DNA from: Flavobacteriales bacterium
GTDB taxonomy: Bacteria > Bacteroidota > Bacteroidia > Flavobacteriales_F > PHOS-HE28
Length of the DNA: 64,000 nucleotides
Direction of reading: 5' to 3'
Assembly: GCA_023382455.1 (NCBI GenBank)
Contig: JAHDVX010000019.1
Location: 1 to 64,000 of the forward strand
The notes beneath the pieces are model-generated. The model saw nothing but the letters and a program-made list of their open reading frames with translations, made no database searches and had not been told where the DNA came from. The position numbers and the translations under genes are program-made. Shown here one piece after another: positions 1 through 64,000 of the stretch; position 1 is the first letter of the stretch; each line of letters starts with the position of its first letter.

Positions 1-2245
1 TGGTGATGTTCACCACCACTTCATACTGGGTGGTGCTGACGCAAGCGGTGGAGAAGGTGGCTTGGGGCTGGGTGCAGCCATCATAGCAGGCCACCACGTA
101 CTCCCACTCCGTGGCGGCGCCGAAGAGCGGGTCCTCCGTAATGCAGCTCACGGCGCCGTCGGCCACCAGTTCCATCACGATGGCGTGGTCGGTGGAGGGC
201 GGGGCGGAGGTGAACAGCTTGTTGGCCATGGCGGTCTGGTAGCCTGCGGTGATTTCCGTGGGTACCAAATTGTCGATGTCAAGCCCGTTGTAAACGAAGA
301 AGTCATCACCCAGGCCCACGGTGCCGCGGATGAAGCGGATGCCGATCTCCTGGCCGCTCTCGCCCTGGTAGGCCCACTGGCTGGTCTCGTTGTCGGCGTA
401 GCAGTAGGTGTAGGTGGTGGGGCCGCAATCCTGCACGGCGCACGGCGCGTTGAGTAGCGAGGCGCTGGCGGCATAGCACATCTGGTTGTCCGGGTTCTGT
501 GCGGTGACGATCACGGACTGGCCGGCTGGGAAGGGCCCGGCCAAGTGGTTCCCGGTGCTGGACACCGTGGTGGAAGGCACGCCCAGGTTGTTGTTCAGGA
601 CCAATGAGCTGCTGCTGCCCAAGTTGAAGACATTGGCATTGACGTAGTACTGGAGGTTGTCACAATCCTCCTGCACGGTGAAGCTGACCAACGGGTCTTG
701 GCAGTTCTTGCATCCTACGCGCCATTGTAGCGGCAGATACCAGGATTGGGCCTCGCAGGCGCCCGCGTCGGTCACCAGGCGGATGAAGATGGAGCTTCCG
801 GAGTTGAATTCATAGCCGGTGAGGTCGCCGTTCATGGCCGGTGCAGGTGTCCCGGCGTCCGAGGTTCCGTTCCAGACCTGGAAGAGTGGGCCACTCACAT
901 ACCCGCTGAGGAATTCGATCTTCAGCGGGGAGCCGTCGGCGGAGATGTAGAGCCACTCCTTGGTGTTGTACTGCTTGGAGCAGTAGTTCTCGGTCATCAC
1001 CGATCCGTCGCACACCACCATGCCGCCGCCAAGGGTCTCGAACACGGTGGCCAGGGACCAGGTGCCGGGCTCGCCGCCGCACATGCTTCGCACGAAGACG
1101 TAGTAGGTGGTGGAGGCATTGAGTCCGAAGAAATAGGCCTCGGGGTCGGTGGTGGTCCCGGAGGCGATCTCCGGCCCGTTCAGGTCGTTTGTGTCGGTGA
1201 CAAAGTACTCGTATTCACCGGCGGCGGTGGACTGCCAGCTGGCGTGGCCGGAGTCGAAGCTCAGCTGGTCAATGGTGAGGGGCCATACGGGAGGCGGGCA
1301 GACATCGGGTGTCCATTTGAAGTTGAGGCCGTTCGCGGGAGGGATGCCCGACCCGTTGGGGTGCCCCGTTTGCTCAGCCGTGGCAAAACAGGCATCGGTG
1401 TTGAGCGTGCCTGCCACGGTGAAGTTCCAGTCGTACAGGAATGCCGGTTCCTCGTACACGGTCTTCCGGCTGTTGAAATCCTCCGGCACCTGGCCGCCGA
1501 GGCCTACTTGGACCTCGGCATTCTGGATGGTGGAGACGATGATGGTGCCATAGCGGACCTCCACGGAATTATCGGCTTCGTTGAGACGGATCTGGAAGTT
1601 GATGCGCGAGCTGCTGGGCGGGTATGCATTCAGGAAGTCTTTCCATTGAATGACGCATACCCGGTTGGGGGCGGTTCCGATGGTGGCGATCCGCAGGGAG
1701 GTGATGGGCCCGGGAGGGACATAGGAGCTCATGTCCTGCATGTACAGCGATCCGTTGCCCCAGCCGGCCACCCGGTTGCGCTTGTAAGGTTCCGCGGGTC
1801 CGCCGTAGTATTGCACGAACGGCATTCCATGCGGATGGTCGATGGCGTAGATCCACACGGCCTGGTCGCCGTCGCTGCTCTTCCCGAAGCTGATCCAGCC
1901 GGAGTGTGAAACGCCGATGACATCAAAGACATCGCCGTTGAAGGCGAAGTCGAATCCGATGGGATAGCCCGGGCCGATGGCCGGGTTCAGGTAGCTGGCC
2001 ACCTGCCCGTTCGGCTCAAAGAACGGCGTGTTCACCCAGGCGCGTTGGTTGTACAAAGGCGGCCAGAAGGTGGGTACGCCCAGGGAATAGCCACCATCGG
2101 CCGCAGTGATCTCCGTATAGGGTTCCACGCTTTGGGAAAACTGGTACAGGCTCACTTGGGCGGACAGCAGGGCGGGAATGGCCACGGCCGCCAACAGTGC
2201 AGGGTAGCGCCGCTTGGGGGGCGGGATAGGATGCAGGAGGTTCAT
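1..2245 (-). CDS. Large secreted FN3-domain protein, 3' end outside window (partial)
   Basis: An uninterrupted minus-strand frame runs from an ATG at 2245 to the window edge, 748 codons without a stop. The N-terminus (basic MNLLHPIPPPKRRY, then a hydrophobic stretch ending LLSAQ) looks like a signal peptide. The protein is a full-length paralogue of the 945-aa product encoded just upstream: both share the VSLYQ start of the mature protein, the GYPIGF-FAFNGDVFD block, a fibronectin type III-like segment (EYEYFV...TTYYVFVRSMCGGEPGTW) and Cys-rich CUB-like blocks. By homology the missing C-terminus should be a type A T9SS sorting tail, but that is inference. The start lies 14 bp after the stop of the upstream paralogue, so the two are probably co-transcribed. 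No enzyme motif is visible; a surface adhesin or structural role is possible. Confidence 0.85.
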   Translation of the reverse strand, partial: MNLLHPIPPPKRRYPALLAAVAIPALLSAQVSLYQFSQSVEPYTEITAADGGYSLGVPTFWPPLYNQRAWVNTPFFEPNGQVASYLNPAIGPGYPIGFDFAFNGDVFDVIGVSHSGWISFGKSSDGDQAVWIYAIDHPHGMPFVQYYGGPAEPYKRNRVAGWGNGSLYMQDMSSYVPPGPITSLRIATIGTAPNRVCVIQWKDFLNAYPPSSSRINFQIRLNEADNSVEVRYGTIIVSTIQNAEVQVGLGGQVPEDFNSRKTVYEEPAFLYDWNFTVAGTLNTDACFATAEQTGHPNGSGIPPANGLNFKWTPDVCPPPVWPLTIDQLSFDSGHASWQSTAAGEYEYFVTDTNDLNGPEIASGTTTDPEAYFFGLNASTTYYVFVRSMCGGEPGTWSLATVFETLGGGMVVCDGSVMTENYCSKQYNTKEWLYISADGSPLKIEFLSGYVSGPLFQVWNGTSDAGTPAPAMNGDLTGYEFNSGSSIFIRLVTDAGACEAQSWYLPLQWRVGCKNCQDPLVSFTVQEDCDNLQYYVNANVFNLGSSSSLVLNNNLGVPSTTVSSTGNHLAGPFPAGQSVIVTAQNPDNQMCYAASASLLNAPCAVQDCGPTTYTYCYADNETSQWAYQGESGQEIGIRFIRGTVGLGDDFFVYNGLDIDNLVPTEITAGYQTAMANKLFTSAPPSTDHAIVMELVADGAVSCITEDPLFGAATEWEYVVACYDGCTQPQATFSTACVSTTQYEVVVNIT

Positions 2246-2259
2246 GTTGCTGTCTGAGG

Positions 2260-5097
2260 TTAGCGTTGGATGCTGACCTTGCCGTTGAGGACTTGGCTGT
2301 TGCTTTCCAAGGCCAGGGCGTAAAGGCCGTTCGGCAATGACGGCAGTTCCACGCGGACCGGCCCCCTTTCCGTCAGGGCCTTCACGGCCACGGTGCGCCC
2401 CGCCACATCCATCACGCGGAGGGTTGCGGTGCCGTGGAATGCCGCAGGCAGTTCGATGGTGAAGCGGCCGGTGCTGGGGTTGGGGAAGAGGTGCAGGGTG
2501 CCCATGGAGCCTTCGGCGATGCCGTCGGGGCCCATGCATTCGCAGTTGTCGTTCCATACGCCGGTTTCACCTTGGGGAGCGGTGCAGGGCGTTCCGGGCA
2601 GGGCGGAGCCGCCGGGCGTGCCTTCGCAATCCACCTGGGGTTCCCAGCCGGAGCAATCATCCTGCACCAATGCGGGGGAGGTCCAGGTGCACAGCACGCT
2701 GGCGCCTTCCACCTCCACGGTCACCGGCGTTCCGGCGTTGAAGGGGCCTACGGTATAGGTTCCGGCCGCAGTGGCGGCAACCGTGGCCGCACCGCCGTTG
2801 TTGGTGATCTGTGCGCTGCCGGTGCTTCCGATGTTGGTGATGTTCACCACCACTTCATACTGGGTGGTGCTGACGCAAGCGGTGGAGAAGGAGGCTTGGG
2901 GCTGGGTGCAGCCATCGTAGCAGGCCACCACGTATTCCCATTCCTCAGAGGCGCCGAACAAGGGATCTTCATTGGCGCAGCTCACGGCGTTGTCCGCCTG
3001 AAGGGCAAGCACCAGGGCATGGTCCGTGGAGGGCGGGCCGGAGGTGATCAGCTTGTTGGCCAATCCCCAACTGATGTCCGTCGGTGCCAGGTTGTCGATG
3101 TCCAGGCCATTGTAGTAGGTCAGATCGTCGCCCAGGCCCACAGTGCCACGGATGAAGCGGATGCCGATCTCCTGGTCGTTCTCGCCCTGGTAAGCCCACT
3201 GGCTGGTCTCATTATCCGCGTAGCAGTAGGTGTAGGTGGTGGGGCCGCAATCCTGCACGGTACATGGGGCGTTGAGCAGCACGGGGCTGTCGGTGTGGCA
3301 CATCACATTGTCCGGGTTCTGCGCCACGACCACCACGGACGTACCGGCGGGGAAGGGGCCTGCGGTGGCGATGCCGGTGGCTGTGGCCGTGGTTGGCGGC
3401 ACGCCCAGGTTGTTATTCAGGATCAAGCTCGAGGAACTGCCCATGTTGAAGATGTTCGCCTCAACGAAGTATTGCATGTTGGCGCAGTCCTCCACCACGC
3501 TGAAGTTGACCAAGGGGTCCGTGCAGTTCTTGCAACCCACCCGCCACTGGAAGGGCAAGTACCACGGCTGGGCTTCGCATGCGCCGGCCCCCGTGGTCAG
3601 AATGATGGTGATCTGGCCGGTGGAGGCCGTGAATGTCAATCCGCCCACGTTGGCACCTGAAGGGGCGTCATAGATCAGGGTGCCGCTGCCTGCCGGTCCG
3701 TTCCAGATCTCGAAGGATTCACCGCTCACCGAGCCATGGAAGCCGTCGAGGAGTTCAATACGGAGCGGTGAACCGTCTCCCGAGATGTACTGCCAGGTGA
3801 CGGAGTCGTCCTGTTGGGAGCAGTACGTCACATCAATGGCCGTACCGTCGCAGTTCACTATGCCGCCCCCGATGGTGGTGAAGGGCGTGGGTGCTCCCCA
3901 GGTCCCGGGCTCACCTCCGCAAATGGAGCGAACGAAGACGTAATACGTGGTGTTGGCCTCCAGGCCGAAGATGGAAGTTTCCAGGTCGGTGGTGGTGCCG
4001 GAGGCCACTTCAGGCCCGGTTACGCTATCCGCAGAGGAGACGTAGTACTCGTACTCTCCGGCAGCATTGGCCTCCCAATGGGCCGTGGCGTAGTCAAATG
4101 AAATATCGGTAACGGTCAAGGGCCATGCCGGTGGCGGGCACACAGGCGGCTCCCACCGCCAGATGGTGCCTTCCTCGGGCATGATGCCCGAACCGTTGGG
4201 CATGCCCGGCTGCTCCGTGGCCATGGTGCAGTACGATTGGTTGGAGGTGGCGGGCACGGTATTGGTCCAGTCGTAGATGAACGCAGGCTGTTCGTACACC
4301 GTCATGCGCCCGTTGAAGTCCGCATTGGTGCGTCCGCTGAGGCCGATCTGGGTCTCCGGCCGGCGGCCCAGCAGGGAGTACCACACCATGGGGCCGAACT
4401 GCACCTCCACGCTGTTGTCCGCCTCATAGAGCCGGATCTGGAAATTGATCTCGTTGATGGCAACGGTAACATCGCCGTTCAGGCCGTAATCCTCCCACTG
4501 CACCACGCACACCCTGTTGGGGGCGGTGCCGATGGTGGCCATGCGGATCACGGACTTGGGGCCAGGCGGCATGAGCGAGGTCCAGTCCACTTGCTGCAGG
4601 ATGCTGTTGCCGAAACCGGCTATACGGTTGCGCTTGTAATCGGGCACGGGGCCGTTGTACCATTGAAGGAACGGGTCGCCGTTGGACGTGCCGCTCATGT
4701 TGTACACCCACACCGCCTGCAAGCCGTCGGTGGATTTGCCGAAACTGATCCAGCCGCCGTTGGAGATGCCGATGCGGTCGAACACGTCCCCGTTGAAGGT
4801 GAAGTTGAAACCGATGGGATAGCCGGGGCCTTCCGCCGGGGAGAGATAGCCGCTCTGCGTCAACTGCCCACCCGGGTCATTGAACGGGTTGTTCACCCAG
4901 GCGCGGTTGTTGAATTGTTGGGGCCAATAGGTGGGCGTGCCCAGGGCAATCCCCCCGTCCGCCTCTGTGATGGGCGTGTAGGTGCCCGGTGATTCGCTCC
5001 ATTGGTACAGGCTCACTTGCGCGGCAAGCAGACCGGGTAAGGCGAATGAGGCCAGGAGTGTCGCGAATTGGCCGGTGCGGGTGCTGGATGTGATCAT
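2260..5097 (-). CDS. FN3-domain secreted protein with type A T9SS sorting domain
   Basis: 945 aa. A signal peptide (hydrophobic LLASFALPGLLAAQ near residues 13-27) precedes the mature start VSLYQW. The N-terminal third carries the GYPIGFNFTFNGDVFDRIGISNGGWISFG block found in many Bacteroidota surface proteins. It is followed by a fibronectin type III-like module (about 325-410) and repeated Cys-rich modules. The C-terminus (about 870-945) is a classic type A sorting domain: LHLFPNPSTGRF, a DVAGR turn and a LPNGLYAL strand. It should be exported by Sec and then across the outer membrane by T9SS. It forms a tandem pair with the gene that follows it and lies 45 bp after the trypsin-like protease gene, in one presumed operon. 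The molecular function is unknown. Confidence 0.9.
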   Translation of the reverse strand: MITSSTRTGQFATLLASFALPGLLAAQVSLYQWSESPGTYTPITEADGGIALGTPTYWPQQFNNRAWVNNPFNDPGGQLTQSGYLSPAEGPGYPIGFNFTFNGDVFDRIGISNGGWISFGKSTDGLQAVWVYNMSGTSNGDPFLQWYNGPVPDYKRNRIAGFGNSILQQVDWTSLMPPGPKSVIRMATIGTAPNRVCVVQWEDYGLNGDVTVAINEINFQIRLYEADNSVEVQFGPMVWYSLLGRRPETQIGLSGRTNADFNGRMTVYEQPAFIYDWTNTVPATSNQSYCTMATEQPGMPNGSGIMPEEGTIWRWEPPVCPPPAWPLTVTDISFDYATAHWEANAAGEYEYYVSSADSVTGPEVASGTTTDLETSIFGLEANTTYYVFVRSICGGEPGTWGAPTPFTTIGGGIVNCDGTAIDVTYCSQQDDSVTWQYISGDGSPLRIELLDGFHGSVSGESFEIWNGPAGSGTLIYDAPSGANVGGLTFTASTGQITIILTTGAGACEAQPWYLPFQWRVGCKNCTDPLVNFSVVEDCANMQYFVEANIFNMGSSSSLILNNNLGVPPTTATATGIATAGPFPAGTSVVVVAQNPDNVMCHTDSPVLLNAPCTVQDCGPTTYTYCYADNETSQWAYQGENDQEIGIRFIRGTVGLGDDLTYYNGLDIDNLAPTDISWGLANKLITSGPPSTDHALVLALQADNAVSCANEDPLFGASEEWEYVVACYDGCTQPQASFSTACVSTTQYEVVVNITNIGSTGSAQITNNGGAATVAATAAGTYTVGPFNAGTPVTVEVEGASVLCTWTSPALVQDDCSGWEPQVDCEGTPGGSALPGTPCTAPQGETGVWNDNCECMGPDGIAEGSMGTLHLFPNPSTGRFTIELPAAFHGTATLRVMDVAGRTVAVKALTERGPVRVELPSLPNGLYALALESNSQVLNGKVSIQR

Positions 5098-5142
5098 GGT
5101 CGGACGGGGCTTTCCTGGAGAGGGGGCTTGCGGGAGAATGGA

Positions 5143-6780
5143 TCAGTGCATGACGAGCAGGCGGATGCTTTCAGGAGCCGGTAGGTCGCTTTCCAGGCGA
5201 ACCAAGTAGGCCCCGTTGGGCAGTCCGGCCACATCAATGGTCGGTCGCTTATCGGATATGCGGCCCGTAAGGACGGCATGCCCGGTGGCATTGAAAACAG
5301 TGAAACGGGCATCGGCCCCAACCACCTGACCAATGGTCACCAGGCCGGACGCCGGATTGGGGTAGGCCGAAAGCTGCCCTTGCCGGAGCTGTTCCGCTGT
5401 ACCGGCCGGGGAGGAGCACGGCGAATCGCTGCCGCCGAGCACCGTCGTTCCCGTATTGTCAGGGTCAAGCCAGGCCTTGAGCTTCAGGTTGGCTGTATTC
5501 GGGTTGTTGGTCCAGTGGTAGCTCATCTTGCCGAAATAGGCCCACCCCGAGTGGTTGGAGCAGGTCATCCCGGAGGAGTTGCCGGTGCAGGTGCCGATAA
5601 GCACAGGCCCTGTTCCGTCCATGTGCTTGAAAAGGCCTGAACCGCTTGAACCCACTTCGGTGATGCCCCAACCATGCTCGGTGGCGGCCCAGATCAACTT
5701 GTAATGGCTCATCAGGCCTGAGGAGGCCATGGGATGCCCGGTGGTGAGCGTTTGGGTATAGGAGGAGATGCGCTTGGGAGCGCCGGTAGGGTGATGTATG
5801 CACACGCCATCGGCGGTCACCGTGGACAAGTTCGTGGCATCCCAACCGGCCCAGTAAGGCTCGAAGGAGCCCGGGATCCCCGCGTTGGTGTGCAGGAGCA
5901 TGAAGTCGGAACCGCCAAGCCCTTGGTACTGTGGATTGTAGTCGTTGCTGTAGGCTTTCAGCTGGGCGCCGGTCATGAACTGTGCTGTGCTGTAGGAGCC
6001 TCCGGAGCAGCCGGCGTATTGGAAGTTGAAATAGAACTTGTACTGATTGAAGTTGGCCGTGGTGGATTCGCGGCCGCAATGGAAGGCGGAGAGGATGTAG
6101 GGCGCACAATCCTGGCGCACATTGTTCACCAAGGTGCCGGTGCACCAGCCCGTGCCTTGGGGGACCACCACACTGATCCGCACCGTGGCCTTGATCGGTC
6201 CTTCCCAGCCATCCCTTTCCGGCGAGCAGGCCACGTTCACATGGCAATTGCCTTCGCGGTCCGTGAAGGCTTCCACGTCCCGGTAGGCGTGGCTCAGCCA
6301 GGGCAAGGAGAACCGGCCGGGCTGCAGGGCGTCCACAGGTTCGCGGTATTCCAGTACCCAGCTGTCCCCGCTCACCAACGGCGTCGCATATTCATGCACG
6401 TCTTGGGGCAGGTCCATTCCCACGTAGGGGTGAAGTTCCTGGCCGTCCAAGGTGGTGATCCGCATGCGCGCTCCGGCAGGCACGGATACATCCTCCAGGA
6501 AAAGTTCCATGGCTAAGGCGCCCGGGGAAGAAACAGCCAACCTGCACACGCGTTCGGAGCCATCCACGGACCAAGTGCCGTCCGCGCTGGATACGGCAAG
6601 GGCGAGCTTTCGTCCATAAAGCGGAAGCTCGCCGGCCTGTTCGCGCCGCTCATCGTCCTGCTGCACGGCGGCGGCATCAAAGGCCACGGCCCGAAGAATG
6701 GGCAAGGGCATGCCAGCCGGTTGGCCAAGAGCCACCATTGGCGACCACGCCAATGCGAACCACGCCGACATCACCTTCAT
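5143..6780 (-). CDS. Trypsin-like (lysyl endopeptidase-type) serine protease, T9SS type A
   Basis: 545 aa. A signal peptide (about 1-20) is followed by a pro-region of about 150 residues and a chymotrypsin-fold domain. The candidate catalytic triad is His234 in ILSAFHCG, Asp292 in GGSDFMLLH and Ser379 in GSSGSG. The CTGTLVNN strand before the His and the GSSGSG serine loop resemble Lys-C-type lysyl endopeptidases more than digestive trypsins. The C-terminal 80 residues (AYPNPASG..., GLPNGAYLVRL) are a type A T9SS sorting domain, so this should be an exported or surface-bound protease. Its ATG overlaps the stop of the preceding gene (ATGA at 6777-6780), implying translational coupling to the choice-of-anchor-L protein. 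Substrate specificity cannot be read from the sequence alone. Confidence 0.92.
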   Translation of the reverse strand: MKVMSAWFALAWSPMVALGQPAGMPLPILRAVAFDAAAVQQDDERREQAGELPLYGRKLALAVSSADGTWSVDGSERVCRLAVSSPGALAMELFLEDVSVPAGARMRITTLDGQELHPYVGMDLPQDVHEYATPLVSGDSWVLEYREPVDALQPGRFSLPWLSHAYRDVEAFTDREGNCHVNVACSPERDGWEGPIKATVRISVVVPQGTGWCTGTLVNNVRQDCAPYILSAFHCGRESTTANFNQYKFYFNFQYAGCSGGSYSTAQFMTGAQLKAYSNDYNPQYQGLGGSDFMLLHTNAGIPGSFEPYWAGWDATNLSTVTADGVCIHHPTGAPKRISSYTQTLTTGHPMASSGLMSHYKLIWAATEHGWGITEVGSSGSGLFKHMDGTGPVLIGTCTGNSSGMTCSNHSGWAYFGKMSYHWTNNPNTANLKLKAWLDPDNTGTTVLGGSDSPCSSPAGTAEQLRQGQLSAYPNPASGLVTIGQVVGADARFTVFNATGHAVLTGRISDKRPTIDVAGLPNGAYLVRLESDLPAPESIRLLVMH

Positions 6781-9700
6781 CGCAGCAAGGTGATATGGCC
6801 GAAGCCGGTTCTGGGCGGCAAGGAGAGACCTTCGACGCGGTACTTATACTGGTAGATCCCTTGCGGAACCTCCTCGCCGTCGGGGGTATGGCCACTCCAT
6901 CGGTCGGCCATGTCATGGCTTTCGAAAACGATCTGGCCCCAGCGGTTGAATACCAGCAATTCGTAACTGGTGATCAGGATCCCTTCACCTCCGAAGGTGT
7001 CGTTGAACCCGTCCTCATCGGGAGTGAACGTGTTGGGGAAGTAGATGGTGGCTTGTGGCGGTCGTGTACGCACGCTGTCGGTGAGCACGCAGCCGTCCGG
7101 AGTGGTTACGGTGAGCAGTACCCAGAATGCATCGGGCTGATCGTAGGTGTGGTTCACCGTGGGGGTGGTGGCGGTGGTGCCATCGCCGAGGTCCCAGGCC
7201 AGGGTGCTTCCCGGCGGTTCATAGTGTGCCGCGAAGTTCCACGTGTACTCACCCATCTGGGTCGCGGAAATGGAAGCACTTCCAGCGAAGACATCCACTT
7301 GGACATTGGCCGTGGCCGTAGTCCCGCACAGGTCGGTCACCTGGACCATGGCGTTCAGGCCACCGGGTGTTGCATGCCATGCCACGGTGTTGCCCGAGCC
7401 CAGCCCGGGCCAGGTAACGGTATAGCCTCCCGCCCCACCTTGCGGCAATACCCATAGCGGCACTTGCTCACCAGGGCACACGATGGTGTCGTTGGAAGTG
7501 GCCAGGAGCAACGGCGGATGGTCCATGACGATGGCGGCCAGCGTGGTATCGGTGCTGTTGCCACAATCGTCGGTCACGGTCAGCGTGTACCACGTATCTG
7601 AATCCACGGCAGTGGAGAGCGTCGGGCTGTTGTTGATGCCGGTACCCAGGCCCCAGTCGTATCGGTAGGTGCCACCGCCTCCGGAAACGTTGACGGCTTG
7701 AAGCACGGCGGTCATGCCCGCGCATTCCACCGTATCCCCGTAGGCCTCGATGCTGATCGGCGGCGTGGGCCCGGTGGTCACCACCACTTGGCCGCTGATG
7801 GATTGACCGCATTGGTCGCTGACCACCATGGTGTACACATCATTGGCCGCAGCGGGAACGTTGAGGATGGAATCACTTCCCATCACTTGTCCGCCCAAGG
7901 TCCAGGTGTACGAGATGGATCCACCTCCTCCGGTTACGGTTGCGACCAGGTCAGCGTGGCCCAGGCACGGTATGGCCGTGTCCGGTGTCAGGGTAAGCAC
8001 CAAGGGAACGGGTGGCGCTTGTGAAACGAGCACGGAATCGGAGGTTTGCACCCCGCAGAGGTCGGTGACCGTGACCACGTAGTACACCGGGGGAATGGCG
8101 GGAGGCACATCCGGAAGGATGGAGTCGTTGCCCAGCACCTGTCCGGCCAACGTCCATTGGTAGGTGTATCCGCCGGCCCCGTTCTGGGCCTGCACCATCA
8201 GGTCGGCGGTGTGGAGGCACGGGATGGCCGTATCCGGTGTGGTCAGCAGCGCCATGGGCAAGTACAATGGCAACGTCACCCACGCACTGTCCGCGGCGGG
8301 CAGGCTCCAGCAATCCTTCACCTGCACCCAGAATTGGGTGGTCTGGTCCACGAAGTGGGTGATGCTTGGCGTGGTCTCGCCGGTGTTCCATAGATACTCG
8401 TAGGAGCCGGGATCGCCGCCGCCGCCGGTCACCACGGGTGTGAGGGTGATGGTTTCGGGGCAATCCAGGTCGATGTCGTCGAGGGTTACTTGCAACGGCG
8501 GTTTCTGGTCGATCAGGAAGTGGTAGGTTTTGATCTTGGCGCCGTTGCAGGTGATGAGCTTGATGATCAGGTCCTCGGGCCCGTCAACATCCACGGGCAC
8601 CGCGATGGGGACGATGGCGAAGGAATCAAGCTGGTTGAAGTGGACGCTGTCGATAAGTGCAGGCAGGACGTCCACGCCGTTTGTAGCCGTACCCTCCACC
8701 TGGATCTGGAGCCACTCATCGAGGTAGAACCCTCCCCAGCGGTGGAAGCGCAGGTACACGCTGTCGCAGTCGTTCTCGTAGAAGATGGTGTCCGTTGCCG
8801 TGTACTCCACGGTCGGCCCGGGGTCTGCGGTGAGGGAGAAACGGTCGCTGCTGGTGAAGGAGCCGTTTTCCAGCCACACGGCGGAGGGGAACCAATTGTC
8901 GCCCGTGTTGCCCACGCCCATTTTGATGTGGTACAGTTCGCCGCACTGCACTGCGGCGCTGGCGGTGAGCACCACGGTCATGCCATTGTGCTGGATGTAG
9001 TAGGGGTCGTTGTTATAGGGGGATTCCAGTTGGGGCTGTCCGCCAGGGGGCATGGCGAATGGCCACTGCCCGCCATTGTACCGGTAGTACTGCACATTGT
9101 TCAGCCAGCTGGGGTAGTTGTCGCGGCAATTCTCCCAGGGATCCATGCTGTTCCATGGGCCGTTGGCGTTGGCCAGCACCTGTCCGCTGTTCACGGAGTT
9201 CACGCAAACAGGGTCCATGGAACCCGGCACGTAGGCGATGTTGATCGCATTGTTGGTGTAAGGCCCATTGATGCCCGGCCCACTGAGGAAGAAGCCGAAG
9301 ACGTCGTTGTACTCGCTGCACGCCCAGCGCTCATATTCCTCCGAGGAGAAGACATAGCGCACGCTCACCATGTCGCTTGTGGGGACGAAGTCAAACTCCA
9401 GCACCGATTTGTTGCCGATGTTGTTGCCGCCGCTGACCTGCCACATCGGCCATGCGGTCAGTTGGCTCAGGTCCAGGTCGGGGCTGGTCCAGAAACCTCC
9501 GCCTCCCATGCCGCCGCCGTGCTGCATCAGCAGGTCGTTCGGCCCGGGCAGGGAGTAGTCCGCGTCATTGGTGCAGAGGAAGGTGCCGCTGTTGATGCCG
9601 ATCACGGTATTGGTGCCATTGAAGCGGCCGATCTGCCCAAGTGTGGTGAACAGTGACGGCACCAAATTCCCTGGGCTGCCGTTGTACGTGACGTTGTTGG

Positions 9701-9848
9701 CGAACACGCCCGACCCCATTAGGTAGTTCTGCACCAAGGTGGTGGGGGGCTGCGTCTGGTTGATGATCAGCTGGGCCTGTGCCGGGGTCACCGCCAGCAG
9801 GAAACCGGCCAACGCGATCAAAGGAAGTGTTCGCTGCTTGGCGCTCAT
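6777..9848 (-). CDS. Choice-of-anchor L protein with PKD/Ig-like repeats and type B T9SS tail
   Basis: 1023 aa from the ATG at 9848. The frame stays open further upstream, but that part is a shadow of the preceding gene; the signal peptide MSAKQRTLPLIALAGFLLAVTPAQAQ fixes the start, which also makes an ATGA overlap with the upstream stop (9845-9848). After the signal comes a choice-of-anchor-L-type N-terminal domain (LIINQTQPPTTLVQNYL..., YVFSSEEYERWACSEYNDVFGFF). A middle region follows with about five Ig/PKD-like repeats that each carry a DTAIPC-like strand and a D-x-CG turn, then a PKD module (LAWDLGDGT). The last 85 residues (FPNTFTPDEDGFNDTF, LLVFNRWGQIVFES) are the gliding-motility-type C-terminal domain, i.e. 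a type B sorting signal. It is probably an adhesin or surface filament protein. Confidence 0.92.
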   Translation of the reverse strand: MSAKQRTLPLIALAGFLLAVTPAQAQLIINQTQPPTTLVQNYLMGSGVFANNVTYNGSPGNLVPSLFTTLGQIGRFNGTNTVIGINSGTFLCTNDADYSLPGPNDLLMQHGGGMGGGGFWTSPDLDLSQLTAWPMWQVSGGNNIGNKSVLEFDFVPTSDMVSVRYVFSSEEYERWACSEYNDVFGFFLSGPGINGPYTNNAINIAYVPGSMDPVCVNSVNSGQVLANANGPWNSMDPWENCRDNYPSWLNNVQYYRYNGGQWPFAMPPGGQPQLESPYNNDPYYIQHNGMTVVLTASAAVQCGELYHIKMGVGNTGDNWFPSAVWLENGSFTSSDRFSLTADPGPTVEYTATDTIFYENDCDSVYLRFHRWGGFYLDEWLQIQVEGTATNGVDVLPALIDSVHFNQLDSFAIVPIAVPVDVDGPEDLIIKLITCNGAKIKTYHFLIDQKPPLQVTLDDIDLDCPETITLTPVVTGGGGDPGSYEYLWNTGETTPSITHFVDQTTQFWVQVKDCWSLPAADSAWVTLPLYLPMALLTTPDTAIPCLHTADLMVQAQNGAGGYTYQWTLAGQVLGNDSILPDVPPAIPPVYYVVTVTDLCGVQTSDSVLVSQAPPVPLVLTLTPDTAIPCLGHADLVATVTGGGGSISYTWTLGGQVMGSDSILNVPAAANDVYTMVVSDQCGQSISGQVVVTTGPTPPISIEAYGDTVECAGMTAVLQAVNVSGGGGTYRYDWGLGTGINNSPTLSTAVDSDTWYTLTVTDDCGNSTDTTLAAIVMDHPPLLLATSNDTIVCPGEQVPLWVLPQGGAGGYTVTWPGLGSGNTVAWHATPGGLNAMVQVTDLCGTTATANVQVDVFAGSASISATQMGEYTWNFAAHYEPPGSTLAWDLGDGTTATTPTVNHTYDQPDAFWVLLTVTTPDGCVLTDSVRTRPPQATIYFPNTFTPDEDGFNDTFGGEGILITSYELLVFNRWGQIVFESHDMADRWSGHTPDGEEVPQGIYQYKYRVEGLSLPPRTGFGHITLLR

Positions 9849-11710
9849 CGCACGAGTGTTACGTGTCCCGTCAGGGCATCGGCTCCCGGCATATCCGGGG
9901 TCACGATGAAGAAGTAGGTGCCGTCCGGGAAGCCGGAACCGTTCCAACCCTGGACCAGGTTGCGGGTGCTGAATACCACCTGCCCCCAGCGGTTGTAGAT
10001 CTCCATCAAACCGGGTGCGCCCTTGTAGCCGATGGGGATGAACCGGTCGTTCCGCCCGTCGCCGTTGGGGCTGAACACATTGGGCATCTCGATCACCCCG
10101 GGATCGATCACCGTTACCATGGAGAGCACGGTATCCACACATCCGTTCGTGGTGGAGACCACCAGCATCACCGGGTAATCGCCGGGTACGGCCGGGAAGT
10201 CGGCTTCCACGTCCTGGTCCGTGGAGGTGGACGGGTTGGCGGCGCCAAGGTCCCACCACCAGGAAATGATGTCCGCGGAACCGGATCCGCTGAGTTGCAC
10301 CGTGGGGTCTTCGGCATCCACGGGGTTCGGGTTGGCGTTGATCTGGCCATTGGCCCCGGGGAACACGGTGATGGCATCGGGTATCGTCAACTCACCCTCA
10401 CATCCGGCCGCATCGCGCACCCGGAGGGTCACATCAAAGGAGCCCGGGGCCGTGTAGACGTGGGTGAATGCACTGTCCGCCGTGGTGTTGCCGTCGCCCA
10501 GGTCCCAGTGGATGGTCTGGGTGCCGCCCCCGGTGGTATCGGCGAAGGCCACGGTGAGCGGTGCACATCCGGATACGGGGGAGAGCGCGGGGAACGGAGT
10601 GGGTGCCGCAGCCGGAGCCACGAAGGCCGACCCCATCAGGCATTCGCCGCTGAACGTGCTGGCCATGGTGTACAATCCCGGGCCGAGATTGCCTGCCGAA
10701 ACGTCCAAGGTCGCGCTGTTCTGGCCGGGCAAGGCCACACCATCCAGGTACCATTGGAAGTTCGTGGCACCGGCTGGTGGTTGGGCCATGGCCAATACAT
10801 CACCGGCACAGAGGTTGCCCGTGGTGGCCGTGGGGCTGAGCACCTGGTCACCGGCCTCGGAGAGCATCAGGTCATCCACGATGAAGTAAGGCATCAATCC
10901 AACAGGTTCACCCTGGTCATCCAGGATGGTGCGTGTATCGAAGGAGGGCGGCAGGTCACAGGCACTGCCGATCATGATGGAGTGGATGTCCTGCGTGGGC
11001 GTGAACGTGATGGAGACACGCACCCAGTCCCACGAAGGCTGTACCATCACACTGCCCAGTTCATTCCATCCCGGTTCGTCACCGATGCAATCCCTGTTGG
11101 AGTTCATGACGGGAACTGGGAAGGGCACGCAGGCGTTGGCGTAGCCGAAGATGGCCAAGGGCAATTGGTCCGGGAAGAGCGAGCCGATCATTTGCCCTTG
11201 GGCCGCGGGTTGGCCATGAACGTCATCCACCGAGGCGCCCGCAATCCAAAGGGATAAGGTATAAGTGGTACCGGCGATCAACGGATTCGAGGGCAGGGGC
11301 CAGGTCAGGCAAGTGCCGACATACTCCTTGTAGGTGGTCATTGCGAAGAATCCCACGGCGCCTTCACCGTCCGGTGGTGGCAGGGGCATGCCGGCTGGGG
11401 AGTAGCCGCATTCGTGGAAGTAGTCGGATGTGGAGGAGGTGGCCTGGTGCCAGCCGGTGGCGCAATCCAGCCAAGGTGGTCCGAGTGGCGATACAAACCC
11501 TAGTGGACAGCAGCTCCTCTGCTCGAAGGAATGGTTGCGGATGTAGCTCGGCAAGCTGTCCGTCATCAGCAAGGTGGAGCAGGGGCAGTCCGGGTCGTTC
11601 AGGTCGATCAGCCCGTCGGTGTCATCATCGATACCGTTGTTGCAGATCTCCTGGGCGGAGAGTGCGGCCGGAAGTACAAGGGCCAGGAGGATGGCCGATA
11701 GGGCTTTCAT
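9845..11710 (-). CDS. PKD-domain secreted protein, type B T9SS tail (paralogue 1)
   Basis: 621 aa from the ATG at 11710. The frame is open for another 57 codons upstream, but only the internal ATG gives a signal peptide (MKALSAILLALVLPAALSAQ). Residues 23-44 hold an Asp-rich NNGIDDDTDGLIDLNDPDC motif, a likely calcium-binding loop also seen in other surface proteins. It is followed by a carbohydrate-binding-like beta domain, an Ig-like segment, two PKD-type modules (DLGDGNTTADSAFTHVY; WWWDLGAANPS) and a gliding-motility-type sorting domain (MPNVFSPNGDGRNDRF, IYNRWGQVVF). The 3' third is nearly identical in DNA to the gene at 12109-13992. It is the first gene of the presumed secreted-protein operon and has a promoter-like box and a palindrome upstream. 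Confidence 0.9.
   Translation of the reverse strand: MKALSAILLALVLPAALSAQEICNNGIDDDTDGLIDLNDPDCPCSTLLMTDSLPSYIRNHSFEQRSCCPLGFVSPLGPPWLDCATGWHQATSSTSDYFHECGYSPAGMPLPPPDGEGAVGFFAMTTYKEYVGTCLTWPLPSNPLIAGTTYTLSLWIAGASVDDVHGQPAAQGQMIGSLFPDQLPLAIFGYANACVPFPVPVMNSNRDCIGDEPGWNELGSVMVQPSWDWVRVSITFTPTQDIHSIMIGSACDLPPSFDTRTILDDQGEPVGLMPYFIVDDLMLSEAGDQVLSPTATTGNLCAGDVLAMAQPPAGATNFQWYLDGVALPGQNSATLDVSAGNLGPGLYTMASTFSGECLMGSAFVAPAAAPTPFPALSPVSGCAPLTVAFADTTGGGTQTIHWDLGDGNTTADSAFTHVYTAPGSFDVTLRVRDAAGCEGELTIPDAITVFPGANGQINANPNPVDAEDPTVQLSGSGSADIISWWWDLGAANPSTSTDQDVEADFPAVPGDYPVMLVVSTTNGCVDTVLSMVTVIDPGVIEMPNVFSPNGDGRNDRFIPIGYKGAPGLMEIYNRWGQVVFSTRNLVQGWNGSGFPDGTYFFIVTPDMPGADALTGHVTLVR
9885..10570 (-). repeat. 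Direct repeat copy A (PKD plus sorting-domain coding DNA)
   Basis: Bases 9885-10399 are identical, base for base, to 12149-12663 (515 bp, offset 2264). A further 170 bp match with scattered, partly silent differences. The copy encodes the second PKD-like module and the type B sorting domain of the protein at 9845-11710. The sharp change from perfect identity to the clearly diverged 5' halves of the genes indicates recent gene conversion or segmental duplication. Confidence 0.95.
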
Positions 11711-11867
11711 GCACGGTATGCGACGCTTGGAGAGTGTGTTGGGCAACGATCGGGCCCGGTTAAAGGGAGATTTGGAGAGTGGGGCGGGCCGTTCCTGGCC
11801 CAAAGGAGAGTTGATGGAGAATGGGGCTTTCGCTACCTTCGGTTCCTTGTTTGGGGTTGCTCGGGGG

Positions 11868-11875
11868 CCAATATA
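11868..11875 (-). promoter_or_regulatory. Putative -7 promoter element (TATATTGG)
   Basis: Minus-strand TATATTGG is close to the Bacteroidota -7 consensus TAnnTTTG. It lies about 155 bp upstream of the start codon at 11710, so the leader would be about 150 nt. The rest of the 398-bp gap 11711-12108 shows no convincing gene. Confidence 0.45.
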
Positions 11876-11903
11876 GTTCACCTCAAGGGATTTTTGATTT
11901 GTT

Positions 11904-11923
11904 GTGTAGAATTATTGCTACAC
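11904..11923. promoter_or_regulatory. Palindromic operator candidate 1 (GTGTAG-N8-CTACAC)
   Basis: A perfect 6-bp inverted repeat with an AT-rich 8-bp spacer. Read on the minus strand the core is GTAGCAATAATTCTAC. The core starts 30 bp upstream of the putative -7 box of the 9845-11710 gene. It matches palindromes at 14042-14057 and 17850-17865. Confidence 0.5.
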
Positions 11924-12108
11924 GGTAGGATAGACGTTACAGGGTCTCCCCACGTTGCCCGAAGAGGTGAAGGACCAGGGATCGGAAGGATCCATCCGGC
12001 CAACGGTCCACAGTACCGGTGAACGGTACCCCCCCCCCAATGAAGGCAGACCGCGAAAGTCCCCGGCGCCTGGCCGGGTGGTGGAAGTGCCCAGAATCCG
12101 GGGTCGGC

Positions 12109-13992
12109 CTACCTGACGAGCGTGATGTGGCCAGTGAGGGCCCCCGTACCCGGCATATCCGGGGTCACGATGAAGAAGTAGGTGCCGTCCGGGAAGCCGG
12201 AACCGTTCCAACCCTGGACCAGGTTGCGGGTGCTGAATACCACCTGCCCCCAGCGGTTGTAGATCTCCATCAAACCGGGTGCGCCCTTGTAGCCGATGGG
12301 GATGAACCGGTCGTTCCGCCCGTCGCCGTTGGGGCTGAACACATTGGGCATCTCGATCACCCCGGGATCGATCACCGTTACCATGGAGAGCACGGTATCC
12401 ACACATCCGTTCGTGGTGGAGACCACCAGCATCACCGGGTAATCGCCGGGTACGGCCGGGAAGTCGGCTTCCACGTCCTGGTCCGTGGAGGTGGACGGGT
12501 TGGCGGCGCCAAGGTCCCACCACCAGGAAATGATGTCCGCGGAACCGGATCCGCTGAGTTGCACCGTGGGGTCTTCGGCATCCACGGGGTTCGGGTTGGC
12601 GTTGATCTGGCCATTGGCCCCGGGGAACACGGTGATGGCATCGGGTATCGTCAACTCACCCTCGCAACCGGCCGCATCGCGCACCCGGAGGGTTACATCA
12701 AAGGAGCCCGGGGCCGTGTAGGTATGGGTGAATGCGCTGTCCGCCGTGGTGTTGCCGTCGCCCAGGTCCCAGTGGATGGTCTGTGTGCCGCCCCCGGTGG
12801 TATCGGCGAAGGCCACGGTGAGCGGTGCGCATCCCGAATCCGGGGCCATGGAGATCTGCGGGACCGGGGCGGAAGCCGGGGGCAGGAAAGAGTTGCCCAT
12901 CAGGCATTGGCCATTGAACGTGCTGGTCATGGTGTAGGTGCCCGGCCCCAGCCCCATGCCGGAGATGTCCAGGTCGGCGGTGGTCTGCCCCGGGATCGCT
13001 ACACCGTCAAGGTACCATTGGAAGCCGCTGGCACCTGAGGGCGGAATGGCCAGTGCCCCGGCATCCTCTGCACACAGGTTGCCGGTCACGGCCACCGGCT
13101 GCAGCACCTGGTCCTGTGCTTCGGTGAGCAACAGGTCATCCACCAGGAAGTAGGGTGTGCCGTAGTAGCCCTCGCCTTCGGCATTGACGATCCATTTTCC
13201 GCTGAAGGAGGCCGGGACGTCACAACCGCCGCCGATAAGGATGGAGTGGATGTCCTGCGTCGGCGTGAAGGTGATGGACACACGGGTCCACTCCCAGGCC
13301 GGTTGCACCATCACGCGGCCCAGTTCGCTCCAGCCCGGCATCAAGCCGATGCAGTCAAGGGTTGGAATGGGGAATTCCACACATTCATCGGCATGGCCGA
13401 AAATGGCCAGGGGCAACTGCTCGGACCAGTACGACGGGTCGGCCTGGGCGAGGGTCTGGGAATGATAGCTGTTCACTGCGGCGGCGGAGATCCAGAGGGA
13501 AAGCGTATAGGTGACGCCCGCCAGCAAGGGGTTGGAGGGCAAGGGCCAAGTAAGGCAAGTGCCGACGTACTCGAAATAGCCGGGCTGGGCGAAAAAGCCA
13601 ACTGCGCCGTCCCCATCGGCCGGCGGCAGGTTGAAACCGACCGGGGAATAGCCGCATTCGTGGAAATAATCGGACGTGGCGATCGTGGCCTGGTGCCAGC
13701 CGTTGGCACAATCCAGCCAAGGTGGCGAGACCACGGAGACGAAGGATAGTGGACAGCACAGCCGGTCCTCGAAGGAGTGGTTCCGGATATAGCTCGGCAG
13801 GTCGTCTGCGGCCACCAGTGTGGAGCAGGGGCAATCCGGGTCGTTCAGGTCGATAAGTCCGTCGTTGTCATCATCGAGGCCGTTGTTGCACACCTCCTGG
13901 GCGCAGAGCAGTGTGGGGAAGGCCAAGGCGAGCAGCAGGGTGGAGCAGGTCTTCAGCACGGGAGTGGATGTTGAGGTTGATGCGGGAGGCAT
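12109..13992 (-). CDS. PKD-domain secreted protein, type B T9SS tail (paralogue 2)
   Basis: 627 aa from the ATG at 13992; the frame also allows a TTG two codons upstream, which I reject because a promoter-like box ends at 14006. The signal peptide is longer than usual (MPPASTSTSTPVLKT, then LLLALAFPTLLCAQ). Domain order matches paralogue 1: an Asp-rich NNGLDDDNDGLIDLNDPDC loop, a beta-rich domain, an Ig-like segment, two PKD modules and a type B sorting domain. The last 228 or so residues are nearly identical to paralogue 1 while the N-terminal two thirds have diverged, so the two probably present different binding heads on the same stalk and anchor. The gene has its own promoter-like box and palindrome and appears to be a separate transcription unit. 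Confidence 0.9.
   Translation of the reverse strand: MPPASTSTSTPVLKTCSTLLLALAFPTLLCAQEVCNNGLDDDNDGLIDLNDPDCPCSTLVAADDLPSYIRNHSFEDRLCCPLSFVSVVSPPWLDCANGWHQATIATSDYFHECGYSPVGFNLPPADGDGAVGFFAQPGYFEYVGTCLTWPLPSNPLLAGVTYTLSLWISAAAVNSYHSQTLAQADPSYWSEQLPLAIFGHADECVEFPIPTLDCIGLMPGWSELGRVMVQPAWEWTRVSITFTPTQDIHSILIGGGCDVPASFSGKWIVNAEGEGYYGTPYFLVDDLLLTEAQDQVLQPVAVTGNLCAEDAGALAIPPSGASGFQWYLDGVAIPGQTTADLDISGMGLGPGTYTMTSTFNGQCLMGNSFLPPASAPVPQISMAPDSGCAPLTVAFADTTGGGTQTIHWDLGDGNTTADSAFTHTYTAPGSFDVTLRVRDAAGCEGELTIPDAITVFPGANGQINANPNPVDAEDPTVQLSGSGSADIISWWWDLGAANPSTSTDQDVEADFPAVPGDYPVMLVVSTTNGCVDTVLSMVTVIDPGVIEMPNVFSPNGDGRNDRFIPIGYKGAPGLMEIYNRWGQVVFSTRNLVQGWNGSGFPDGTYFFIVTPDMPGTGALTGHITLVR
12149..12834 (-). 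repeat. Direct repeat copy B (PKD plus sorting-domain coding DNA)
   Basis: Partner of the copy at 9885-10570: 515 bp of exact identity (12149-12663), then about 170 bp of near identity up to the Ig-like segment. It lies inside the coding region of the 627-aa paralogue. Confidence 0.95.
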
Positions 13993-14005
13993 GCGCAAGG
14001 GCGCG

Positions 14006-14013
14006 CCAAGATA
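14006..14013 (-). promoter_or_regulatory. Putative -7 promoter element (TATCTTGG)
   Basis: Minus-strand TATCTTGG, one base off TAnnTTTG, ends 14 bp before the ATG at 13992. Transcription would start only a few bases upstream of the start codon. Confidence 0.5.
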
Positions 14014-14041
14014 GCCTTGGTGAATATCAGTGGAATAAAAT

Positions 14042-14057
14042 GTAGAATATTTACTAC
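14042..14057. promoter_or_regulatory. Palindromic operator candidate 2 (GTAG-N8-CTAC)
   Basis: GTAGAATATTTACTAC on the plus strand. It lies 28 bp upstream of the -7 box at 14006-14013 and overlaps the stop codon of the sensor kinase gene. Sequence and spacing match the palindrome upstream of paralogue 1. Confidence 0.5.
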
Positions 14058-17000
14058 TTGGCGGCCTCGCTACTCAAGCCGTAAGTGGCCGGTCCGTTCC
14101 GGGTCTCCTTCGTGAGGCATGGCAGGATCACGGTTATCGCGGTGCCCAGGCCCTTGGTGCTGTCCACCACGAAGCTGCCGCCCAAGAGCTGCAGCAAGTC
14201 GGCCACGATCAGCAGCCCGAGGCCTTGGACATCGCGCTCGCCTTCCTCGTTCATGGCGCCAAGGGCTCCGCGGCCCTGTATCCGCAGGGCATGGCGCAGG
14301 GCGGCGTCCGGCATGCCGTTTCCGGTATCGGCCACGGTAATGTGGTAGGCCGAGGCGTGCATGGCAGCGCTCACGCGCACATGGCCTTTCGCCGTGTGGT
14401 TCACACCATTGGCCACCAGATTGTGCAGGATGATGGAAAGCACGTTCCGGTCCGTTTGCAACACATCGTCGTCCGGGACAGCATTCTCCAGGCGGATGCC
14501 CTTGTCGAGCGCCCGCTCCTGCTCCATGGCCAATACCTCATCCACCAGGGGCTTGGCTGCCACGTGGCGTATCCTCAGGTCGATCCTTCCGTCCTGCCGT
14601 TTGATCCACTGGAGCAGGCCTTGGGCATTGGCGTGCAGCTTGTCCGAGGAGCGTGCGATGTCATGCAGGGTGTCCTCCAAGCGCTTGGGGTCCTGCTCCT
14701 GCAAGCCTTTGGTGGCACCATTGGAAACACGGGCGATGAAGCGCAGCGGGGTAACGATGTCGTGGGAGATGATGGAGACCAGCATTTCCTTCATCTCCAG
14801 GGATTTCCTCAGCTCCGTATTGGAGTTCATCAACTCGCTGGTCCTGGCCCTGACCATTTTCTCCAGGTGCAGGTTCCGGCGGCGCAGGCGTGCGGCATTC
14901 AGGCGCAGGATGGCGGCGAAGATCAGGGCGGCGGCCAGGATGCACAGGATGATGAACCAGGAGGACCGGTAGAAGGGCACGGGTACGATGAACAGCAATT
15001 CAATGGGGCGTGCCCCATCGCGGAATGCGGAGCCCACCTTGCGGATGCGGAGCAAGGTCTTTCCGGATGGCAGCGCGGAAAGCCTCAGTTCCCGCTGGCC
15101 CGGGATCATGGGGATCCATCGTCCGGGCCCATCACTCTCCAAGGTGTATTCCAGCCTCGCGTTCTCCTTCACCCCCCAATAGGCCAGCGAAAAGGTGATC
15201 GAGACATCACGGTGGTCCCAGCTAAGCTTGTACTCCGGTGCCGTGCCCAAGGTCTTGCCGTCCACGGTGGTTCCCTCCAGCAGGATCGGTTCCTTGGGAT
15301 AGGCATCCTGTACATCCTCCGGCCTGAACCACACCAATCCGTCCATGGTGGGGAAGGACGCCCAGCCATTGCCTGTGCGGGTGAATGCGGGGCTGCACCC
15401 TCCGTTGAATTCCGAGTTGCGAATGCCGGAGCGCTTGCCGTAGTAGGCGATGTAGATGCTTTGTGTGGTGTCCCGCGTCCAAGCGGAGAGATCCTGGCGG
15501 CGCAAGCGGAAGAGACCTTGGTTGGTGCTCATCCACAGGAAGCCGGCGGAATCGGGCAGGAAGGCATGCACATGGCTCAGGAAACCCTCATCGTCCCTGG
15601 GCAGGTGCCAAAGGCGGCTGCCTTTGGCCAGGAAAGCGCCGCTCCCATAGGTGCCCACCAAGACCCCCTCATCCACAGGGGCCAACGCCCTGGCGCAAAC
15701 ACCGCCAAGACCTTCAACAGGTTGCCAGCCTCCATTGCCTCGGGCCCGGTACACGCCGGAGCAGGTGGCCACCCACAGTTCGCCATCCGGGGTGATGCAC
15801 AGCGCCGCCGGGCGAAAGGCCAGGTCATGCTCATCGAGGGGATTGGTGAGTTGGAGCTTTCCCTCGGAATACCGGAAGATGCCCTTGCCTGTGCCGATAT
15901 GGATGGCCCCTTCATGTTCAAGGAAGCACAGCGGGCGTACCCCGGCTTGCACTATGTGTTCTTCCCGGGTGGCCATATCGAAGGTGTACAGGGTGTCCTG
16001 CCGGCCGTACCAATAACGCTGGTCCTGGTCGAGCAGGATGGCGGACTCCTCGAAGCCGGGTATCGGGGCGGCACCAGGCCCGCATCCCGCCGCTGTGAAC
16101 AGGCGGGCCGAACCGCGCGTGCTGGATATTACCCCGTCCTGGCCGAAGGGGGCTTGGGCGAAGTATACATTGTTGGTGCCATCACCTCCGATATCACAGA
16201 GTAAGGTACGCATGGTATTCCTGCGGTAGAGGAAAAGTCCTTTCGTATCCGTGCCAATGGCAAGTACATCGCCACTGGGCAACCAGGTCAGGCTGCCTAC
16301 CCGGCAGTCCGACGGCAATTCCACCGGGACCTTCACGGCCTCAAGCCCATTCCCGTTCCGGGTGGACTGCACCAGGAAAACACCTTCCGCAGCGACGATG
16401 CTCACCTTTCCGGTACTGGCCTCGCAGTACATGCGCCAAGTGAGCTGCCCGTCCTTCTTTTCCACCTTGGGGAATCCATGGACCGGCACAGGTACCGGGG
16501 TCTGGTGTTCCAGGTCCATCCGGAAGGCATGTCCCTCGGTATTCAGCACATAGGCATGGCCGTCCAAGGTGAAAAGGTGGGACCATTTTCCCTGGGGTAT
16601 CCCGAAGCGTTCAGCCAGTGCGGTGTCGTTGTACACCAGCAGTTCATGGTCCGTGCGCATGCACCAAGTGCCACTTCCCAAGGGTATCATGCGTACGCTG
16701 TACGGCCAATCCCGCTTTCCGGGCAGCATGGAATCCGGGTCCATGGCACTTACGACCAGCTGCACTGAAGACCCCACGCCGGCGAAGCGGGACAAGGGTT
16801 TGCGTGCCGGTGCATCGCTCGTGATGGACGAGATCTGGTTGTCCTTGTACAAGTACTGCCTGCTGCCGGCATCGCGCACCACATAACCCTTGCCGGGAAC
16901 GGGTATGATGTCCAGGACCCGGCTGGGCCGCAGGCCTTCGGGCGCGGGCATGCCGATCTGCCGGAAGTTCTCACCATCGAAGCGCACCAGGCCGCCTTCC

Positions 17001-17194
17001 GTACCGATCAGCAACCCGCCCCAAGGGTCGAGTTCCATGGCGTGCACGCGGTTCTGCAGCAACCCGTTCTCGGAAGTGTACTGCTCACGCGTCCACGCTT
17101 CCTGGGCGGTTGCCGGTACCACGGTCAGGAGCCATGCTGCCGCGACGGCGGCGAATATTCCGGGCATCGCCCGGCCCGCCGATCGGTCCATCAT
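14054..17194 (-). CDS. Two-component sensor histidine kinase with beta-propeller sensor domain
   Basis: 1046 aa. A signal-anchor or signal peptide (about 10-31) is followed by a large periplasmic sensor of two-component-regulator propeller repeats (for example LWMSTNQGLFRLRR, GGLLIGTEGGLVRF). A Y_Y_Y-like beta-sandwich lies at about 640-720, one transmembrane helix at about 744-764 and a coiled coil after it. The kinase core has the H-box SIISHDIVTPLRF with phospho-acceptor His811, the N-box LHNLVANGVNHT, the G1 box DTGNGM and the G2 box GLGLLI. There is no receiver or DNA-binding domain, so it should signal through the response regulator whose stop codon overlaps its start (17191-17194, ATGA). 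Similar sensors often detect glycans or surface cues; the ligand here is unknown. Confidence 0.92.
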   Translation of the reverse strand: MMDRSAGRAMPGIFAAVAAAWLLTVVPATAQEAWTREQYTSENGLLQNRVHAMELDPWGGLLIGTEGGLVRFDGENFRQIGMPAPEGLRPSRVLDIIPVPGKGYVVRDAGSRQYLYKDNQISSITSDAPARKPLSRFAGVGSSVQLVVSAMDPDSMLPGKRDWPYSVRMIPLGSGTWCMRTDHELLVYNDTALAERFGIPQGKWSHLFTLDGHAYVLNTEGHAFRMDLEHQTPVPVPVHGFPKVEKKDGQLTWRMYCEASTGKVSIVAAEGVFLVQSTRNGNGLEAVKVPVELPSDCRVGSLTWLPSGDVLAIGTDTKGLFLYRRNTMRTLLCDIGGDGTNNVYFAQAPFGQDGVISSTRGSARLFTAAGCGPGAAPIPGFEESAILLDQDQRYWYGRQDTLYTFDMATREEHIVQAGVRPLCFLEHEGAIHIGTGKGIFRYSEGKLQLTNPLDEHDLAFRPAALCITPDGELWVATCSGVYRARGNGGWQPVEGLGGVCARALAPVDEGVLVGTYGSGAFLAKGSRLWHLPRDDEGFLSHVHAFLPDSAGFLWMSTNQGLFRLRRQDLSAWTRDTTQSIYIAYYGKRSGIRNSEFNGGCSPAFTRTGNGWASFPTMDGLVWFRPEDVQDAYPKEPILLEGTTVDGKTLGTAPEYKLSWDHRDVSITFSLAYWGVKENARLEYTLESDGPGRWIPMIPGQRELRLSALPSGKTLLRIRKVGSAFRDGARPIELLFIVPVPFYRSSWFIILCILAAALIFAAILRLNAARLRRRNLHLEKMVRARTSELMNSNTELRKSLEMKEMLVSIISHDIVTPLRFIARVSNGATKGLQEQDPKRLEDTLHDIARSSDKLHANAQGLLQWIKRQDGRIDLRIRHVAAKPLVDEVLAMEQERALDKGIRLENAVPDDDVLQTDRNVLSIILHNLVANGVNHTAKGHVRVSAAMHASAYHITVADTGNGMPDAALRHALRIQGRGALGAMNEEGERDVQGLGLLIVADLLQLLGGSFVVDSTKGLGTAITVILPCLTKETRNGPATYGLSSEAAK

Positions 17195-17832
17195 CCAACG
17201 TGGTGGCGGTGTGCTTTGGCCATGCGCTGGAGGTCGAGCAGGTTCGATACCCCGAGTTTCTCGAACAGCCTGGCCTTGTAGGTGGCCACGGTGGAGGGCT
17301 GGAGCCCCATGCGAAGGGCGATGGCCTTCACGCCCAACCCGGCCAAGAGGTCATCCATCACACCGATCTCGCGGTCGGACAGCAAGGAAAAAGGGTTGGC
17401 CAATGATTCCTCGTCCTTCACTTTCTCCTGCAGGTGGTCCTCGATCTGGTTGCTGATGTACGGTTTGCCTTGCAGCACGTGGCGTATGGCGCGCACCACT
17501 TCGTCCTCACTGCTTTCCTTGCTCAGGAACCCGGCCGCACCCAAGGCAAGCACCCGTTGTGCGTATACGTTTTCGGACCTCATGGTGTAGACCAGTACGC
17601 GCATGCCCGCGTGGTCCTTGCAGATACGCTCCAAATGGTCCAGCGTGCTGCCGTCGGTCAACTGCAGGTCCAGCAGCAGCATGGAAGGTTCCTTCTTTTC
17701 CAGGGAGCCAAGCAATTCCTGGCACGTGGCCACTTCCTCCACGTCGGAGGTATGGAACTGGTCGTGCAGCAGGTTGCGGAGGCCGCGTCGAACGATCACG
17801 TGGTCATCGGCGATCAGGAAACTGGCGTTCAT
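17191..17832 (-). CDS. LuxR/NarL-family response regulator
   Basis: 213 aa. The receiver domain spans about residues 1-125, with acidic residues DD at 9-10, phospho-acceptor Asp55 in MLLLDLQL and the conserved Lys in GFLSKES. A LuxR-type helix-turn-helix occupies about 148-210 (LSDREIGVMDDLLAGLGVKAIALRMGLQPSTVATYKARLFEKLGV). It is the cognate partner of the propeller kinase encoded immediately downstream with a 4-bp overlap. A palindrome of the same type as those before the flanking T9SS type-B genes sits at -18 to -33 relative to this start codon, suggesting that the regulator may control those genes and itself. Confidence 0.93.
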   Translation of the reverse strand: MNASFLIADDHVIVRRGLRNLLHDQFHTSDVEEVATCQELLGSLEKKEPSMLLLDLQLTDGSTLDHLERICKDHAGMRVLVYTMRSENVYAQRVLALGAAGFLSKESSEDEVVRAIRHVLQGKPYISNQIEDHLQEKVKDEESLANPFSLLSDREIGVMDDLLAGLGVKAIALRMGLQPSTVATYKARLFEKLGVSNLLDLQRMAKAHRHHVG

Positions 17833-17849
17833 GGCGCGAAAGGGCGGAT

Positions 17850-17865
17850 GTGGTCAAAATTCTAC
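17850..17865. promoter_or_regulatory. Palindromic operator candidate 3 (GTGG-N8-CTAC)
   Basis: GTGGTCAAAATTCTAC on the plus strand, sharing AATTCTAC with the other two sites. It lies 18 bp upstream of the response regulator start, over a presumed promoter (CCCTTTCG at 17837-17844 on the minus strand). This position would suit autorepression. Confidence 0.35.
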
Positions 17866-18076
17866 ATGCACAGCCTGGCTCCCCAAGTAAGTTGCACCCG
17901 ATTTCAACCGAAATCCTGTCGTCTGAGTAGGAAGGGGAGCAACGGATGTCCGCGTGGTCTTGAGAGTGACCCGTTGGACATGGAGAGCCGGGGTTCCCAG
18001 GTCGAAAAGGCGGGAGTTGCTGGTACGGGCCGACATGGTGGACGCGATGCACACTTGGAGAGTGGGGCTGATGTGA

Positions 18077-18175
18077 CTACTTCAAAAGCTCGGGAAATCC
18101 AGCGGGAAACCCATAGGGCATTCTTCCAAAGAGATTTGGAAGGATGCCCTTGGTCGTTTCCCGGGTTGGCTTCAT
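18077..18175 (-). CDS. Possible 32-aa small ORF or small RNA
   Basis: In the 564-bp gap between the response regulator and folA, a minus-strand TATCTTTCG box (18079-18187 region, box at 18179-18187) lies three bases before an ATG at 18175 that opens a 32-codon frame ending in TAG at 18077. The peptide (MKPTRETTKGILPNLFG, then a Pro/Gly/Phe-rich tail) matches nothing I recognise. A strong 16-bp hairpin lies inside it. The same transcript could instead be a small regulatory RNA. Nothing else gene-like is visible in 17833-18396. Confidence 0.25.
   Translation of the reverse strand: MKPTRETTKGILPNLFGRMPYGFPAGFPELLK
18115..18150. repeat. Long inverted repeat (16-bp stem, GAGA loop)
   Basis: Arms 18115-18130 and 18135-18150 are complementary over 16 bp with one G-U-type mismatch and a 4-base loop. 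No T tract follows on either strand, so a simple Rho-independent terminator is not clear. Confidence 0.7.
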
Positions 18176-18396
18176 AGGCGAAAGATAGGTGATCGGCACG
18201 ACCTGGGGTGGTTTCTTTCCCTCGGATGTGATCCGCGGCCTTTTGTTGGATCGCTACCGGGCATGCCAATGACGAGCCTGGAATGCGGCCTGCCACATGC
18301 GTTCCTCAGGTCCGGACTGGGCCCGGACCACCCCTGCCGGAATGTGGGAGGGAGCGGCGAGGAATTTCGCCAGTCGGTTGGATGCTTCGGCTGGCG

Positions 18397-18897
18397 CTAC
18401 CGCTGCAGCACGCGCAGGGTGAAGGAGTGCTTGTGGCGGTCGTCCGCCTTGTGCTTCTCGCTCCACACTTCCTTCCATTCCTTGCCGATGGTGGGGAAGA
18501 AGGCATCTCCTTCGGGCTTGGCATGCACCGTGGTGATGTAGAGCCTATTGACGATGCCGGCCTCGATGGCCTCGGTGTAAAGCTGGGCACCGCCAATGAT
18601 GAAGATCTCCTTGGTCTCTTCGGCCTTGGCCTTTTCCAATGCATCGGCCAGGGAGTGGCAGACCACGGCCCCGGGGGCCACGTAGTTCTTGTCGCGGGTC
18701 ACCACGATATTGAGGCGGTCCCGCAAGGGGCGGAATTGCGGAGGGATGCTTTCGTAGCTCTTCCGGCCACTGATCACCGGGTGGTTCAGCGTGGTGCGCT
18801 GGAAGAACTTCATGTCGTCCGGCAGGCTCCATGGGAGTCCGCCCTCCTTGCCGATGACGCCGTTCTCGGCCACGGCTGCGATGGCACTGATGATCAT
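18397..18897 (-). CDS. folA: Dihydrofolate reductase
   Basis: 166 aa, normal length. It reduces dihydrofolate to tetrahydrofolate with NADPH. Visible hallmarks are the N-terminal [23 protein letters not shown] strand and Met20-type loop, the active-site acidic residue Asp28 in LPDDMKFF, the NADPH-binding GRKSYESIP segment and the IIGGAQLY glycine motif. The start codon overlaps the thyA stop by 4 bp (18894-18897), so the enzyme that regenerates tetrahydrofolate is translationally coupled to the one that oxidises it, a common pairing. Confidence 0.97.
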
Positions 18898-19688
18898 ACC
18901 GATACGGAGGCTTTGATGTGCGGGTGCGGATCGTAGTTCAGCAGTTCGAAGTCTTCGAACTGGAAGGCAAAGATGTCCTTCACCGCAGGATTGATCTTCA
19001 ACGTGGGCAGGGCGCGTGTTTCGCGGGTAAGCTGCAGCTCAGCCTGCTCGATGTGGTTCAGGTAGAGGTGCACATCGCCGAAGGTGTGGACGAACTCGCC
19101 CGGCTGCAGGCCGCAGACCTGTGCCACCATCAGGGTGAGCAGCGCATAGCTGGCGATGTTGAATGGCACGCCGAGGAACGTGTCCGCACTGCGCTGGTAC
19201 AGCTGGCACGAAAGCTTGCCGTCCACCACGTAGAACTGGAACAGGCAATGGCAAGGGGGCAGCGCCATGCGGTCCACATCGGCGGGGTTCCAAGCGGTGA
19301 CGATCAGGCGGCGGCTGTCCGGCTTGGTGCGGATCATGTTCACCAGGTTGGCGATCTGGTCGATGTGCCCGCCGCTGGGGGTAGGCCAGTTCCGCCATTG
19401 GTAGCCGTACACGGGGCCCAGGTCGCCGTTGGCATCGGCCCATTCGTCCCAGATGCGCACGCCGTTTTCCTTCAGGTACTTGATGTTGGTGTCGCCTTGC
19501 AGGAACCACAGCAGCTCATGCGCGATGCTCTTGAAATGCAGCTTCTTGGTGGTGAGCAGCGGGAAGCCGTCGGCCAGGTTGAAGCGCATCTGGTAGCCGA
19601 AGCAGCTCAAGGTTCCCGTTCCTGTACGGTCCTCCTTGCGGGTGCCGTTCTTCAGGATGTGGCGGAGCAGGTCGTGGTACTGTTGCAT
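18894..19688 (-). CDS. thyA: Thymidylate synthase
   Basis: 264 aa, the same length as the E. coli enzyme. It methylates dUMP to dTMP using methylene-tetrahydrofolate. The catalytic Cys146 is in [11 protein letters not shown], the folate/dUMP-binding [10 protein letters not shown] and [20 protein letters not shown] motifs are intact, and the C-terminus ends in the usual hydrophobic Val. It precedes folA with a 4-bp overlap and follows the ClC gene at 65 bp. A TAACTTCG box lies about 10 bp upstream of the ATG, so it may also have its own promoter with a very short leader. Confidence 0.98.
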
Positions 19689-19753
19689 GGTGGCGGTGCG
19701 AAGTTACCCTGCCGGGCGAATGGCGCGAAGTAGGCCTTTGGGACAGGACGTCA

Positions 19754-21190
19754 TCACCGGCCAGGTTCCGGCGGGGCCCCTGTCCCGGTGTCGGCCTTCC
19801 GTCTCCGGCCATTCAGTGAACTGACCAACGCATCTTTCATGCGTTCGTAGTAGGGCTTGCGGTCGATGCCGTTGGCGATCATGGAGGCGATCATGGCGGC
19901 GTACATCAGCTGGAGGATGGCGCTATGGCGGTCGGTCATTTCCAGGATGATGATGGCGCTGGTAAAGGGGGAACGGGTGATGCCGGTGAGGAAGGCGCAC
20001 ATGCCGCCCAGCACCAGGATGTTCAATTGGCCCCGGTCCACGCCGAACCAATGGCCGAAGAGCCCGCCGATGGCCGCGCCCGAGGAAAGCGCGGGGCCGA
20101 AGAGCATGCCGCCTGCGCCGCTCCCGGAGGACAGGATGGAGCCGATCAACCGGCCGGCCGCATCGCGGAGGGAGGGCACGGGGTCGGTGCCGAAGAGGTA
20201 ATGCTCCATCAGGGCCTCGCCGCTGCCGATGGCCATGGGGCCCAGCCCGTGCACCGCCCAGGCGAAACCGAAGGCACAAGCCAGCACGAACAAGGCCTGG
20301 ACCACGGGCTTGTGCAATGCCCGCCGCACCTTGTCCAGCAACAGCATGGCCTTGCCGCTCAATACGCCCATGGCCCCGGCCACTGCGCTGATCACCAGCA
20401 GCGTGTACATGAAGGACGGACCCACACGCTCCAGCTTGGGGTAGCCCAGCAGGAGGTACGGCCCCAGCAGCCATTGGGCCGTCATGCCGCTGATGATCAC
20501 CGAGCTGAGCACTGCGGTGCGGAACTTGCCGATGTGGGTGCGGCTGAGCTCCTCCATGGCGAAGACGATGCCCCCGAGCGGCGTATTGAAGGCGGCACTG
20601 AGGCCCGCGGCCCCGCCCGTCACCATCATCACGCGGCGGCTCACCTTGGGCCAGAAGGACGGCAGCAGCTTGTGCACCACGCGGTACACGCTCCCTGCCA
20701 TTTGCAGGATGGGGCCTTCACGCCCGATGGAGGCCCCGCCGAAGGCCAGGGACAGCGTGGCCCCGATGCGCACCAGGATGATCCGCACATTGAGGAAACG
20801 CCAGCTGCCGTCGTGCTTCTCCTCGTCGTTGGCCACGTCCGCCGCGGCGATCAGTTGCGGCACGCCGCTTCCACCGGCCATGGGCGCAAACCGGGTGACC
20901 AGCCACCACGATGCCAGGAACCCGGCCGGTGCGGTAAGGAAGATCAGGTCCGGGTGCGCGGTGACCAGGGCAAGGTTGCGGTGCTCCAGCCAAACGAACA
21001 GCTTGGTGAAGCCCACGGCCAGCAAGGCCGTGGCCACGGCCGCCACCTGGTAGGGCAGGGCCAGCATCCACAGGTCCTTGATCTGGTTGCCCATGGAAGA
21101 CCCTCGGAGCTTCCGGAGCATGGCGCGCACCCCCGCCTGCACCCGGATGAAGGCGCCGGTCTCCTCCTGCGATCCCTGTTCAGGCTTCAC
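19754..21190 (-). CDS. ClC-family chloride channel / H+:Cl- antiporter
   Basis: 478 aa if the GTG at 21190 is used; an ATG at 21121 would give 455 aa. A TATCCTTG box just upstream of the GTG makes the choice uncertain. It is a multi-spanning inner-membrane protein with the ClC signature motifs GGSGVPQL (selectivity filter), GREGP with gating Glu158, GGIVFAMEE and GGMLFGPALSSGAAIGG. The gating glutamate is present, compatible with a coupled antiporter, but I did not assign the proton glutamate. There is no CBS domain. It lies between the nucleoside transporter and thyA genes in the same orientation. Confidence 0.92.
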   Translation of the reverse strand: MKPEQGSQEETGAFIRVQAGVRAMLRKLRGSSMGNQIKDLWMLALPYQVAAVATALLAVGFTKLFVWLEHRNLALVTAHPDLIFLTAPAGFLASWWLVTRFAPMAGGSGVPQLIAAADVANDEEKHDGSWRFLNVRIILVRIGATLSLAFGGASIGREGPILQMAGSVYRVVHKLLPSFWPKVSRRVMMVTGGAAGLSAAFNTPLGGIVFAMEELSRTHIGKFRTAVLSSVIISGMTAQWLLGPYLLLGYPKLERVGPSFMYTLLVISAVAGAMGVLSGKAMLLLDKVRRALHKPVVQALFVLACAFGFAWAVHGLGPMAIGSGEALMEHYLFGTDPVPSLRDAAGRLIGSILSSGSGAGGMLFGPALSSGAAIGGLFGHWFGVDRGQLNILVLGGMCAFLTGITRSPFTSAIIILEMTDRHSAILQLMYAAMIASMIANGIDRKPYYERMKDALVSSLNGRRRKADTGTGAPPEPGR

Positions 21191-21286
21191 GCCGCAAGGA
21201 TAACCCCGTGGTGCTGCCGCGCCTTGGGCGGCAAGCCGCGATCTTCAACAGCGGAATGGGGAACCGTGCCGCTACCGCCCCCGCGT

Positions 21287-22549
21287 TCAATGGATGATGC
21301 CGGCCAAGGTGGCGCTCATGTAACTGGCCAAGGTGCCGCACAGCAAGGCCTTCAAGCCGAGCTTGGCCAGGTCGCTGCGCCGCTCGGGGGCCAGCTCGCC
21401 GATGCCACCGATCTGCATGCCCACGCTGGAGAAGTTGGCGAAGCCGCAGATGGCCACGGAAACGATCAGCAGGCCCTTTTCACTGGTGATGGGCACCTGC
21501 CCGCCGGTAAGGTTGCTGAAGGCCACGAATTCATTGATGGTGAGCTTCTGCCCCAGCAGCGTGGCCGTGTTGGCGATGTCGGCGGAAGGCACGCCCATGG
21601 CCCAGGCCATGGGGTAGAAGAGCTTGCCGAAGATCCAATCCAGCGAAAGGTTGAGGTCGGGGCTGAACAGGTGGCCGATGCGCACCAGCCCGAAATCCAC
21701 CAAGGCGATCAGGGCGATGAAGCCGATGAGCATGGCGATCACGTTCATGGCGATGCGCCAGCCGTCGCCCGCACCATGGCTGATGGCGTCCACCAGGTTC
21801 ACGTAGTGGCTCTTCACCTCCAGCTTCACCGTGCCCATGGTCTGGCTTTCCTCGGTCTCCGGCCATACGATCTTGCTGATCACCAAGGCGCCGGGGGCCG
21901 CCATCAAGCTGGCGGCGATCAGCTTCGGCGCCAGGTCCATGCCGGCCTGTGCGCCCATGGCCACGTACACCACCAGGATGCTCCCCGCGATGCAGGCCAG
22001 GCTGCCGGTCATGCTGGCGAGCAGTTCGCTCTTGGTCATGCCCTTCAGGTAGGGGCGGATCATCACCTGTGCCTCCACCTGGCCCACGAAGGCGCTGGCC
22101 ACGTTGCTCAGGGCCTCGGCCCCGCTCACGCGCATTACCCAGTTCATGGCCTTGGCGATTACCGACACCACGTGTTGCATGATGCCCAAGTGGTACAGGA
22201 TGGCGACGATGATGCACACCAGGATGATGGTGGCCGTGATGTTGAAGGCGAACACGAACCCGCCATTCACATAGTTGGCGATGGTGCCGTCGAACTGCTG
22301 CACGCCGATGCCGCCGTACACGAAGGATGCCCCCTTGCGGGCGAACTCCTCGATCTTCTGCATCACGTGGCCGATGCCTTGGAAGAACCGGGTGACGGGC
22401 GGGATCTTCAGCACCAGCACGGCGATGGCCAATTGCAGGGCCAGCCCGGTGCCCACCAGGCGGTAGTTGATGCGTTTGCGGTTGTTGCTGGCCAGGAAGG
22501 CGATGCCGAGAATGACGACCACTCCGATGAGTCCTTGGAATCGTTCCAT
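21287..22549 (-). CDS. nupC: NupC-type concentrative nucleoside transporter
   Basis: 420 aa from the ATG at 22549; an in-frame TTG at 22570 is less likely because family members start MERFQGL. A polytopic inner-membrane symporter of the CNT family. The GGIGVQQFDGT loop, the ANTATLLGQKLTINEFVAF segment and the GFANFSSVGMQIGGIGELAP motif carry the nucleoside and cation contacts known for the family. Position upstream of thyA and folA suggests a role in nucleoside salvage feeding thymidylate metabolism. The specific substrate is not readable. Confidence 0.94.
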   Translation of the reverse strand: MERFQGLIGVVVILGIAFLASNNRKRINYRLVGTGLALQLAIAVLVLKIPPVTRFFQGIGHVMQKIEEFARKGASFVYGGIGVQQFDGTIANYVNGGFVFAFNITATIILVCIIVAILYHLGIMQHVVSVIAKAMNWVMRVSGAEALSNVASAFVGQVEAQVMIRPYLKGMTKSELLASMTGSLACIAGSILVVYVAMGAQAGMDLAPKLIAASLMAAPGALVISKIVWPETEESQTMGTVKLEVKSHYVNLVDAISHGAGDGWRIAMNVIAMLIGFIALIALVDFGLVRIGHLFSPDLNLSLDWIFGKLFYPMAWAMGVPSADIANTATLLGQKLTINEFVAFSNLTGGQVPITSEKGLLIVSVAICGFANFSSVGMQIGGIGELAPERRSDLAKLGLKALLCGTLASYMSATLAGIIH

Positions 22550-22655
22550 GATGCCTTGAAAGGCGGTCAATGTAGGAGGATTTCGGAAATGCGGCCGCTA
22601 CCCCTTGGGCCCTGGTGGCCAGCGGGAGCATGAACACACATTGACCTTGGCCGGT

Positions 22656-23756
22656 TCAACGGGCCGCACCTTCAGGCCCCAGGCCCCGCTCATGCTTCAC
22701 CAGCGGCACCACCACATTGCGGCGCACCCACCGAGGCAGCAGGATGGCGCCGATCAGGATGTAGGGGTAGTAGCTCAGCAGCCGCCACAGCAGCGCGATG
22801 GCCGGCGCCAGCCCGGGAGCCACGTACATGCCGAGGAAGTCGTTGAAGATGAACTCGGCCAGGCCGCTACCGCCCGGCGTGGGGCTGAGCAGGACGATGA
22901 TGCCCATCACCACCTGCTTGGCGTAGATCACCAGGTCGCTGAAATTGGGGCCGTGCGGGAAGGCGTGAAGGATGCAGTTGACGATGGAGTAGCGTGCGGT
23001 CCAGCTGGCGAAGGTGGTGAGCAGGGCGGGCCACCAGTAGCCCCATCCCTGGTGCTTGAGGCCTTTGGCGGCCACGATCAGCTGGTCACCGGTGGTGACG
23101 GCCGATCGGCGCCAGCGGCGCAGCAAAGGCATGGAGAAGAAGCCCACCAGGGCCCGCTTCACGAAGACGGGATTGACGAAGAGGGCATAGGCCACAAAGA
23201 GCTTGTAGGCCAGGATGATGAAGTAGACCGCCCAGAAGGCCACGAAGATGCTCTTGCCCAGGAAGGTGCCGGTGAACTCCGTGCCTTCGAACAAGGCCGG
23301 GTAGCCGACCAGGAAATAGACCAGCGGGGCCATCACCGCCAGGAAGATGCCGTCCAGGAAGGAGGTGAAGGTGATCACGGTGATGCTGGTGCCGGTATCG
23401 ATGCCTTCGCGCGAGAGGAACCAGATCGCGAAGAAGAAGCCTCCGCCGATCATGCCGGGCGCCAGGGCGCTGGCGAATTCCCAGAGCATGATCACCACGA
23501 AGGAGCGCATCCAGGTGAGCCGCCGCCCGGTGAGGTGGCGTATGCGGATCATGTACATCCAGTCGCGCACCACCAGGCTCAGCAGCGCCATGACCATCCA
23601 GAAGGTGGTGCCCCAGGTCCATTGGACCTGTTCCAATGCGCCCAGGTCGGAGGTGCGCCAGATGAGCAGGCCCGTGATGCCCAGGCCGATCACCACGGGC
23701 ATCAGCATCTTGCCGAGGCTGAAATTCTGCAGGATGTTGGGCTCCTCCTTCACCAT
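22656..23756 (-). CDS. LPG-synthase-transmembrane-domain (flippase-like) membrane protein
   Basis: 366 aa, with about eight hydrophobic helices and no soluble aminoacyl-transferase domain. It resembles the membrane half of MprF and the UPF0104/YbhN family: the loop RDWMYMIRIRHLTGRRLTW, a SALAPGMIGGGFFFAIW helix and the late PTPGGSGLAEFIF motif fit that family. Such proteins are thought to move lipids or lipid-linked molecules across the membrane, but function here is inferred from family only. Charged short ends; the C-terminus is basic. Confidence 0.85.
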   Translation of the reverse strand: MVKEEPNILQNFSLGKMLMPVVIGLGITGLLIWRTSDLGALEQVQWTWGTTFWMVMALLSLVVRDWMYMIRIRHLTGRRLTWMRSFVVIMLWEFASALAPGMIGGGFFFAIWFLSREGIDTGTSITVITFTSFLDGIFLAVMAPLVYFLVGYPALFEGTEFTGTFLGKSIFVAFWAVYFIILAYKLFVAYALFVNPVFVKRALVGFFSMPLLRRWRRSAVTTGDQLIVAAKGLKHQGWGYWWPALLTTFASWTARYSIVNCILHAFPHGPNFSDLVIYAKQVVMGIIVLLSPTPGGSGLAEFIFNDFLGMYVAPGLAPAIALLWRLLSYYPYILIGAILLPRWVRRNVVVPLVKHERGLGPEGAAR

Positions 23757-23840
23757 GGCCGGACGATGGATGTCGGGTCGGGGAAGGATGGTGCCTGCAT
23801 GCGCTTCGGTTGAGCCTTCCTCCGGGTGAAAGGTACGCCG

Positions 23841-24431
23841 TCAGTTCGTGCCTTCGCGCCGTTTGAGCTCGTCGCGGAGCTTGCTGGCCCCTTCGTAGTC
23901 CTCGGCTTCCAAGGCTTCGTCCAGCATTTGCCGCAGTTCCTCCGGGCTGGCTGTCCGGAGGTTCTTTTTCTCCGCCGGGCCCTCCTGCTTGGTGGCCGCA
24001 GGGGGTGTTTCCTCTTCACCCTCCTCCATGCGCAGGCCGGCGGCGGCCAGGATGAACTCGAAGGTGTGGATGGGGCATTGGAAGCGCAACGCAAGCGCGA
24101 TGGCATCGCTGCTTCGTGCATCCACCTCCACCAGGTTGCCTTCCTGCTCCAACACCAGTTTGGCGTGGAAGATCCCCTCCACCAGGTCATTGATCACCAC
24201 CTCGCGCAGGTGGATACCGAACTGGTCGCAGAAATTCTTGAACAGGTCGTGTGTGAGGGGGCGTGCAGGGCGGATGTTCTCCACCTGGATGGCGATGGCC
24301 TGTGCCTCCACACCGCCGATGATGATGGGCAGGCGGCGGTCGCCATGGAGCTCGGAGAGGATCAAGGCGTAGGCCCCCGCGTGGGTATGGCTGTACGTGA
24401 TGCGCAGGAACTTCAGCTCAACTTTTTCCAT
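23841..24431 (-). CDS. Bifunctional nuclease family protein (BFN/DUF151)
   Basis: 196 aa. Residues 1-135 form the BFN domain (ALILSELHGDRRLPIIIGGVEAQAIAIQ, HDLFKNFCDQFGI, DARSSDAIALALRF). The C-terminal 40 residues (SPEELRQMLDEALEAEDYEGASKLRDELKRRE) look like a UvrB/UvrC-type helical hairpin, the usual architecture of this family in Bacteroidota. Plant and bacterial members are reported to have nuclease activity; the cellular role is unclear. It follows the etf genes, separated by a repeat-bearing gap. A TAACTTCA box lies about 20 bp before the ATG. Confidence 0.9.
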   Translation of the reverse strand: MEKVELKFLRITYSHTHAGAYALILSELHGDRRLPIIIGGVEAQAIAIQVENIRPARPLTHDLFKNFCDQFGIHLREVVINDLVEGIFHAKLVLEQEGNLVEVDARSSDAIALALRFQCPIHTFEFILAAAGLRMEEGEEETPPAATKQEGPAEKKNLRTASPEELRQMLDEALEAEDYEGASKLRDELKRREGTN

Positions 24432-24480
24432 CTGCTCGTGCCGGGGCGGTGAAGTTAAGCGAAGCGGGGCTTTGGGATTT

Positions 24481-24591
24481 AGTTGTCAGTGGTCGGTTGT
24501 CCGGCTGCAATGGATCGCGCAGCAGGCATCACGGCCAATCCTGACAACCGACAACTGACAACCGACAACTGACAACTGACAACTGACAACT
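24481..24591. repeat. Inverted array of 7-bp repeats (GACAACY)
   Basis: Seven perfect tandem units of GACAACT/GACAACC fill 24543-24591 and end within the etfA stop codon. Three units in reverse orientation (one degenerate) lie at 24481-24501, so the arms can pair as a stem of about 21 bp with a loop of about 41 bases. It sits in the 158-bp gap between etfA and the nuclease gene. It has no CRISPR-like spacers. Confidence 0.9.
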
Positions 24592-25537
24592 ACCTCTCCG
24601 CGTTCAGCTTTTTCGCGGCCTCGATCAACTGCGGCAACACCTGGAAGGCATCGCCCACGATGCCGTAGTCGGCCGCCTTGAAGAACGGAGCCTCGGGGTC
24701 GTTGTTGATCACCACGATCACCTTGCTGCCGTTCACGCCGGCCAGATGCTGGATGGCACCGCTGATGCCGATGGCGATGTACAGGTTGGGGCGGATGGCC
24801 AGGCCGGTCTGGCCCACATGCTCGTGGTGCGGACGCCAATGCATGTCCGCCACGGGGCGGCTGCAGGCCGTGGCCGCGTGCAATTCCTTGGCCAACTCCT
24901 CCACCAGGCCCCAGTTCTCCGGGCCCTTCATGCCGCGTCCGGCACTCACCACCACTTCGGCTTCCGGCAGGGGGACGCCTTCGCCGGCCTTGCGCACTTC
25001 CTTCACGATCACCTTGGCGGCACCGGCGTCGCCGGCATATTCCTCCACCGTGGCCGTGCCTTGCGCAGCCTCCACGGACATGCTGTTGGGCAGCAGGCTC
25101 ACCACCTTCACGGGCGTCTTCAGCTCCACCCAGGCCTGGGCCTTGCCGCTGAACACATTGCGCTTGATCAGGCCTTGTTCGTTGGGCAGCGTGGTGGCGC
25201 CGGCCACCTCACCGGCCTTCAGGCGGGCACCCACGCGCGGGGCCACGGCCTTGCCGGTATCGTCATGGCTGAAGATGATCCACTTGGCCTGCTCCTTCGT
25301 GGCCACGTCCGCTACCACCCGGGTCAATTGCTGGCTGTCGGCGTCACTGGCCGCGCGGGCCACCACCACTTTGTCCGCATCCAATGCCGCCAAGCGGTCC
25401 TGGGGGGCATCCCCGAAAGTGACCAAGGTGACGGTGCTGCCTTCCTTGGCCGCGATCTTCCGCCCGTAGGTCAGGGCTTCCAGGCTGTTCTTCGGCACCT
25501 TGGTGCCACGGGTATCCGCAAATACAACTACGCTCAT
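24590..25537 (-). CDS. etfA: Electron transfer flavoprotein subunit alpha
   Basis: 315 aa. It pairs with EtfB to carry electrons from acyl-CoA and other dehydrogenases to the respiratory chain. The C-terminal FAD-binding half is clear: VVSAGRGMKGPENW, RPVADMHWRPHHEHVGQTG, LYIAIGISGAIQHLAG and VINNDPEAPFFKAADYGIVGD. It lies 35 bp downstream of etfB on the same strand. The stop codon falls inside the last unit of the 7-bp repeat array. Confidence 0.97.
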   Translation of the reverse strand: MSVVVFADTRGTKVPKNSLEALTYGRKIAAKEGSTVTLVTFGDAPQDRLAALDADKVVVARAASDADSQQLTRVVADVATKEQAKWIIFSHDDTGKAVAPRVGARLKAGEVAGATTLPNEQGLIKRNVFSGKAQAWVELKTPVKVVSLLPNSMSVEAAQGTATVEEYAGDAGAAKVIVKEVRKAGEGVPLPEAEVVVSAGRGMKGPENWGLVEELAKELHAATACSRPVADMHWRPHHEHVGQTGLAIRPNLYIAIGISGAIQHLAGVNGSKVIVVINNDPEAPFFKAADYGIVGDAFQVLPQLIEAAKKLNAER

Positions 25538-25572
25538 CGGTTCAACTTTCAGCTTTCAACTTTCTGCGTTTC

Positions 25573-26313
25573 TCAAATGACCTTGGCTTCGGTGTGAAGC
25601 AGTTCGATCAGCTTCCCGGCCTCGTCGGCAGGGATCATCTTCACGGCCTGTTTCGGTGGCGGCAGCTCGAATCTCACCGAGGTGCTCAGCGTCTCCGCCT
25701 GCACGGCAGGCACCACTTGCAGGGGCTTGGTGCGGGCCGCCATGATGCCGCGCATGTTGGGGATGCGCTGTTCGGCCATTCCCTTGGCGCAGCTCACCAC
25801 CAGGGGCAGGGGGCATTCCACCACTTCCACATCGCCGCGCACTTCGCGCTCGGCCGTGGCCTTTCCACCGGCCACATCCAGCTTGGTGGCCAGGGAGATG
25901 AAGGGCAGGTCCAGCAGTTCGGCCACCATGGGGCCCACTTGGCTGCCGTTATGGTCGATGGTCTCCTTGCCGGCCAGCACCAGGTCGTAGCCCTTGTCCT
26001 TGGCGAAGGTGGCCACCTGCACGGCCACATCATGGCCGTCCTTGGGGTCGATATCCACGCGCACGGCATCATCGGCGCCGATGGCCAGGGCTTTGCGGAT
26101 GGTGGGCTCGGTGGCCGCGCCGCCCACGGTGATGGTGGTGACGGTTCCGCCCTGGGCCTCCTTCAGCTCGAGGGCACGCACCAAGGCATACCACTCGTCG
26201 TACGGGTTCACGATGAACTGCACGCCATTGGTGTCGTAGGCCGTACTGTCATTGGTAAAGGCGATGCGTGCCGTGGTGTCGGGCACATGGGCGATGAGCA
26301 CGAGGATCTTCAT
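25573..26313 (-). CDS. etfB: Electron transfer flavoprotein subunit beta
   Basis: 246 aa from the ATG at 26313; the nine extra codons upstream in the frame are not conserved-looking. The start MKILVLIAHVPDTTARI, the AMP/adenine-binding ADDAVRVD segment and the core block LAGKETIDHNGSQVGPMVAELLDLPFI are typical. It is the first gene of the etfBA unit, whose start region diverges from the lipoprotein gene at 26430. Confidence 0.97.
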   Translation of the reverse strand: MKILVLIAHVPDTTARIAFTNDSTAYDTNGVQFIVNPYDEWYALVRALELKEAQGGTVTTITVGGAATEPTIRKALAIGADDAVRVDIDPKDGHDVAVQVATFAKDKGYDLVLAGKETIDHNGSQVGPMVAELLDLPFISLATKLDVAGGKATAEREVRGDVEVVECPLPLVVSCAKGMAEQRIPNMRGIMAARTKPLQVVPAVQAETLSTSVRFELPPPKQAVKMIPADEAGKLIELLHTEAKVI

Positions 26314-26429
26314 GAAGTGGAAAAACGGATTGGGCGGCAAACTTACGGCTCATGGGTGCACGTGGCATGCCGAAGCAAACCCCGGCCGGGTTATTTGCGT
26401 ACGAAGGGGCCTGACCAACACTGCGTGCC

Positions 26430-26987
26430 ATGAACCGCCCCGGTCCCTGGAAGATCATCGTATGGATCCTGCCCCTGGCCTTGCTGGCCTGGGCTGGCTG
26501 TAGCAAGGAGGAGGAAGAGGAAGTGCTTCCCGAGGTCTCCTTCAGCTTCGACCTGCCGGCGCTGGCCATTGCGGTCGATTCGGCCCAAGTGGCCGCCCCT
26601 TCGGGCGTCGTCTTCGGGTTTGAAGGCAGTGCGGCGTTGGGCCAGGCCCTGACGGCCAACGGCTTCGGGACCGGCCAGCTGGTCGGGGTGGGGTTGAACA
26701 AGGCCCGCCTCTATTTTTCCGATCCGGTGGGCAGCTACTACAATGCCCTGCAGTCGGTTACGGTGCGCATGGCCGTGGGCGACGGCCAGCCTGTTACGGT
26801 GGCCAGCTTGGATTCCGTCCCCGATGGGGCCCAGGCCCTGGTGCTCGGGTTGATGGATGTGGACGTGGCGGCCATGTTGCGCAGCAACGATGCCAGGCTC
26901 GTGGTCCGCATGGAATTTGACGGGCCGGTGCCGCCGGTCACGGGGCACAGCCTGGTGCTCGGTGCCCAGGCGGTGGTGTTGCCCTGA
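26430..26987 (+). CDS. Putative small lipoprotein, unknown function
   Basis: 185 aa. An N-terminal hydrophobic segment ends in WAGC with Cys24, a lipobox with an unusual Trp at -3, followed by SKEEEEE. The mature part is a beta-rich domain of about 150 residues (LNKARLYFSDPVGSYYNALQSVTVRMAVGDGQPVTVASLDSVPDGAQALVL) with no catalytic signature that I recognise. It is divergent from etfB and 104 bp upstream of pdhB on the same strand. Cell-envelope location is inferred from the lipobox only. Confidence 0.7.
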   Translation: MNRPGPWKIIVWILPLALLAWAGCSKEEEEEVLPEVSFSFDLPALAIAVDSAQVAAPSGVVFGFEGSAALGQALTANGFGTGQLVGVGLNKARLYFSDPVGSYYNALQSVTVRMAVGDGQPVTVASLDSVPDGAQALVLGLMDVDVAAMLRSNDARLVVRMEFDGPVPPVTGHSLVLGAQAVVLP

Positions 26988-27055
26988 GGGGACGCATGCC
27001 CGATCCATCGGCTCCGTGCTTTTGCTGTGGGGGGTGGTGCGGTGCGTGGCGGGCT

Positions 27056-27063
27056 TACCTTTG
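27056..27063 (+). promoter_or_regulatory. Bacteroidota -7 element TACCTTTG (pdhB)
   Basis: An exact TAnnTTTG match 28 bp upstream of the pdhB ATG. A TTG at 27022 is too far upstream to be a well-spaced -33 element. Confidence 0.55.
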
Positions 27064-27091
27064 CGGCCATTCCACATCCTTTAATCCGACG

Positions 27092-28075
27092 ATGCGTACC
27101 GTACAATTCCGGGAGGCCCTGAACGAGGCGATGAGCGAGGAGATGCGCCGCGACCCCAATGTATTCCTGATGGGGGAGGAAGTAGCCGAGTACAACGGTG
27201 CCTACAAGGTGAGCAAGGGCATGCTGGACGAGTTCGGTCCGAAGCGCGTGATCGACACGCCGATCTCGGAACTCGGCTTTGCGGGCATCGGTGTGGGAGC
27301 GGCCATGAACGGCCTGCGGCCCATCGTGGAGTTCATGACCTGGAACTTCGCCGTTCTGGCCAGCGACCAGATCATCAATTCCGCGGCCAAGATCCTGCAG
27401 ATGAGCGGCGGGCAGTTCCACATCCCCATCACCTTCCGGGGCGGCAACGCCAGCGCGGGCCAATTGGCGGCCACGCACAGCCAGAGCTACGAGAGCATGT
27501 ACGCCAACATCCCCGGGCTGAAGGTGATCACCCCCAGCAACCCGTATGATGCCAAGGGCCTGCTGAAGGCCGCCATCCGCGACGACGACCCGGTGCTCTT
27601 CATGGAGAGCGAGCGCATGTACGGCGACAAGGGCGAGATTCCCGACGGCGAATACCTGCTGCCCATCGGCGTGGCCGACGTGAAGCGGCCCGGCAAGGAC
27701 GCCACCATCGTCAGCTTCGGCAAGATGATGAAAGTGGCCTTGGGCGCGGCCGAGGAGCTGGCCAAGGAGGGCGTGGAATGCGAAGTGATCGACCTGCGCA
27801 CCATCCGCCCGCTGGACGAGGGGGCCATCATCCAAAGCGTGAAGAAGACCAACCGCTTGGTGGTGGTGGACGAGAATTTCCCTTACGGCAGCATCGCCAG
27901 CGAAATCAGTTACCGCGTGCAGCGCCATGCCTTCGACCACCTGGATGCCCCGGTGGTGCGCGTCACCCAGGCCGATACGCCGCTGCCCTTCGCCCCGAAC
28001 CTGATCGAGGAGTCACTGCCCAACGTGAAGCGGGTGGTGGAGGCGGTGAAGGACGTGGCCTACGTGAAGGCCTGA
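27092..28075 (+). CDS. pdhB: Pyruvate dehydrogenase E1 component, beta subunit
   Basis: 327 aa from the ATG at 27092, chosen because MRTVQFREALNEAMSEEMRRD is the standard start and a -7 box lies just upstream. The transketolase-like pyrimidine-binding half contains FLMGEEVAEYNGAYKVSKG (Glu that activates thiamine diphosphate) and ELGFAGIGVGAAMNGLRPIVEFM. The C-terminal half has SFGKMMKVALGAAEEL and RTIRPLD. The alpha subunit and E2/E3 are not in the window, consistent with the dispersed arrangement common in Flavobacteriales. A branched-chain 2-oxoacid dehydrogenase beta subunit is a less likely alternative. Confidence 0.93.
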   Translation: MRTVQFREALNEAMSEEMRRDPNVFLMGEEVAEYNGAYKVSKGMLDEFGPKRVIDTPISELGFAGIGVGAAMNGLRPIVEFMTWNFAVLASDQIINSAAKILQMSGGQFHIPITFRGGNASAGQLAATHSQSYESMYANIPGLKVITPSNPYDAKGLLKAAIRDDDPVLFMESERMYGDKGEIPDGEYLLPIGVADVKRPGKDATIVSFGKMMKVALGAAEELAKEGVECEVIDLRTIRPLDEGAIIQSVKKTNRLVVVDENFPYGSIASEISYRVQRHAFDHLDAPVVRVTQADTPLPFAPNLIEESLPNVKRVVEAVKDVAYVKA

Positions 28076-28115
28076 CCACGCATCGCCTTGTGGCCGTGCG
28101 GGACAACATTGGGAG

Positions 28116-28123
28116 TATCTTTG
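28116..28123 (+). promoter_or_regulatory. Bacteroidota -7 element TATCTTTG
   Basis: An exact TAnnTTTG match 27 bp upstream of the ATG at 28150 of the secreted propeller protein. Confidence 0.55.
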
Positions 28124-28149
28124 ATGTCCGGAAAGCAAACACAGGTGCC

Positions 28150-30306
28150 ATGCGCCTTCCATTCTTCTTGGCCCTATGCCTTTCCCTGCCATCCGGGGGC
28201 AACGCCCAGCAGCCGGCGCTCCAAGGCTACCCCTTTGCGAAAGGCACCTATTTCCAAACGGTACAGGACAACGGGTTGCTTTACTGCACCACCGACCTGG
28301 GCTTGGCCATTTGGGACGTGGCCGACCCCCTCCAGCCGGCCCTGCTTTCGCGCTATGTGTATACCGGCTCGTTTCTCGATGGCAAAGCGGTGAAGCGCGG
28401 CTCGGTCATTTTTCTGGGCAAGGGGCGGGGTATCCAGGCGGTGGACGTATCCGACCACGTGAACCCCGTGGGCCAAATGCTGGAGCTGGGCGAGCCCGGT
28501 CATAGCGCCGTGTTCGAGGTGATGGACACCCTGTTGTTCACCACGCGCGGCGGTTCGTTGATCACTTGGTCGATCAGTGACCTGGACAACCCGGTGCCAT
28601 TGGACACGGTGGACCTGGATCTGTACAGTCTTTCCCGCACCGACACCGTGCTGGTGGCGGCCAGTGGAGATCAGGCGTACCGCTTGGGGGTGGGAACTGG
28701 AACCCCCATCCTTCTTGATCAGGTCCCGGTACAGGACACTTACCTGCCGGGAAGCGTGGAATACGCCGCCGGGCGGTTGGCGCTGTTCGAAGAGGAGCCC
28801 ATGAACGGGCTGACGATGCTGACCTTGTACGACGTGTCCGTTCCCGGGAGCCCCGTGGCCCAGGATGTGATCCAGGATCTTTCAGCCGGGGACCGTATCC
28901 TGTACATGGATGATTCCGCCCTTGTGGTCACGACCGGTACGGACCTGCTGCTTTACGATATAGCTGATCCGGGCCAGGCCCATTTGGCGGGTACCGTGGC
29001 CACATCCTGGCCGCATCATGACGCCGTGTTCGATGGGAACTTGATGTATACCATGTCCGGGGCATTTGGCTTCAGCGTGTTCCAACGCACGGGGCCTACG
29101 GATTTCACATTGCTTGCCACCCACGAGGCGGGCGATTGGCTGGCGTCCATGAAGGCCGGGTCTACGGGATATGTGCTGGGTGAGGGACGCGATTCCCTCT
29201 ATGTGCTCGATCCACAGGCCCCAGGCGTGGGTGCGGGGATCCGTGACAGTCGAGCCTATGATGGCTTGGATTGGTGGGTATATGGGGATCTGTTGGTGGA
29301 GATGGAGACGGCTGGTGTGGGCCAGTATGAGCTGACCCTTTTGCGGGTGGAGGCGGACGGCACATTGCAGCAGATGTCCACGATTCAGCCGGTGCATTCC
29401 GGCAACACCCATCGCTTGGGCATCTGGAACGGGCGGCTATACTGGGGCAGCTACGTTATTGATGAGATGATCACAGAGATCTACGACGTAAACAATCCGG
29501 CAAACCCCGTTTTCCTCGACACCGTCCATACGTGGTTCGATTACGGGATGGGCGGGATGCTTCTTCAGGTCAGGCCGGAACAAGGGGAAATCCGATTATA
29601 CGATGCCGCCCCGGCCCAGCCGGTGTTGCTTGCCGTGAAGAACTATACGCCGCTCTGTACGGAGGGCTTCCAGGGTGGCCCGTTGTATCCGGACCCCGAG
29701 CGTGCCCTTCTGCATGAGGTGGGAAATACATGCTACTATGTAATCGACCTGCTCGACACCAGTGACGTGCACAGCATCGGGCCCATGGAAGGCCCCGCGG
29801 TTCCGGTGACTGCGGCCAATGGCGCCGGCGTTTGGAACAAGATCCTGTACATCCCGTACCTCAGCGGGTGGGTCGTACACATCTATGATGTGGGCGTGCC
29901 CGGTTTTCTGACCCATATGACCGACCTTTCCTTGTCCAATTTCCCCCGGGACCTGGCCTTTGCGGATTCCACGATGCTCGTTGCTTATGGCGGATATGTG
30001 GAGAATTATGGTGTCAGCAGCCTCCTGCCGGACATGACCGTCCAGGTTCGGGAAACGGGGCCCGCAGAAGGGGGCTGCTTGTACCCCAACCCGGCGGCTG
30101 GAGGATTCTTCCTGCGGACGAAGTCGAGCAAGGGGCCGTTCACTGTAGAGGTGCGGGATGCCACGGGCCGGCCGGTACGAATCCAGGTAATCGGGGAAGG
30201 TGGGAGTGATGCGTGGATCTCATGCAGTGGTTTGCCGACGGGCCTGTATGCCGTGCGTTTAAGCAACGACACGGAGGTTGCCTCCATGAAATTGGTGCTG
30301 GAGTGA
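28150..30306 (+). CDS. LVIVD-type beta-propeller secreted protein, T9SS type A
   Basis: 718 aa from the ATG at 28150. The frame is open for 124 codons further upstream inside pdhB, but the signal peptide (MRLPFFLALCLSLPSGGNAQ) and the -7 box set this start. The mature protein holds repeated blades of the kind GLAIWDVADPLQPALLSRY, TLYDVSVPGSPVAQD, LLLYDIADPGQAHLAG and IYDVNNPANPVFLDT, typical of LVIVD repeats. The C-terminus (CLYPNPAAGGFFL, DATGRPVRI, GLPTGLYAVRL) is a type A sorting domain. It is a surface or secreted protein; the ligand is unknown. Confidence 0.9.
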   Translation: MRLPFFLALCLSLPSGGNAQQPALQGYPFAKGTYFQTVQDNGLLYCTTDLGLAIWDVADPLQPALLSRYVYTGSFLDGKAVKRGSVIFLGKGRGIQAVDVSDHVNPVGQMLELGEPGHSAVFEVMDTLLFTTRGGSLITWSISDLDNPVPLDTVDLDLYSLSRTDTVLVAASGDQAYRLGVGTGTPILLDQVPVQDTYLPGSVEYAAGRLALFEEEPMNGLTMLTLYDVSVPGSPVAQDVIQDLSAGDRILYMDDSALVVTTGTDLLLYDIADPGQAHLAGTVATSWPHHDAVFDGNLMYTMSGAFGFSVFQRTGPTDFTLLATHEAGDWLASMKAGSTGYVLGEGRDSLYVLDPQAPGVGAGIRDSRAYDGLDWWVYGDLLVEMETAGVGQYELTLLRVEADGTLQQMSTIQPVHSGNTHRLGIWNGRLYWGSYVIDEMITEIYDVNNPANPVFLDTVHTWFDYGMGGMLLQVRPEQGEIRLYDAAPAQPVLLAVKNYTPLCTEGFQGGPLYPDPERALLHEVGNTCYYVIDLLDTSDVHSIGPMEGPAVPVTAANGAGVWNKILYIPYLSGWVVHIYDVGVPGFLTHMTDLSLSNFPRDLAFADSTMLVAYGGYVENYGVSSLLPDMTVQVRETGPAEGGCLYPNPAAGGFFLRTKSSKGPFTVEVRDATGRPVRIQVIGEGGSDAWISCSGLPTGLYAVRLSNDTEVASMKLVLE

Positions 30307-30370
30307 ACAGGATAGCCCGGTGAGCGGGCCGAGAATCCTTGCCCGGTCGGATTGGCTTGGGCCCGAACGA

Positions 30371-30403
30371 TTTGGGCCAGTTCAAATGCTTCGGCTATTT
30401 TCG
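30371..30403 (+). promoter_or_regulatory. Putative hppA promoter (TTTG -33, TATTTTCG -7)
   Basis: TTTG at 30371-30374 and TATTTTCG at 30396-30403 are 21 bp apart, close to the Bacteroidota -33/-7 layout. The start codon is at 30465, giving a leader of about 55 nt. Confidence 0.45.
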
Positions 30404-30464
30404 CGCCCCCGAAACCGGGGATTTTTCAACTCTGCAAGGAAAATACACGTGATCACGAAAGACC

Positions 30465-33116
<2,652 letters not shown>

Positions 33117-33135
33117 CCTGTTTCGGGACTTTGTG

Positions 33136-33175
33136 AAGGGGCCGGCCCATTTGGAGCCGGCCCCTTTTGTTTTTC
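33136..33175 (+). terminator. Rho-independent terminator of hppA
   Basis: An 11-bp GC-rich stem (33136-33146 with 33156-33166) and 9-base loop, followed by TTTTGTTTTT, 19 bp after the hppA stop. Confidence 0.9.
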
Positions 33176-33345
33176 CGGATGACTCTGGGAAAATAGCCCC
33201 GGCACAGCGGGAGCCCTGTTCGTCCGGCACCAAGCCCGGCAGCACCTACGGTTGAGTTCCTTTTTCCGGTGGGGGAAAGGATGTGGGTACCGGAGGTGGT
33301 AAGGCGGAGGGCGATGGCCATTGAGTGCACCATCATGCGGTAGTC

Positions 33346-33479
33346 TGCATGGCCATGCAAATGACTCCTGTTGGCTGAACAACACGGGTCAAGAAAGTCT
33401 TGGATAAGACGTGTTGATTCTGAGGTGGATAAGGTCTGCGATTGTTAATTGGACATTTGCATGGCCATGCAAATGTCCA
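33346..33479. repeat. Pair of 18-bp repeats with a 30-bp perfect palindrome
   Basis: The 18-mer TGCATGGCCATGCAAATG occurs at 33346-33363 and again at 33458-33475. The second copy is embedded in a perfect 30-bp palindrome (33450-33479); the first has a 14-bp palindromic core. Between them CAACAC...GTCTT and AAGAC-GTGTTG (about 33379-33415) can form a bulged stem-loop. The whole lies in the 495-bp gap between the convergent ends of hppA and the deoxynucleoside kinase gene, where I see no protein-coding gene. Confidence 0.9.
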
Positions 33480-33611
33480 CCGGGGGGATGGAGGCCACGG
33501 AATGACCGTTCGCCAATAGATCCGGCGCGGACTTGAATGCCGCAGGAACACGCCTATGCGAAGCACGCACAAGCATGTACCGCCCCGAGGACCCGTTGAT
33601 GCTTCAACGGT

Positions 33612-34307
33612 CTACTTCTTCTTTGTCGGAGCCTTCTTTTTGGCGGCGGGCCTTGCCTTTCCCGCCGGGGCAGCCTTCACAGGCTCCTCGTGCGGGAAAA
33701 GCCCGTGGATCTCCGCATCGATGGCATTGATGATGGTGCCCAGGTCTTCCGGGTTGGTGTGGAAGGAGTTTTCGTCCACGTCGATCACCAGCACCTTGCC
33801 TTTGTCGTAGGTGCTGATCCAGGCTTCGTATCGTTCCTGCAGGCGCTTGAGGTAATCGATGCTGATGCTGTTCTCGTAATCGCGGCCGCGCTGGGCGATC
33901 TGTTCCACCAGGTTGGGTACGCTGGCACGCAGGTAGATCAGCAGGTCCGGGGGCGTCACTGCGCTGTCCATGTTCTGGAACAGGCGGAAGTAGTTCTCGA
34001 AATCACGCGTGGTCATCAGCCCCATGGCGTGCAGGTTGGGGGCGAAGATGTACGCGTCCTCATAGATCGTGCGGTCCTGCACCACATTGCGGCCGCTTTT
34101 GCGGATCTCCAGCAATTGCTCGAAGCGCGAGTTCAGGAAGAAGATCTGGAGGTTGAAGCTCCAGCGCTGCATGTCCTTGTAGAAATCGAAGAGATAGGGA
34201 TTGTTGTCCACGGCCTCCTCCAGGCGGTCCCAGTTGTAGTGTTTGGCCAAGAGCTTGGTGAGCGTCGTTTTTCCTGAACCGATATTGCCGGCGATCGCGA
34301 TGTGCAT
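33612..34307 (-). CDS. Deoxynucleoside kinase
   Basis: 231 aa from the ATG at 34307; the 65 codons open upstream are not protein-like. The P-loop GNIGSGKTT sits at the N-terminus (residues 7-15). The DRTIYEDAYIF motif (Asp-Arg plus Glu, as in the DRS/ERS motif of deoxyadenosine/deoxyguanosine kinases) and the YLRASVPNLVEQIAQRGRDYE lid follow. It phosphorylates deoxynucleosides for salvage. The C-terminal 21 residues are a Lys/Ala/Pro-rich tail (KAAPAGKARPAAKKKAP...) beyond the normal fold, perhaps a nucleic-acid or protein contact. Base choice (dA, dG or dC) is not decidable here. Confidence 0.92.
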   Translation of the reverse strand: MHIAIAGNIGSGKTTLTKLLAKHYNWDRLEEAVDNNPYLFDFYKDMQRWSFNLQIFFLNSRFEQLLEIRKSGRNVVQDRTIYEDAYIFAPNLHAMGLMTTRDFENYFRLFQNMDSAVTPPDLLIYLRASVPNLVEQIAQRGRDYENSISIDYLKRLQERYEAWISTYDKGKVLVIDVDENSFHTNPEDLGTIINAIDAEIHGLFPHEEPVKAAPAGKARPAAKKKAPTKKK

Positions 34308-34393
34308 GTGGAGTGTCCCTTGATTACGGATCGCGAAAATACCCCTCGCACCGGAAGGAGGTCCCGGATGTGGAAAAGTGCCGGTGCCGGTGA

Positions 34394-35197
34394 TCAGAAA
34401 CCGATGGGATCCACCAGAATGGCCTCTTGGGTCAGGCGGTACAGGCGACCTTGCTCGATGCGGGCATCCAGGACGCGTGCACTTCCACCAGTAGCTGGCC
34501 ACGGCACCTCCGTGGAGGTGAAGGCCTTCATGTCATAGCGTTCCAGCCGGCCTTCCCGTACATACCAGACGTGCCCGTCCCGCACTTGCACGCGCGTGGT
34601 TCCGGTGATGGGCATGGTGCGGATGAACGTACCGAATAGGTCGAAGACGAGTACGCCTTGTGCCGGGTCCACCAGGTAGAGTCGTCCTTCGCTCTCCTCC
34701 ATGTACACGGGTTGGGGGGTGAAGCTCAGCAACTGGTCCAATCGGCCGGAGTTGGCCACCTCGCCCCATGACCCGTCCACGCGGACCAAGGCCAGATTGC
34801 GTTCATCGAAGAACCAGATCCTGTTCTGCACCCCCATGCAGGCCAAGGTCATTTGAGGGAATCCGCGGCGGGCCAGGTCCGTTGGGTTGCCTTGGATGCT
34901 GAGGGTGTTGTCCAGCAGCGCCAGTTGGCCCTGTTGGCGCGAAAAGATCAGGGGCTTCAAGGAGGAGAAGGCGCTGATGCCCGAAATGGGGCCGAACGTG
35001 TTGAGGCTGTTGTGCGCCTTGTGGTTGCCCTGCCTGTCGTAGAGGTCCAGTTCATCGCCGCGCAGCACATACAGGTTGCCCAGCTCGTCGGTGGTGAACA
35101 TGTCCACCGGCCCGGCCACGGTCCACGGGCCTGGCGTCTGTGCCCCCAGCATTGCCGGGAACAGCAGGGACCAGGCCAGGAAGAGGATCGCTCTCAT
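34394..35197 (-). CDS. Secreted beta-propeller-like protein of unknown function
   Basis: 267 aa from the ATG at 35197, which gives a signal peptide (MRAILFLAWSLLFPAMLGAQ) and an ATGA overlap with the stop of the GH3-family gene. The mature part shows repeating beta-propeller-like strands: DELGNLYVLRGDELDLYDRQG, EGRLYLVDPAQGVLVFDLFGTFIRT, DGHVWYVREGRLERYDMKAF. There is no sorting tail, so it is probably periplasmic or inner-surface. Close coupling to the GH3-type enzyme suggests a shared role, which is not known. Confidence 0.8.
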   Translation of the reverse strand: MRAILFLAWSLLFPAMLGAQTPGPWTVAGPVDMFTTDELGNLYVLRGDELDLYDRQGNHKAHNSLNTFGPISGISAFSSLKPLIFSRQQGQLALLDNTLSIQGNPTDLARRGFPQMTLACMGVQNRIWFFDERNLALVRVDGSWGEVANSGRLDQLLSFTPQPVYMEESEGRLYLVDPAQGVLVFDLFGTFIRTMPITGTTRVQVRDGHVWYVREGRLERYDMKAFTSTEVPWPATGGSARVLDARIEQGRLYRLTQEAILVDPIGF

Positions 35198-36705
35198 ACC
35201 GGTATGGACTGCAACATCTGTTCCAGCACCGAACGGTCGTTGCAGAGGCGGGGCACCTTGTTCTGGCCGCCGAGCTTGCCGCGCTGCTTCATCCAATGGC
35301 TGAATACTCCCCGTGGCACGGCATGGACAATCGGGGGCTTCAGCACGGTATCCGTGCTCCGCTTGGCGTCATAGTCGCTGTTGAGCGCCCGCATGGTGTT
35401 GTCCATCACGGCGATGAACTGCTCCAGGCTGTCCGGTTCAACCTCGAACTCGATCACCCATTCATGCCCGCCCCGCGCTTGGTCGTCCATGTAGATCGGA
35501 CCGGCGGTGTAGTCGCTCACCACCGCGCCGGTGGCGGCGCAGGCGGCCTCGATGCCGCGGTCCGCGTTCTCCACGATCAGCTCCTCGCCGAAGGCGTTTA
35601 TGAAGCTGCGTGTGCGCCCGCTCACCTGGATCCGGTACGGCTTCGTGCTCGTGAAACGCACGGTATCCCCCGGCATGTAGCGCCAAAGCCCGCCGTTGGT
35701 ACTTATCACCAGGGCGTATTCCTGGCCGGCCTCCACCTCATGGAGGAACTTGGTCGGCGGTTGCTCGCGGTGCAGTTCCTTCACGGGGATGAATTCGAAG
35801 AAGATGCCGTAGTCCAGCATGAGCAGCAGGTCATCGGCACCTTCCACGTCCGTGATCCCGAAGAACCCTTCGCTGGCGTTGTAGGATTCCAGGTAGTTGA
35901 TGCCTGGGGAGGGGATGAGCTTGCGGTATTGCTCCTTGTACGGCCTGAAGCTCACGCCCCCGTGCATGAAGAGCTCCAGGCCGGGCCACACCTCAAGGAT
36001 GTTGTTCTTGCCGGCGAGCTCCAGCACGCGCCGCAGTACCACCAAGGTCCAGGAGGGCACGCCGGCGATGCTGCGCACATCCTCGCGCATGGTTTCCCGC
36101 GCCATCCGTTCCACCTTCTCCTCCCAGTTCTCCATCAGGGCGGTCTCGATCACCGGCGTGCGGCGCACTTCCACCCAGAGCGGCAGATTGCGGATGATGA
36201 TGGCGCTGAGGTCCCCGGTGTAGGCATCGTTGCGCAGCGGTTCGGTGGCGCTGCTGCCGCCCACCACCATGCTCATGCCCTTGTAGAGCTGGCTTTGCGG
36301 ACGCATGGCGAAATGCAGTGCGAGCAGGTCCTTTCCGCCTTTGTAATGGCACTCCTCCAGGGCTTCCCGGCTCACGGGGATGAACTTGCTCTTGGCATTG
36401 GTGGTGCCGCTGCTCTTGGCGAACCAGCGGATGTCGGTGGGCCAAAGCAGGTTCTGCTCGCCTTGGCGCATGCGGTCCACCCAGGGCTTCACCCCGCCGT
36501 AGTCCTGCAGCGGCACGTGTTGCCTGTATTCATCGGGCGTGCGGATGTCGCCGTAGTGATGGTGGCGGCCCCATTCCGTGTAGCGCGCTGCCTGGATCAA
36601 TCTGTGGAAGACCTCCAGCTGGGCCTCATGCGGGTTGTCGCGGAACAGCTCGATCTGCTGCAGCCGCTTCTTCATCAGGAAGCTGAAAAGCGCGTTGACG
36701 GGCAT
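35194..36705 (-). CDS. GH3-family (auxin-responsive promoter-like) acyl-adenylating enzyme
   Basis: 503 aa from the ATG at 36705 (MPVNALFSFLMKKRLQQIELFRDNPHEAQ), a typical GH3-family start. Motifs fit the family of ATP-dependent acyl-acid amido synthetases: FAKSSGTTNAKSKFIPVS (ATP/AMP-binding P-loop-like motif), YLESYNASEGFFGI (second adenylate motif) and LWRYMPGDTVRF with a following GRTRSFINAFGEEL (C-terminal hinge). In plants these join amino acids to hormones; the bacterial substrate is unknown. It is followed by a secreted propeller protein with a 4-bp overlap. Confidence 0.9.
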   Translation of the reverse strand: MPVNALFSFLMKKRLQQIELFRDNPHEAQLEVFHRLIQAARYTEWGRHHHYGDIRTPDEYRQHVPLQDYGGVKPWVDRMRQGEQNLLWPTDIRWFAKSSGTTNAKSKFIPVSREALEECHYKGGKDLLALHFAMRPQSQLYKGMSMVVGGSSATEPLRNDAYTGDLSAIIIRNLPLWVEVRRTPVIETALMENWEEKVERMARETMREDVRSIAGVPSWTLVVLRRVLELAGKNNILEVWPGLELFMHGGVSFRPYKEQYRKLIPSPGINYLESYNASEGFFGITDVEGADDLLLMLDYGIFFEFIPVKELHREQPPTKFLHEVEAGQEYALVISTNGGLWRYMPGDTVRFTSTKPYRIQVSGRTRSFINAFGEELIVENADRGIEAACAATGAVVSDYTAGPIYMDDQARGGHEWVIEFEVEPDSLEQFIAVMDNTMRALNSDYDAKRSTDTVLKPPIVHAVPRGVFSHWMKQRGKLGGQNKVPRLCNDRSVLEQMLQSIPV

Positions 36706-36725
36706 GGTCCAGCGATGGGTGCGCC

Positions 36726-36733
36726 TACTTTCG
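36726..36733 (+). promoter_or_regulatory. Putative -7 element TACTTTCG
   Basis: One base off TAnnTTTG, 25 bp upstream of the ATG at 36759 on the plus strand, within the 53-bp divergent gap with the GH3-family gene. Confidence 0.4.
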
Positions 36734-36758
36734 TGCGGAAGGTAATACCCTTGTGCCG

Positions 36759-37595
36759 ATGGATGGATCACCATTGCAAAAGATGCTTGCATGGCTGGAC
36801 GAAGATGCGGGGTCGGCATCTGATGGGATTTCGCGTGTGCGCTATGCCTTGCGGCAGGCCGGCGGTGACCTGGTGATGGATGGGCAGGTGGGCCGGGAGT
36901 TCGTGCTGCGCTTCACCGGGGCGCGGTCCTGCACGGCCTGCGGCCGGTCCGTGAAGAAGCTGTTCGGTCAAGGTCTTTGTTTCCCGTGCTTCCAGAACGC
37001 GCCGGAGGCGAGTCCCTGCATCATTCGTCCGGAGTTGTGCCGTGCGCACCTGGGTGAGGGCAGGGATCCGGATTGGGAAGCGGCCCACCACCTGCAGGAA
37101 CACATCGTCTACCTGTCGTTCACGGGCGGTGTAAAGGTGGGGGTGACCCGCGCGAAGCAGGTGCCCGTGCGGTGGATCGACCAGGGCGCCACAGTGGCGC
37201 TGCCCATCGCCCGCGTACCGTATCGGCAGTTGGCGGGTGCCATGGAAGTGGACCTGAAAAAGCACTTCGCCGACCGGACCGATTGGCGGAAGATGCTGTT
37301 ATGGAGTACCGCGGGCGGCAGGGAGGAGGAATTGCTTCTGCAGGCACGCGGCCGGGTGGAGCAGATCCTGGACCCGGCACTGCGGCAATACTTGGTCCCG
37401 GATGGTGTCCCGGTCCGCTTGGCTTATCCCTTGGCCGATGTGCCTCCCAAGCTGGTCAGTGTGCAGCTGGACAAGCTTCCGGAGATCGCAGGCCGCCTGC
37501 AGGGCATCAAGGGCCAGTACCTGGTTTGGGCCGACGGCCGGGTGCTGAACGTGCGCAACCACACGGGCTTCCACGTGGAAATTTCCGGATCGTAA
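36759..37595 (+). CDS. DUF2797 family protein (zinc-binding, unknown function)
   Basis: 278 aa from the ATG at 36759; a GTG six bases upstream is an alternative. An N-terminal beta region (residues 20-60) is followed by Cys pairs likely to bind zinc (CTAC, CFPC and Cys residues in SPCIIRPELCRAH). A central YLSFTGGVKVGVTRAKQVPVRWIDQGA segment recalls the GIY-YIG-like block of this family. I recognise it as DUF2797; no activity is established that I know of. Confidence 0.85.
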   Translation: MDGSPLQKMLAWLDEDAGSASDGISRVRYALRQAGGDLVMDGQVGREFVLRFTGARSCTACGRSVKKLFGQGLCFPCFQNAPEASPCIIRPELCRAHLGEGRDPDWEAAHHLQEHIVYLSFTGGVKVGVTRAKQVPVRWIDQGATVALPIARVPYRQLAGAMEVDLKKHFADRTDWRKMLLWSTAGGREEELLLQARGRVEQILDPALRQYLVPDGVPVRLAYPLADVPPKLVSVQLDKLPEIAGRLQGIKGQYLVWADGRVLNVRNHTGFHVEISGS

Positions 37596-37653
37596 CCTTC
37601 CCCCGAACCCCGGCGTTCAACAGGCAGGGTTTGGATTTTGGGTTTATGGGTGG

Positions 37654-37688
37654 AGGGGCCTGGCGCGAGCCGGGCCCTTCTGTTTTTT
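37654..37688. terminator. Terminator between convergent genes
   Basis: A GC-rich stem (37656-37664 with 37669-37677, one G-U pair) with GCGA loop, followed on the plus strand by TTCTGTTTTTT. It serves the DUF2797 gene and could also act on sppA from the other side. Confidence 0.85.
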
Positions 37689-37701
37689 CGCCACCCGCCG
37701 T

Positions 37702-39501
37702 TCAGTACACGTTCAGGTCGAAGGGCATACGGGCTTGCAGGCCGCTGGAATTGCGCGCCTGCCGGGCTTTCTGGAAGGTGTCCAGCAGGGCCGCATCATC
37801 CCCGAAGGCCGCACGGGCCACCCATGCCTTGGCCTGTGCATCCAGGCTGGCACGCAGGGATTCCAGGAAGTCCATCTGCTCGGGGAAACCTACGATACGA
37901 TAGCCATCGGCTTCAAGGCCGGCCATGTTTGCGGCTTCCGCCGTGGCCGCTTCCAGGCCGCCCATCTCGTCCACCAGCCCGATGCGCAGGGCATCCGTGC
38001 CGGTCCACACGCGTCCCTGGCCGATACTGTCCACTTGGGCCACGGTCAGTCCCCGGCCTTCGGCCACGCGCTGGGTGAAGGTGGCGTAGAAGTTGTCGAT
38101 GAATTGCTGGATGATCGCCTTCTCCTCCGCCGTCAGCGGGCGGTTCACCGTCATCATGCCGGCGTACTTGTGTGTTTGCACGCCATCGAAGGTGAGGCCC
38201 AGCTTGTTGTTGAAGAAGCCCTGCATGTTGGGGATCATGCCGAACACGCCGATGCTGCCGGTGATGGTGGTGGGTTCCGCGTAGATCTTGTCCGCCGCGC
38301 AGCTGATGTAGTACCCGCCGCTGGCGGCCACGTCGCCCATGCTCACCACCACGGGCTTCACGGCCTTGGCCAGCACCACCTCGCGCCACATGATGTCGCT
38401 GGCCAGGCCGCTTCCTCCGGGGCTGTTCACCCGCAGCACGATGGCCTTCACCGTGGTGTCCTTGCGGGCTTTCCGGATGGCGGCACTGATGGTGGCCCCC
38501 CCGATGCTGCCCTCCTGGCTGTCCCCGTCGATGATGTCGCCTTGGGCATACACCACCGCCACCTTGGGCTTGTCCCAATTGCCGGAGGTGCCCGGCACGT
38601 ACGCCCGGGTGTATTTGGCGAGGCTCACGAATTCAATGTCCTTGTCCGGGTCCAGGCCCATGCGGGCTTTCACACCGTCCAGCGCCTGGTCGCGGTAGAT
38701 CAGGCTGTCCACCAGGCCCTGGGTCACGGCATCCTCGGCCCTGCGCACCAGCAAGCTGTCGGCAATGGCGTTCAGGCGGTCTGTGGCCATGCCGCGGTTT
38801 GCGCCGACATCACCCGTGTAGCTCGCCCAGATCCCATGCAGCAGGGCCGTGGTCTGAAGCTTGCTCTCCGGGCTCATGTCCTTCCGGGTGAAGGCCTCGC
38901 CGAAACTCTTGAACTTGTTGTCGCTGCCCCGGATGAACTGGACCTCGATGTCCAGCTTCTCGAAGAGCCCGGCGAAGAACATCTGCTCGCTGCGCAGGCC
39001 GCGGAAATCCAAGTCCCCTTGCGGCACCATCCACACCCGGTCGGCCACACTGGCCAGGTAGTAGCTCTTCTGGGTGTACATGTCGGCGAAAGCCACCACG
39101 GGCTTAGCGCTTTCCTGCTTGAACTCCTGCAGTTTGTCCCGGATCTCCTTCACCGTGGTGAGACCTGCGTTCACCAGCCCGAGGTCCAGGAAGACGCCCT
39201 TGATCCGGTCGTCGTGCTTGGCCTTTTCGATGCTGGCCAGGATGTCGTTCAGCCCCAGTCGGGAGTTGAATTTGAACGGCCCGAAATTGAGGTTCATGGG
39301 ATCCTTCTCCCCACGGTCCAGCACCTGCGGGCTGAGATCCACCATCAGTACGGACCCGTCCTTGATCGTGGACGGCTTGGCTTCCATGCTGAATGAACTG
39401 CCCAAGGCGGCGAGGCCGCCGATCAGCAGGATGATCAGCACCACCCCGATCAGCAAGGTGCCGAGCATGGAGGCGAGCATGAATTTCAGGAACTGGCGCA
39501 T
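37702..39501 (-). CDS. sppA: Signal peptide peptidase SppA, long form
   Basis: 599 aa, the size of the duplicated 67K-type SppA. An N-terminal membrane anchor (about 9-36) is followed by two ClpP-like domains. By comparison with E. coli SppA, the general-base Lys is Lys198 in NKFKSFGEAF of the first domain and the nucleophile is Ser394 in GDVAASGGYY of the second. The VNSPGGSG oxyanion loop is present at about 358-364. It degrades cleaved signal peptides in the inner membrane, fitting a cell with heavy protein export. A TACTTTTG box lies 27 bp upstream. Confidence 0.96.
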   Translation of the reverse strand: MRQFLKFMLASMLGTLLIGVVLIILLIGGLAALGSSFSMEAKPSTIKDGSVLMVDLSPQVLDRGEKDPMNLNFGPFKFNSRLGLNDILASIEKAKHDDRIKGVFLDLGLVNAGLTTVKEIRDKLQEFKQESAKPVVAFADMYTQKSYYLASVADRVWMVPQGDLDFRGLRSEQMFFAGLFEKLDIEVQFIRGSDNKFKSFGEAFTRKDMSPESKLQTTALLHGIWASYTGDVGANRGMATDRLNAIADSLLVRRAEDAVTQGLVDSLIYRDQALDGVKARMGLDPDKDIEFVSLAKYTRAYVPGTSGNWDKPKVAVVYAQGDIIDGDSQEGSIGGATISAAIRKARKDTTVKAIVLRVNSPGGSGLASDIMWREVVLAKAVKPVVVSMGDVAASGGYYISCAADKIYAEPTTITGSIGVFGMIPNMQGFFNNKLGLTFDGVQTHKYAGMMTVNRPLTAEEKAIIQQFIDNFYATFTQRVAEGRGLTVAQVDSIGQGRVWTGTDALRIGLVDEMGGLEAATAEAANMAGLEADGYRIVGFPEQMDFLESLRASLDAQAKAWVARAAFGDDAALLDTFQKARQARNSSGLQARMPFDLNVY

Positions 39502-39527
39502 GATGGGGGCAAGGAAATGGTTCGGGC

Positions 39528-39535
39528 CAAAAGTA
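39528..39535 (-). promoter_or_regulatory. Bacteroidota -7 element TACTTTTG (sppA)
   Basis: An exact TAnnTTTG match on the minus strand, 26 bp before the sppA start codon. Confidence 0.55.
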
Positions 39536-39613
39536 GAAGAAGCCGCATGCCCGGCGGGGCGCGATCACATGGGTGGGGCACAGGGCGGCTGGGCGGGGAC
39601 GAAATGCCGGTGC

Positions 39614-40864
39614 TCAGGCGCAGGAAAGGGTCATCACCGTGATCTCCGGCGGCATGCCCACGCGGCCGGGGAAGCCGAGGAAACCGAAGCCGCGGTTCAC
39701 ATACAACTGGAGTCCTTCCTTCTCATAAAGCCCGGCCCACTCCTCGTAGATCCACTGCGCAGGGCTGTACGTGTGCCCGTTGATGGTGAGTCCGAACTGC
39801 GCGCCGTGGGTGTGCCCCGCCAACATCAGGTCGATGCCGGTGGCGCGCACCTGGGCGTCCCAGTGCGTGGGGTCGTGGCTCATCAGCAGGCGGAACTTTG
39901 AGGGGTCCGTACCGGCCACGGCCTTGGCCAGGTCGCCGTATTGCTGGAAGCGGGTGCCCCAGTTCTGCACGCCGATCAAGGTGAACTGTTCGCCGTCCTG
40001 CTCGATCGGGAGATGCTCGTCCAGCAGCAGGCGGAAGCCCATGGTGCGGTGGTGTGCCTTCAGCCGGTCCAGGTTCGCCTCCTTGTCCGCGGCGCTGGCC
40101 CAGCCGGAATAGTCGCCGTAGTCATGGTTGCCCAGGATGGAGAATTTGCCGAGGCGCGCCTGGAGCTGGCCCACGGCCTGCAGCCAGGGCTCCACCTCCT
40201 CCGCGTAGTTGTTCACCAGGTCGCCGGTGAAGAGGATGAGGTCCGGTTTTTCCGCGTTGATCAGGTCGATGCCGTGCTGCACCACATCCGTGTCGGCGCT
40301 GAAGCTGCCGAGGTGCATATCGCTGATCTGCACGATGCGCAGGCCATCGAAGGCCTTGGGCAGCTTGGGCGAACGCACCGTCACGCGCGCCACGTTGAAA
40401 TTGCGCCATCCCCGGGTGAGGCCGTACAGCACGCCCGCGAAGGGAATGGTGGCCAGCGCCAGGCCCAATTGCGACAGGAAGCGCAGCCGGCCGGGGTCAT
40501 GCGCGTCGGTGGCCGCCCCAGGTGCCAGTTTGCCCCATGACCAGCGGAACAGCTCCAGCAGGTCCTCCAGTCCGTGGAACAGGATGATCACCAGCTTGGG
40601 CAGCAGCAGCAGGATGAAGACGCCGATCACCGTGTACAGAAAGGCACGGTTCTGCGCCGAGTGCAGTTCATTCAACCGGGAAGACGCGAAGACGATCAGG
40701 GCGAGAACACCGATGCTGGCGGCCCAGTAGACGATGCGCACCGTGCGTTGCAACGTGGTGCTGCGCAATGCAAGAGCCGTATGGATGCCGCGCCAGGCGT
40801 ACCAGTCGATCGCCAGGAGCACCAGGAGCACTAGCGCAAAGCGAAGCAGGAAGGAGAGGGACAT
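39614..40864 (-). CDS. Membrane-anchored metallophosphoesterase (YkuE-like)
   Basis: 416 aa. Residues 1-150 contain four hydrophobic helices. The C-terminal calcineurin-like domain has all metal-binding motifs: DMHLGS, FTGDLVNN, LGNHDYGD, MSHDP and AGHTHGAQFG. Related enzymes act on phospholipid or lipid A-type phosphoesters at the membrane; the substrate here is not known. The start codon lies four bases after a TTTG (ACCTTTG-CCCC-ATG), suggesting a leaderless transcript. Confidence 0.92.
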   Translation of the reverse strand: MSLSFLLRFALVLLVLLAIDWYAWRGIHTALALRSTTLQRTVRIVYWAASIGVLALIVFASSRLNELHSAQNRAFLYTVIGVFILLLLPKLVIILFHGLEDLLELFRWSWGKLAPGAATDAHDPGRLRFLSQLGLALATIPFAGVLYGLTRGWRNFNVARVTVRSPKLPKAFDGLRIVQISDMHLGSFSADTDVVQHGIDLINAEKPDLILFTGDLVNNYAEEVEPWLQAVGQLQARLGKFSILGNHDYGDYSGWASAADKEANLDRLKAHHRTMGFRLLLDEHLPIEQDGEQFTLIGVQNWGTRFQQYGDLAKAVAGTDPSKFRLLMSHDPTHWDAQVRATGIDLMLAGHTHGAQFGLTINGHTYSPAQWIYEEWAGLYEKEGLQLYVNRGFGFLGFPGRVGMPPEITVMTLSCA

Positions 40865-41371
40865 GGGGCAAAGGTCGGGAGCTGACGCGCATGTGGCAGC
40901 GATTTGTACCGCTGGCCGGTTCGATGGATGAATAGCCTGGAGCAGGGCCGGTCATCCATGGAATCTCCAACCGACGCCCAAGGCAAACATCCAAGAGTCT
41001 TCAAATGGCACGGACTGTTGAATGTCCAGGTTGAAGCCACAGGACGAATGCGCAAGGGCAGCACCGATTTCGTTGAGGAGGAATAGCCCATGCCATTCTG
41101 ACGAAAGGAGAGCCGGTGAAACGCTTGCTGCCGCAGCGCCCCGCTATTCTGCGGGGTTGGGCCGTGGTGGAAATCCTGCGTATTCGGGATACAGGGCGCG
41201 ACGTTGGGGTACTGGCCGTACGGATCCGGATTCCGGGCACGATGAAGCGGTTCAAAGGCAAGTACAACGCATGGGGTCAGGTGCAGCGTGGAAGCACGCG
41301 GAGGTGGCAAAAGGGATGGGCCGAATGCGATCTGGAAGCGTGTCGGTAACTTGCCCGGAAAATCGGAACCC
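40865..41371. other. 507-bp intergenic region without a supported gene
   Basis: Open frames here have no protein-like composition and no recognisable homology. A short perfect hairpin (CCCCGC, TATTCT loop, GCGGGG at 41139-41156) is the only clear structure; no T tract follows. Confidence 0.6.
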
Positions 41372-42814
41372 GTGAGAAATCGGTACATCGCCTACTTCAT
41401 AGGCGTCACCTTGAGCTGTCACGTCAATGGACAGTTGACTTGGCGCAAAACGTATGGCGGCCATGGAGTTGACAATGGCCGAAGCGTGAGGCAAGCCCCG
41501 GATGGCGGGTATGCGGTCCTGGGTTCCACAGGCAGCTTCGGTGCGGGAGGCAGCGACTTTTACCTGCTCAAGTTGTATCCCGATGGGGAGATCCAATGGT
41601 CCAGTACCTATGGTTCGGCCGGTATTGAGCAAGGCTACGGATTGCGTGCATTGCCGGACGGTTTTGCCTTGGTCGGTTTCGCATCCGGTGATGGCGATTA
41701 TCAGGGCATGCTGGTCCGCACGGATGCGGATGGCGGACAGCTTTGGCAGCGGAATTACGGCAGCCAGGATTGGGATTTCCTGTATTCCATCGACACGGCG
41801 GCCAGCGGGTTCTTCCTAGCGGGCAAAACTTACACCGGTGATGGATATGGTGATGCTTGGCTGCTGCGGACGGACGTGAACGGCGATACCCTGTGGACAC
41901 GCCACTTCGGCACCGCGTTCGACGATGAGGCCCGGGATGTCAAGGCCACACCGGATGGCGGGTGCATCGTGGCCGCAATCTTGGGAAACGCGGACGGGAC
42001 CACGGATGCTGCACTGGTGAAGTTCAGCGCGGCCGGGGGGGAGGAATGGCGAAGCGTGCTGGGCGGGGCATCCGATGACCGGGGTGAGGGCGTGGCGCTG
42101 ACCACCGACGGTGGATACGTTTTAGGCGGCTCAACCAAGAGCTATTCGGAGTACAGCGAGATGCTTTTGGCCAAGGTGGCCTATGACGGCACCTCCACGT
42201 GGGTACAGCATATCGGACAGATTGCGGATTGGATGGGCCGGGGGATCGTGGAGAGGGAGGATGGAGGCCTGATGCTGGTGGGCTTCACCGAGGCATTCGG
42301 CAACGGGGGAAAGGATGCCTACCTGCTGTACACGGATTCTGCCGGATTCTTCGAGCAAGGGCGCACCTACGGTGGAACGGAGGATGATGAAGGTTGGGCC
42401 GTGGAGCCGGCCAGCGACGGTGGCGTGATCATCGCGGGGGAGAACAGCAGTGTGGGCCCGGGCCCCTTGGCAGTTTATGTGGTGAAGGGGGATACGGTCG
42501 GGATGACGGTGAGCCAGCAGGATGACCCCGTGGTCGACCCCTTGCCGGTGAATGAGCTCGGGCACAGGTCCATCCTCGGGATCAACCCCAACATCGTCCG
42601 TGTAGGCGGCTTGATGCGCATTGCAGGAATTGCAGGGGGCAGGGCTGTTGCACGGATCATCGGGGTGAACGGTGCTGTGTGGAAGGAGATTCCGGTCGTG
42701 TCCGATGGGGATGTGTCGATCCAGGTTCCGGACCTCGCGCCGGGCTTGTATCTCCTGAAGCTCATCACGGCCGACGGTCGGGTGGGCGAAGGAAAATTCA
42801 TCGTACTGAACTGA
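41372..42814 (+). CDS. Secreted propeller-repeat protein, T9SS type A
   Basis: 480 aa from a GTG at 41372, chosen because it gives a signal peptide (MRNRYIAYFIGVTLSCHVNGQ); the longer frame from 41288 has a non-protein-like N-terminus. About six repeats of about 50 residues follow, each of the form TYGG-x-D-x-G-x-V ... PDGGYxVxG ... GSxDxYLLKxDxxGxxxW, as in large families of Bacteroidota secreted beta-propellers. The C-terminal 80 residues (ILGINPNIVRVGG, VNGAVWKE, LAPGLYLLKL) form a type A sorting domain with an N-P-N variant of the usual PNP. It has no visible catalytic site. Confidence 0.85.
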   Translation: MRNRYIAYFIGVTLSCHVNGQLTWRKTYGGHGVDNGRSVRQAPDGGYAVLGSTGSFGAGGSDFYLLKLYPDGEIQWSSTYGSAGIEQGYGLRALPDGFALVGFASGDGDYQGMLVRTDADGGQLWQRNYGSQDWDFLYSIDTAASGFFLAGKTYTGDGYGDAWLLRTDVNGDTLWTRHFGTAFDDEARDVKATPDGGCIVAAILGNADGTTDAALVKFSAAGGEEWRSVLGGASDDRGEGVALTTDGGYVLGGSTKSYSEYSEMLLAKVAYDGTSTWVQHIGQIADWMGRGIVEREDGGLMLVGFTEAFGNGGKDAYLLYTDSAGFFEQGRTYGGTEDDEGWAVEPASDGGVIIAGENSSVGPGPLAVYVVKGDTVGMTVSQQDDPVVDPLPVNELGHRSILGINPNIVRVGGLMRIAGIAGGRAVARIIGVNGAVWKEIPVVSDGDVSIQVPDLAPGLYLLKLITADGRVGEGKFIVLN

Positions 42815-42849
42815 GGGGTCAATACCTCGGCACCCGTTCCTTTGTACCC

Positions 42850-43722
42850 ATGCCGTTGAGCCGCATGCAACCCTCGGTCTTCACCGTGGACGTGGAGGAG
42901 TGGTTCCACATCCTCGACGTGCCCTCCACGCCGCCATTGAGCGAGTGGGCGGGCCTGCCCAGCCGGGTGGAGGCCAGCTTCCGCAGCATGCTGGAGGTGT
43001 TCGCGGAGAAACGGGTGCGCACCACGCTATTCTTCCTGGCCTGGGTCGCCGAGCGCTATCCGCACCTGGTGCGCGAGGCCGTGGCGGGCGGGCACGAGAT
43101 CGCCTCGCACGGCTACGCGCACGAACTGGTGTACCGGCAGGACCGCGCCACCTTCCTGGCGGATATCACCAAGGCGAAGGACATCATTGAGCAGGCGGCA
43201 GGCCAGCCGGTTCGCGGCTACCGGGCGCCGGGCTTCTCGGTGACGGCGGAAACGCCCTGGTTCTTCGATGCCGTGGCCGAGGCCGGCTACCGCTACGATT
43301 CCTCGGTCTTCCCCGGCGAGCGCGGCCATGGCGGCCTGCCCGGCGCCAAGGCCGAGCCGCACCTCATCACCACGGCGCACGGCGACCTGGTGGAATTCCC
43401 CATGGCACTTTCCAGCCTGTTCGGCAAGCCGATGTTCTTCTTCGGCGGCGGCTACCTGCGCTTCTTCCCGTACCGGCTCATGCTGGCCAAGGCCAAGGAT
43501 GTGTTGAAGGAGAACCGACCGGTGGTGTTCTACCTGCACCCGCGCGAGGTGGATCCCGGCCACCCGCGGCTGGCCATGAGCGCCAAGCGCCGCTTCATGA
43601 CCTACCACAACCTGCGCAGCACCATGCCCAAGATGCGGCGTTTGCTGCAGGACCTGCCGATGACCACCTTCGGGGAGCTGGTGGATGCCGGCATCGCGGC
43701 CCGAACGCCGATGCGCGCATGA
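42850..43722 (+). CDS. Polysaccharide deacetylase family protein
   Basis: 290 aa from the ATG at 42850. A NodB-type fold: FTVDVEEWFH holds the catalytic/metal Asp, ASHGYAHEL the H-x3-H metal pair and GYRAPGFSVT the next motif. The start and the C-terminal FYLHPREVDPGHPR resemble the deacetylase subfamily found in exosortase-linked exopolysaccharide loci. It removes N-acetyl groups from a surface polysaccharide or its precursor. It opens the glycan cluster, and its stop overlaps the next glycosyltransferase by 4 bp. Confidence 0.93.
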   Translation: MPLSRMQPSVFTVDVEEWFHILDVPSTPPLSEWAGLPSRVEASFRSMLEVFAEKRVRTTLFFLAWVAERYPHLVREAVAGGHEIASHGYAHELVYRQDRATFLADITKAKDIIEQAAGQPVRGYRAPGFSVTAETPWFFDAVAEAGYRYDSSVFPGERGHGGLPGAKAEPHLITTAHGDLVEFPMALSSLFGKPMFFFGGGYLRFFPYRLMLAKAKDVLKENRPVVFYLHPREVDPGHPRLAMSAKRRFMTYHNLRSTMPKMRRLLQDLPMTTFGELVDAGIAARTPMRA

Positions 43723-44789
43723 AGAAGGTCCTTTTCCTCTACACCGAAACGGCCCCGTACTTCATGGCCTGCGTGGAGCGGGCCGTGAAGGACCACGGCG
43801 TGGAGGTGCACATCGTGCGCTGGCCGGTGAACGAGGAGGCGCCCTTTGACCTGAAGCCCGTGGACGGCATCACGGTGCATGCGCGGGACAGCTTCAATGC
43901 CGCCTCGCTGCGCCGCTTCGCCAACAACCTGCGGCCGGACATCATTCTTGCCAGCGGCTGGGTGGACAAGACCTACCTGCAAGTGTGCCGCGATGCACGC
44001 AAACGAGGCACACCCACCGTGATGTGCAGCGACACGGCCTGGCGAGGCGGCCTGCGCCAATGGGCGGCGGTGGGCATGGGGCGCTTGTGGCTGCACCGCA
44101 CCTTCAGCCATGCCTGGGTGACGGGCGAGGCCCAAGCGATGTACGCGTCCTTCCTGGGCTTCCCGCGTCGACGCGTGAAGACCGGGTTTTATGCCGCCGA
44201 CTTGGACCATTTCGCGCCGCTGGCCAACCGGTTCGGCGCAGCCAAGGCGGCGCGTTTCCCGCACCGCTTCCTCTGCGTGGCACGCTACATCCCCGCCAAG
44301 GGCCACCAATACCTGGTGGAGACCTTCGCGGAACTCTGCGATGCCGGACAGGCGGGTGACTGGGAGCTGTGGTGCATCGGCACCGGTGAGCTGCACCCCA
44401 TGGCGCACAGCCATCCGCGCATCAAGCACCTCGGTTTCGTGCAGGCAGATGAAGTATGGCGGTATATGGAGCAGAGCGGTGTATTCATCCTGCCCAGCCT
44501 GTACGAGCCTTGGGGCGTGGTGGTGCATGAGCATGCGGCCGCTGGCTTTCCGCTGCTGCTCAGCGATGCGGTGGGTGCCCGCCACCGGTTTCTGGAGGAA
44601 GGGCGGAACGGCCACTGCTTCATCGCGGGCGACAAGGAGAGCCTGCGCAAGACCTTTGGGAAGGTGATCGCCACACCGGACGGTGAACTGTTGGCCATGG
44701 GTCGGCGCAGCGCGGAATTGGCGCTCGGTTGGGGCCCCGGGCAATGGGCGGCAACGTTGATGGAACTGATCACCTCCGGCGATGAGTAA
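43719..44789 (+). CDS. Glycosyltransferase family 4 (GT-B fold)
   Basis: 356 aa. The C-terminal half carries the GT4 hallmarks: FLCVARYIPAKGHQYLVETFAEL, and the E-x7-E motif in PSLYEPWGVVVHEHAAAGFPLLLSD. It transfers a sugar from a nucleotide donor to a growing surface glycan on the cytoplasmic side. Overlaps at both ends (4 bp and 8 bp) tie it to the deacetylase and the next transferase. Confidence 0.93.
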   Translation: MKKVLFLYTETAPYFMACVERAVKDHGVEVHIVRWPVNEEAPFDLKPVDGITVHARDSFNAASLRRFANNLRPDIILASGWVDKTYLQVCRDARKRGTPTVMCSDTAWRGGLRQWAAVGMGRLWLHRTFSHAWVTGEAQAMYASFLGFPRRRVKTGFYAADLDHFAPLANRFGAAKAARFPHRFLCVARYIPAKGHQYLVETFAELCDAGQAGDWELWCIGTGELHPMAHSHPRIKHLGFVQADEVWRYMEQSGVFILPSLYEPWGVVVHEHAAAGFPLLLSDAVGARHRFLEEGRNGHCFIAGDKESLRKTFGKVIATPDGELLAMGRRSAELALGWGPGQWAATLMELITSGDE

Positions 44790-45921
44790 GCCCCGCATCC
44801 TCGTGTTCATCGACTGGTACCTGCCGGGCTTCAAGGCCGGTGGGCCGGTGCGCAGCGTGGCCAACCTGGTGGACCGTCTGCGCGACCGTGTGGACTTCCA
44901 CATTGTGACGCGCAACACGGATTACACGGAGACGGTACCCTATCCGGGCATCGGGCCGGACCGATGGACCACATTGCCGGGCGGCGAAAAGGTGTGGTAC
45001 GCATCGGCCCAAGGCACCGGCCGCAAGGCATGGAACCGCCTACTGAAGGAGGAGGCTTGGGATGCGGTCTACATCAACGGCATGTATTCGTGGTGGTACA
45101 GCATCCTGCCGCTGTGGATGGCGCGGCGGACATCAGCCATGCGCGTGGTGGCGGTAAGGGGCATGCTGGCCAGCGGGGCCATGCAGCACGGGGCCGTGAA
45201 GAAACTGCTCTTCCTGACGATGGCGCGGGTGCTGGACTTGTACAGGAATGTGCGCTTCCAGGCCACCAATGCGGAAGAGGCCCGGGATGTCAAGTTGTAT
45301 ATCCACAAGCACGCTGACGTGCATGTGGTGCCCAACTTGGCGCGCAAGGCCGCGGTGGAGGTCCGCCCGGTCACCAAGGAGCAGGGGGCGGTGAAACTGC
45401 TGAGTATCGCGCGGATCGCCGTGGAGAAGAACACGCTGGTGGCCATTGAGAGCTTGCGGAAGGTCACCGGACGCGTCACCTTTCATATCTACGGGGCCAT
45501 GTATGATGAGGCGTACTGGGCCCGGTGCCGGGAGGCCATCGGCCGGTTGCCGGCCAACGTGGAAGTGGTGTGGAAGGGCACCGTGCCGCCCGAGCAGGTG
45601 CATCAGGTATTGGCGGAGCATCATGCCCTGTTCATGCCCAGCGCCGGCGAGAACTTCGGCCACACCATGTTGGAATCACTTTGTGCGGGCCGGCCGCTAC
45701 TGATCAGCGACCGCACGCCTTGGCGCAACCTGGAGGCGGACCACGCCGGTTGGGACCTGCCGCTGGACCGCCCTGGGGCATTTTCCGAAGCAGTGGAGAG
45801 CATGAGTGCCATGGACCAGGCGGAGTACAATGCATGGTCGGCCGGGGCATCCGAACGCGGAAAGCGCTATTTGGCCGATGAAGGACCTGTGGAAGCGAGC
45901 CTGAAGCTCTTTCAGCCATGA
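44782..45921 (+). CDS. Glycosyltransferase family 4
   Basis: 379 aa. The N-terminal VFIDWYLPGFKAGGPVRSVANLVDRL is a typical acceptor-side start of GT4 enzymes. The donor half has LSIARIAVEKNTLVAIESL and FMPSAGENFGHTMLESLCAGRPLLISD, with the E-x7-E glutamates in GENFGHTMLE. It is the third gene of the exopolysaccharide unit; sugar specificity is unknown. Confidence 0.92.
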   Translation: MSKPRILVFIDWYLPGFKAGGPVRSVANLVDRLRDRVDFHIVTRNTDYTETVPYPGIGPDRWTTLPGGEKVWYASAQGTGRKAWNRLLKEEAWDAVYINGMYSWWYSILPLWMARRTSAMRVVAVRGMLASGAMQHGAVKKLLFLTMARVLDLYRNVRFQATNAEEARDVKLYIHKHADVHVVPNLARKAAVEVRPVTKEQGAVKLLSIARIAVEKNTLVAIESLRKVTGRVTFHIYGAMYDEAYWARCREAIGRLPANVEVVWKGTVPPEQVHQVLAEHHALFMPSAGENFGHTMLESLCAGRPLLISDRTPWRNLEADHAGWDLPLDRPGAFSEAVESMSAMDQAEYNAWSAGASERGKRYLADEGPVEASLKLFQP

Positions 45922-46018
45922 ACTTTCCCGCCCCCATGCGGACCCCAGCTGGTTCAACAACGCTGATCATCCACGTGAAGACCCAAAGGCTTTCCGGCTT
46001 CCAATGGATGTGCCGGCA

Positions 46019-46026
46019 TATCTTTG
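46019..46026 (+). promoter_or_regulatory. Bacteroidota -7 element TATCTTTG (toxin-antitoxin)
   Basis: An exact TAnnTTTG match 24 bp before the antitoxin ATG; it shows that the module has a promoter of its own inside the glycan cluster. Confidence 0.6.
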
Positions 46027-46050
46027 AAGCATTGGTATCAGATCAGCACC

Positions 46051-46233
46051 ATGGCTGAAAGGACCAGGGATAAACACACGAGGTCCCGCTCAATCGGGAG
46101 AAAGCCCACGATCACCAGGGTGAGACGAAAGTCCAAGCCGACAGGGGTGAGCGTGCTGGACTTGGTAGGGACGATCGAATTGACCGTGGACCCAGTGGAG
46201 TACCAACGTGCCATCAGGGATGAGTGGAAGTGA
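46051..46233 (+). CDS. Candidate antitoxin of a PIN toxin module
   Basis: 60 aa from the ATG at 46051; a TTG at 46024 is in frame but lies within the -7 box. The N-terminal half is very basic (RTRDKHTRSRSIGRKPTITRVRRKSK) and probably disordered or DNA-binding. The C-terminal half (SVLDLVGTIELTVDPVEYQRAIRDEWK) is a short acidic/hydrophobic segment of the type that blocks a PIN toxin groove. No AbrB, RHH or Phd fold is apparent. It overlaps the toxin gene by 14 bp. The antitoxin role is inferred from size, order and overlap. Confidence 0.7.
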   Translation: MAERTRDKHTRSRSIGRKPTITRVRRKSKPTGVSVLDLVGTIELTVDPVEYQRAIRDEWK

Positions 46234-46594
46234 CCTGCTGGTTGACACGAACATCATCATCTTGACGTTGGGCGGGAGCAAACGCTTGGCGGAATACGTG
46301 GAGGGCAAAAGGCTTTTTATTTCCGTGATCAGCGAGATAGAGGCCTTCGGCTATCCCGGATTGACGGCGAAAGGGCGCAAGCAGGTGGAGGCCTATGTGG
46401 GCCGTTGCACGGTATTGGGCCTTACCGACAAGGTGAAGGATGAGACCATCGCGATCCGTGCCAGGTACCGGTCGAAGGTTCCCGATGCCATCATCGCAGC
46501 AACCGCTTGGACATTCGGATTGACCTTGTTGACGGCTGACAAGGGGTTTGTGAAGTTGGCAGAGATCATTGAGGTTGACTTGTTCAGCCAGTAA
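46220..46594 (+). CDS. PIN-domain ribonuclease toxin (VapC-like)
   Basis: 124 aa from the ATG at 46220; a GTG at 46208 is an alternative. The PIN active-site acids are in place: Asp9 in LLVDTN, Glu41 in ISEIEAFG, Asp89 in KVPDAIIAATA and Asp107 in LLTADKGF. It should cleave RNA when free of its antitoxin. The pair sits between two GT genes and the WcaF-like gene on the same strand, probably an insertion into the exopolysaccharide cluster. Confidence 0.9.
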   Translation: MSGSDLLVDTNIIILTLGGSKRLAEYVEGKRLFISVISEIEAFGYPGLTAKGRKQVEAYVGRCTVLGLTDKVKDETIAIRARYRSKVPDAIIAATAWTFGLTLLTADKGFVKLAEIIEVDLFSQ

Positions 46595-46602
46595 CGGCCC
46601 CC

Positions 46603-47205
46603 ATGAACTCCTCCCGCCCCCGCGCCGACCTCAGTCGTTTCAACAACGCGGACTTCCCGTTGGGCGCGGGCTTCATCAAGCGTACGCTGTGGTATTTCAC
46701 CAATGCGGTCTTCTTCATAAATCCGCTGTTCCCGTTCCGCTCGCCCAAGCCCTGGCTGCTGCGCCTCTTCGGCGCCAAGGTGGGGCGGGGCGTGGTGATC
46801 CACCCCGGCGTGAACATCAAGTTCCCTTGGAAGCTCCGCATCGGCGACCATGTGTGGATCGGCCAACGGGCCTGGCTGGACAACATCGACCAGCTCACCA
46901 TTGAAAGCAATGTGGTGATCAGCCAGGGGGCCATGCTCATCCTTGGCAGCCACGACTACAAGCGGCCGGACTACCCCACGCTGAGCGGTCCGGTGGTGCT
47001 GGAGGAAGGCAGCTGGGTGGGGGCCGGCGCCATGGTGCTGGGCGGCGTCACCTTGAAAAGCCATGCCTTGTTGTCCGCGGGCAGCGTGGCGGGGAAAAGC
47101 CTCAAGGCCTGGACCATCTATAGAGGCAACCCGGCGGAGCCTGTGCGGGAGCGGACCATGACGGATGAAGGGGAATCCCTGCAACGGTTGACGCAGGCGG
47201 AATGA
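46603..47205 (+). CDS. WcaF-like colanic acid-type acetyltransferase
   Basis: 200 aa. The N-terminal ADLSRFNNADFPLGAGFIKRTLWYFTNAVFF is typical of WcaF homologues. The rest is a left-handed beta-helix of hexapeptide repeats (VGRGVVIHPGVNIKF, IGDHVWIGQRAWL, LEEGSWVGAGAMVLGGV) with the catalytic-type His in LGSHDYKRPDYP. It would O-acetylate sugars in the exopolysaccharide. A 4-bp overlap links it to the next gene. Confidence 0.92.
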   Translation: MNSSRPRADLSRFNNADFPLGAGFIKRTLWYFTNAVFFINPLFPFRSPKPWLLRLFGAKVGRGVVIHPGVNIKFPWKLRIGDHVWIGQRAWLDNIDQLTIESNVVISQGAMLILGSHDYKRPDYPTLSGPVVLEEGSWVGAGAMVLGGVTLKSHALLSAGSVAGKSLKAWTIYRGNPAEPVRERTMTDEGESLQRLTQAE

Positions 47206-47957
47206 AGGTCTCCGTGATCACCGTGTGCTACAATGCCGTGGCACACATCGAAGAGACCATCCGAAGTGTGATGGTGCAGGACCATGCGGACATCGAGCAC
47301 ATCGTGATCGATGGCGGCAGCACCGACGGCACGCAGGAGAAGGTGAAGCGGTATGCCGAGTGCATCGCCCATTTCGTGAGTGAAAAGGACAACGGCGTGT
47401 ACGACGCCATGAACAAAGGTCTACGGCTGGCCACAGGGGAAGTGGTGGCCTTCGTGAACGCCGGCGACATGATCGCCACGCGCAACACGGTGGGCTACAT
47501 GGTGCGCGCATTCGGTGAGCGGGACGCTGACGTGATCTACGGCGACGCACTAATGGTCGATCCGGACGACATCACCAAGGTGAGGCGCTTCTGGAAGGGC
47601 GGTGCTTACCGGCGCGAGAATTTCCGCAAAGGCTGGATGCCGCCGCACCTGGGCACCTACATCCGTAAGAGCGCGTACGACCGCTTCGGCCACTTCAACA
47701 CGGAACTGAAGGTGAGTGCGGACTACGAACTGATGTTCCGCTTCCTGTACAAGAATCACTCGAAGGCACGGTACGTGCCCAAGGTGCTCGTACGCTTCCG
47801 CCTGGGAGGCGTGAGCAACCGTTCGCTGGGCCACATCTGGCGCGCCAACGTGGAGGTGTACAAGGCATGGCGCATGAACGGGGAGCGGGTGTCGCCGTTG
47901 ATCGTGCTGCGCAAGCCGTTGGGGAAGCTGCTCCAGCTGGTCAGGCGCAGGGGATGA
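47202..47957 (+). CDS. Glycosyltransferase family 2
   Basis: 251 aa, GT-A fold. The nucleotide-binding VSVITVCYNAVAHIEETIRSVMVQ, the IDGGSTDGTQE segment and the FVNAGDM acidic loop (a D-x-D variant reading NAGD) are visible. The downstream SADYELMFRFLYK supplies the usual acid/base region. It ends the exopolysaccharide unit. Confidence 0.93.
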   Translation: MKVSVITVCYNAVAHIEETIRSVMVQDHADIEHIVIDGGSTDGTQEKVKRYAECIAHFVSEKDNGVYDAMNKGLRLATGEVVAFVNAGDMIATRNTVGYMVRAFGERDADVIYGDALMVDPDDITKVRRFWKGGAYRRENFRKGWMPPHLGTYIRKSAYDRFGHFNTELKVSADYELMFRFLYKNHSKARYVPKVLVRFRLGGVSNRSLGHIWRANVEVYKAWRMNGERVSPLIVLRKPLGKLLQLVRRRG

Positions 47958-48005
47958 GCGGCCGGCAGCCGTGACCGGCGGGTGCCCGGGGAGTTCGGGT
48001 GGGCC

Positions 48006-48013
48006 TACATTTA
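48006..48013 (+). promoter_or_regulatory. Putative -7 element TACATTTA
   Basis: One base off TAnnTTTG, 39 bp upstream of the M16 peptidase start codon. Confidence 0.4.
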
Positions 48014-48052
48014 GGCCCCCGTCCGGGAACCATAACCCCTATCCACAAGTCC

Positions 48053-50977
48053 ATGAACCTGCGATCCATCCTGCTGACCACGGTCGGCGCGGCGCTGGCG
48101 GTTTCCGCCCATGCCCAGAAGAAGTACACATTCACTTCCGCGCCCAACGACCCGATGCAGGTGCGCATCTACACGCTGGACAACGGTCTGAAGGTGTACC
48201 TGTCCAAGAATGAGGACGAGCCCCGCATCCAGACCAACATCGCGGTGCGGGCCGGCAGCAAATTCGACCCGGCCGATGCCACCGGGCTGGCGCACTACCT
48301 GGAGCACATGCTCTTCAAGGGCACGCACGAGATCGCCACGCAGGACTGGGCCACCGAAAGCAAGTACATCGCACAGATCTCGGACCTGTATGAACAGCGC
48401 CGCCGCACCTCCGACCCCGCGGAACGCGATGCCATCTATGCCCGCATCGACAGCCTGAGCGGGGTGGCCGCCCAGTATGCCGTGCCGAACGAGTACGACA
48501 AGATGATCTCCTCCATCGGGGCCAAGGGCACCAACGCCTACACCAGCACGGAGCAGACCGTGTACGTGAACGACATCCCCACCAATGCGCAGGAGAAATG
48601 GATGATGATCGAGTCCGTGCGCTTCCGCGAACTGGTGCTGCGCTTGTTCCACACCGAGCTGGAAACGGTGTTCGAGGAGTTCAACCGCGGGCAGGACAAC
48701 GATTACCGCAAGGTGTACGAGGCGATGAACCGGGCGATGTACAAGAAGCATCCTTACGGCACGCAGACCACCATCGGTACCGGGGAGGACCTGAAGAACC
48801 CGAGCATGGTGAAGATCCACCAGTACTTCGACACCTACTACGTGCCCAACAACATGGCCATCATCATGGCCGGTGACCTGGACTACGATGCGACCATCGC
48901 CTTGGTGGACAAGTATTTCGGCGGGTGGAAGTCCAAGCCGGTTCCCGCCTTCCACTTCACCCCGGAGGACCCCATCATGAAATCGGACACCATGAGCGTG
49001 TACGGGCCGATGGCCGCATCGGTGAGCATGGGCTGGCGCTTCGGGGGCACCAAGACCGAGGACCCCATGATGCTCGACCTGATCGCCGGCATCATGAGCA
49101 ACGGCCAGGCCGGCCTGATCGACCTGGACCTGGTGCAGCAGCAGAAAGTGCTCCAGGCCTATGCCTCCTCCGGGGAGCAGGCCGATTACTCGGAGTTCAG
49201 CATGGGGGGCGACCCCAAGGAAGGCCAGTCACTGGAAGAGGTGCGGACCCTGCTGCTTGCCGAACTGGACAAACTGAAGAAGGGCGAGTTTGACGATTGG
49301 CTGATCTCCGCGGTGGTCAACGACAAGCGCCAGCAGCAGATCCGCTACTGGAATGAGCGCAACAACCTGCGTGCCTCAGCGCTTACCGACGCCTTCATCC
49401 TGGGCAAGGACTGGAAGGATGTGGTGAGCTACTACGACCGCATGGCCAAGATCACCAAGGAGCAGGTGGTGGCCTTCGCCAAGGCCAACTTCAACCACAA
49501 TGATGTCACCGTGTTCAAGCGTGTGGGCGAGGACACCACGGTGTTCCATGTGGAGAAGCCGAAGATCACCCCGCTGAAGATCAACCGCGACGCCCAGAGC
49601 GAATGGTACAAGCGCTGGGCAAAAGTGCCGGAGCAGCGCCTGCAACCCCAGTTTGTGGACTATGCCACGGCCATCCTGCGCGATACGCTCAAGAGCGGCA
49701 TCCCCTTGGCCATCGTGCCCAACAAGAGCAACGACCTGTTTACGCTGACCGAAGTGCTCGACCTGGGCAATTTCGACGACCCCAAGTTGAAGCTGGCGGT
49801 GAACTACCTGTCCTACCTGGGCACCTCCACCATGAGCGCGGAGGACCTGCAGAAGGAGTTCTTCAAGCTCGGCCTCAGCTTCGGGGTGAATGCCGGCCAG
49901 GACCGCGTGCAGATCTACTTGTCCGGGCTGGAACAGAACATGGGGAAGGGCATGCAGTTGATGGAAGCGTTGCTGAACGACCCCAAGCCGAACGTGCCTG
50001 CGCTGCAGGAGCTGGTGAAGGACATGTTGAAGGAGCGCGCGGACAACCTCAAGAACAAGAACTACATCCTGTACGGTGGCATGGCCAGCTATGCCCGGTA
50101 CGGGGAGCGGTCACCGCTGCGGAACATCCAATCCGCAGAGGAGTTGAAGGCCGTTACCCCGGAGGAGCTGATCGGCCTGATCAAGGGGATCAACAGCCAT
50201 CCGCACCGCTTCTTCTACTACGGGAAGAAATCCCGGACCGAGATCGCCGACCTGCTCAACAAGGAACACCGTGTACCGGCCAAGTTGGTGGAGTGGCCGC
50301 AACCTGCTCCGTACGTGGAGCTGCCCACTACCGGCAACAAGGTCTACTACGTGGACTACGACATGGTGCAGACCGAGCTGATGCTCATGTCGAAGGATGA
50401 GCCGTTCAACATGGCCACCATGCCGTACGCCTCGCTGTTCAACGAGTACTTCGGATCGGGCCTGTCCAGCATCGTGTTCCAGGAGATCCGTGAAGCCAAG
50501 GCCTTGGCCTATTCGGCCTATGCCGCGTACACCATGCCGGCCAAGAAGGAGGAAGCCAGTTATGTGCGGGCCTACGTGGGCACCCAATCGGACAAGCTGG
50601 GCCAGGCGGAAGCCGCCCTGAGCGACCTGATGAACAACATGCCCCAGGATGAGCGCATGTTCGCCGGAAGCAAGGATGCGGCCCTGAAGAAGATCGAATC
50701 CAGCCGCACCACCAAGGAGTCCATCTACTGGAGCTGGGAGGCTGCCCAGCGCCGTGGGCTTGATGAGGACATCAACCGGATCCTGTACCCGAAGATCCAG
50801 CAAAGCAGCCTGGCGGGGCTGGCGGATTTTTTCGATAAGCACATCAAAGGCAGGAACTACACTTTCCTGGCCATCGGCAAGGAAAGCTCACTGGACATGG
50901 AAGCCTTAAGGAAGCTCGGTCCGGTGCAGAAGCTCACCTTGAAGGAGCTCTTCGGCTACGACGGTACGGAGCAGTAA
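48053..50977 (+). CDS. M16-family zinc metallopeptidase (insulinase-like), secreted or periplasmic
   Basis: 974 aa from the ATG at 48053, which gives the signal peptide MNLRSILLTTVGAALAVSAHA. The inverted zinc motif HYLEH is at 81-85 with Glu84 catalytic; the distal zinc ligand is among the glutamates in TELETVFEEF (Glu202 or Glu209). A charged insertion (about 100-145) separates the two. The second half repeats the fold without a zinc motif (TEVLDLGNFDDPKLKLAVNYLSYLGTSTM), as in double-domain M16 proteins. There is no T9SS tail, so it is probably periplasmic. It degrades peptides or small proteins. Confidence 0.94.
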   Translation: MNLRSILLTTVGAALAVSAHAQKKYTFTSAPNDPMQVRIYTLDNGLKVYLSKNEDEPRIQTNIAVRAGSKFDPADATGLAHYLEHMLFKGTHEIATQDWATESKYIAQISDLYEQRRRTSDPAERDAIYARIDSLSGVAAQYAVPNEYDKMISSIGAKGTNAYTSTEQTVYVNDIPTNAQEKWMMIESVRFRELVLRLFHTELETVFEEFNRGQDNDYRKVYEAMNRAMYKKHPYGTQTTIGTGEDLKNPSMVKIHQYFDTYYVPNNMAIIMAGDLDYDATIALVDKYFGGWKSKPVPAFHFTPEDPIMKSDTMSVYGPMAASVSMGWRFGGTKTEDPMMLDLIAGIMSNGQAGLIDLDLVQQQKVLQAYASSGEQADYSEFSMGGDPKEGQSLEEVRTLLLAELDKLKKGEFDDWLISAVVNDKRQQQIRYWNERNNLRASALTDAFILGKDWKDVVSYYDRMAKITKEQVVAFAKANFNHNDVTVFKRVGEDTTVFHVEKPKITPLKINRDAQSEWYKRWAKVPEQRLQPQFVDYATAILRDTLKSGIPLAIVPNKSNDLFTLTEVLDLGNFDDPKLKLAVNYLSYLGTSTMSAEDLQKEFFKLGLSFGVNAGQDRVQIYLSGLEQNMGKGMQLMEALLNDPKPNVPALQELVKDMLKERADNLKNKNYILYGGMASYARYGERSPLRNIQSAEELKAVTPEELIGLIKGINSHPHRFFYYGKKSRTEIADLLNKEHRVPAKLVEWPQPAPYVELPTTGNKVYYVDYDMVQTELMLMSKDEPFNMATMPYASLFNEYFGSGLSSIVFQEIREAKALAYSAYAAYTMPAKKEEASYVRAYVGTQSDKLGQAEAALSDLMNNMPQDERMFAGSKDAALKKIESSRTTKESIYWSWEAAQRRGLDEDINRILYPKIQQSSLAGLADFFDKHIKGRNYTFLAIGKESSLDMEALRKLGPVQKLTLKELFGYDGTEQ

Positions 50978-50987
50978 GAGGAATTGC

Positions 50988-51031
50988 GATCAACAAGAAA
51001 GGCGGGCCGCGGCCCGCCTTTCTTGTTGATC
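50988..51031. terminator. Bidirectional terminator, 44-bp perfect palindrome
   Basis: Arms 50988-51009 and 51010-51031 are exact reverse complements, GC-rich at the tip, with AAGAAA/TTTCTT toward the base. It lies between two convergent stop codons (50977 and 51042), so it can end both transcripts. Confidence 0.85.
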
Positions 51032-51041
51032 CGGTACTTGA

Positions 51042-52079
51042 TCAGTGCGCTACCACAATGCGCAACGGCCGCCATGACCGATCCGTGCAGCGAAGCATGT
51101 AGGTCCCCGGCAAGAGCGACTGCACATCCAACGCCAAGCTTCCCCGGGCAGGGAAGGCCCCGGACTTCACGGTGCGGCCCGACATGTCGGTCAATCGCCA
51201 GGTGCCTTGTGGCTGCAGCACGCCTGGCCACGTGATCGATACCATCCGGTCGGCAGGCACAGGGGCCGCGATGAACTGCTGTTGTTCCCGGTCCGTTATC
51301 CCGGTGGCCAACCATGGCTCGGAGGTCACTTGGCAGGGCTGGCCGTAGTCCACGAACACTGTGTACGGGCCGGGCGCGGAAGGTGTGATGCAGTCCTCCG
51401 TGGAATAGGGTTGGCCATTCAGGTACCACTGTGTGGAGTTGCCCATGGGGTACGGGCAGATCTCCGTGCCGAGGTCCACGATGGCCGGCTGCATCGGTGG
51501 GATGAAGTTCACATCCACCGACACGCCGATGCCCAGCACGTAATTGGGGCATGTCTCCGTGGCTGCGGATACCGTGTAGCTGCCCGGTGTGGTGATCACC
51601 AGTGTGGGTGAGCTCTCATTCGCGATGGGGGCACCGTTGTTGGTCCATATGATGTTGTGCGTCCAGCCGGGGGAGAGAGTGAGCAGGAGCGTATCGCCCT
51701 GGCAGAATTGTAGTGGGGGTTCGGGGTTGAGGGGTTCGTCGCCCCCATGCATCACATAGGGAGGGAGGAACATCCATCCGTCCACGAGCGTGCTGGCCGA
51801 CATCTCGGTGCATCCGCTCAACGTGGCCCCCACCGTGAAGGTGGAGCCGGCATCGAGCATGTATGAGACCGGCAGCGTTTGGGCCGTGGCGCCTGGGATC
51901 GGGCTGCCGTCCTTGTACCACTGGTAGGCATCGTACGGCTCGGTGGCCAAGTTGATGCTTTCATCCGGGCATAGGATGGGCGCGGGAGGTTGAATGGTGG
52001 GCGTGAAAGTGCATTGTGCGTGCCCGATTTCGGCCAGTGCGAGCAGGGCAAGGGAAAACGTGGCGTAGCGGTATGTCAT
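51042..52079 (-). CDS. Ig-like secreted protein, T9SS type A tail
   Basis: 345 aa. The signal peptide MTYRYATFSLALLALAEIGHA is followed by two or three Ig-like modules of the type CPDESINLATEPYDAYQWYKDGSPIPGATAQTLPVS and CQGDTLLLTLSPGWTHNIIWTNNGAPI. The C-terminus (APVPADRMVSITWPG, DMSGRTVKSG, LLPGTYMLRC) is a type A sorting domain with a VPAD variant of the PNPA motif. No enzymatic motif is visible. Confidence 0.87.
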   Translation of the reverse strand: MTYRYATFSLALLALAEIGHAQCTFTPTIQPPAPILCPDESINLATEPYDAYQWYKDGSPIPGATAQTLPVSYMLDAGSTFTVGATLSGCTEMSASTLVDGWMFLPPYVMHGGDEPLNPEPPLQFCQGDTLLLTLSPGWTHNIIWTNNGAPIANESSPTLVITTPGSYTVSAATETCPNYVLGIGVSVDVNFIPPMQPAIVDLGTEICPYPMGNSTQWYLNGQPYSTEDCITPSAPGPYTVFVDYGQPCQVTSEPWLATGITDREQQQFIAAPVPADRMVSITWPGVLQPQGTWRLTDMSGRTVKSGAFPARGSLALDVQSLLPGTYMLRCTDRSWRPLRIVVAH

Positions 52080-52232
52080 GGTTCCGTTGTTGATTGGGAA
52101 GTTCAGGAATGAGACGCGCGCATGGCGGGTTTCGTTGCACCAGGGGGCACATCGGGTGGAATGGATCGCCTTGGGAAAGTGGATGAACGCGCCTGTTCTT
52201 GGCGTGCAACGGCATTGTGCGTTGCAATGGCC

Positions 52233-53198
52233 TTACTCCTTCCCGGCCTTTTCCTTGAAATAGCGGCGGAAGAACCAGTTCCGCTGGAGGGCGCGCAGGT
52301 CTTCGTTGAGCAGCGTTGTGCCGGTGTCCAGTTTCAAGATGGTGCGGCGCAGGCTGCCCGCCATCGCGGTATCCGTAGTCAGGGTATGGGCGGTGCCGCC
52401 TTGCTGGTTGAGCTGGCTGGTGAAACGCCCCATTGCGTTGGCCGCTGCCTGGACGGAATCGCTGATGGACGCGAGATTATTGAGGATGAACTTGGTCTGG
52501 GCCTCGGTTGCCGTATCAGCGAGCAGCAGGCCCAAGGTGCCTTTTCCCGCTTTCACATCCTGTGCCATGTCGTGCAAGCTTCCGGTGAGCTCGCGGGCCT
52601 GCGCGGCGGCCATGCGCAGGTTGGCCACGGTGGCGGCCAGGTCCTGAGCCAGCATGGTGTCCGTGAAGAGGTCCACCGTGTTGCCTGGTGAGTTCATGTT
52701 GCGGACCAGGATCTGCACCTGTCCGGTGATTTCCTCCAGGTTGCGGCTGGTACGCCCCAGGGTCTGCATTATCGCATCGGTGTCCAATGCCGCGTGGGTG
52801 GCCAGCCGTGTTCCGTCTGTGATCGGAGGGCCTCCCAAGGGCCCGGGCTCCAGGTTCACCAGGCGGCTGCCCATCAGGCCGTCGGTGCCCAAGGTGGCCA
52901 CCGCGCCGGTAAGGATATGGGCTGCATCCTTTGTGCGCACGCCCATCACCACCAGCACGGCGCTGTCATTGAGGATGGAGATGCGTTCCACCGTGCCTAC
53001 ATGGATACCCATGTAGCGCACGCTGCTGCCGGGCCGAAGGCCTCCTACTTGGCGGAACACGGCCTCCACGGAGACCGTGCTGGAGAACAGATTGCGCTTG
53101 CTGCCGATCACGTACAGTGCCACCATTAGCAGCACCACGCTGGCGAAGACGAACAGGCCGAGCCTGGCGGGGTCCTTGGATCTGTTGCCCATGCTCAC
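52233..53198 (-). CDS. mlaD: MCE/MlaD-family lipid-transport substrate-binding protein
   Basis: 321 aa from a GTG at 53198 that overlaps the ATPase stop (GTGA); an ATG at 53192 is equally possible. An N-terminal transmembrane anchor (about 15-32) is followed by the MCE domain (VSVEAVFRQVGGLRPGSSVRYMGIHVGTVERI, ATLGTDGLMGSRLVNLEPG) and a long helical tail with a conserved-looking GKGTLGLLL motif. It should form the periplasmic ring of a phospholipid transporter with the two genes before it. Confidence 0.92.
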   Translation of the reverse strand: MSMGNRSKDPARLGLFVFASVVLLMVALYVIGSKRNLFSSTVSVEAVFRQVGGLRPGSSVRYMGIHVGTVERISILNDSAVLVVMGVRTKDAAHILTGAVATLGTDGLMGSRLVNLEPGPLGGPPITDGTRLATHAALDTDAIMQTLGRTSRNLEEITGQVQILVRNMNSPGNTVDLFTDTMLAQDLAATVANLRMAAAQARELTGSLHDMAQDVKAGKGTLGLLLADTATEAQTKFILNNLASISDSVQAAANAMGRFTSQLNQQGGTAHTLTTDTAMAGSLRRTILKLDTGTTLLNEDLRALQRNWFFRRYFKEKAGKE

Positions 53199-53968
53199 AT
53201 GAAGATGAAAAAATTCTGGATCAGGGGGTCCTGCGAGGACCTGAATTCATCGTAGGTGCCTTCGGCATACTTGCGTCCTTCGTGCAGCAGCGCGATGCGG
53301 TTGGCGGCCATCCGGGCCACGTGGAGGTCGTGGGAAATGATAATGCTGCTGGTGCCGTAGCTGCGTTGCAGCTTAAGGATGAGTTCAACGATCTCCTTGC
53401 CGGTGATCGGGTCCAGGCCGGTGGTGGGTTCATCATACAGCACGATCTCCGGCTTCAGGATCAAGGTTCGGGCCAGGGCCACGCGCCGTTTCATGCCCCC
53501 TGAGAGCTCGCTCGGGAAGAGTTTGCGGGTGTGTGCCAGGCCTACGGCACTGAGCATCTCATCCACCAGGCCATCTGCCTCGCCGGAGGTGGTGGCCAGC
53601 CAATGGCGGCGCAGGGGGAATCGGAGATTCTCCTCCACCGTCATGGAATCGTACAGGGCGCTGCTCTGGAAAAGGAAGCCCACCTTCACCCGCAGATGGT
53701 CCAGTTCCTCCTGGCCCAGCGCCAACACATCCTGCCCCAGTACCTCGATGCTTCCTCCCGTGGGCATCAATAGGCGGACAATGCATTTGATCAGTACGCT
53801 CTTGCCGCTCCCGCTTTTACCCAACACCATCACATTCTCGCCCCTGTATAGGTCGAGATCGAAACCCCGCAGCACTTTGTTCGGGCCGAATGCCAGTTCC
53901 AGTCCTCGCAAGGACAGCACCTTTTCGTGTTGTCCCGGACGGGGGGAGGAAGCTTCTTGGGTTCCCAT
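53195..53968 (-). CDS. mlaF: ABC transporter ATPase, MlaF type
   Basis: 257 aa. Walker A GKSGSGKSVLIK, Q-loop LFQSSALYDSM, signature LSGGMKRRVALART, Walker B IVLYDEPTTGLDP and H-loop IISHDLH are all intact. It powers lipid transport with the permease encoded upstream (1-bp TGATG overlap) and the MCE protein downstream. Confidence 0.95.
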   Translation of the reverse strand: MGTQEASSPRPGQHEKVLSLRGLELAFGPNKVLRGFDLDLYRGENVMVLGKSGSGKSVLIKCIVRLLMPTGGSIEVLGQDVLALGQEELDHLRVKVGFLFQSSALYDSMTVEENLRFPLRRHWLATTSGEADGLVDEMLSAVGLAHTRKLFPSELSGGMKRRVALARTLILKPEIVLYDEPTTGLDPITGKEIVELILKLQRSYGTSSIIISHDLHVARMAANRIALLHEGRKYAEGTYDEFRSSQDPLIQNFFIFM

Positions 53969-54744
53969 CAGTTCAAGCCCATGAGTTCAGTGATCTGCAC
54001 GGCCAGCAGATCGATGATGAAGATGAGCAACGATGAATACACCACGGCGTTGTGTGCGCTGCGCCCCACGCCCTCGGTACCCTTGGCGGTGGTGAATCCC
54101 TTGAAGCATCCGATGGCGCCCACCACGAACCCGAAGAAGATGCTCTTGATCAAGGCGGGCAGCACGTCGCCCAGTGCAAGGGAATCGAATACTTGCCGCT
54201 GGAAGAGCTGCCAGCTCACTGGTCCCTTCATGTTCATGCCTACCCAGGAGGCCCAGATGGCGATCCCGTCCGCCAGGATCACCAGCAAGGGCACCATAAG
54301 GGTTGTGCTCCAAATGCGCGTTACTGCCAGGTAGCGGAAGGGGTTGGTGCCGCTCACTTCCATGGCATCGATCTGTTCGGTCACCTTCATGCTGCCCAGT
54401 TCGGCGCTCATGCCGCTGGCGATCTTTCCGGCGCAGATCAAGGCGGTGATCACCGGCACGATCTCGCGTACCATGCTGATCGCCACCATGGCCGGCAGCA
54501 TGCTCTCGGCGCCGAAGCGGGCCAAGGTGGGCCGACTTTGCACGGTGAGCACGAGCCCCATGATGAAGGCGGTGACCGCCACCAATGGCAAGGAGCCATT
54601 GCCGTTCTGCACGCTCTGGCGGATGAACTCGCGCCACTCAAACCGGGGATGGAACGCATTCTGGAAGAACCGGGACACAAAAAGTGAGAATCCGCCCGCC
54701 TCCGTGAGGAATACCTTGATGGGGCGCTGGGCGCTGCCATTCAT
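53968..54744 (-). CDS. mlaE: ABC transporter permease, MlaE type
   Basis: 258 aa with five or six membrane helices. The MlaE-family loop LGSMKVTEQIDAMEVSGTNPFRYLAVTR is clear, as is the FFGFVVGAIGCFKGFTTAKGTEGVGRS region. It is the first gene of the mlaE-mlaF-mlaD operon. A TTACCTTAC box lies just upstream of the ATG. No MlaA, MlaB or MlaC gene is in the window. Confidence 0.94.
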   Translation of the reverse strand: MNGSAQRPIKVFLTEAGGFSLFVSRFFQNAFHPRFEWREFIRQSVQNGNGSLPLVAVTAFIMGLVLTVQSRPTLARFGAESMLPAMVAISMVREIVPVITALICAGKIASGMSAELGSMKVTEQIDAMEVSGTNPFRYLAVTRIWSTTLMVPLLVILADGIAIWASWVGMNMKGPVSWQLFQRQVFDSLALGDVLPALIKSIFFGFVVGAIGCFKGFTTAKGTEGVGRSAHNAVVYSSLLIFIIDLLAVQITELMGLN

Positions 54745-54846
54745 GCAGGTAAGGTAACGGGGCGCGCGTGATCACCGGAAGACTTTTGTCAGGAAGGGCC
54801 GTCCAACAGGGCAGGGCCGCAGGCCGTGATCCCAGGACGGGCCATG

Positions 54847-56469
54847 CTAACGCCCCACCAGCCGGAACGCATCGCCGTCGAACAGGCCGAGGTCGCTCAT
54901 CTTCAGGTGGGGGATCACCAGCAGGGCCATGAAGCTGAGCGTCATGTAGGGTGCGGCCAACGGCGATCCCAAGGCCTTGGCCTGCGCGTCGATCCGCGCG
55001 TAGGCCTCGGCCACTTCGTAGGCATCGGCATCGGTCATGATGCCCGCCACGGGCAAGGGCAGTACGTTCCGCATTTCACCGTCGGCCAGGCTCACGCCCC
55101 CCTTAGTGTCGATCACCAAGTTGATCGCCGCACAGAGATCCTCGTCGTTGGTGCCCACCGCCACGATGTTGTGGCTGTCGTGCGCCACGCTGCCTGCGAT
55201 GGCCCCGCGCTTCAGGCCGAAGTTCGTAATCCAGCCCACGGCGGGCGGGGCATCCTTGTACCTGTTCACCACGGCGATCTTCAGCACGTCGCGTGCGGTA
55301 TCTGGCACGAAACGGCCGTTCTTCACCTTGCCTTTCATGCGCTTCTTGCCGGTGATCAACTGGCCGTCCTCGGCGGCGATCACCAAAAGTTCTTCATCCG
55401 TTGCCGGAACAGCGAGGTCCTCAGGCTTTTTGGTCGTGCAGCGGAATTGGTTCGGGCGTTCCTCCTTCACGGAAGGGATCAGCGATTTGCCGTTCTCCGC
55501 CACCAGCTTGCCGTTCAACCAGGTCTGCCGTACGCGGAAATCCTTCAGGTCCTCCACCACGATCAGGTCCGCGGCATCGCCTGTGCGCAGCTGGCCGATG
55601 GGCAGCTTGTAATGCTCCACCGGATTGATGCAGGCCGCCTGCAGCACCTTGAACACGTCGATGCCCTTGGCTACGGCCCGCGCGCACAGCTGGTTGATGT
55701 GGCCGGCCACCAGGCTGTCGGGATGCTTGTCGTCGCTGCAGAACATCATGTGCTCATGGTGCTCGTGCATCAGGCCGATCAAGGCCTCGAAGTTCTTGGC
55801 GGCGCTGCCCTCGCGGATCAGGATCTTCATGCCGTGCCTCAGCTTGTCCAAGGCCTCGGGCGCGGTGAAGCACTCGTGATCGGTGCTGATCCCGGCCGCG
55901 ATGTAGCGCCGCGCCTCCTCGCCGCGCAGGCCGGGCGCATGGCCGTCCACCGGCTTCCCGAGGCGGTGTGCGTGGGCGATCTTGGCCATCACCTCCTTGT
56001 CGCCGTTCAGCACGCCCGGGAAGTTCATCATCTCGCTCAGGTAAAGCACCTCGGGCTTCTTCAGCAGCGCTTCCACCTGTGCGGCATCGATCGCGGCGCC
56101 CGCGGTTTCAAACACCGTGGCGGGCACGCAGCTCGGTGCGCCGAAGAAAAAGTGGAACGGCGTCTTCTTCCCGTTGGCGATCATGAACTCCACGCCCTCC
56201 ACGCCGAGCACGTTACCGATCTCGTGCGGGTCGCTCACCGTGGCCACCGTGCCGTGCAGCACGGCCAGCCGCGCGAATTCACTCGGGATCAGCATGCTGC
56301 TTTCCACATGCACGTGCGCGTCCACGAAGCCGGGCAGCAGGTAGCCCGTCACGGGTTCATCCAATTCCCGGATGCCCGCGATACGCCCGTCCTGGACGGA
56401 CACTTCAGCCGGATAAATGCGGTGAGCGGGGATATCGATGAGGTTGCCCTTGAGGGTGATCGAAGCCAT
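54847..56469 (-). CDS. ade: Adenine deaminase
   Basis: 540 aa from the ATG at 56469 ([13 protein letters not shown]). A metal-dependent amidohydrolase that turns adenine into hypoxanthine. Visible motifs are [14 protein letters not shown] (metal His pair), [28 protein letters not shown] and [13 protein letters not shown], plus the C-terminal Ade domain [25 protein letters not shown] box ends five bases upstream of the ATG, suggesting a leaderless mRNA. Confidence 0.96.
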
Positions 56470-56730
56470 AGTTGCAAAGTAAGTTGCTGACTGCACTGGG
56501 AGTTGGCCTGCGCTTTCAGCAACGACATGGGCGAAGTGGGCGCTTCCGGCTCGGCCACGGGTGAAGCCAGCCCTTCACGCCCGAACGAATACGATAGCGC
56601 CTCGGGCGAGATCCGTTCTACACCATGCAGGTTCGAGAGCCATGCGGGCAGCTCGAAACAGGTACTAGCCGGCTACCGATCGGATGTTTTCCCGTAGGCC
56701 TCACACGCGGACAGGCGCAAGGTTGGCTGC

Positions 56731-57465
56731 TCAGCCTGCCACCTTCCGCAAGCGGATCACGCCAACGGCATGCAGCAAACGGATCACCGGCCAGGTGGGG
56801 TCGAACTCCCACCACCGCATGCCGAAGTTGGCGCGCGCCGCGTGGGTGTGGTGGTTGTTGTGCAGGCCCTCGCCCATCATCAGCAGGTCCACCGGCATCA
56901 GGTTGCGGCTGGTGTTGTCCGTGGGGTAGTTCACGTAGCCGTACTTGTGGGCGTACCAGTTGATGATCATGCCATGCAATGGGCCCATCACGAATTGCAG
57001 CGGCAGAAGCAACCATTGCCACCAGGCCGTGGCGAAGGCAAAGTAGAAGGCTGCGTAGAGCAGGCCCCAGGCAATGCGTGAGGCCCAGCTTTCACCGATC
57101 ACCTCCATGGTCCGCCAGCGCGGCAGGTCGCGGGTGAAGCGGTCATCCAGCTTTTTCTCCCCGTACAGCAGACCGTTGTACCAGCCCGCCGTCTTCCACA
57201 TCATCTTGAAGGGGTTGTCATCGAATTTCGGGGAGTGCGGGTCCTGCTCGGTGTCCGCGTAGGCGTGGTGGGCGCGGTGCATCATGCCGTATACCGCCGG
57301 GTTCAGGTAGCTGCTGCCCTGCGCCAGCCAGGTGAGCACATGGAACACCTTCTCCCAGAACGGGCTCATGGTGAACATGCGGTGCGCCGAATAGCGGTGC
57401 AGGTAGAAGGTCTGCACGAAGAGCGAGAGGTACCAGTGTGCCACGAAGAACAGGAAGATGGCCAT
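56731..57465 (-). CDS. Membrane fatty acid (acyl-CoA) desaturase
   Basis: 244 aa from the ATG at 57465; a GTG at 57471 overlaps the -7 box. The three histidine boxes of the di-iron centre are HRYSAH (23-28), HRAHH (63-67) and HNNHH (202-206). Hydrophobic helices flank them. It is shorter than animal stearoyl-CoA desaturases but the usual size for bacterial members. It introduces a double bond in fatty acyl chains, probably at delta-9. Confidence 0.92.
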   Translation of the reverse strand: MAIFLFFVAHWYLSLFVQTFYLHRYSAHRMFTMSPFWEKVFHVLTWLAQGSSYLNPAVYGMMHRAHHAYADTEQDPHSPKFDDNPFKMMWKTAGWYNGLLYGEKKLDDRFTRDLPRWRTMEVIGESWASRIAWGLLYAAFYFAFATAWWQWLLLPLQFVMGPLHGMIINWYAHKYGYVNYPTDNTSRNLMPVDLLMMGEGLHNNHHTHAARANFGMRWWEFDPTWPVIRLLHAVGVIRLRKVAG

Positions 57466-57470
57466 GGACA

Positions 57471-57478
57471 CAAAGTTA
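57471..57478 (-). promoter_or_regulatory. Bacteroidota -7 element TAACTTTG (desaturase)
   Basis: An exact TAnnTTTG match whose last base is five bases before the ATG at 57465; transcription would begin at or next to the start codon. Confidence 0.6.
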
Positions 57479-57623
57479 TCGTCGGGGGTGACGGAACGCC
57501 GTGTCGCGGTCCTTCACCGGAACCGTGTATCAAGGCTGTAAGGCCTGCGTTATTTCAAAGGCTGTGCGGTGGGCTTCATGTCGCCGTAGCAGAGGCGTAA
57601 TGCGAAAGGATTCGCTTTGCGGC

Positions 57624-58085
57624 ATGAAAACACAACACATGCAGATGAAAAGGAACTTTGGGCTGGCTTGGTCATTGACCGCCTTAGCCCTACTGGGTCC
57701 AATGGGACTGGCCTTTGGGCAGGGAGAACCGCTGTCCATGGCGACCACACAACCGATCTGGGTGGATCCCACGGTCCCCCATTTCGCGGTGCCGGTCGTG
57801 GAACGGCGCCCCTCACACGCACCAGCCCGGCTCACGGACGACGGCTGGGCAGGAGATCCGCGAACAGTCACCACGCAGTTGGTCTTCGCCTTTGAAAGCG
57901 GGCATCCGCGCTCCCTCGCCGTGGACGTGCTCGATGAACATGGCCGGGTGGTGTACCGCTGCACCCTGAACGCCAAAGCGGGGCGCAATGCCTTGGCCAT
58001 GGACGTGTCCGGTTTGCAGCAAGGCCGGTACGTGGCCAGGATCACCGAGGGCCAAGCAGGTCGTGTGGTACGATTCCGCCGGTGA
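57624..58085 (+). CDS. Small secreted protein with a sorting-domain-like fold
   Basis: 153 aa from the ATG at 57624; ATGs at 57639 and 57645 are alternatives. A signal peptide ends around LGPMGLAFGQ. The last 70 residues (VFAFESGHPRSLAVDVLDEHGRVVYRC...LAMDVSGLQQGRYVARITEGQAGRVVRF) have the strand pattern of a type A T9SS sorting domain, but the YPNP entry motif is missing. It may be a stand-alone relative of such domains. Function unknown. Confidence 0.7.
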   Translation: MKTQHMQMKRNFGLAWSLTALALLGPMGLAFGQGEPLSMATTQPIWVDPTVPHFAVPVVERRPSHAPARLTDDGWAGDPRTVTTQLVFAFESGHPRSLAVDVLDEHGRVVYRCTLNAKAGRNALAMDVSGLQQGRYVARITEGQAGRVVRFRR

Positions 58086-58109
58086 GCACCCCGGATACAC
58101 GCGATGATG

Positions 58110-58137
58110 AGCCGGCCACGAGGTCGGCTTTTTGTTT
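58110..58137 (+). terminator. Rho-independent terminator
   Basis: An 8-bp stem (58110-58117 with 58122-58129, one G-U pair), ACGA loop and TTTTTGTTTT tail, 24 bp after the small secreted protein gene. Confidence 0.85.
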
Positions 58138-58163
58138 TCCTGGGGCTGGAGCAGCCGGTCACA

Positions 58164-59282
58164 TCAATCCGCGAACATCTCACGCACCCGCTCGAAGAAG
58201 CCCTTGTCCTTGTTGGTGGGCCTGGGTTGCATGCCCGGGCTGTCCCGCAATTTTTCAAGGATCTTTTTCTCTTCCTTGCTGAGGTCGGTGGGCGTCCAGA
58301 CCATCACATGCACGAACAGGTCGCCGTGGCCGTGACGGTTCACGCTGGGCAGGCCTTTCCCCTTCAGGCGGAGCACGTGGTTGCACTGGGTGCCGGGGTC
58401 GATCTTCACCTTGGCCTTGCCGTTCACCAGCGGCACTTCAATGCTGGTGCCCAAGGCTGCATCCACCATGGTAATGAAGGCCTCATAGTGCAGGTTGTTG
58501 CCGTCGCGCTTCAGCTCGGGGTGGTCCTCTTCCTCGATCACCACCAGCAGGTCGCCGGGAATGCCGCCTGCCGGCGCCTCGTTGCCGAGGCCGCTGAGGT
58601 TGAGCTGCATGCCTTCTTCCATGCCCGCCGGGATCTTCACGGTCACCACGCTTTCCTCGCGCACCAGCCCGTTGGCATCGCTGCCGGCGGCACGCTTGGT
58701 CACCGTCTGCCCCATGCCGTTGCAGGTGGGGCAGGTGGTCACCGTCTGCATCTGGCCCAGGAAGGTGTTCTGCACGCGCCTCACCTGGCCCGAGCCGCGG
58801 CATGCCGGGCAGGTGCCGTATTCCGTACCCTTGGCCCGGACGAGCTTCTGGAGCTTCAACTGTTTCTCCACGCCGTCCATGATCTCGGCCAGGGTCAGCT
58901 TGAGCCGTACGCGCAGGTTACTGCCCTTCACCGTGCGGCGCTGGTGGCCGCCACCGAACCCGCCGAACGCGCCTCCGCCGAAGGCACCCCCGAAGATGTC
59001 GCCGAACTGGGAGAAGATGTCCTCCATGTTCATGCCGCCCCCGCCGTGGAACCCGCCGCCCGCGCCGGCATGGCCAAAGCGGTCGTAGCGCGCCTTCTTT
59101 TCCGGATCGCTCAGGATCTCATAGGCGCTGGCGGCCTCCTTGAAGTGTTCCTCGGCCGCCTTGTCCCCGGGGTTTCGGTCCGGGTGGTATTTCAGGGCGA
59201 GTTTCCGGTAGGCTTTCTTGATGTCGTCTGCGTCGGCGTTGCGGCCCACACCCAGCACCTCGTAGGGGTCTCTCTTGCTCAT
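58164..59282 (-). CDS. dnaJ: Chaperone DnaJ
   Basis: 372 aa. The J domain ([34 protein letters not shown]) has the HPD motif, followed by a G/F-rich linker and a zinc-finger region with only two CxxCxGxG motifs ([16 protein letters not shown]) instead of four. The C-terminal substrate-binding domains follow. The reduced zinc finger is, as I recall, normal for flavobacterial DnaJ. It lies 36 bp downstream of grpE; dnaK is not in the window. Confidence 0.97.
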
Positions 59283-59318
59283 CGCGCTTGAAGGCTTCGC
59301 CTGTTCTGCCGCCGGGCC

Positions 59319-59933
59319 TTATTGGCCCACCACCACTTTGGCGTAGCGCAGCACTTTATCGTTGATCAGGTATCCGGTCTCCAGCACGTCGATCACCTTG
59401 CCCTTGAGTTCCGGTGAAGGCGCGGGGGCCTGGCTGATCGCATCGTGCATGTCCGCATCGAACACCTCGCCCTTGGCCTGCATCGGCTTCACCCCACGCG
59501 CCGCCAGGATGCCGATGAATTTCTGATGGATCAGCTCGAATCCCGTTTTCATGGCCTCGATATCGGTCACTTCGGCATTGTGGGCAATGGCGCGTTCCAT
59601 GTCGTCCAGCACGGGCAGGATGCTTTTCACCGTCTCCGAACCCGCGGTCATCAGCAGTTCCAGGCGCTCCTTGGCGTTGCGCTTGCGGAAGTTCTCGAAA
59701 TCCGCGTGGAGCCTCACGTATTTGTCATGCAAGGCATCGCGCTCCACCTTCATGGCATCACGTTCGGCCGCCACCCTTTCCAAGTTGTCCGGCTCACTAC
59801 CGGCATTGGGATCGATGGCTTCGGGGGCGTTCTCCGCGTCCGGGGTAGGAATATCACCGAGCAATTCGTCCTCGGGTTTGCGGTCGGTGCGGTCCTGCAT
59901 AGGTTGTCGGGTTTTTCGGAATGGGTTCCTCAT
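59319..59933 (-). CDS. grpE: Nucleotide exchange factor GrpE
   Basis: 204 aa from the ATG at 59933; an ATG at 59900 gives 193 aa and is also plausible. An acidic N-terminal stretch and long helix (ERVAAERDAMKVERDALHDKYVRLHADFENFRKRNAKERLEL) lead to the beta domain (VLDDMERAI, GVKPMQAKGEVFDADMHDAI, DVLETGYLINDKVLRYAKVVV). It promotes ADP release from DnaK and is paired with dnaJ. Confidence 0.95.
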   Translation of the reverse strand: MRNPFRKTRQPMQDRTDRKPEDELLGDIPTPDAENAPEAIDPNAGSEPDNLERVAAERDAMKVERDALHDKYVRLHADFENFRKRNAKERLELLMTAGSETVKSILPVLDDMERAIAHNAEVTDIEAMKTGFELIHQKFIGILAARGVKPMQAKGEVFDADMHDAISQAPAPSPELKGKVIDVLETGYLINDKVLRYAKVVVGQ

Positions 59934-60134
59934 GGCGCAAGAAAAGTGCCGTGTCCGGGTTGGCGACAATGCGGCGAAGATGCGGGACATTTTGGCAGCA
60001 ACCTTCCTGGGTTGTGCGGGTCGGTGTTTAAATGAACGATCCAAGGGTGTTGGTTCGCGGAAACCGTTGGTCCGGGACCAAGGAGCAGGGGCCGCCCTGC
60101 GAAGAGCGGCTCCCGGTCATTGATGCTCAATCGT

Positions 60135-62078
60135 TCAATGCTGGACCATCAGGCGCCCCATTCGCGAGCCCTTTTCGGTCTGAAGGTGTACCAGGTAGAT
60201 TCCATCCGGAATGCTGGGCAGGTCCAACAACAGGGCGGTCCCTCCGGCCACCATGGTTTCCGACCAGCTATGCACCACACGCCCCAGGCCGTCCAGCAGC
60301 GAGACCTGGACCTGTTCCTCGTGATCCACTTTGTAGCCCACGCTCACCTCCCTGTTGGCCGGATTGGGGAAGAGCAGGAGGGGTTCGTTGGCGTCGAACG
60401 TGGCCGTGGATTCGATGCCGTCCGAGCGGAAAGTACCGCCGCTGATGGAGGCACGCAGCGTGTAGCACAAGCTGCCGTTCCATGCCTTGCGGTAGCCGTA
60501 CACCCGTAGTTTGTAGGTGCCCACGGCCCCGCCGTTGTATACGATCTGCTCATTGGTGGTGCCCGCGTTCTGGCTGCTGCCCACCAAGGTGGAGCCTTTG
60601 TAGAGCTTCATGTCGTAGTCCGCCGGAAGGTTCGTGAGGTCGATCTGGATGTTGGGTTGTCCGGCGGTGGTGTTGAACTTGTACCAATCAATGTCCCCGC
60701 TGACGCCGATCAGGGCCTGTTGATCGCTGTTCACCGGCAAGGACGCGGCGCTGCCCTTGGTGTTGTTGGTCTCGAAATCATCCGAGCACCCACCGGTATC
60801 GCCGCTGGTGGTGAAGGACAAGGTGGAGGACCATGCGGAACTGCCCGAACTGCAATTGGCCTTGACCTGCCATTCGTAAGTGCTTCCGGCGGTGAGCCCG
60901 GTAAGGGTTCCACTGGTCGCGGTGGTGTTTGCCGTGTTCCAGCTACCGGCGCCACTTTCCCGGAAGTGCACGTCATAGCTCAGGGCCCCGGGAACAACGT
61001 CCCAATCCAGATCGGCCGAGTTGCTTGTGATGCCCGTGGTGGACAGGCCGCTGGGTGCGGCGCAGCTGCCCCCGCCTGGCGGGGTGCAGCCTTGGGAAGT
61101 CGGGATGGTGGACCTGGCACCACCGGTGCTGAAAACGGACTGCATCCGGCTCGCCTGTCCGTTGGTGAAGAGGTTCATGCACAGGTCGTCGGAGTAATCC
61201 ATGAAGTTCATGAACATATCGCCGTTGGGCCCATTGCTGCAGGAAATGTTCGGGAAGGAGGGGCAGCCGTAGGTTTCATTGGCTTGATTGGGCGTGTCCG
61301 CCACCTGGTCGGAGCCGCTGCAGCCGTTGCCGTCATCCCCCCAGATGTGTCGCAGGTTCAGCCAATGGCCCACTTCATGGGTGGCCGTACGGCCGTATTT
61401 GAAGTTTCCGGCCGTACCGGGCACGGACATGCTGCCCACGGTACTGTAGTCCACTACCACTCCATCGGTACTGGCGGGCCCGCCGGGGAACTGGGCATAG
61501 CCGAGGAGGCCGCTTCCCAGGTCGCAGACCCAAAGGTTCAGGTAGTCGTCGGCCGGCCAGGCATCCAGCCCGCCGTTGTTGTATCGCTTCACGTTGTCAT
61601 TGGTGTTGAAGCTGGTGGTGGAGGTCTGCCGACGTTCAATACCGGAGGTGGCGTTACCGGATGGGTCCCGCTGTGCCAGGCAGAACCGCACATCGGTGTT
61701 GGCGGCCAGGCCTGCGAAAGCGGCCGGTGTATTGCCGGCATCGGAGTTGGTCCGGGAAAAGTCCTGGTTGAGCTGGTCGATCTGGGCCTGGATCCTGGCG
61801 TCGCTCACGTTCTCGCTACTCGTGTTCCACACCACGTGCACCACTACCGGAATGATCACCAGGCTTCGGGGTTCGCCAGCGGCGTGGGCCTGAGCATATT
61901 GCGCGGCATGGTCGTCCGCTTGTTGCAACAGCAAGGCCCGGTGGGGGTCTGCCGCGATCTGCTGCTGCAGGTATTCCATGGAGCCGCAGGTACGCTGGCC
62001 ATGGGCGAGGCCGATGCATGCGACGGCGGCGCCAAAGACCAAGGTGCGCAGCAGGTTGGTACGGGTATACGTGAACAT
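60135..62078 (-). CDS. M43-family metalloprotease with FN3 and PPC domains, T9SS type A
   Basis: 647 aa from the ATG at 62078, giving the signal peptide MFTYTRTNLLRTLVFGAAVACIGLAHG; the longer open frame is not protein-like. The M43 (cytophagalysin) domain has the zinc site HEVGHWLNLRH (His234, Glu235, His238, His244), and a VVVHVVWN strand precedes it. An FN3 domain (about 345-430: SADLDWDVVPGALSYDVHFRE), a pre-peptidase C-terminal-type domain (about 435-545) and a type A sorting tail (LLFPNPANREVSV, IPDGIYLVHLQTEKG) follow. An exported protease. A TATATTGC box lies about 60 bp upstream. Confidence 0.94.
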   Translation of the reverse strand: MFTYTRTNLLRTLVFGAAVACIGLAHGQRTCGSMEYLQQQIAADPHRALLLQQADDHAAQYAQAHAAGEPRSLVIIPVVVHVVWNTSSENVSDARIQAQIDQLNQDFSRTNSDAGNTPAAFAGLAANTDVRFCLAQRDPSGNATSGIERRQTSTTSFNTNDNVKRYNNGGLDAWPADDYLNLWVCDLGSGLLGYAQFPGGPASTDGVVVDYSTVGSMSVPGTAGNFKYGRTATHEVGHWLNLRHIWGDDGNGCSGSDQVADTPNQANETYGCPSFPNISCSNGPNGDMFMNFMDYSDDLCMNLFTNGQASRMQSVFSTGGARSTIPTSQGCTPPGGGSCAAPSGLSTTGITSNSADLDWDVVPGALSYDVHFRESGAGSWNTANTTATSGTLTGLTAGSTYEWQVKANCSSGSSAWSSTLSFTTSGDTGGCSDDFETNNTKGSAASLPVNSDQQALIGVSGDIDWYKFNTTAGQPNIQIDLTNLPADYDMKLYKGSTLVGSSQNAGTTNEQIVYNGGAVGTYKLRVYGYRKAWNGSLCYTLRASISGGTFRSDGIESTATFDANEPLLLFPNPANREVSVGYKVDHEEQVQVSLLDGLGRVVHSWSETMVAGGTALLLDLPSIPDGIYLVHLQTEKGSRMGRLMVQH

Positions 62079-62292
62079 CTTCCGGTCCGGGTTGGGTTTT
62101 GCGGGGTCGGCTCCGGAGTGGCCGATCAACCGGGAAGCAATATAGGGGGATCGCCAAGGTCGGTCCAGTGGCCTTGGCAAATGCGGGGAACCTAGGCTAC
62201 GGAAGGCCGGAACGCCCGTGCCGGTTTGGCGGGAATGTGGGTGCAGGGAATCGGGCCGCGTACAGCTGATGGCAGGTAGGTGCTGAAACCAA

Positions 62293-62328
62293 GTCAGGCC
62301 GCTGGATCAATTGCTCCAACGGCCTGAC
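62293..62328 (-). terminator. Terminator hairpin after the CGPC thioredoxin gene
   Basis: Arms 62293-62306 and 62315-62328 pair over 13 of 14 positions with an 8-base loop, 20 bp after the stop of the minus-strand gene at 62349. The following sequence is only weakly T-rich. Confidence 0.6.
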
Positions 62329-62348
62329 GGGATGCGCGGGGGAGTGCG

Positions 62349-62909
62349 TCAGAAGCTTTTCACGTAGGCGTCCAACGCCTTGTCCAGCTGGGTGCCGCGC
62401 AGGTTCTTGGCCACGATGATGCCGTCCGGGTCCACCAGGAAGTTCATCGGAATGGAGTTCACGCCGTAGAGGCGGGCACCGGCCGAGCTCCACGCATTGA
62501 GGTCGCTCACGTGGTAGGGCCAGTTCAGCTTGTCCTTTTCAATGGCCTGCTTCCAGGCGGCGCGGCTCTTGTCCAGGCTCACGCTGTAAATGGTGAAGCC
62601 CTTGCCCTTCTTGAACTTGGCCTTGCTGTACTTCTCGTAGGAGCGCACGATGTTGGGGTTCTCGTGGCGGCAGGGTCCGCACCAGCTGGCCCAGAAATCC
62701 ACCAGCACGTACTGTCCGCGCAGGGAAGACAGTTTGAGCACCTTGGTGCTGTCCGGGTTATAGAAGGCCAGTTCCGGTGCTTTGTCGCCGATGGCCGTAC
62801 TGCTCTGGTCGGCCCCGGTGTTGCGGGTGGTGAAACCGAAGATGGCCAGCAACACGGCGCTGGCCGCCAAGGCGATGCGGGTCTTGCTCATCAGTGCGGG
62901 GAGGTTCAT
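62349..62909 (-). CDS. TlpA/ResA-like thioredoxin-fold protein (CGPC)
   Basis: 186 aa. An N-terminal hydrophobic anchor or signal (about 10-27) precedes a TlpA-like thioredoxin domain: the redox motif WCGPC has Cys77 and Cys80, and the cis-Pro is in NSIPMNFLVDPDG. It probably reduces or exchanges disulfides in the periplasm, for example in cytochrome maturation. The ATG lies four bases after a TAATTTCG box. Homologous to the next gene upstream. Confidence 0.92.
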   Translation of the reverse strand: MNLPALMSKTRIALAASAVLLAIFGFTTRNTGADQSSTAIGDKAPELAFYNPDSTKVLKLSSLRGQYVLVDFWASWCGPCRHENPNIVRSYEKYSKAKFKKGKGFTIYSVSLDKSRAAWKQAIEKDKLNWPYHVSDLNAWSSAGARLYGVNSIPMNFLVDPDGIIVAKNLRGTQLDKALDAYVKSF

Positions 62910-62952
62910 CGGGCGAAATTAAGGTTGGTGACGCGTGCCCCGATCCAACATC

Positions 62953-62976
62953 GTGCCGGGATCGGAAACCCGGCAC
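62953..62976 (-). terminator. Hairpin after the CRPC thioredoxin gene
   Basis: A perfect 8-bp stem (62953-62960 with 62969-62976) and 8-base loop, immediately after the stop codon at 62978. No T tract; possibly a terminator or mRNA 3' stabiliser. Confidence 0.45.
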
Positions 62977-62977
62977 A

Positions 62978-63601
62978 TCACCTGCCCTTGGCACCCCTGC
63001 GTGCAGCCTTGGCGGCCTTGCGTGCGGCCTGGTCGCGTTCCTTCTTCAGCGCGGCCTGCCGCTTGGGGTCCCGCTCCAGCAGTTGGTCCAGGGTGGCGGT
63101 CAGGGCCTCGCCGTGGAGGTCCATGCCGATCACTTGGCCTTGGGCGTCCACCAGCACATTGGTGGGTATGAATTGCACCTGGTAGGTGTTGGCGGCCGTG
63201 TTGACGCCGCTTTCCACGGCCCCCACGTGCCACGGCCACTCCAACTGGTCCTGGGCGATGGCCTTCTTCCAGGCTTCCCCGCCACCCTTGCGGTCCAGGC
63301 TTACGCTGAAGACGCGGAAGCCCTTGGCGTTCTTGAACAGGCTGTCCTTGTAGGTCCGGTATGCGGCCACCACGTTGGGGTTCTCCATGCGGCAAGGCCG
63401 GCACCAGCTGGCCCAGAAATCGAGGAGCACGATGTGCCCGCGCAGGCTGGAAAGCCGCAGGGTATCGCCATCGGGGTTGGGCATGGCCACCTCGGGCGCT
63501 TCCTGTCCGAGGGTGATGCCAGAAAGGCGTTCCTGGCCCAAGGCGGCAGGTACAGCGGCCAAGGTGACCAAGGCTGCGAGCAGGAGTGTGCGTGGGGTCA
63601 T
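62978..63601 (-). CDS. TlpA/ResA-like thioredoxin-fold protein (CRPC)
   Basis: 207 aa. The signal peptide MTPRTLLLAALVTLAAVPAALG is followed by a thioredoxin-like domain with redox motif WCRPC (Cys67, Cys70), an IPTNVLVDAQGQVIG cis-Pro strand and a basic C-terminal tail (AALKKERDQAARKAAKAARRGAKGR). The Arg in the CxxC motif should change its redox potential relative to its CGPC neighbour. The two are clearly paralogues in tandem. Confidence 0.92.
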   Translation of the reverse strand: MTPRTLLLAALVTLAAVPAALGQERLSGITLGQEAPEVAMPNPDGDTLRLSSLRGHIVLLDFWASWCRPCRMENPNVVAAYRTYKDSLFKNAKGFRVFSVSLDRKGGGEAWKKAIAQDQLEWPWHVGAVESGVNTAANTYQVQFIPTNVLVDAQGQVIGMDLHGEALTATLDQLLERDPKRQAALKKERDQAARKAAKAARRGAKGR

Positions 63602-63630
63602 GGGGCGAATTTCGGTATGGAAGGCCGGGT

Positions 63631-64000
63631 TCAGGGCAACCGCTGGATCTTGGCGCCCAAGGCGTTCAGCCGTTCGGCGATGCGCTGGTAGCCGCGGTCC
63701 ACCTGCTCGATGTTGTGGATGGTGCTGGTGCCCTCGGCGCTCAGGGCGGCGATCAGCAGGGAAACGCCTGCGCGGATATCGGGGCTGGTCATGGTGATGC
63801 CGCGCAGGGGCTGCTCGAAATCCAGCCCGTTCACCTGCACGCGGTGCGGGTCACAGAGGGTGATCTGCGCGCCCATCTCGATCAGTTTGTCGGTGAAGAA
63901 CAGGCGGCTCTCGAACATCTTCTGGTGGATGAGGACGCTGCCCTTGGCCTGCGTGGCGGCCACGATGACGATGCTGATGAGGTCCGGGGTGAAGCCGGGC
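63631..64000 (-). CDS. murA: UDP-N-acetylglucosamine 1-carboxyvinyltransferase, 3' part
   Basis: Partial: the frame runs off the right edge, with about 122 C-terminal residues in view. The stretch [42 protein letters not shown] matches the MurA block around the PTD-Q-type loop and the E-R motif, and the end [43 protein letters not shown] is the typical MurA C-terminus. It makes the first committed step of peptidoglycan precursor synthesis. The active-site Cys lies outside the window. Confidence 0.95.

Follow-up and report, generated by a model that had tools for sequence, protein, structure and literature searches.

The locus analysed here raises the question of what links a two-component system to the T9SS type-B surface protein genes encoded beside it. 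To our knowledge, the on/off switching of T9SS surface proteins in Bacteroidota is poorly known, and few sRNAs of these bacteria have a known regulator and known targets. The window, i.e., the whole stretch of 64,000 nucleotides that was analysed, is part of contig JAHDVX010000019.1 of a Flavobacteriales bacterium. An earlier note on this DNA had described a small surface-display circuit held together by a palindrome. The palindrome is indeed common to both T9SS genes and the response regulator (RR) region, but the circuit appears to be larger than was claimed: it includes a predicted sRNA complementary to surface-gene leaders, and its apparent targets include at least one surface gene that is unlinked. 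We consider it probable that RR and sensor kinase activate the T9SS genes together with an antisense sRNA that has several loops and acts on the leaders of these genes, which would constitute an incoherent feed-forward loop.

The regulator, the surface genes and their shared palindrome

The RR gene (17191..17832, minus strand) encodes 213 aa with a receiver and a GerE/LuxR helix-turn-helix domain of the NarL type (Pfam Response_reg, 2e-20; GerE, 1.8e-13). Its stop is overlapped by the sensor kinase gene (14054..17194, minus strand; 1046 aa), the product of which combines a Reg_prop propeller with HATPase_c (Pfam). On the same strand lie T9SS type-B gene B (12109..13959; PKD_4 and CHU_C), with an uncertain start codon and a very short leader, T9SS type-B gene A (9845..11710; PKD_4 and CHU_C), with its start near 11711, and a third CHU_C surface protein gene (6777..9848), which overlaps the stop of gene A and probably forms one operon with it; in relatives its orthologue likewise lies after the T9SS gene. 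The C-terminal sorting domain CHU_C (PF13585), which marks type-B proteins, was found in all three (E 6e-15 to 1e-15). Genes A and B are nearly identical over their PKD/CHU_C C-terminal halves (window positions 9845-10800 and 12109-13060), which suggests recent gene conversion, and their N-terminal halves diverge.

The palindrome GTAG-N8-CTAC is present exactly where it had been reported, at 11906..11921 in the gene A promoter and at 14042..14057 in the gene B promoter (both minus strand), the latter overlapping the kinase stop codon. The distances to the -7 boxes were also correctly given, namely 30 nt to TATATTGG of gene A (11868..11875, minus strand) and 28 nt to TATCTTGG of gene B (14006..14013, minus strand). 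In the relatives, too, the predicted site and a downstream TANNTTG[CG] box are separated by 27-30 nt (30 nt in G003, G019, G049 and twice in G020; 29 nt in G002, G005 and G017; 28 nt in G001, G041, G044 and G051; 27 nt in G022). In a study of Flavobacterium psychrophilum, the motif TAnnTTTG and its variant TAnnTTGY are placed at -12 to -5 (PMC9723704), and on this placement the T9SS sites would be centred near -48, which is the geometry expected of an activator. The activator-like spacing that had been proposed for the two promoters is thus supported.

A motif of this kind could be mere background, and a high frequency in this genome had been named as the result that would speak against it. 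The strict palindrome occurs twice in the window against 0.11 expected, a number reached in 0 of 100 shuffles, and three times in the whole genome (3.43 Mb, 51 contigs); besides the two in the window there is one at C17:3000, which lacks a suitably spaced -7 box. When no more than one mismatch was allowed, the refined motif GTAGAATWWTNNCYAC matched exactly three times in 3.43 Mb, at the three reported sites, and so is not background of this genome. Matches to the strict motif in more distant relatives were dropped as evidence, being too common in AT-rich genomes.

RR relatives at E<=1e-40 are found in 24 of the 45 genomes of the genus, and the order RR, kinase, site, type-B gene, third CHU_C gene is kept in same-genus relatives. 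Every RR orthologue of at least about 60% identity has TGTAG-N8-CNAC just upstream, which bears out the link between palindrome and adjacent two-component system, and in the RR-carrying relatives the palindrome recurs upstream of type-B T9SS genes. Genomes with close type-B homologues (E<1e-65) all carry the RR; five RR-less genomes have relatives at 38-45% only. On these sequence comparisons, the shared palindrome is real, rare and conserved across relatives.

The divergent promoter and its predicted structured RNA

The third palindrome, also present as reported (17850..17865, plus strand), reads GTGGTCAAAATTCTAC and had been taken as a site of RR autoregulation. Its position 17-57 nt upstream of the RR start in orthologues would fit a purely local circuit, without any RNA, in which the RR switches on its own gene along with the T9SS genes. 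However, a -7 box that the earlier note had missed, TAAGTTGC (17888..17895, plus strand), lies 22 nt from the site on the strand opposite the RR gene. The gap from the site to this divergent TANNTTGC box is exactly 22 nt in nine of nine close orthologues and 22-24 nt in the remaining loci, with 22-23 nt in the second clade; in 16 orthologous loci the site lies 22-23 nt from a -7 box that faces away from the RR. A conserved GCAACCTA-like element upstream of the third site reads TAGGTTGC, TAAGTTGC, TACGTTGC, TACGTTTG or TAGTTTTG on the opposite strand. These boxes match the -7 consensus, with TA and TTG kept and variation mainly in the two free positions and in the alternative TTTG/TTGC; the second-clade loci of G044 and G041 have TACCTTAG in place of the usual box. 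No conserved -7 box facing the RR gene was found in the orthologous loci, and on this account an autoregulatory role of the third site is not supported. The local circuit without RNA is quite unlikely for this reason, and also because a conserved structured RNA with a terminator lies downstream of the divergent box. The third site would be centred near -41.5 relative to the divergent start. The gap of 22-23 nt at the sRNA promoters differs from that of 27-30 nt at the T9SS promoters, a difference that we count against the feed-forward reading.

The predicted RNA is about 260 nt long (17896..18159, plus strand; its true 5' end is probably a few nt inside 17896). A consensus fold of the six-species alignment comprises 84 pairs, 27 of which are changed on both sides (shuffled mean 11.8; reached in 0 of 500 shuffles), with 91.8% of the cells paired. 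The covariation value is 0.333 against 0.210 in shuffled alignments (again reached in 0 of 500) and 0.05-0.13 when the structure is slid (maximum 0.127), from six sequences and a structure predicted from the same alignment. The molecule ends in an intrinsic-terminator-like hairpin, GGGCATTCTTCCAAA-GAGA-TTTGGAAGGATGCCC with a T-rich tail (18116..18159, plus strand), the helix of which (helix 13) has five pairs with compensatory change and 97.4% of the cells paired. The fold exposes loop 1, UUGAGAGU (17960..17967), as an apical loop, loop 2, GGAGAG (17982..17987), as a bulge, and UGGAG, in the loop 3 region UUGGAGAGUGGGGC (18055..18068), as a further apical loop (all plus strand); loops 1 and 2 are unpaired and invariant in the six species. 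Three GAGAG motifs lie in sRNA loops. In predicted folds every loop region is partly paired, which again counts against the preferred reading.

A small protein was rejected as the product of the divergent transcript, in which no conserved ORF was found. A known RNA family was likewise rejected: Rfam gave no match up to E=1 in the window region 9500-19500 and, for ten related loci, nothing that reached the gathering score. The RNA model R1, built from one arm, recovers no loci beyond the six, each from a different genome, on which it was trained; this limit arises because the arm diverges, and it says nothing about wider copies. The conserved RNA could instead be a leader or cis-element of an upstream gene rather than a trans-acting sRNA, since in G005 and G022 the divergent direction runs toward the yceD-rpmF-plsX region. 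This is most improbable: the neighbour in the genome studied here and in G019 is folA, which lies on the opposite strand and is convergent to the RNA, and the RNA ends in the conserved terminator hairpin. The flanking genes vary from genome to genome.

RR paralogues of 53-57% identity (G006, G014, contig C117 of G020, and G048) keep GTAG-N8-CTAC with a changed centre. Their loci (L073, L074, L076 and L106, respectively) have no adjacent type-B genes. In G006, G014 and G020 they also show a divergent -7 box and a predicted terminator-ended transcript with the motif GGAGAGCC. A conserved segment, GGTCGGGAGAGACC...GGCGGAAA, lies upstream of rimO and divergent from RR paralogues in L077, L107 and L078, with no Rfam match at gathering score.

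Complementarity between sRNA loops and surface-gene leaders

The leader of gene A contains GCCCCACTCTCCAA (11772..11785, minus strand), which is complementary to the sRNA loop 3 region over 14 of 14 nt, and sequence search found further ACTCTCC boxes near 11804-11811 and 11728-11735 on the same strand. Gene B has the palindrome and no CTCTC box, which counts against the feed-forward reading; being almost without a leader, gene B should escape the sRNA. Complementarity extends over 14 nt in G051 and G017 as well, 13 nt in G003 and G005, 12 nt in G022 and, with a different seed, 11 nt in G002. Pairing is weak (7-10 nt) in G020, G044, G041, G019 and G049, a further point against. Shuffling gave p values of 0.003-0.01 in the strong cases and no significance for gene B, G020, G044 and G041; the combined p is about 5e-10 if shared ancestry is ignored. 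Whole-molecule duplex energies ignore accessibility and were left out of the evidence.

Loops and leaders have changed together. In G051, ACACCACTCTCCAA pairs with UUGGAGAGUGGUGU, with flanks changed on both sides, and in G005 the leader elements GCCACTCTCCAAT and ACCACTCTCCAA match its two loops GGAGAGUGGC and GGAGAGUGGU. In the second clade GGUGAGAGGAG stands against CTCCTCTCACC. When all leaders were compared with all sRNAs, most first-clade leaders paired over 10-14 nt with first-clade sRNAs and mostly over 6-10 nt with second-clade sRNAs, and the G002 leader over 10-11 nt with second-clade and 6-8 nt with first-clade sRNAs. As far as sequences tell, the seeds co-vary between the clades, and the best pairing of a leader is mostly with an sRNA from the clade to which it belongs. 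With more than a dozen species compared, this natural co-variation is already an indication of pairing.

Candidate targets in trans show the same boxes. The sequence CCACTCTCCAA occurs four times in the genome, i.e., in the sRNA, the gene A leader, the leader of an unlinked secreted-protein gene and the 5' part of the coding sequence for a lipoprotein. Within the genome studied here, two leaders alone have the double box ACTCTCC-N1-30-ACTCTCC, that of gene A and that of a gene for a large secreted protein, on contig C28 (L119; 42738-44270, minus strand; open frame of 2176 aa), which has four CTCTCC leader boxes and no palindrome. Orthologues of the latter gene (70-82% identity) with the leader double box occur in G003, G017, G019, G022 and G051. 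The gene is present in 8 of the 45 genomes, all of which carry the RR and the sRNA. In G020 the sRNA loop is AGAGAG rather than GGAGAG, and the boxes of the orthologous leader are CTCTCA rather than CTCTCC. G049 and G050 have a double box behind a similar TTAACATTGGC promoter, and no orthologue of the C28 gene was detected at these two loci. In sRNA-less genomes double-box matches are few and scattered over unrelated places. The search for CTCTCAC pairs in the second clade, less clean than that for the first-clade box, gave plausible secreted-protein leaders in G002, G001 and G041 and low-complexity repeats elsewhere. A gamma-glutamyltransferase-like lipoprotein gene with CTCTC boxes at its 5' end (L116, near 158687 of contig C1 in the genome studied here; L156 in G002; L178 in G001) is a possible further target.

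The boxes might also be generic pyrimidine-rich elements of translation or DNA, and their match to the sRNA loops a low-complexity coincidence. They are short and of low complexity, pairing is weak in several species, CTCTCAC repeats also stand at unrelated places, and the second-clade tandem box CTCTCAC occurs in clade-1 genomes too, which tells against the preferred reading. However, the perfect 14-nt pairing includes non-repetitive flanks that change together (GGGGC with GCCCC; GGTGT with ACACC), the trans target is kept in sRNA-carrying species, and CTCTC boxes are present in 11 of the 12 T9SS leaders that bear the palindrome, against 3 of 17 homologues that lack it (p=1e-4), so that 14 of these 17 have none. 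We regard such a coincidence as unlikely.

The proposed circuit and known systems

The proposed feed-forward circuit builds on the conservation of the sites, their fixed spacing, the covariation of the RNA, the complementarity of loops and leaders with its co-variation between clades, and the conserved boxes in the leader of a trans target, all of which are present in the sequences. The propeller kinase and the NarL/LuxR-type RR would control a small surface-protein regulon by binding of the RR to the site TGTAG-N8-CTACA. Once phosphorylated, the RR would activate two kinds of promoter, those of the neighbouring type-B T9SS genes (site centre about -48) and that of the divergent sRNA of about 260 nt (site centre about -41.5). 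Through its three GAGAG loop motifs the sRNA would then form duplexes in the cell with the CTCTC boxes of the T9SS mRNA leaders and with those in the leader of at least one surface-protein mRNA from an unlinked gene. Several boxes are located at the start codon or a short way before it (they touch it in G022, G002 and G044), and the sRNA would therefore most likely block translation, so that surface-protein synthesis would be limited to a pulse or held below a ceiling. The specific site, the specific RNA and the named targets make the circuit directly testable.

In enterobacteria, the RR of the two-component system EnvZ/OmpR activates the antisense sRNAs OmrA and OmrB, which act via a 5' seed on several mRNAs of outer-surface proteins. 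The layout here appears similar in that a two-component RR, by its site at the sRNA promoter, is combined with an antisense sRNA that has conserved complementarity to several surface-protein mRNAs. Unlike OmrA/B, the sRNA here has several structured loops, and the RR also appears to activate the same targets.

Within the same order as the host here, the sRNA Rfp18 of Flavobacterium is described in the available text of PMC9723704 as structured and trans-acting; it is predicted to pair with the mRNAs of several secreted proteins, an adhesin among them, and its deletion lowers a metalloprotease mRNA. The likeness is one of description, and that text reports no regulator link, unlike the predicted RR site here. 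It also describes SM5 (TAnnTTGY) promoters of F. psychrophilum that serve gliding/T9SS adhesin genes (PMC9723704). Most T9SS and sRNA promoters here have a TAnnTTGC box too; unlike SM5 as described there, some have TAnnTTGG or TAnnTTTG.

Also close in wiring is GacS/GacA-RsmX/Y/Z of Pseudomonas (PMC2375449), which likewise has an RR with a LuxR helix-turn-helix, a palindromic upstream site, sRNAs with several GGA-containing loops, and control of exported functions. The RR here carries Response_reg and GerE, and the sRNA under its palindrome (22-nt gap) has multiple unpaired GGA motifs, with GGAGAG and UGGAG in loops 2 and 3. These likenesses (PMC2375449), together with the unpaired state of the loops in the predicted fold, would also suit a Csr/Rsm-like titration, in which the GAGAG loops sequester an RNA-binding protein that otherwise controls the surface genes. 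However, CsrA/RsmA (PF02599) is absent from the 99.95% complete genome, the control being positive in E. coli, B. subtilis and T. maritima, and titration of CsrA itself was rejected on this account. Moreover, the targets carry the complement CTCTCC and not GGA motifs, and this complement co-varies with the sRNA, which leaves titration of this kind very unlikely. Membership in Gac/Rsm fails for want of CsrA, and the analogy alone stands: in contrast to Gac/Rsm, complementarity exists here between the loops and the target leaders, the sRNA and RR genes are divergent, and the RR site is found at the targets as well. The proposed circuit would thereby exemplify a Gac/Rsm-like wiring that does without CsrA. 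There is perhaps an even chance that a family of paired modules is at hand in one Flavobacteriales genus, each consisting of a NarL-type RR and its own divergent multi-loop antisense sRNA, Gac/Rsm-like, CsrA-less and governing T9SS surface display by an incoherent feed-forward loop, in which loops and leaders co-evolve and paralogous modules within the same cell address different targets.
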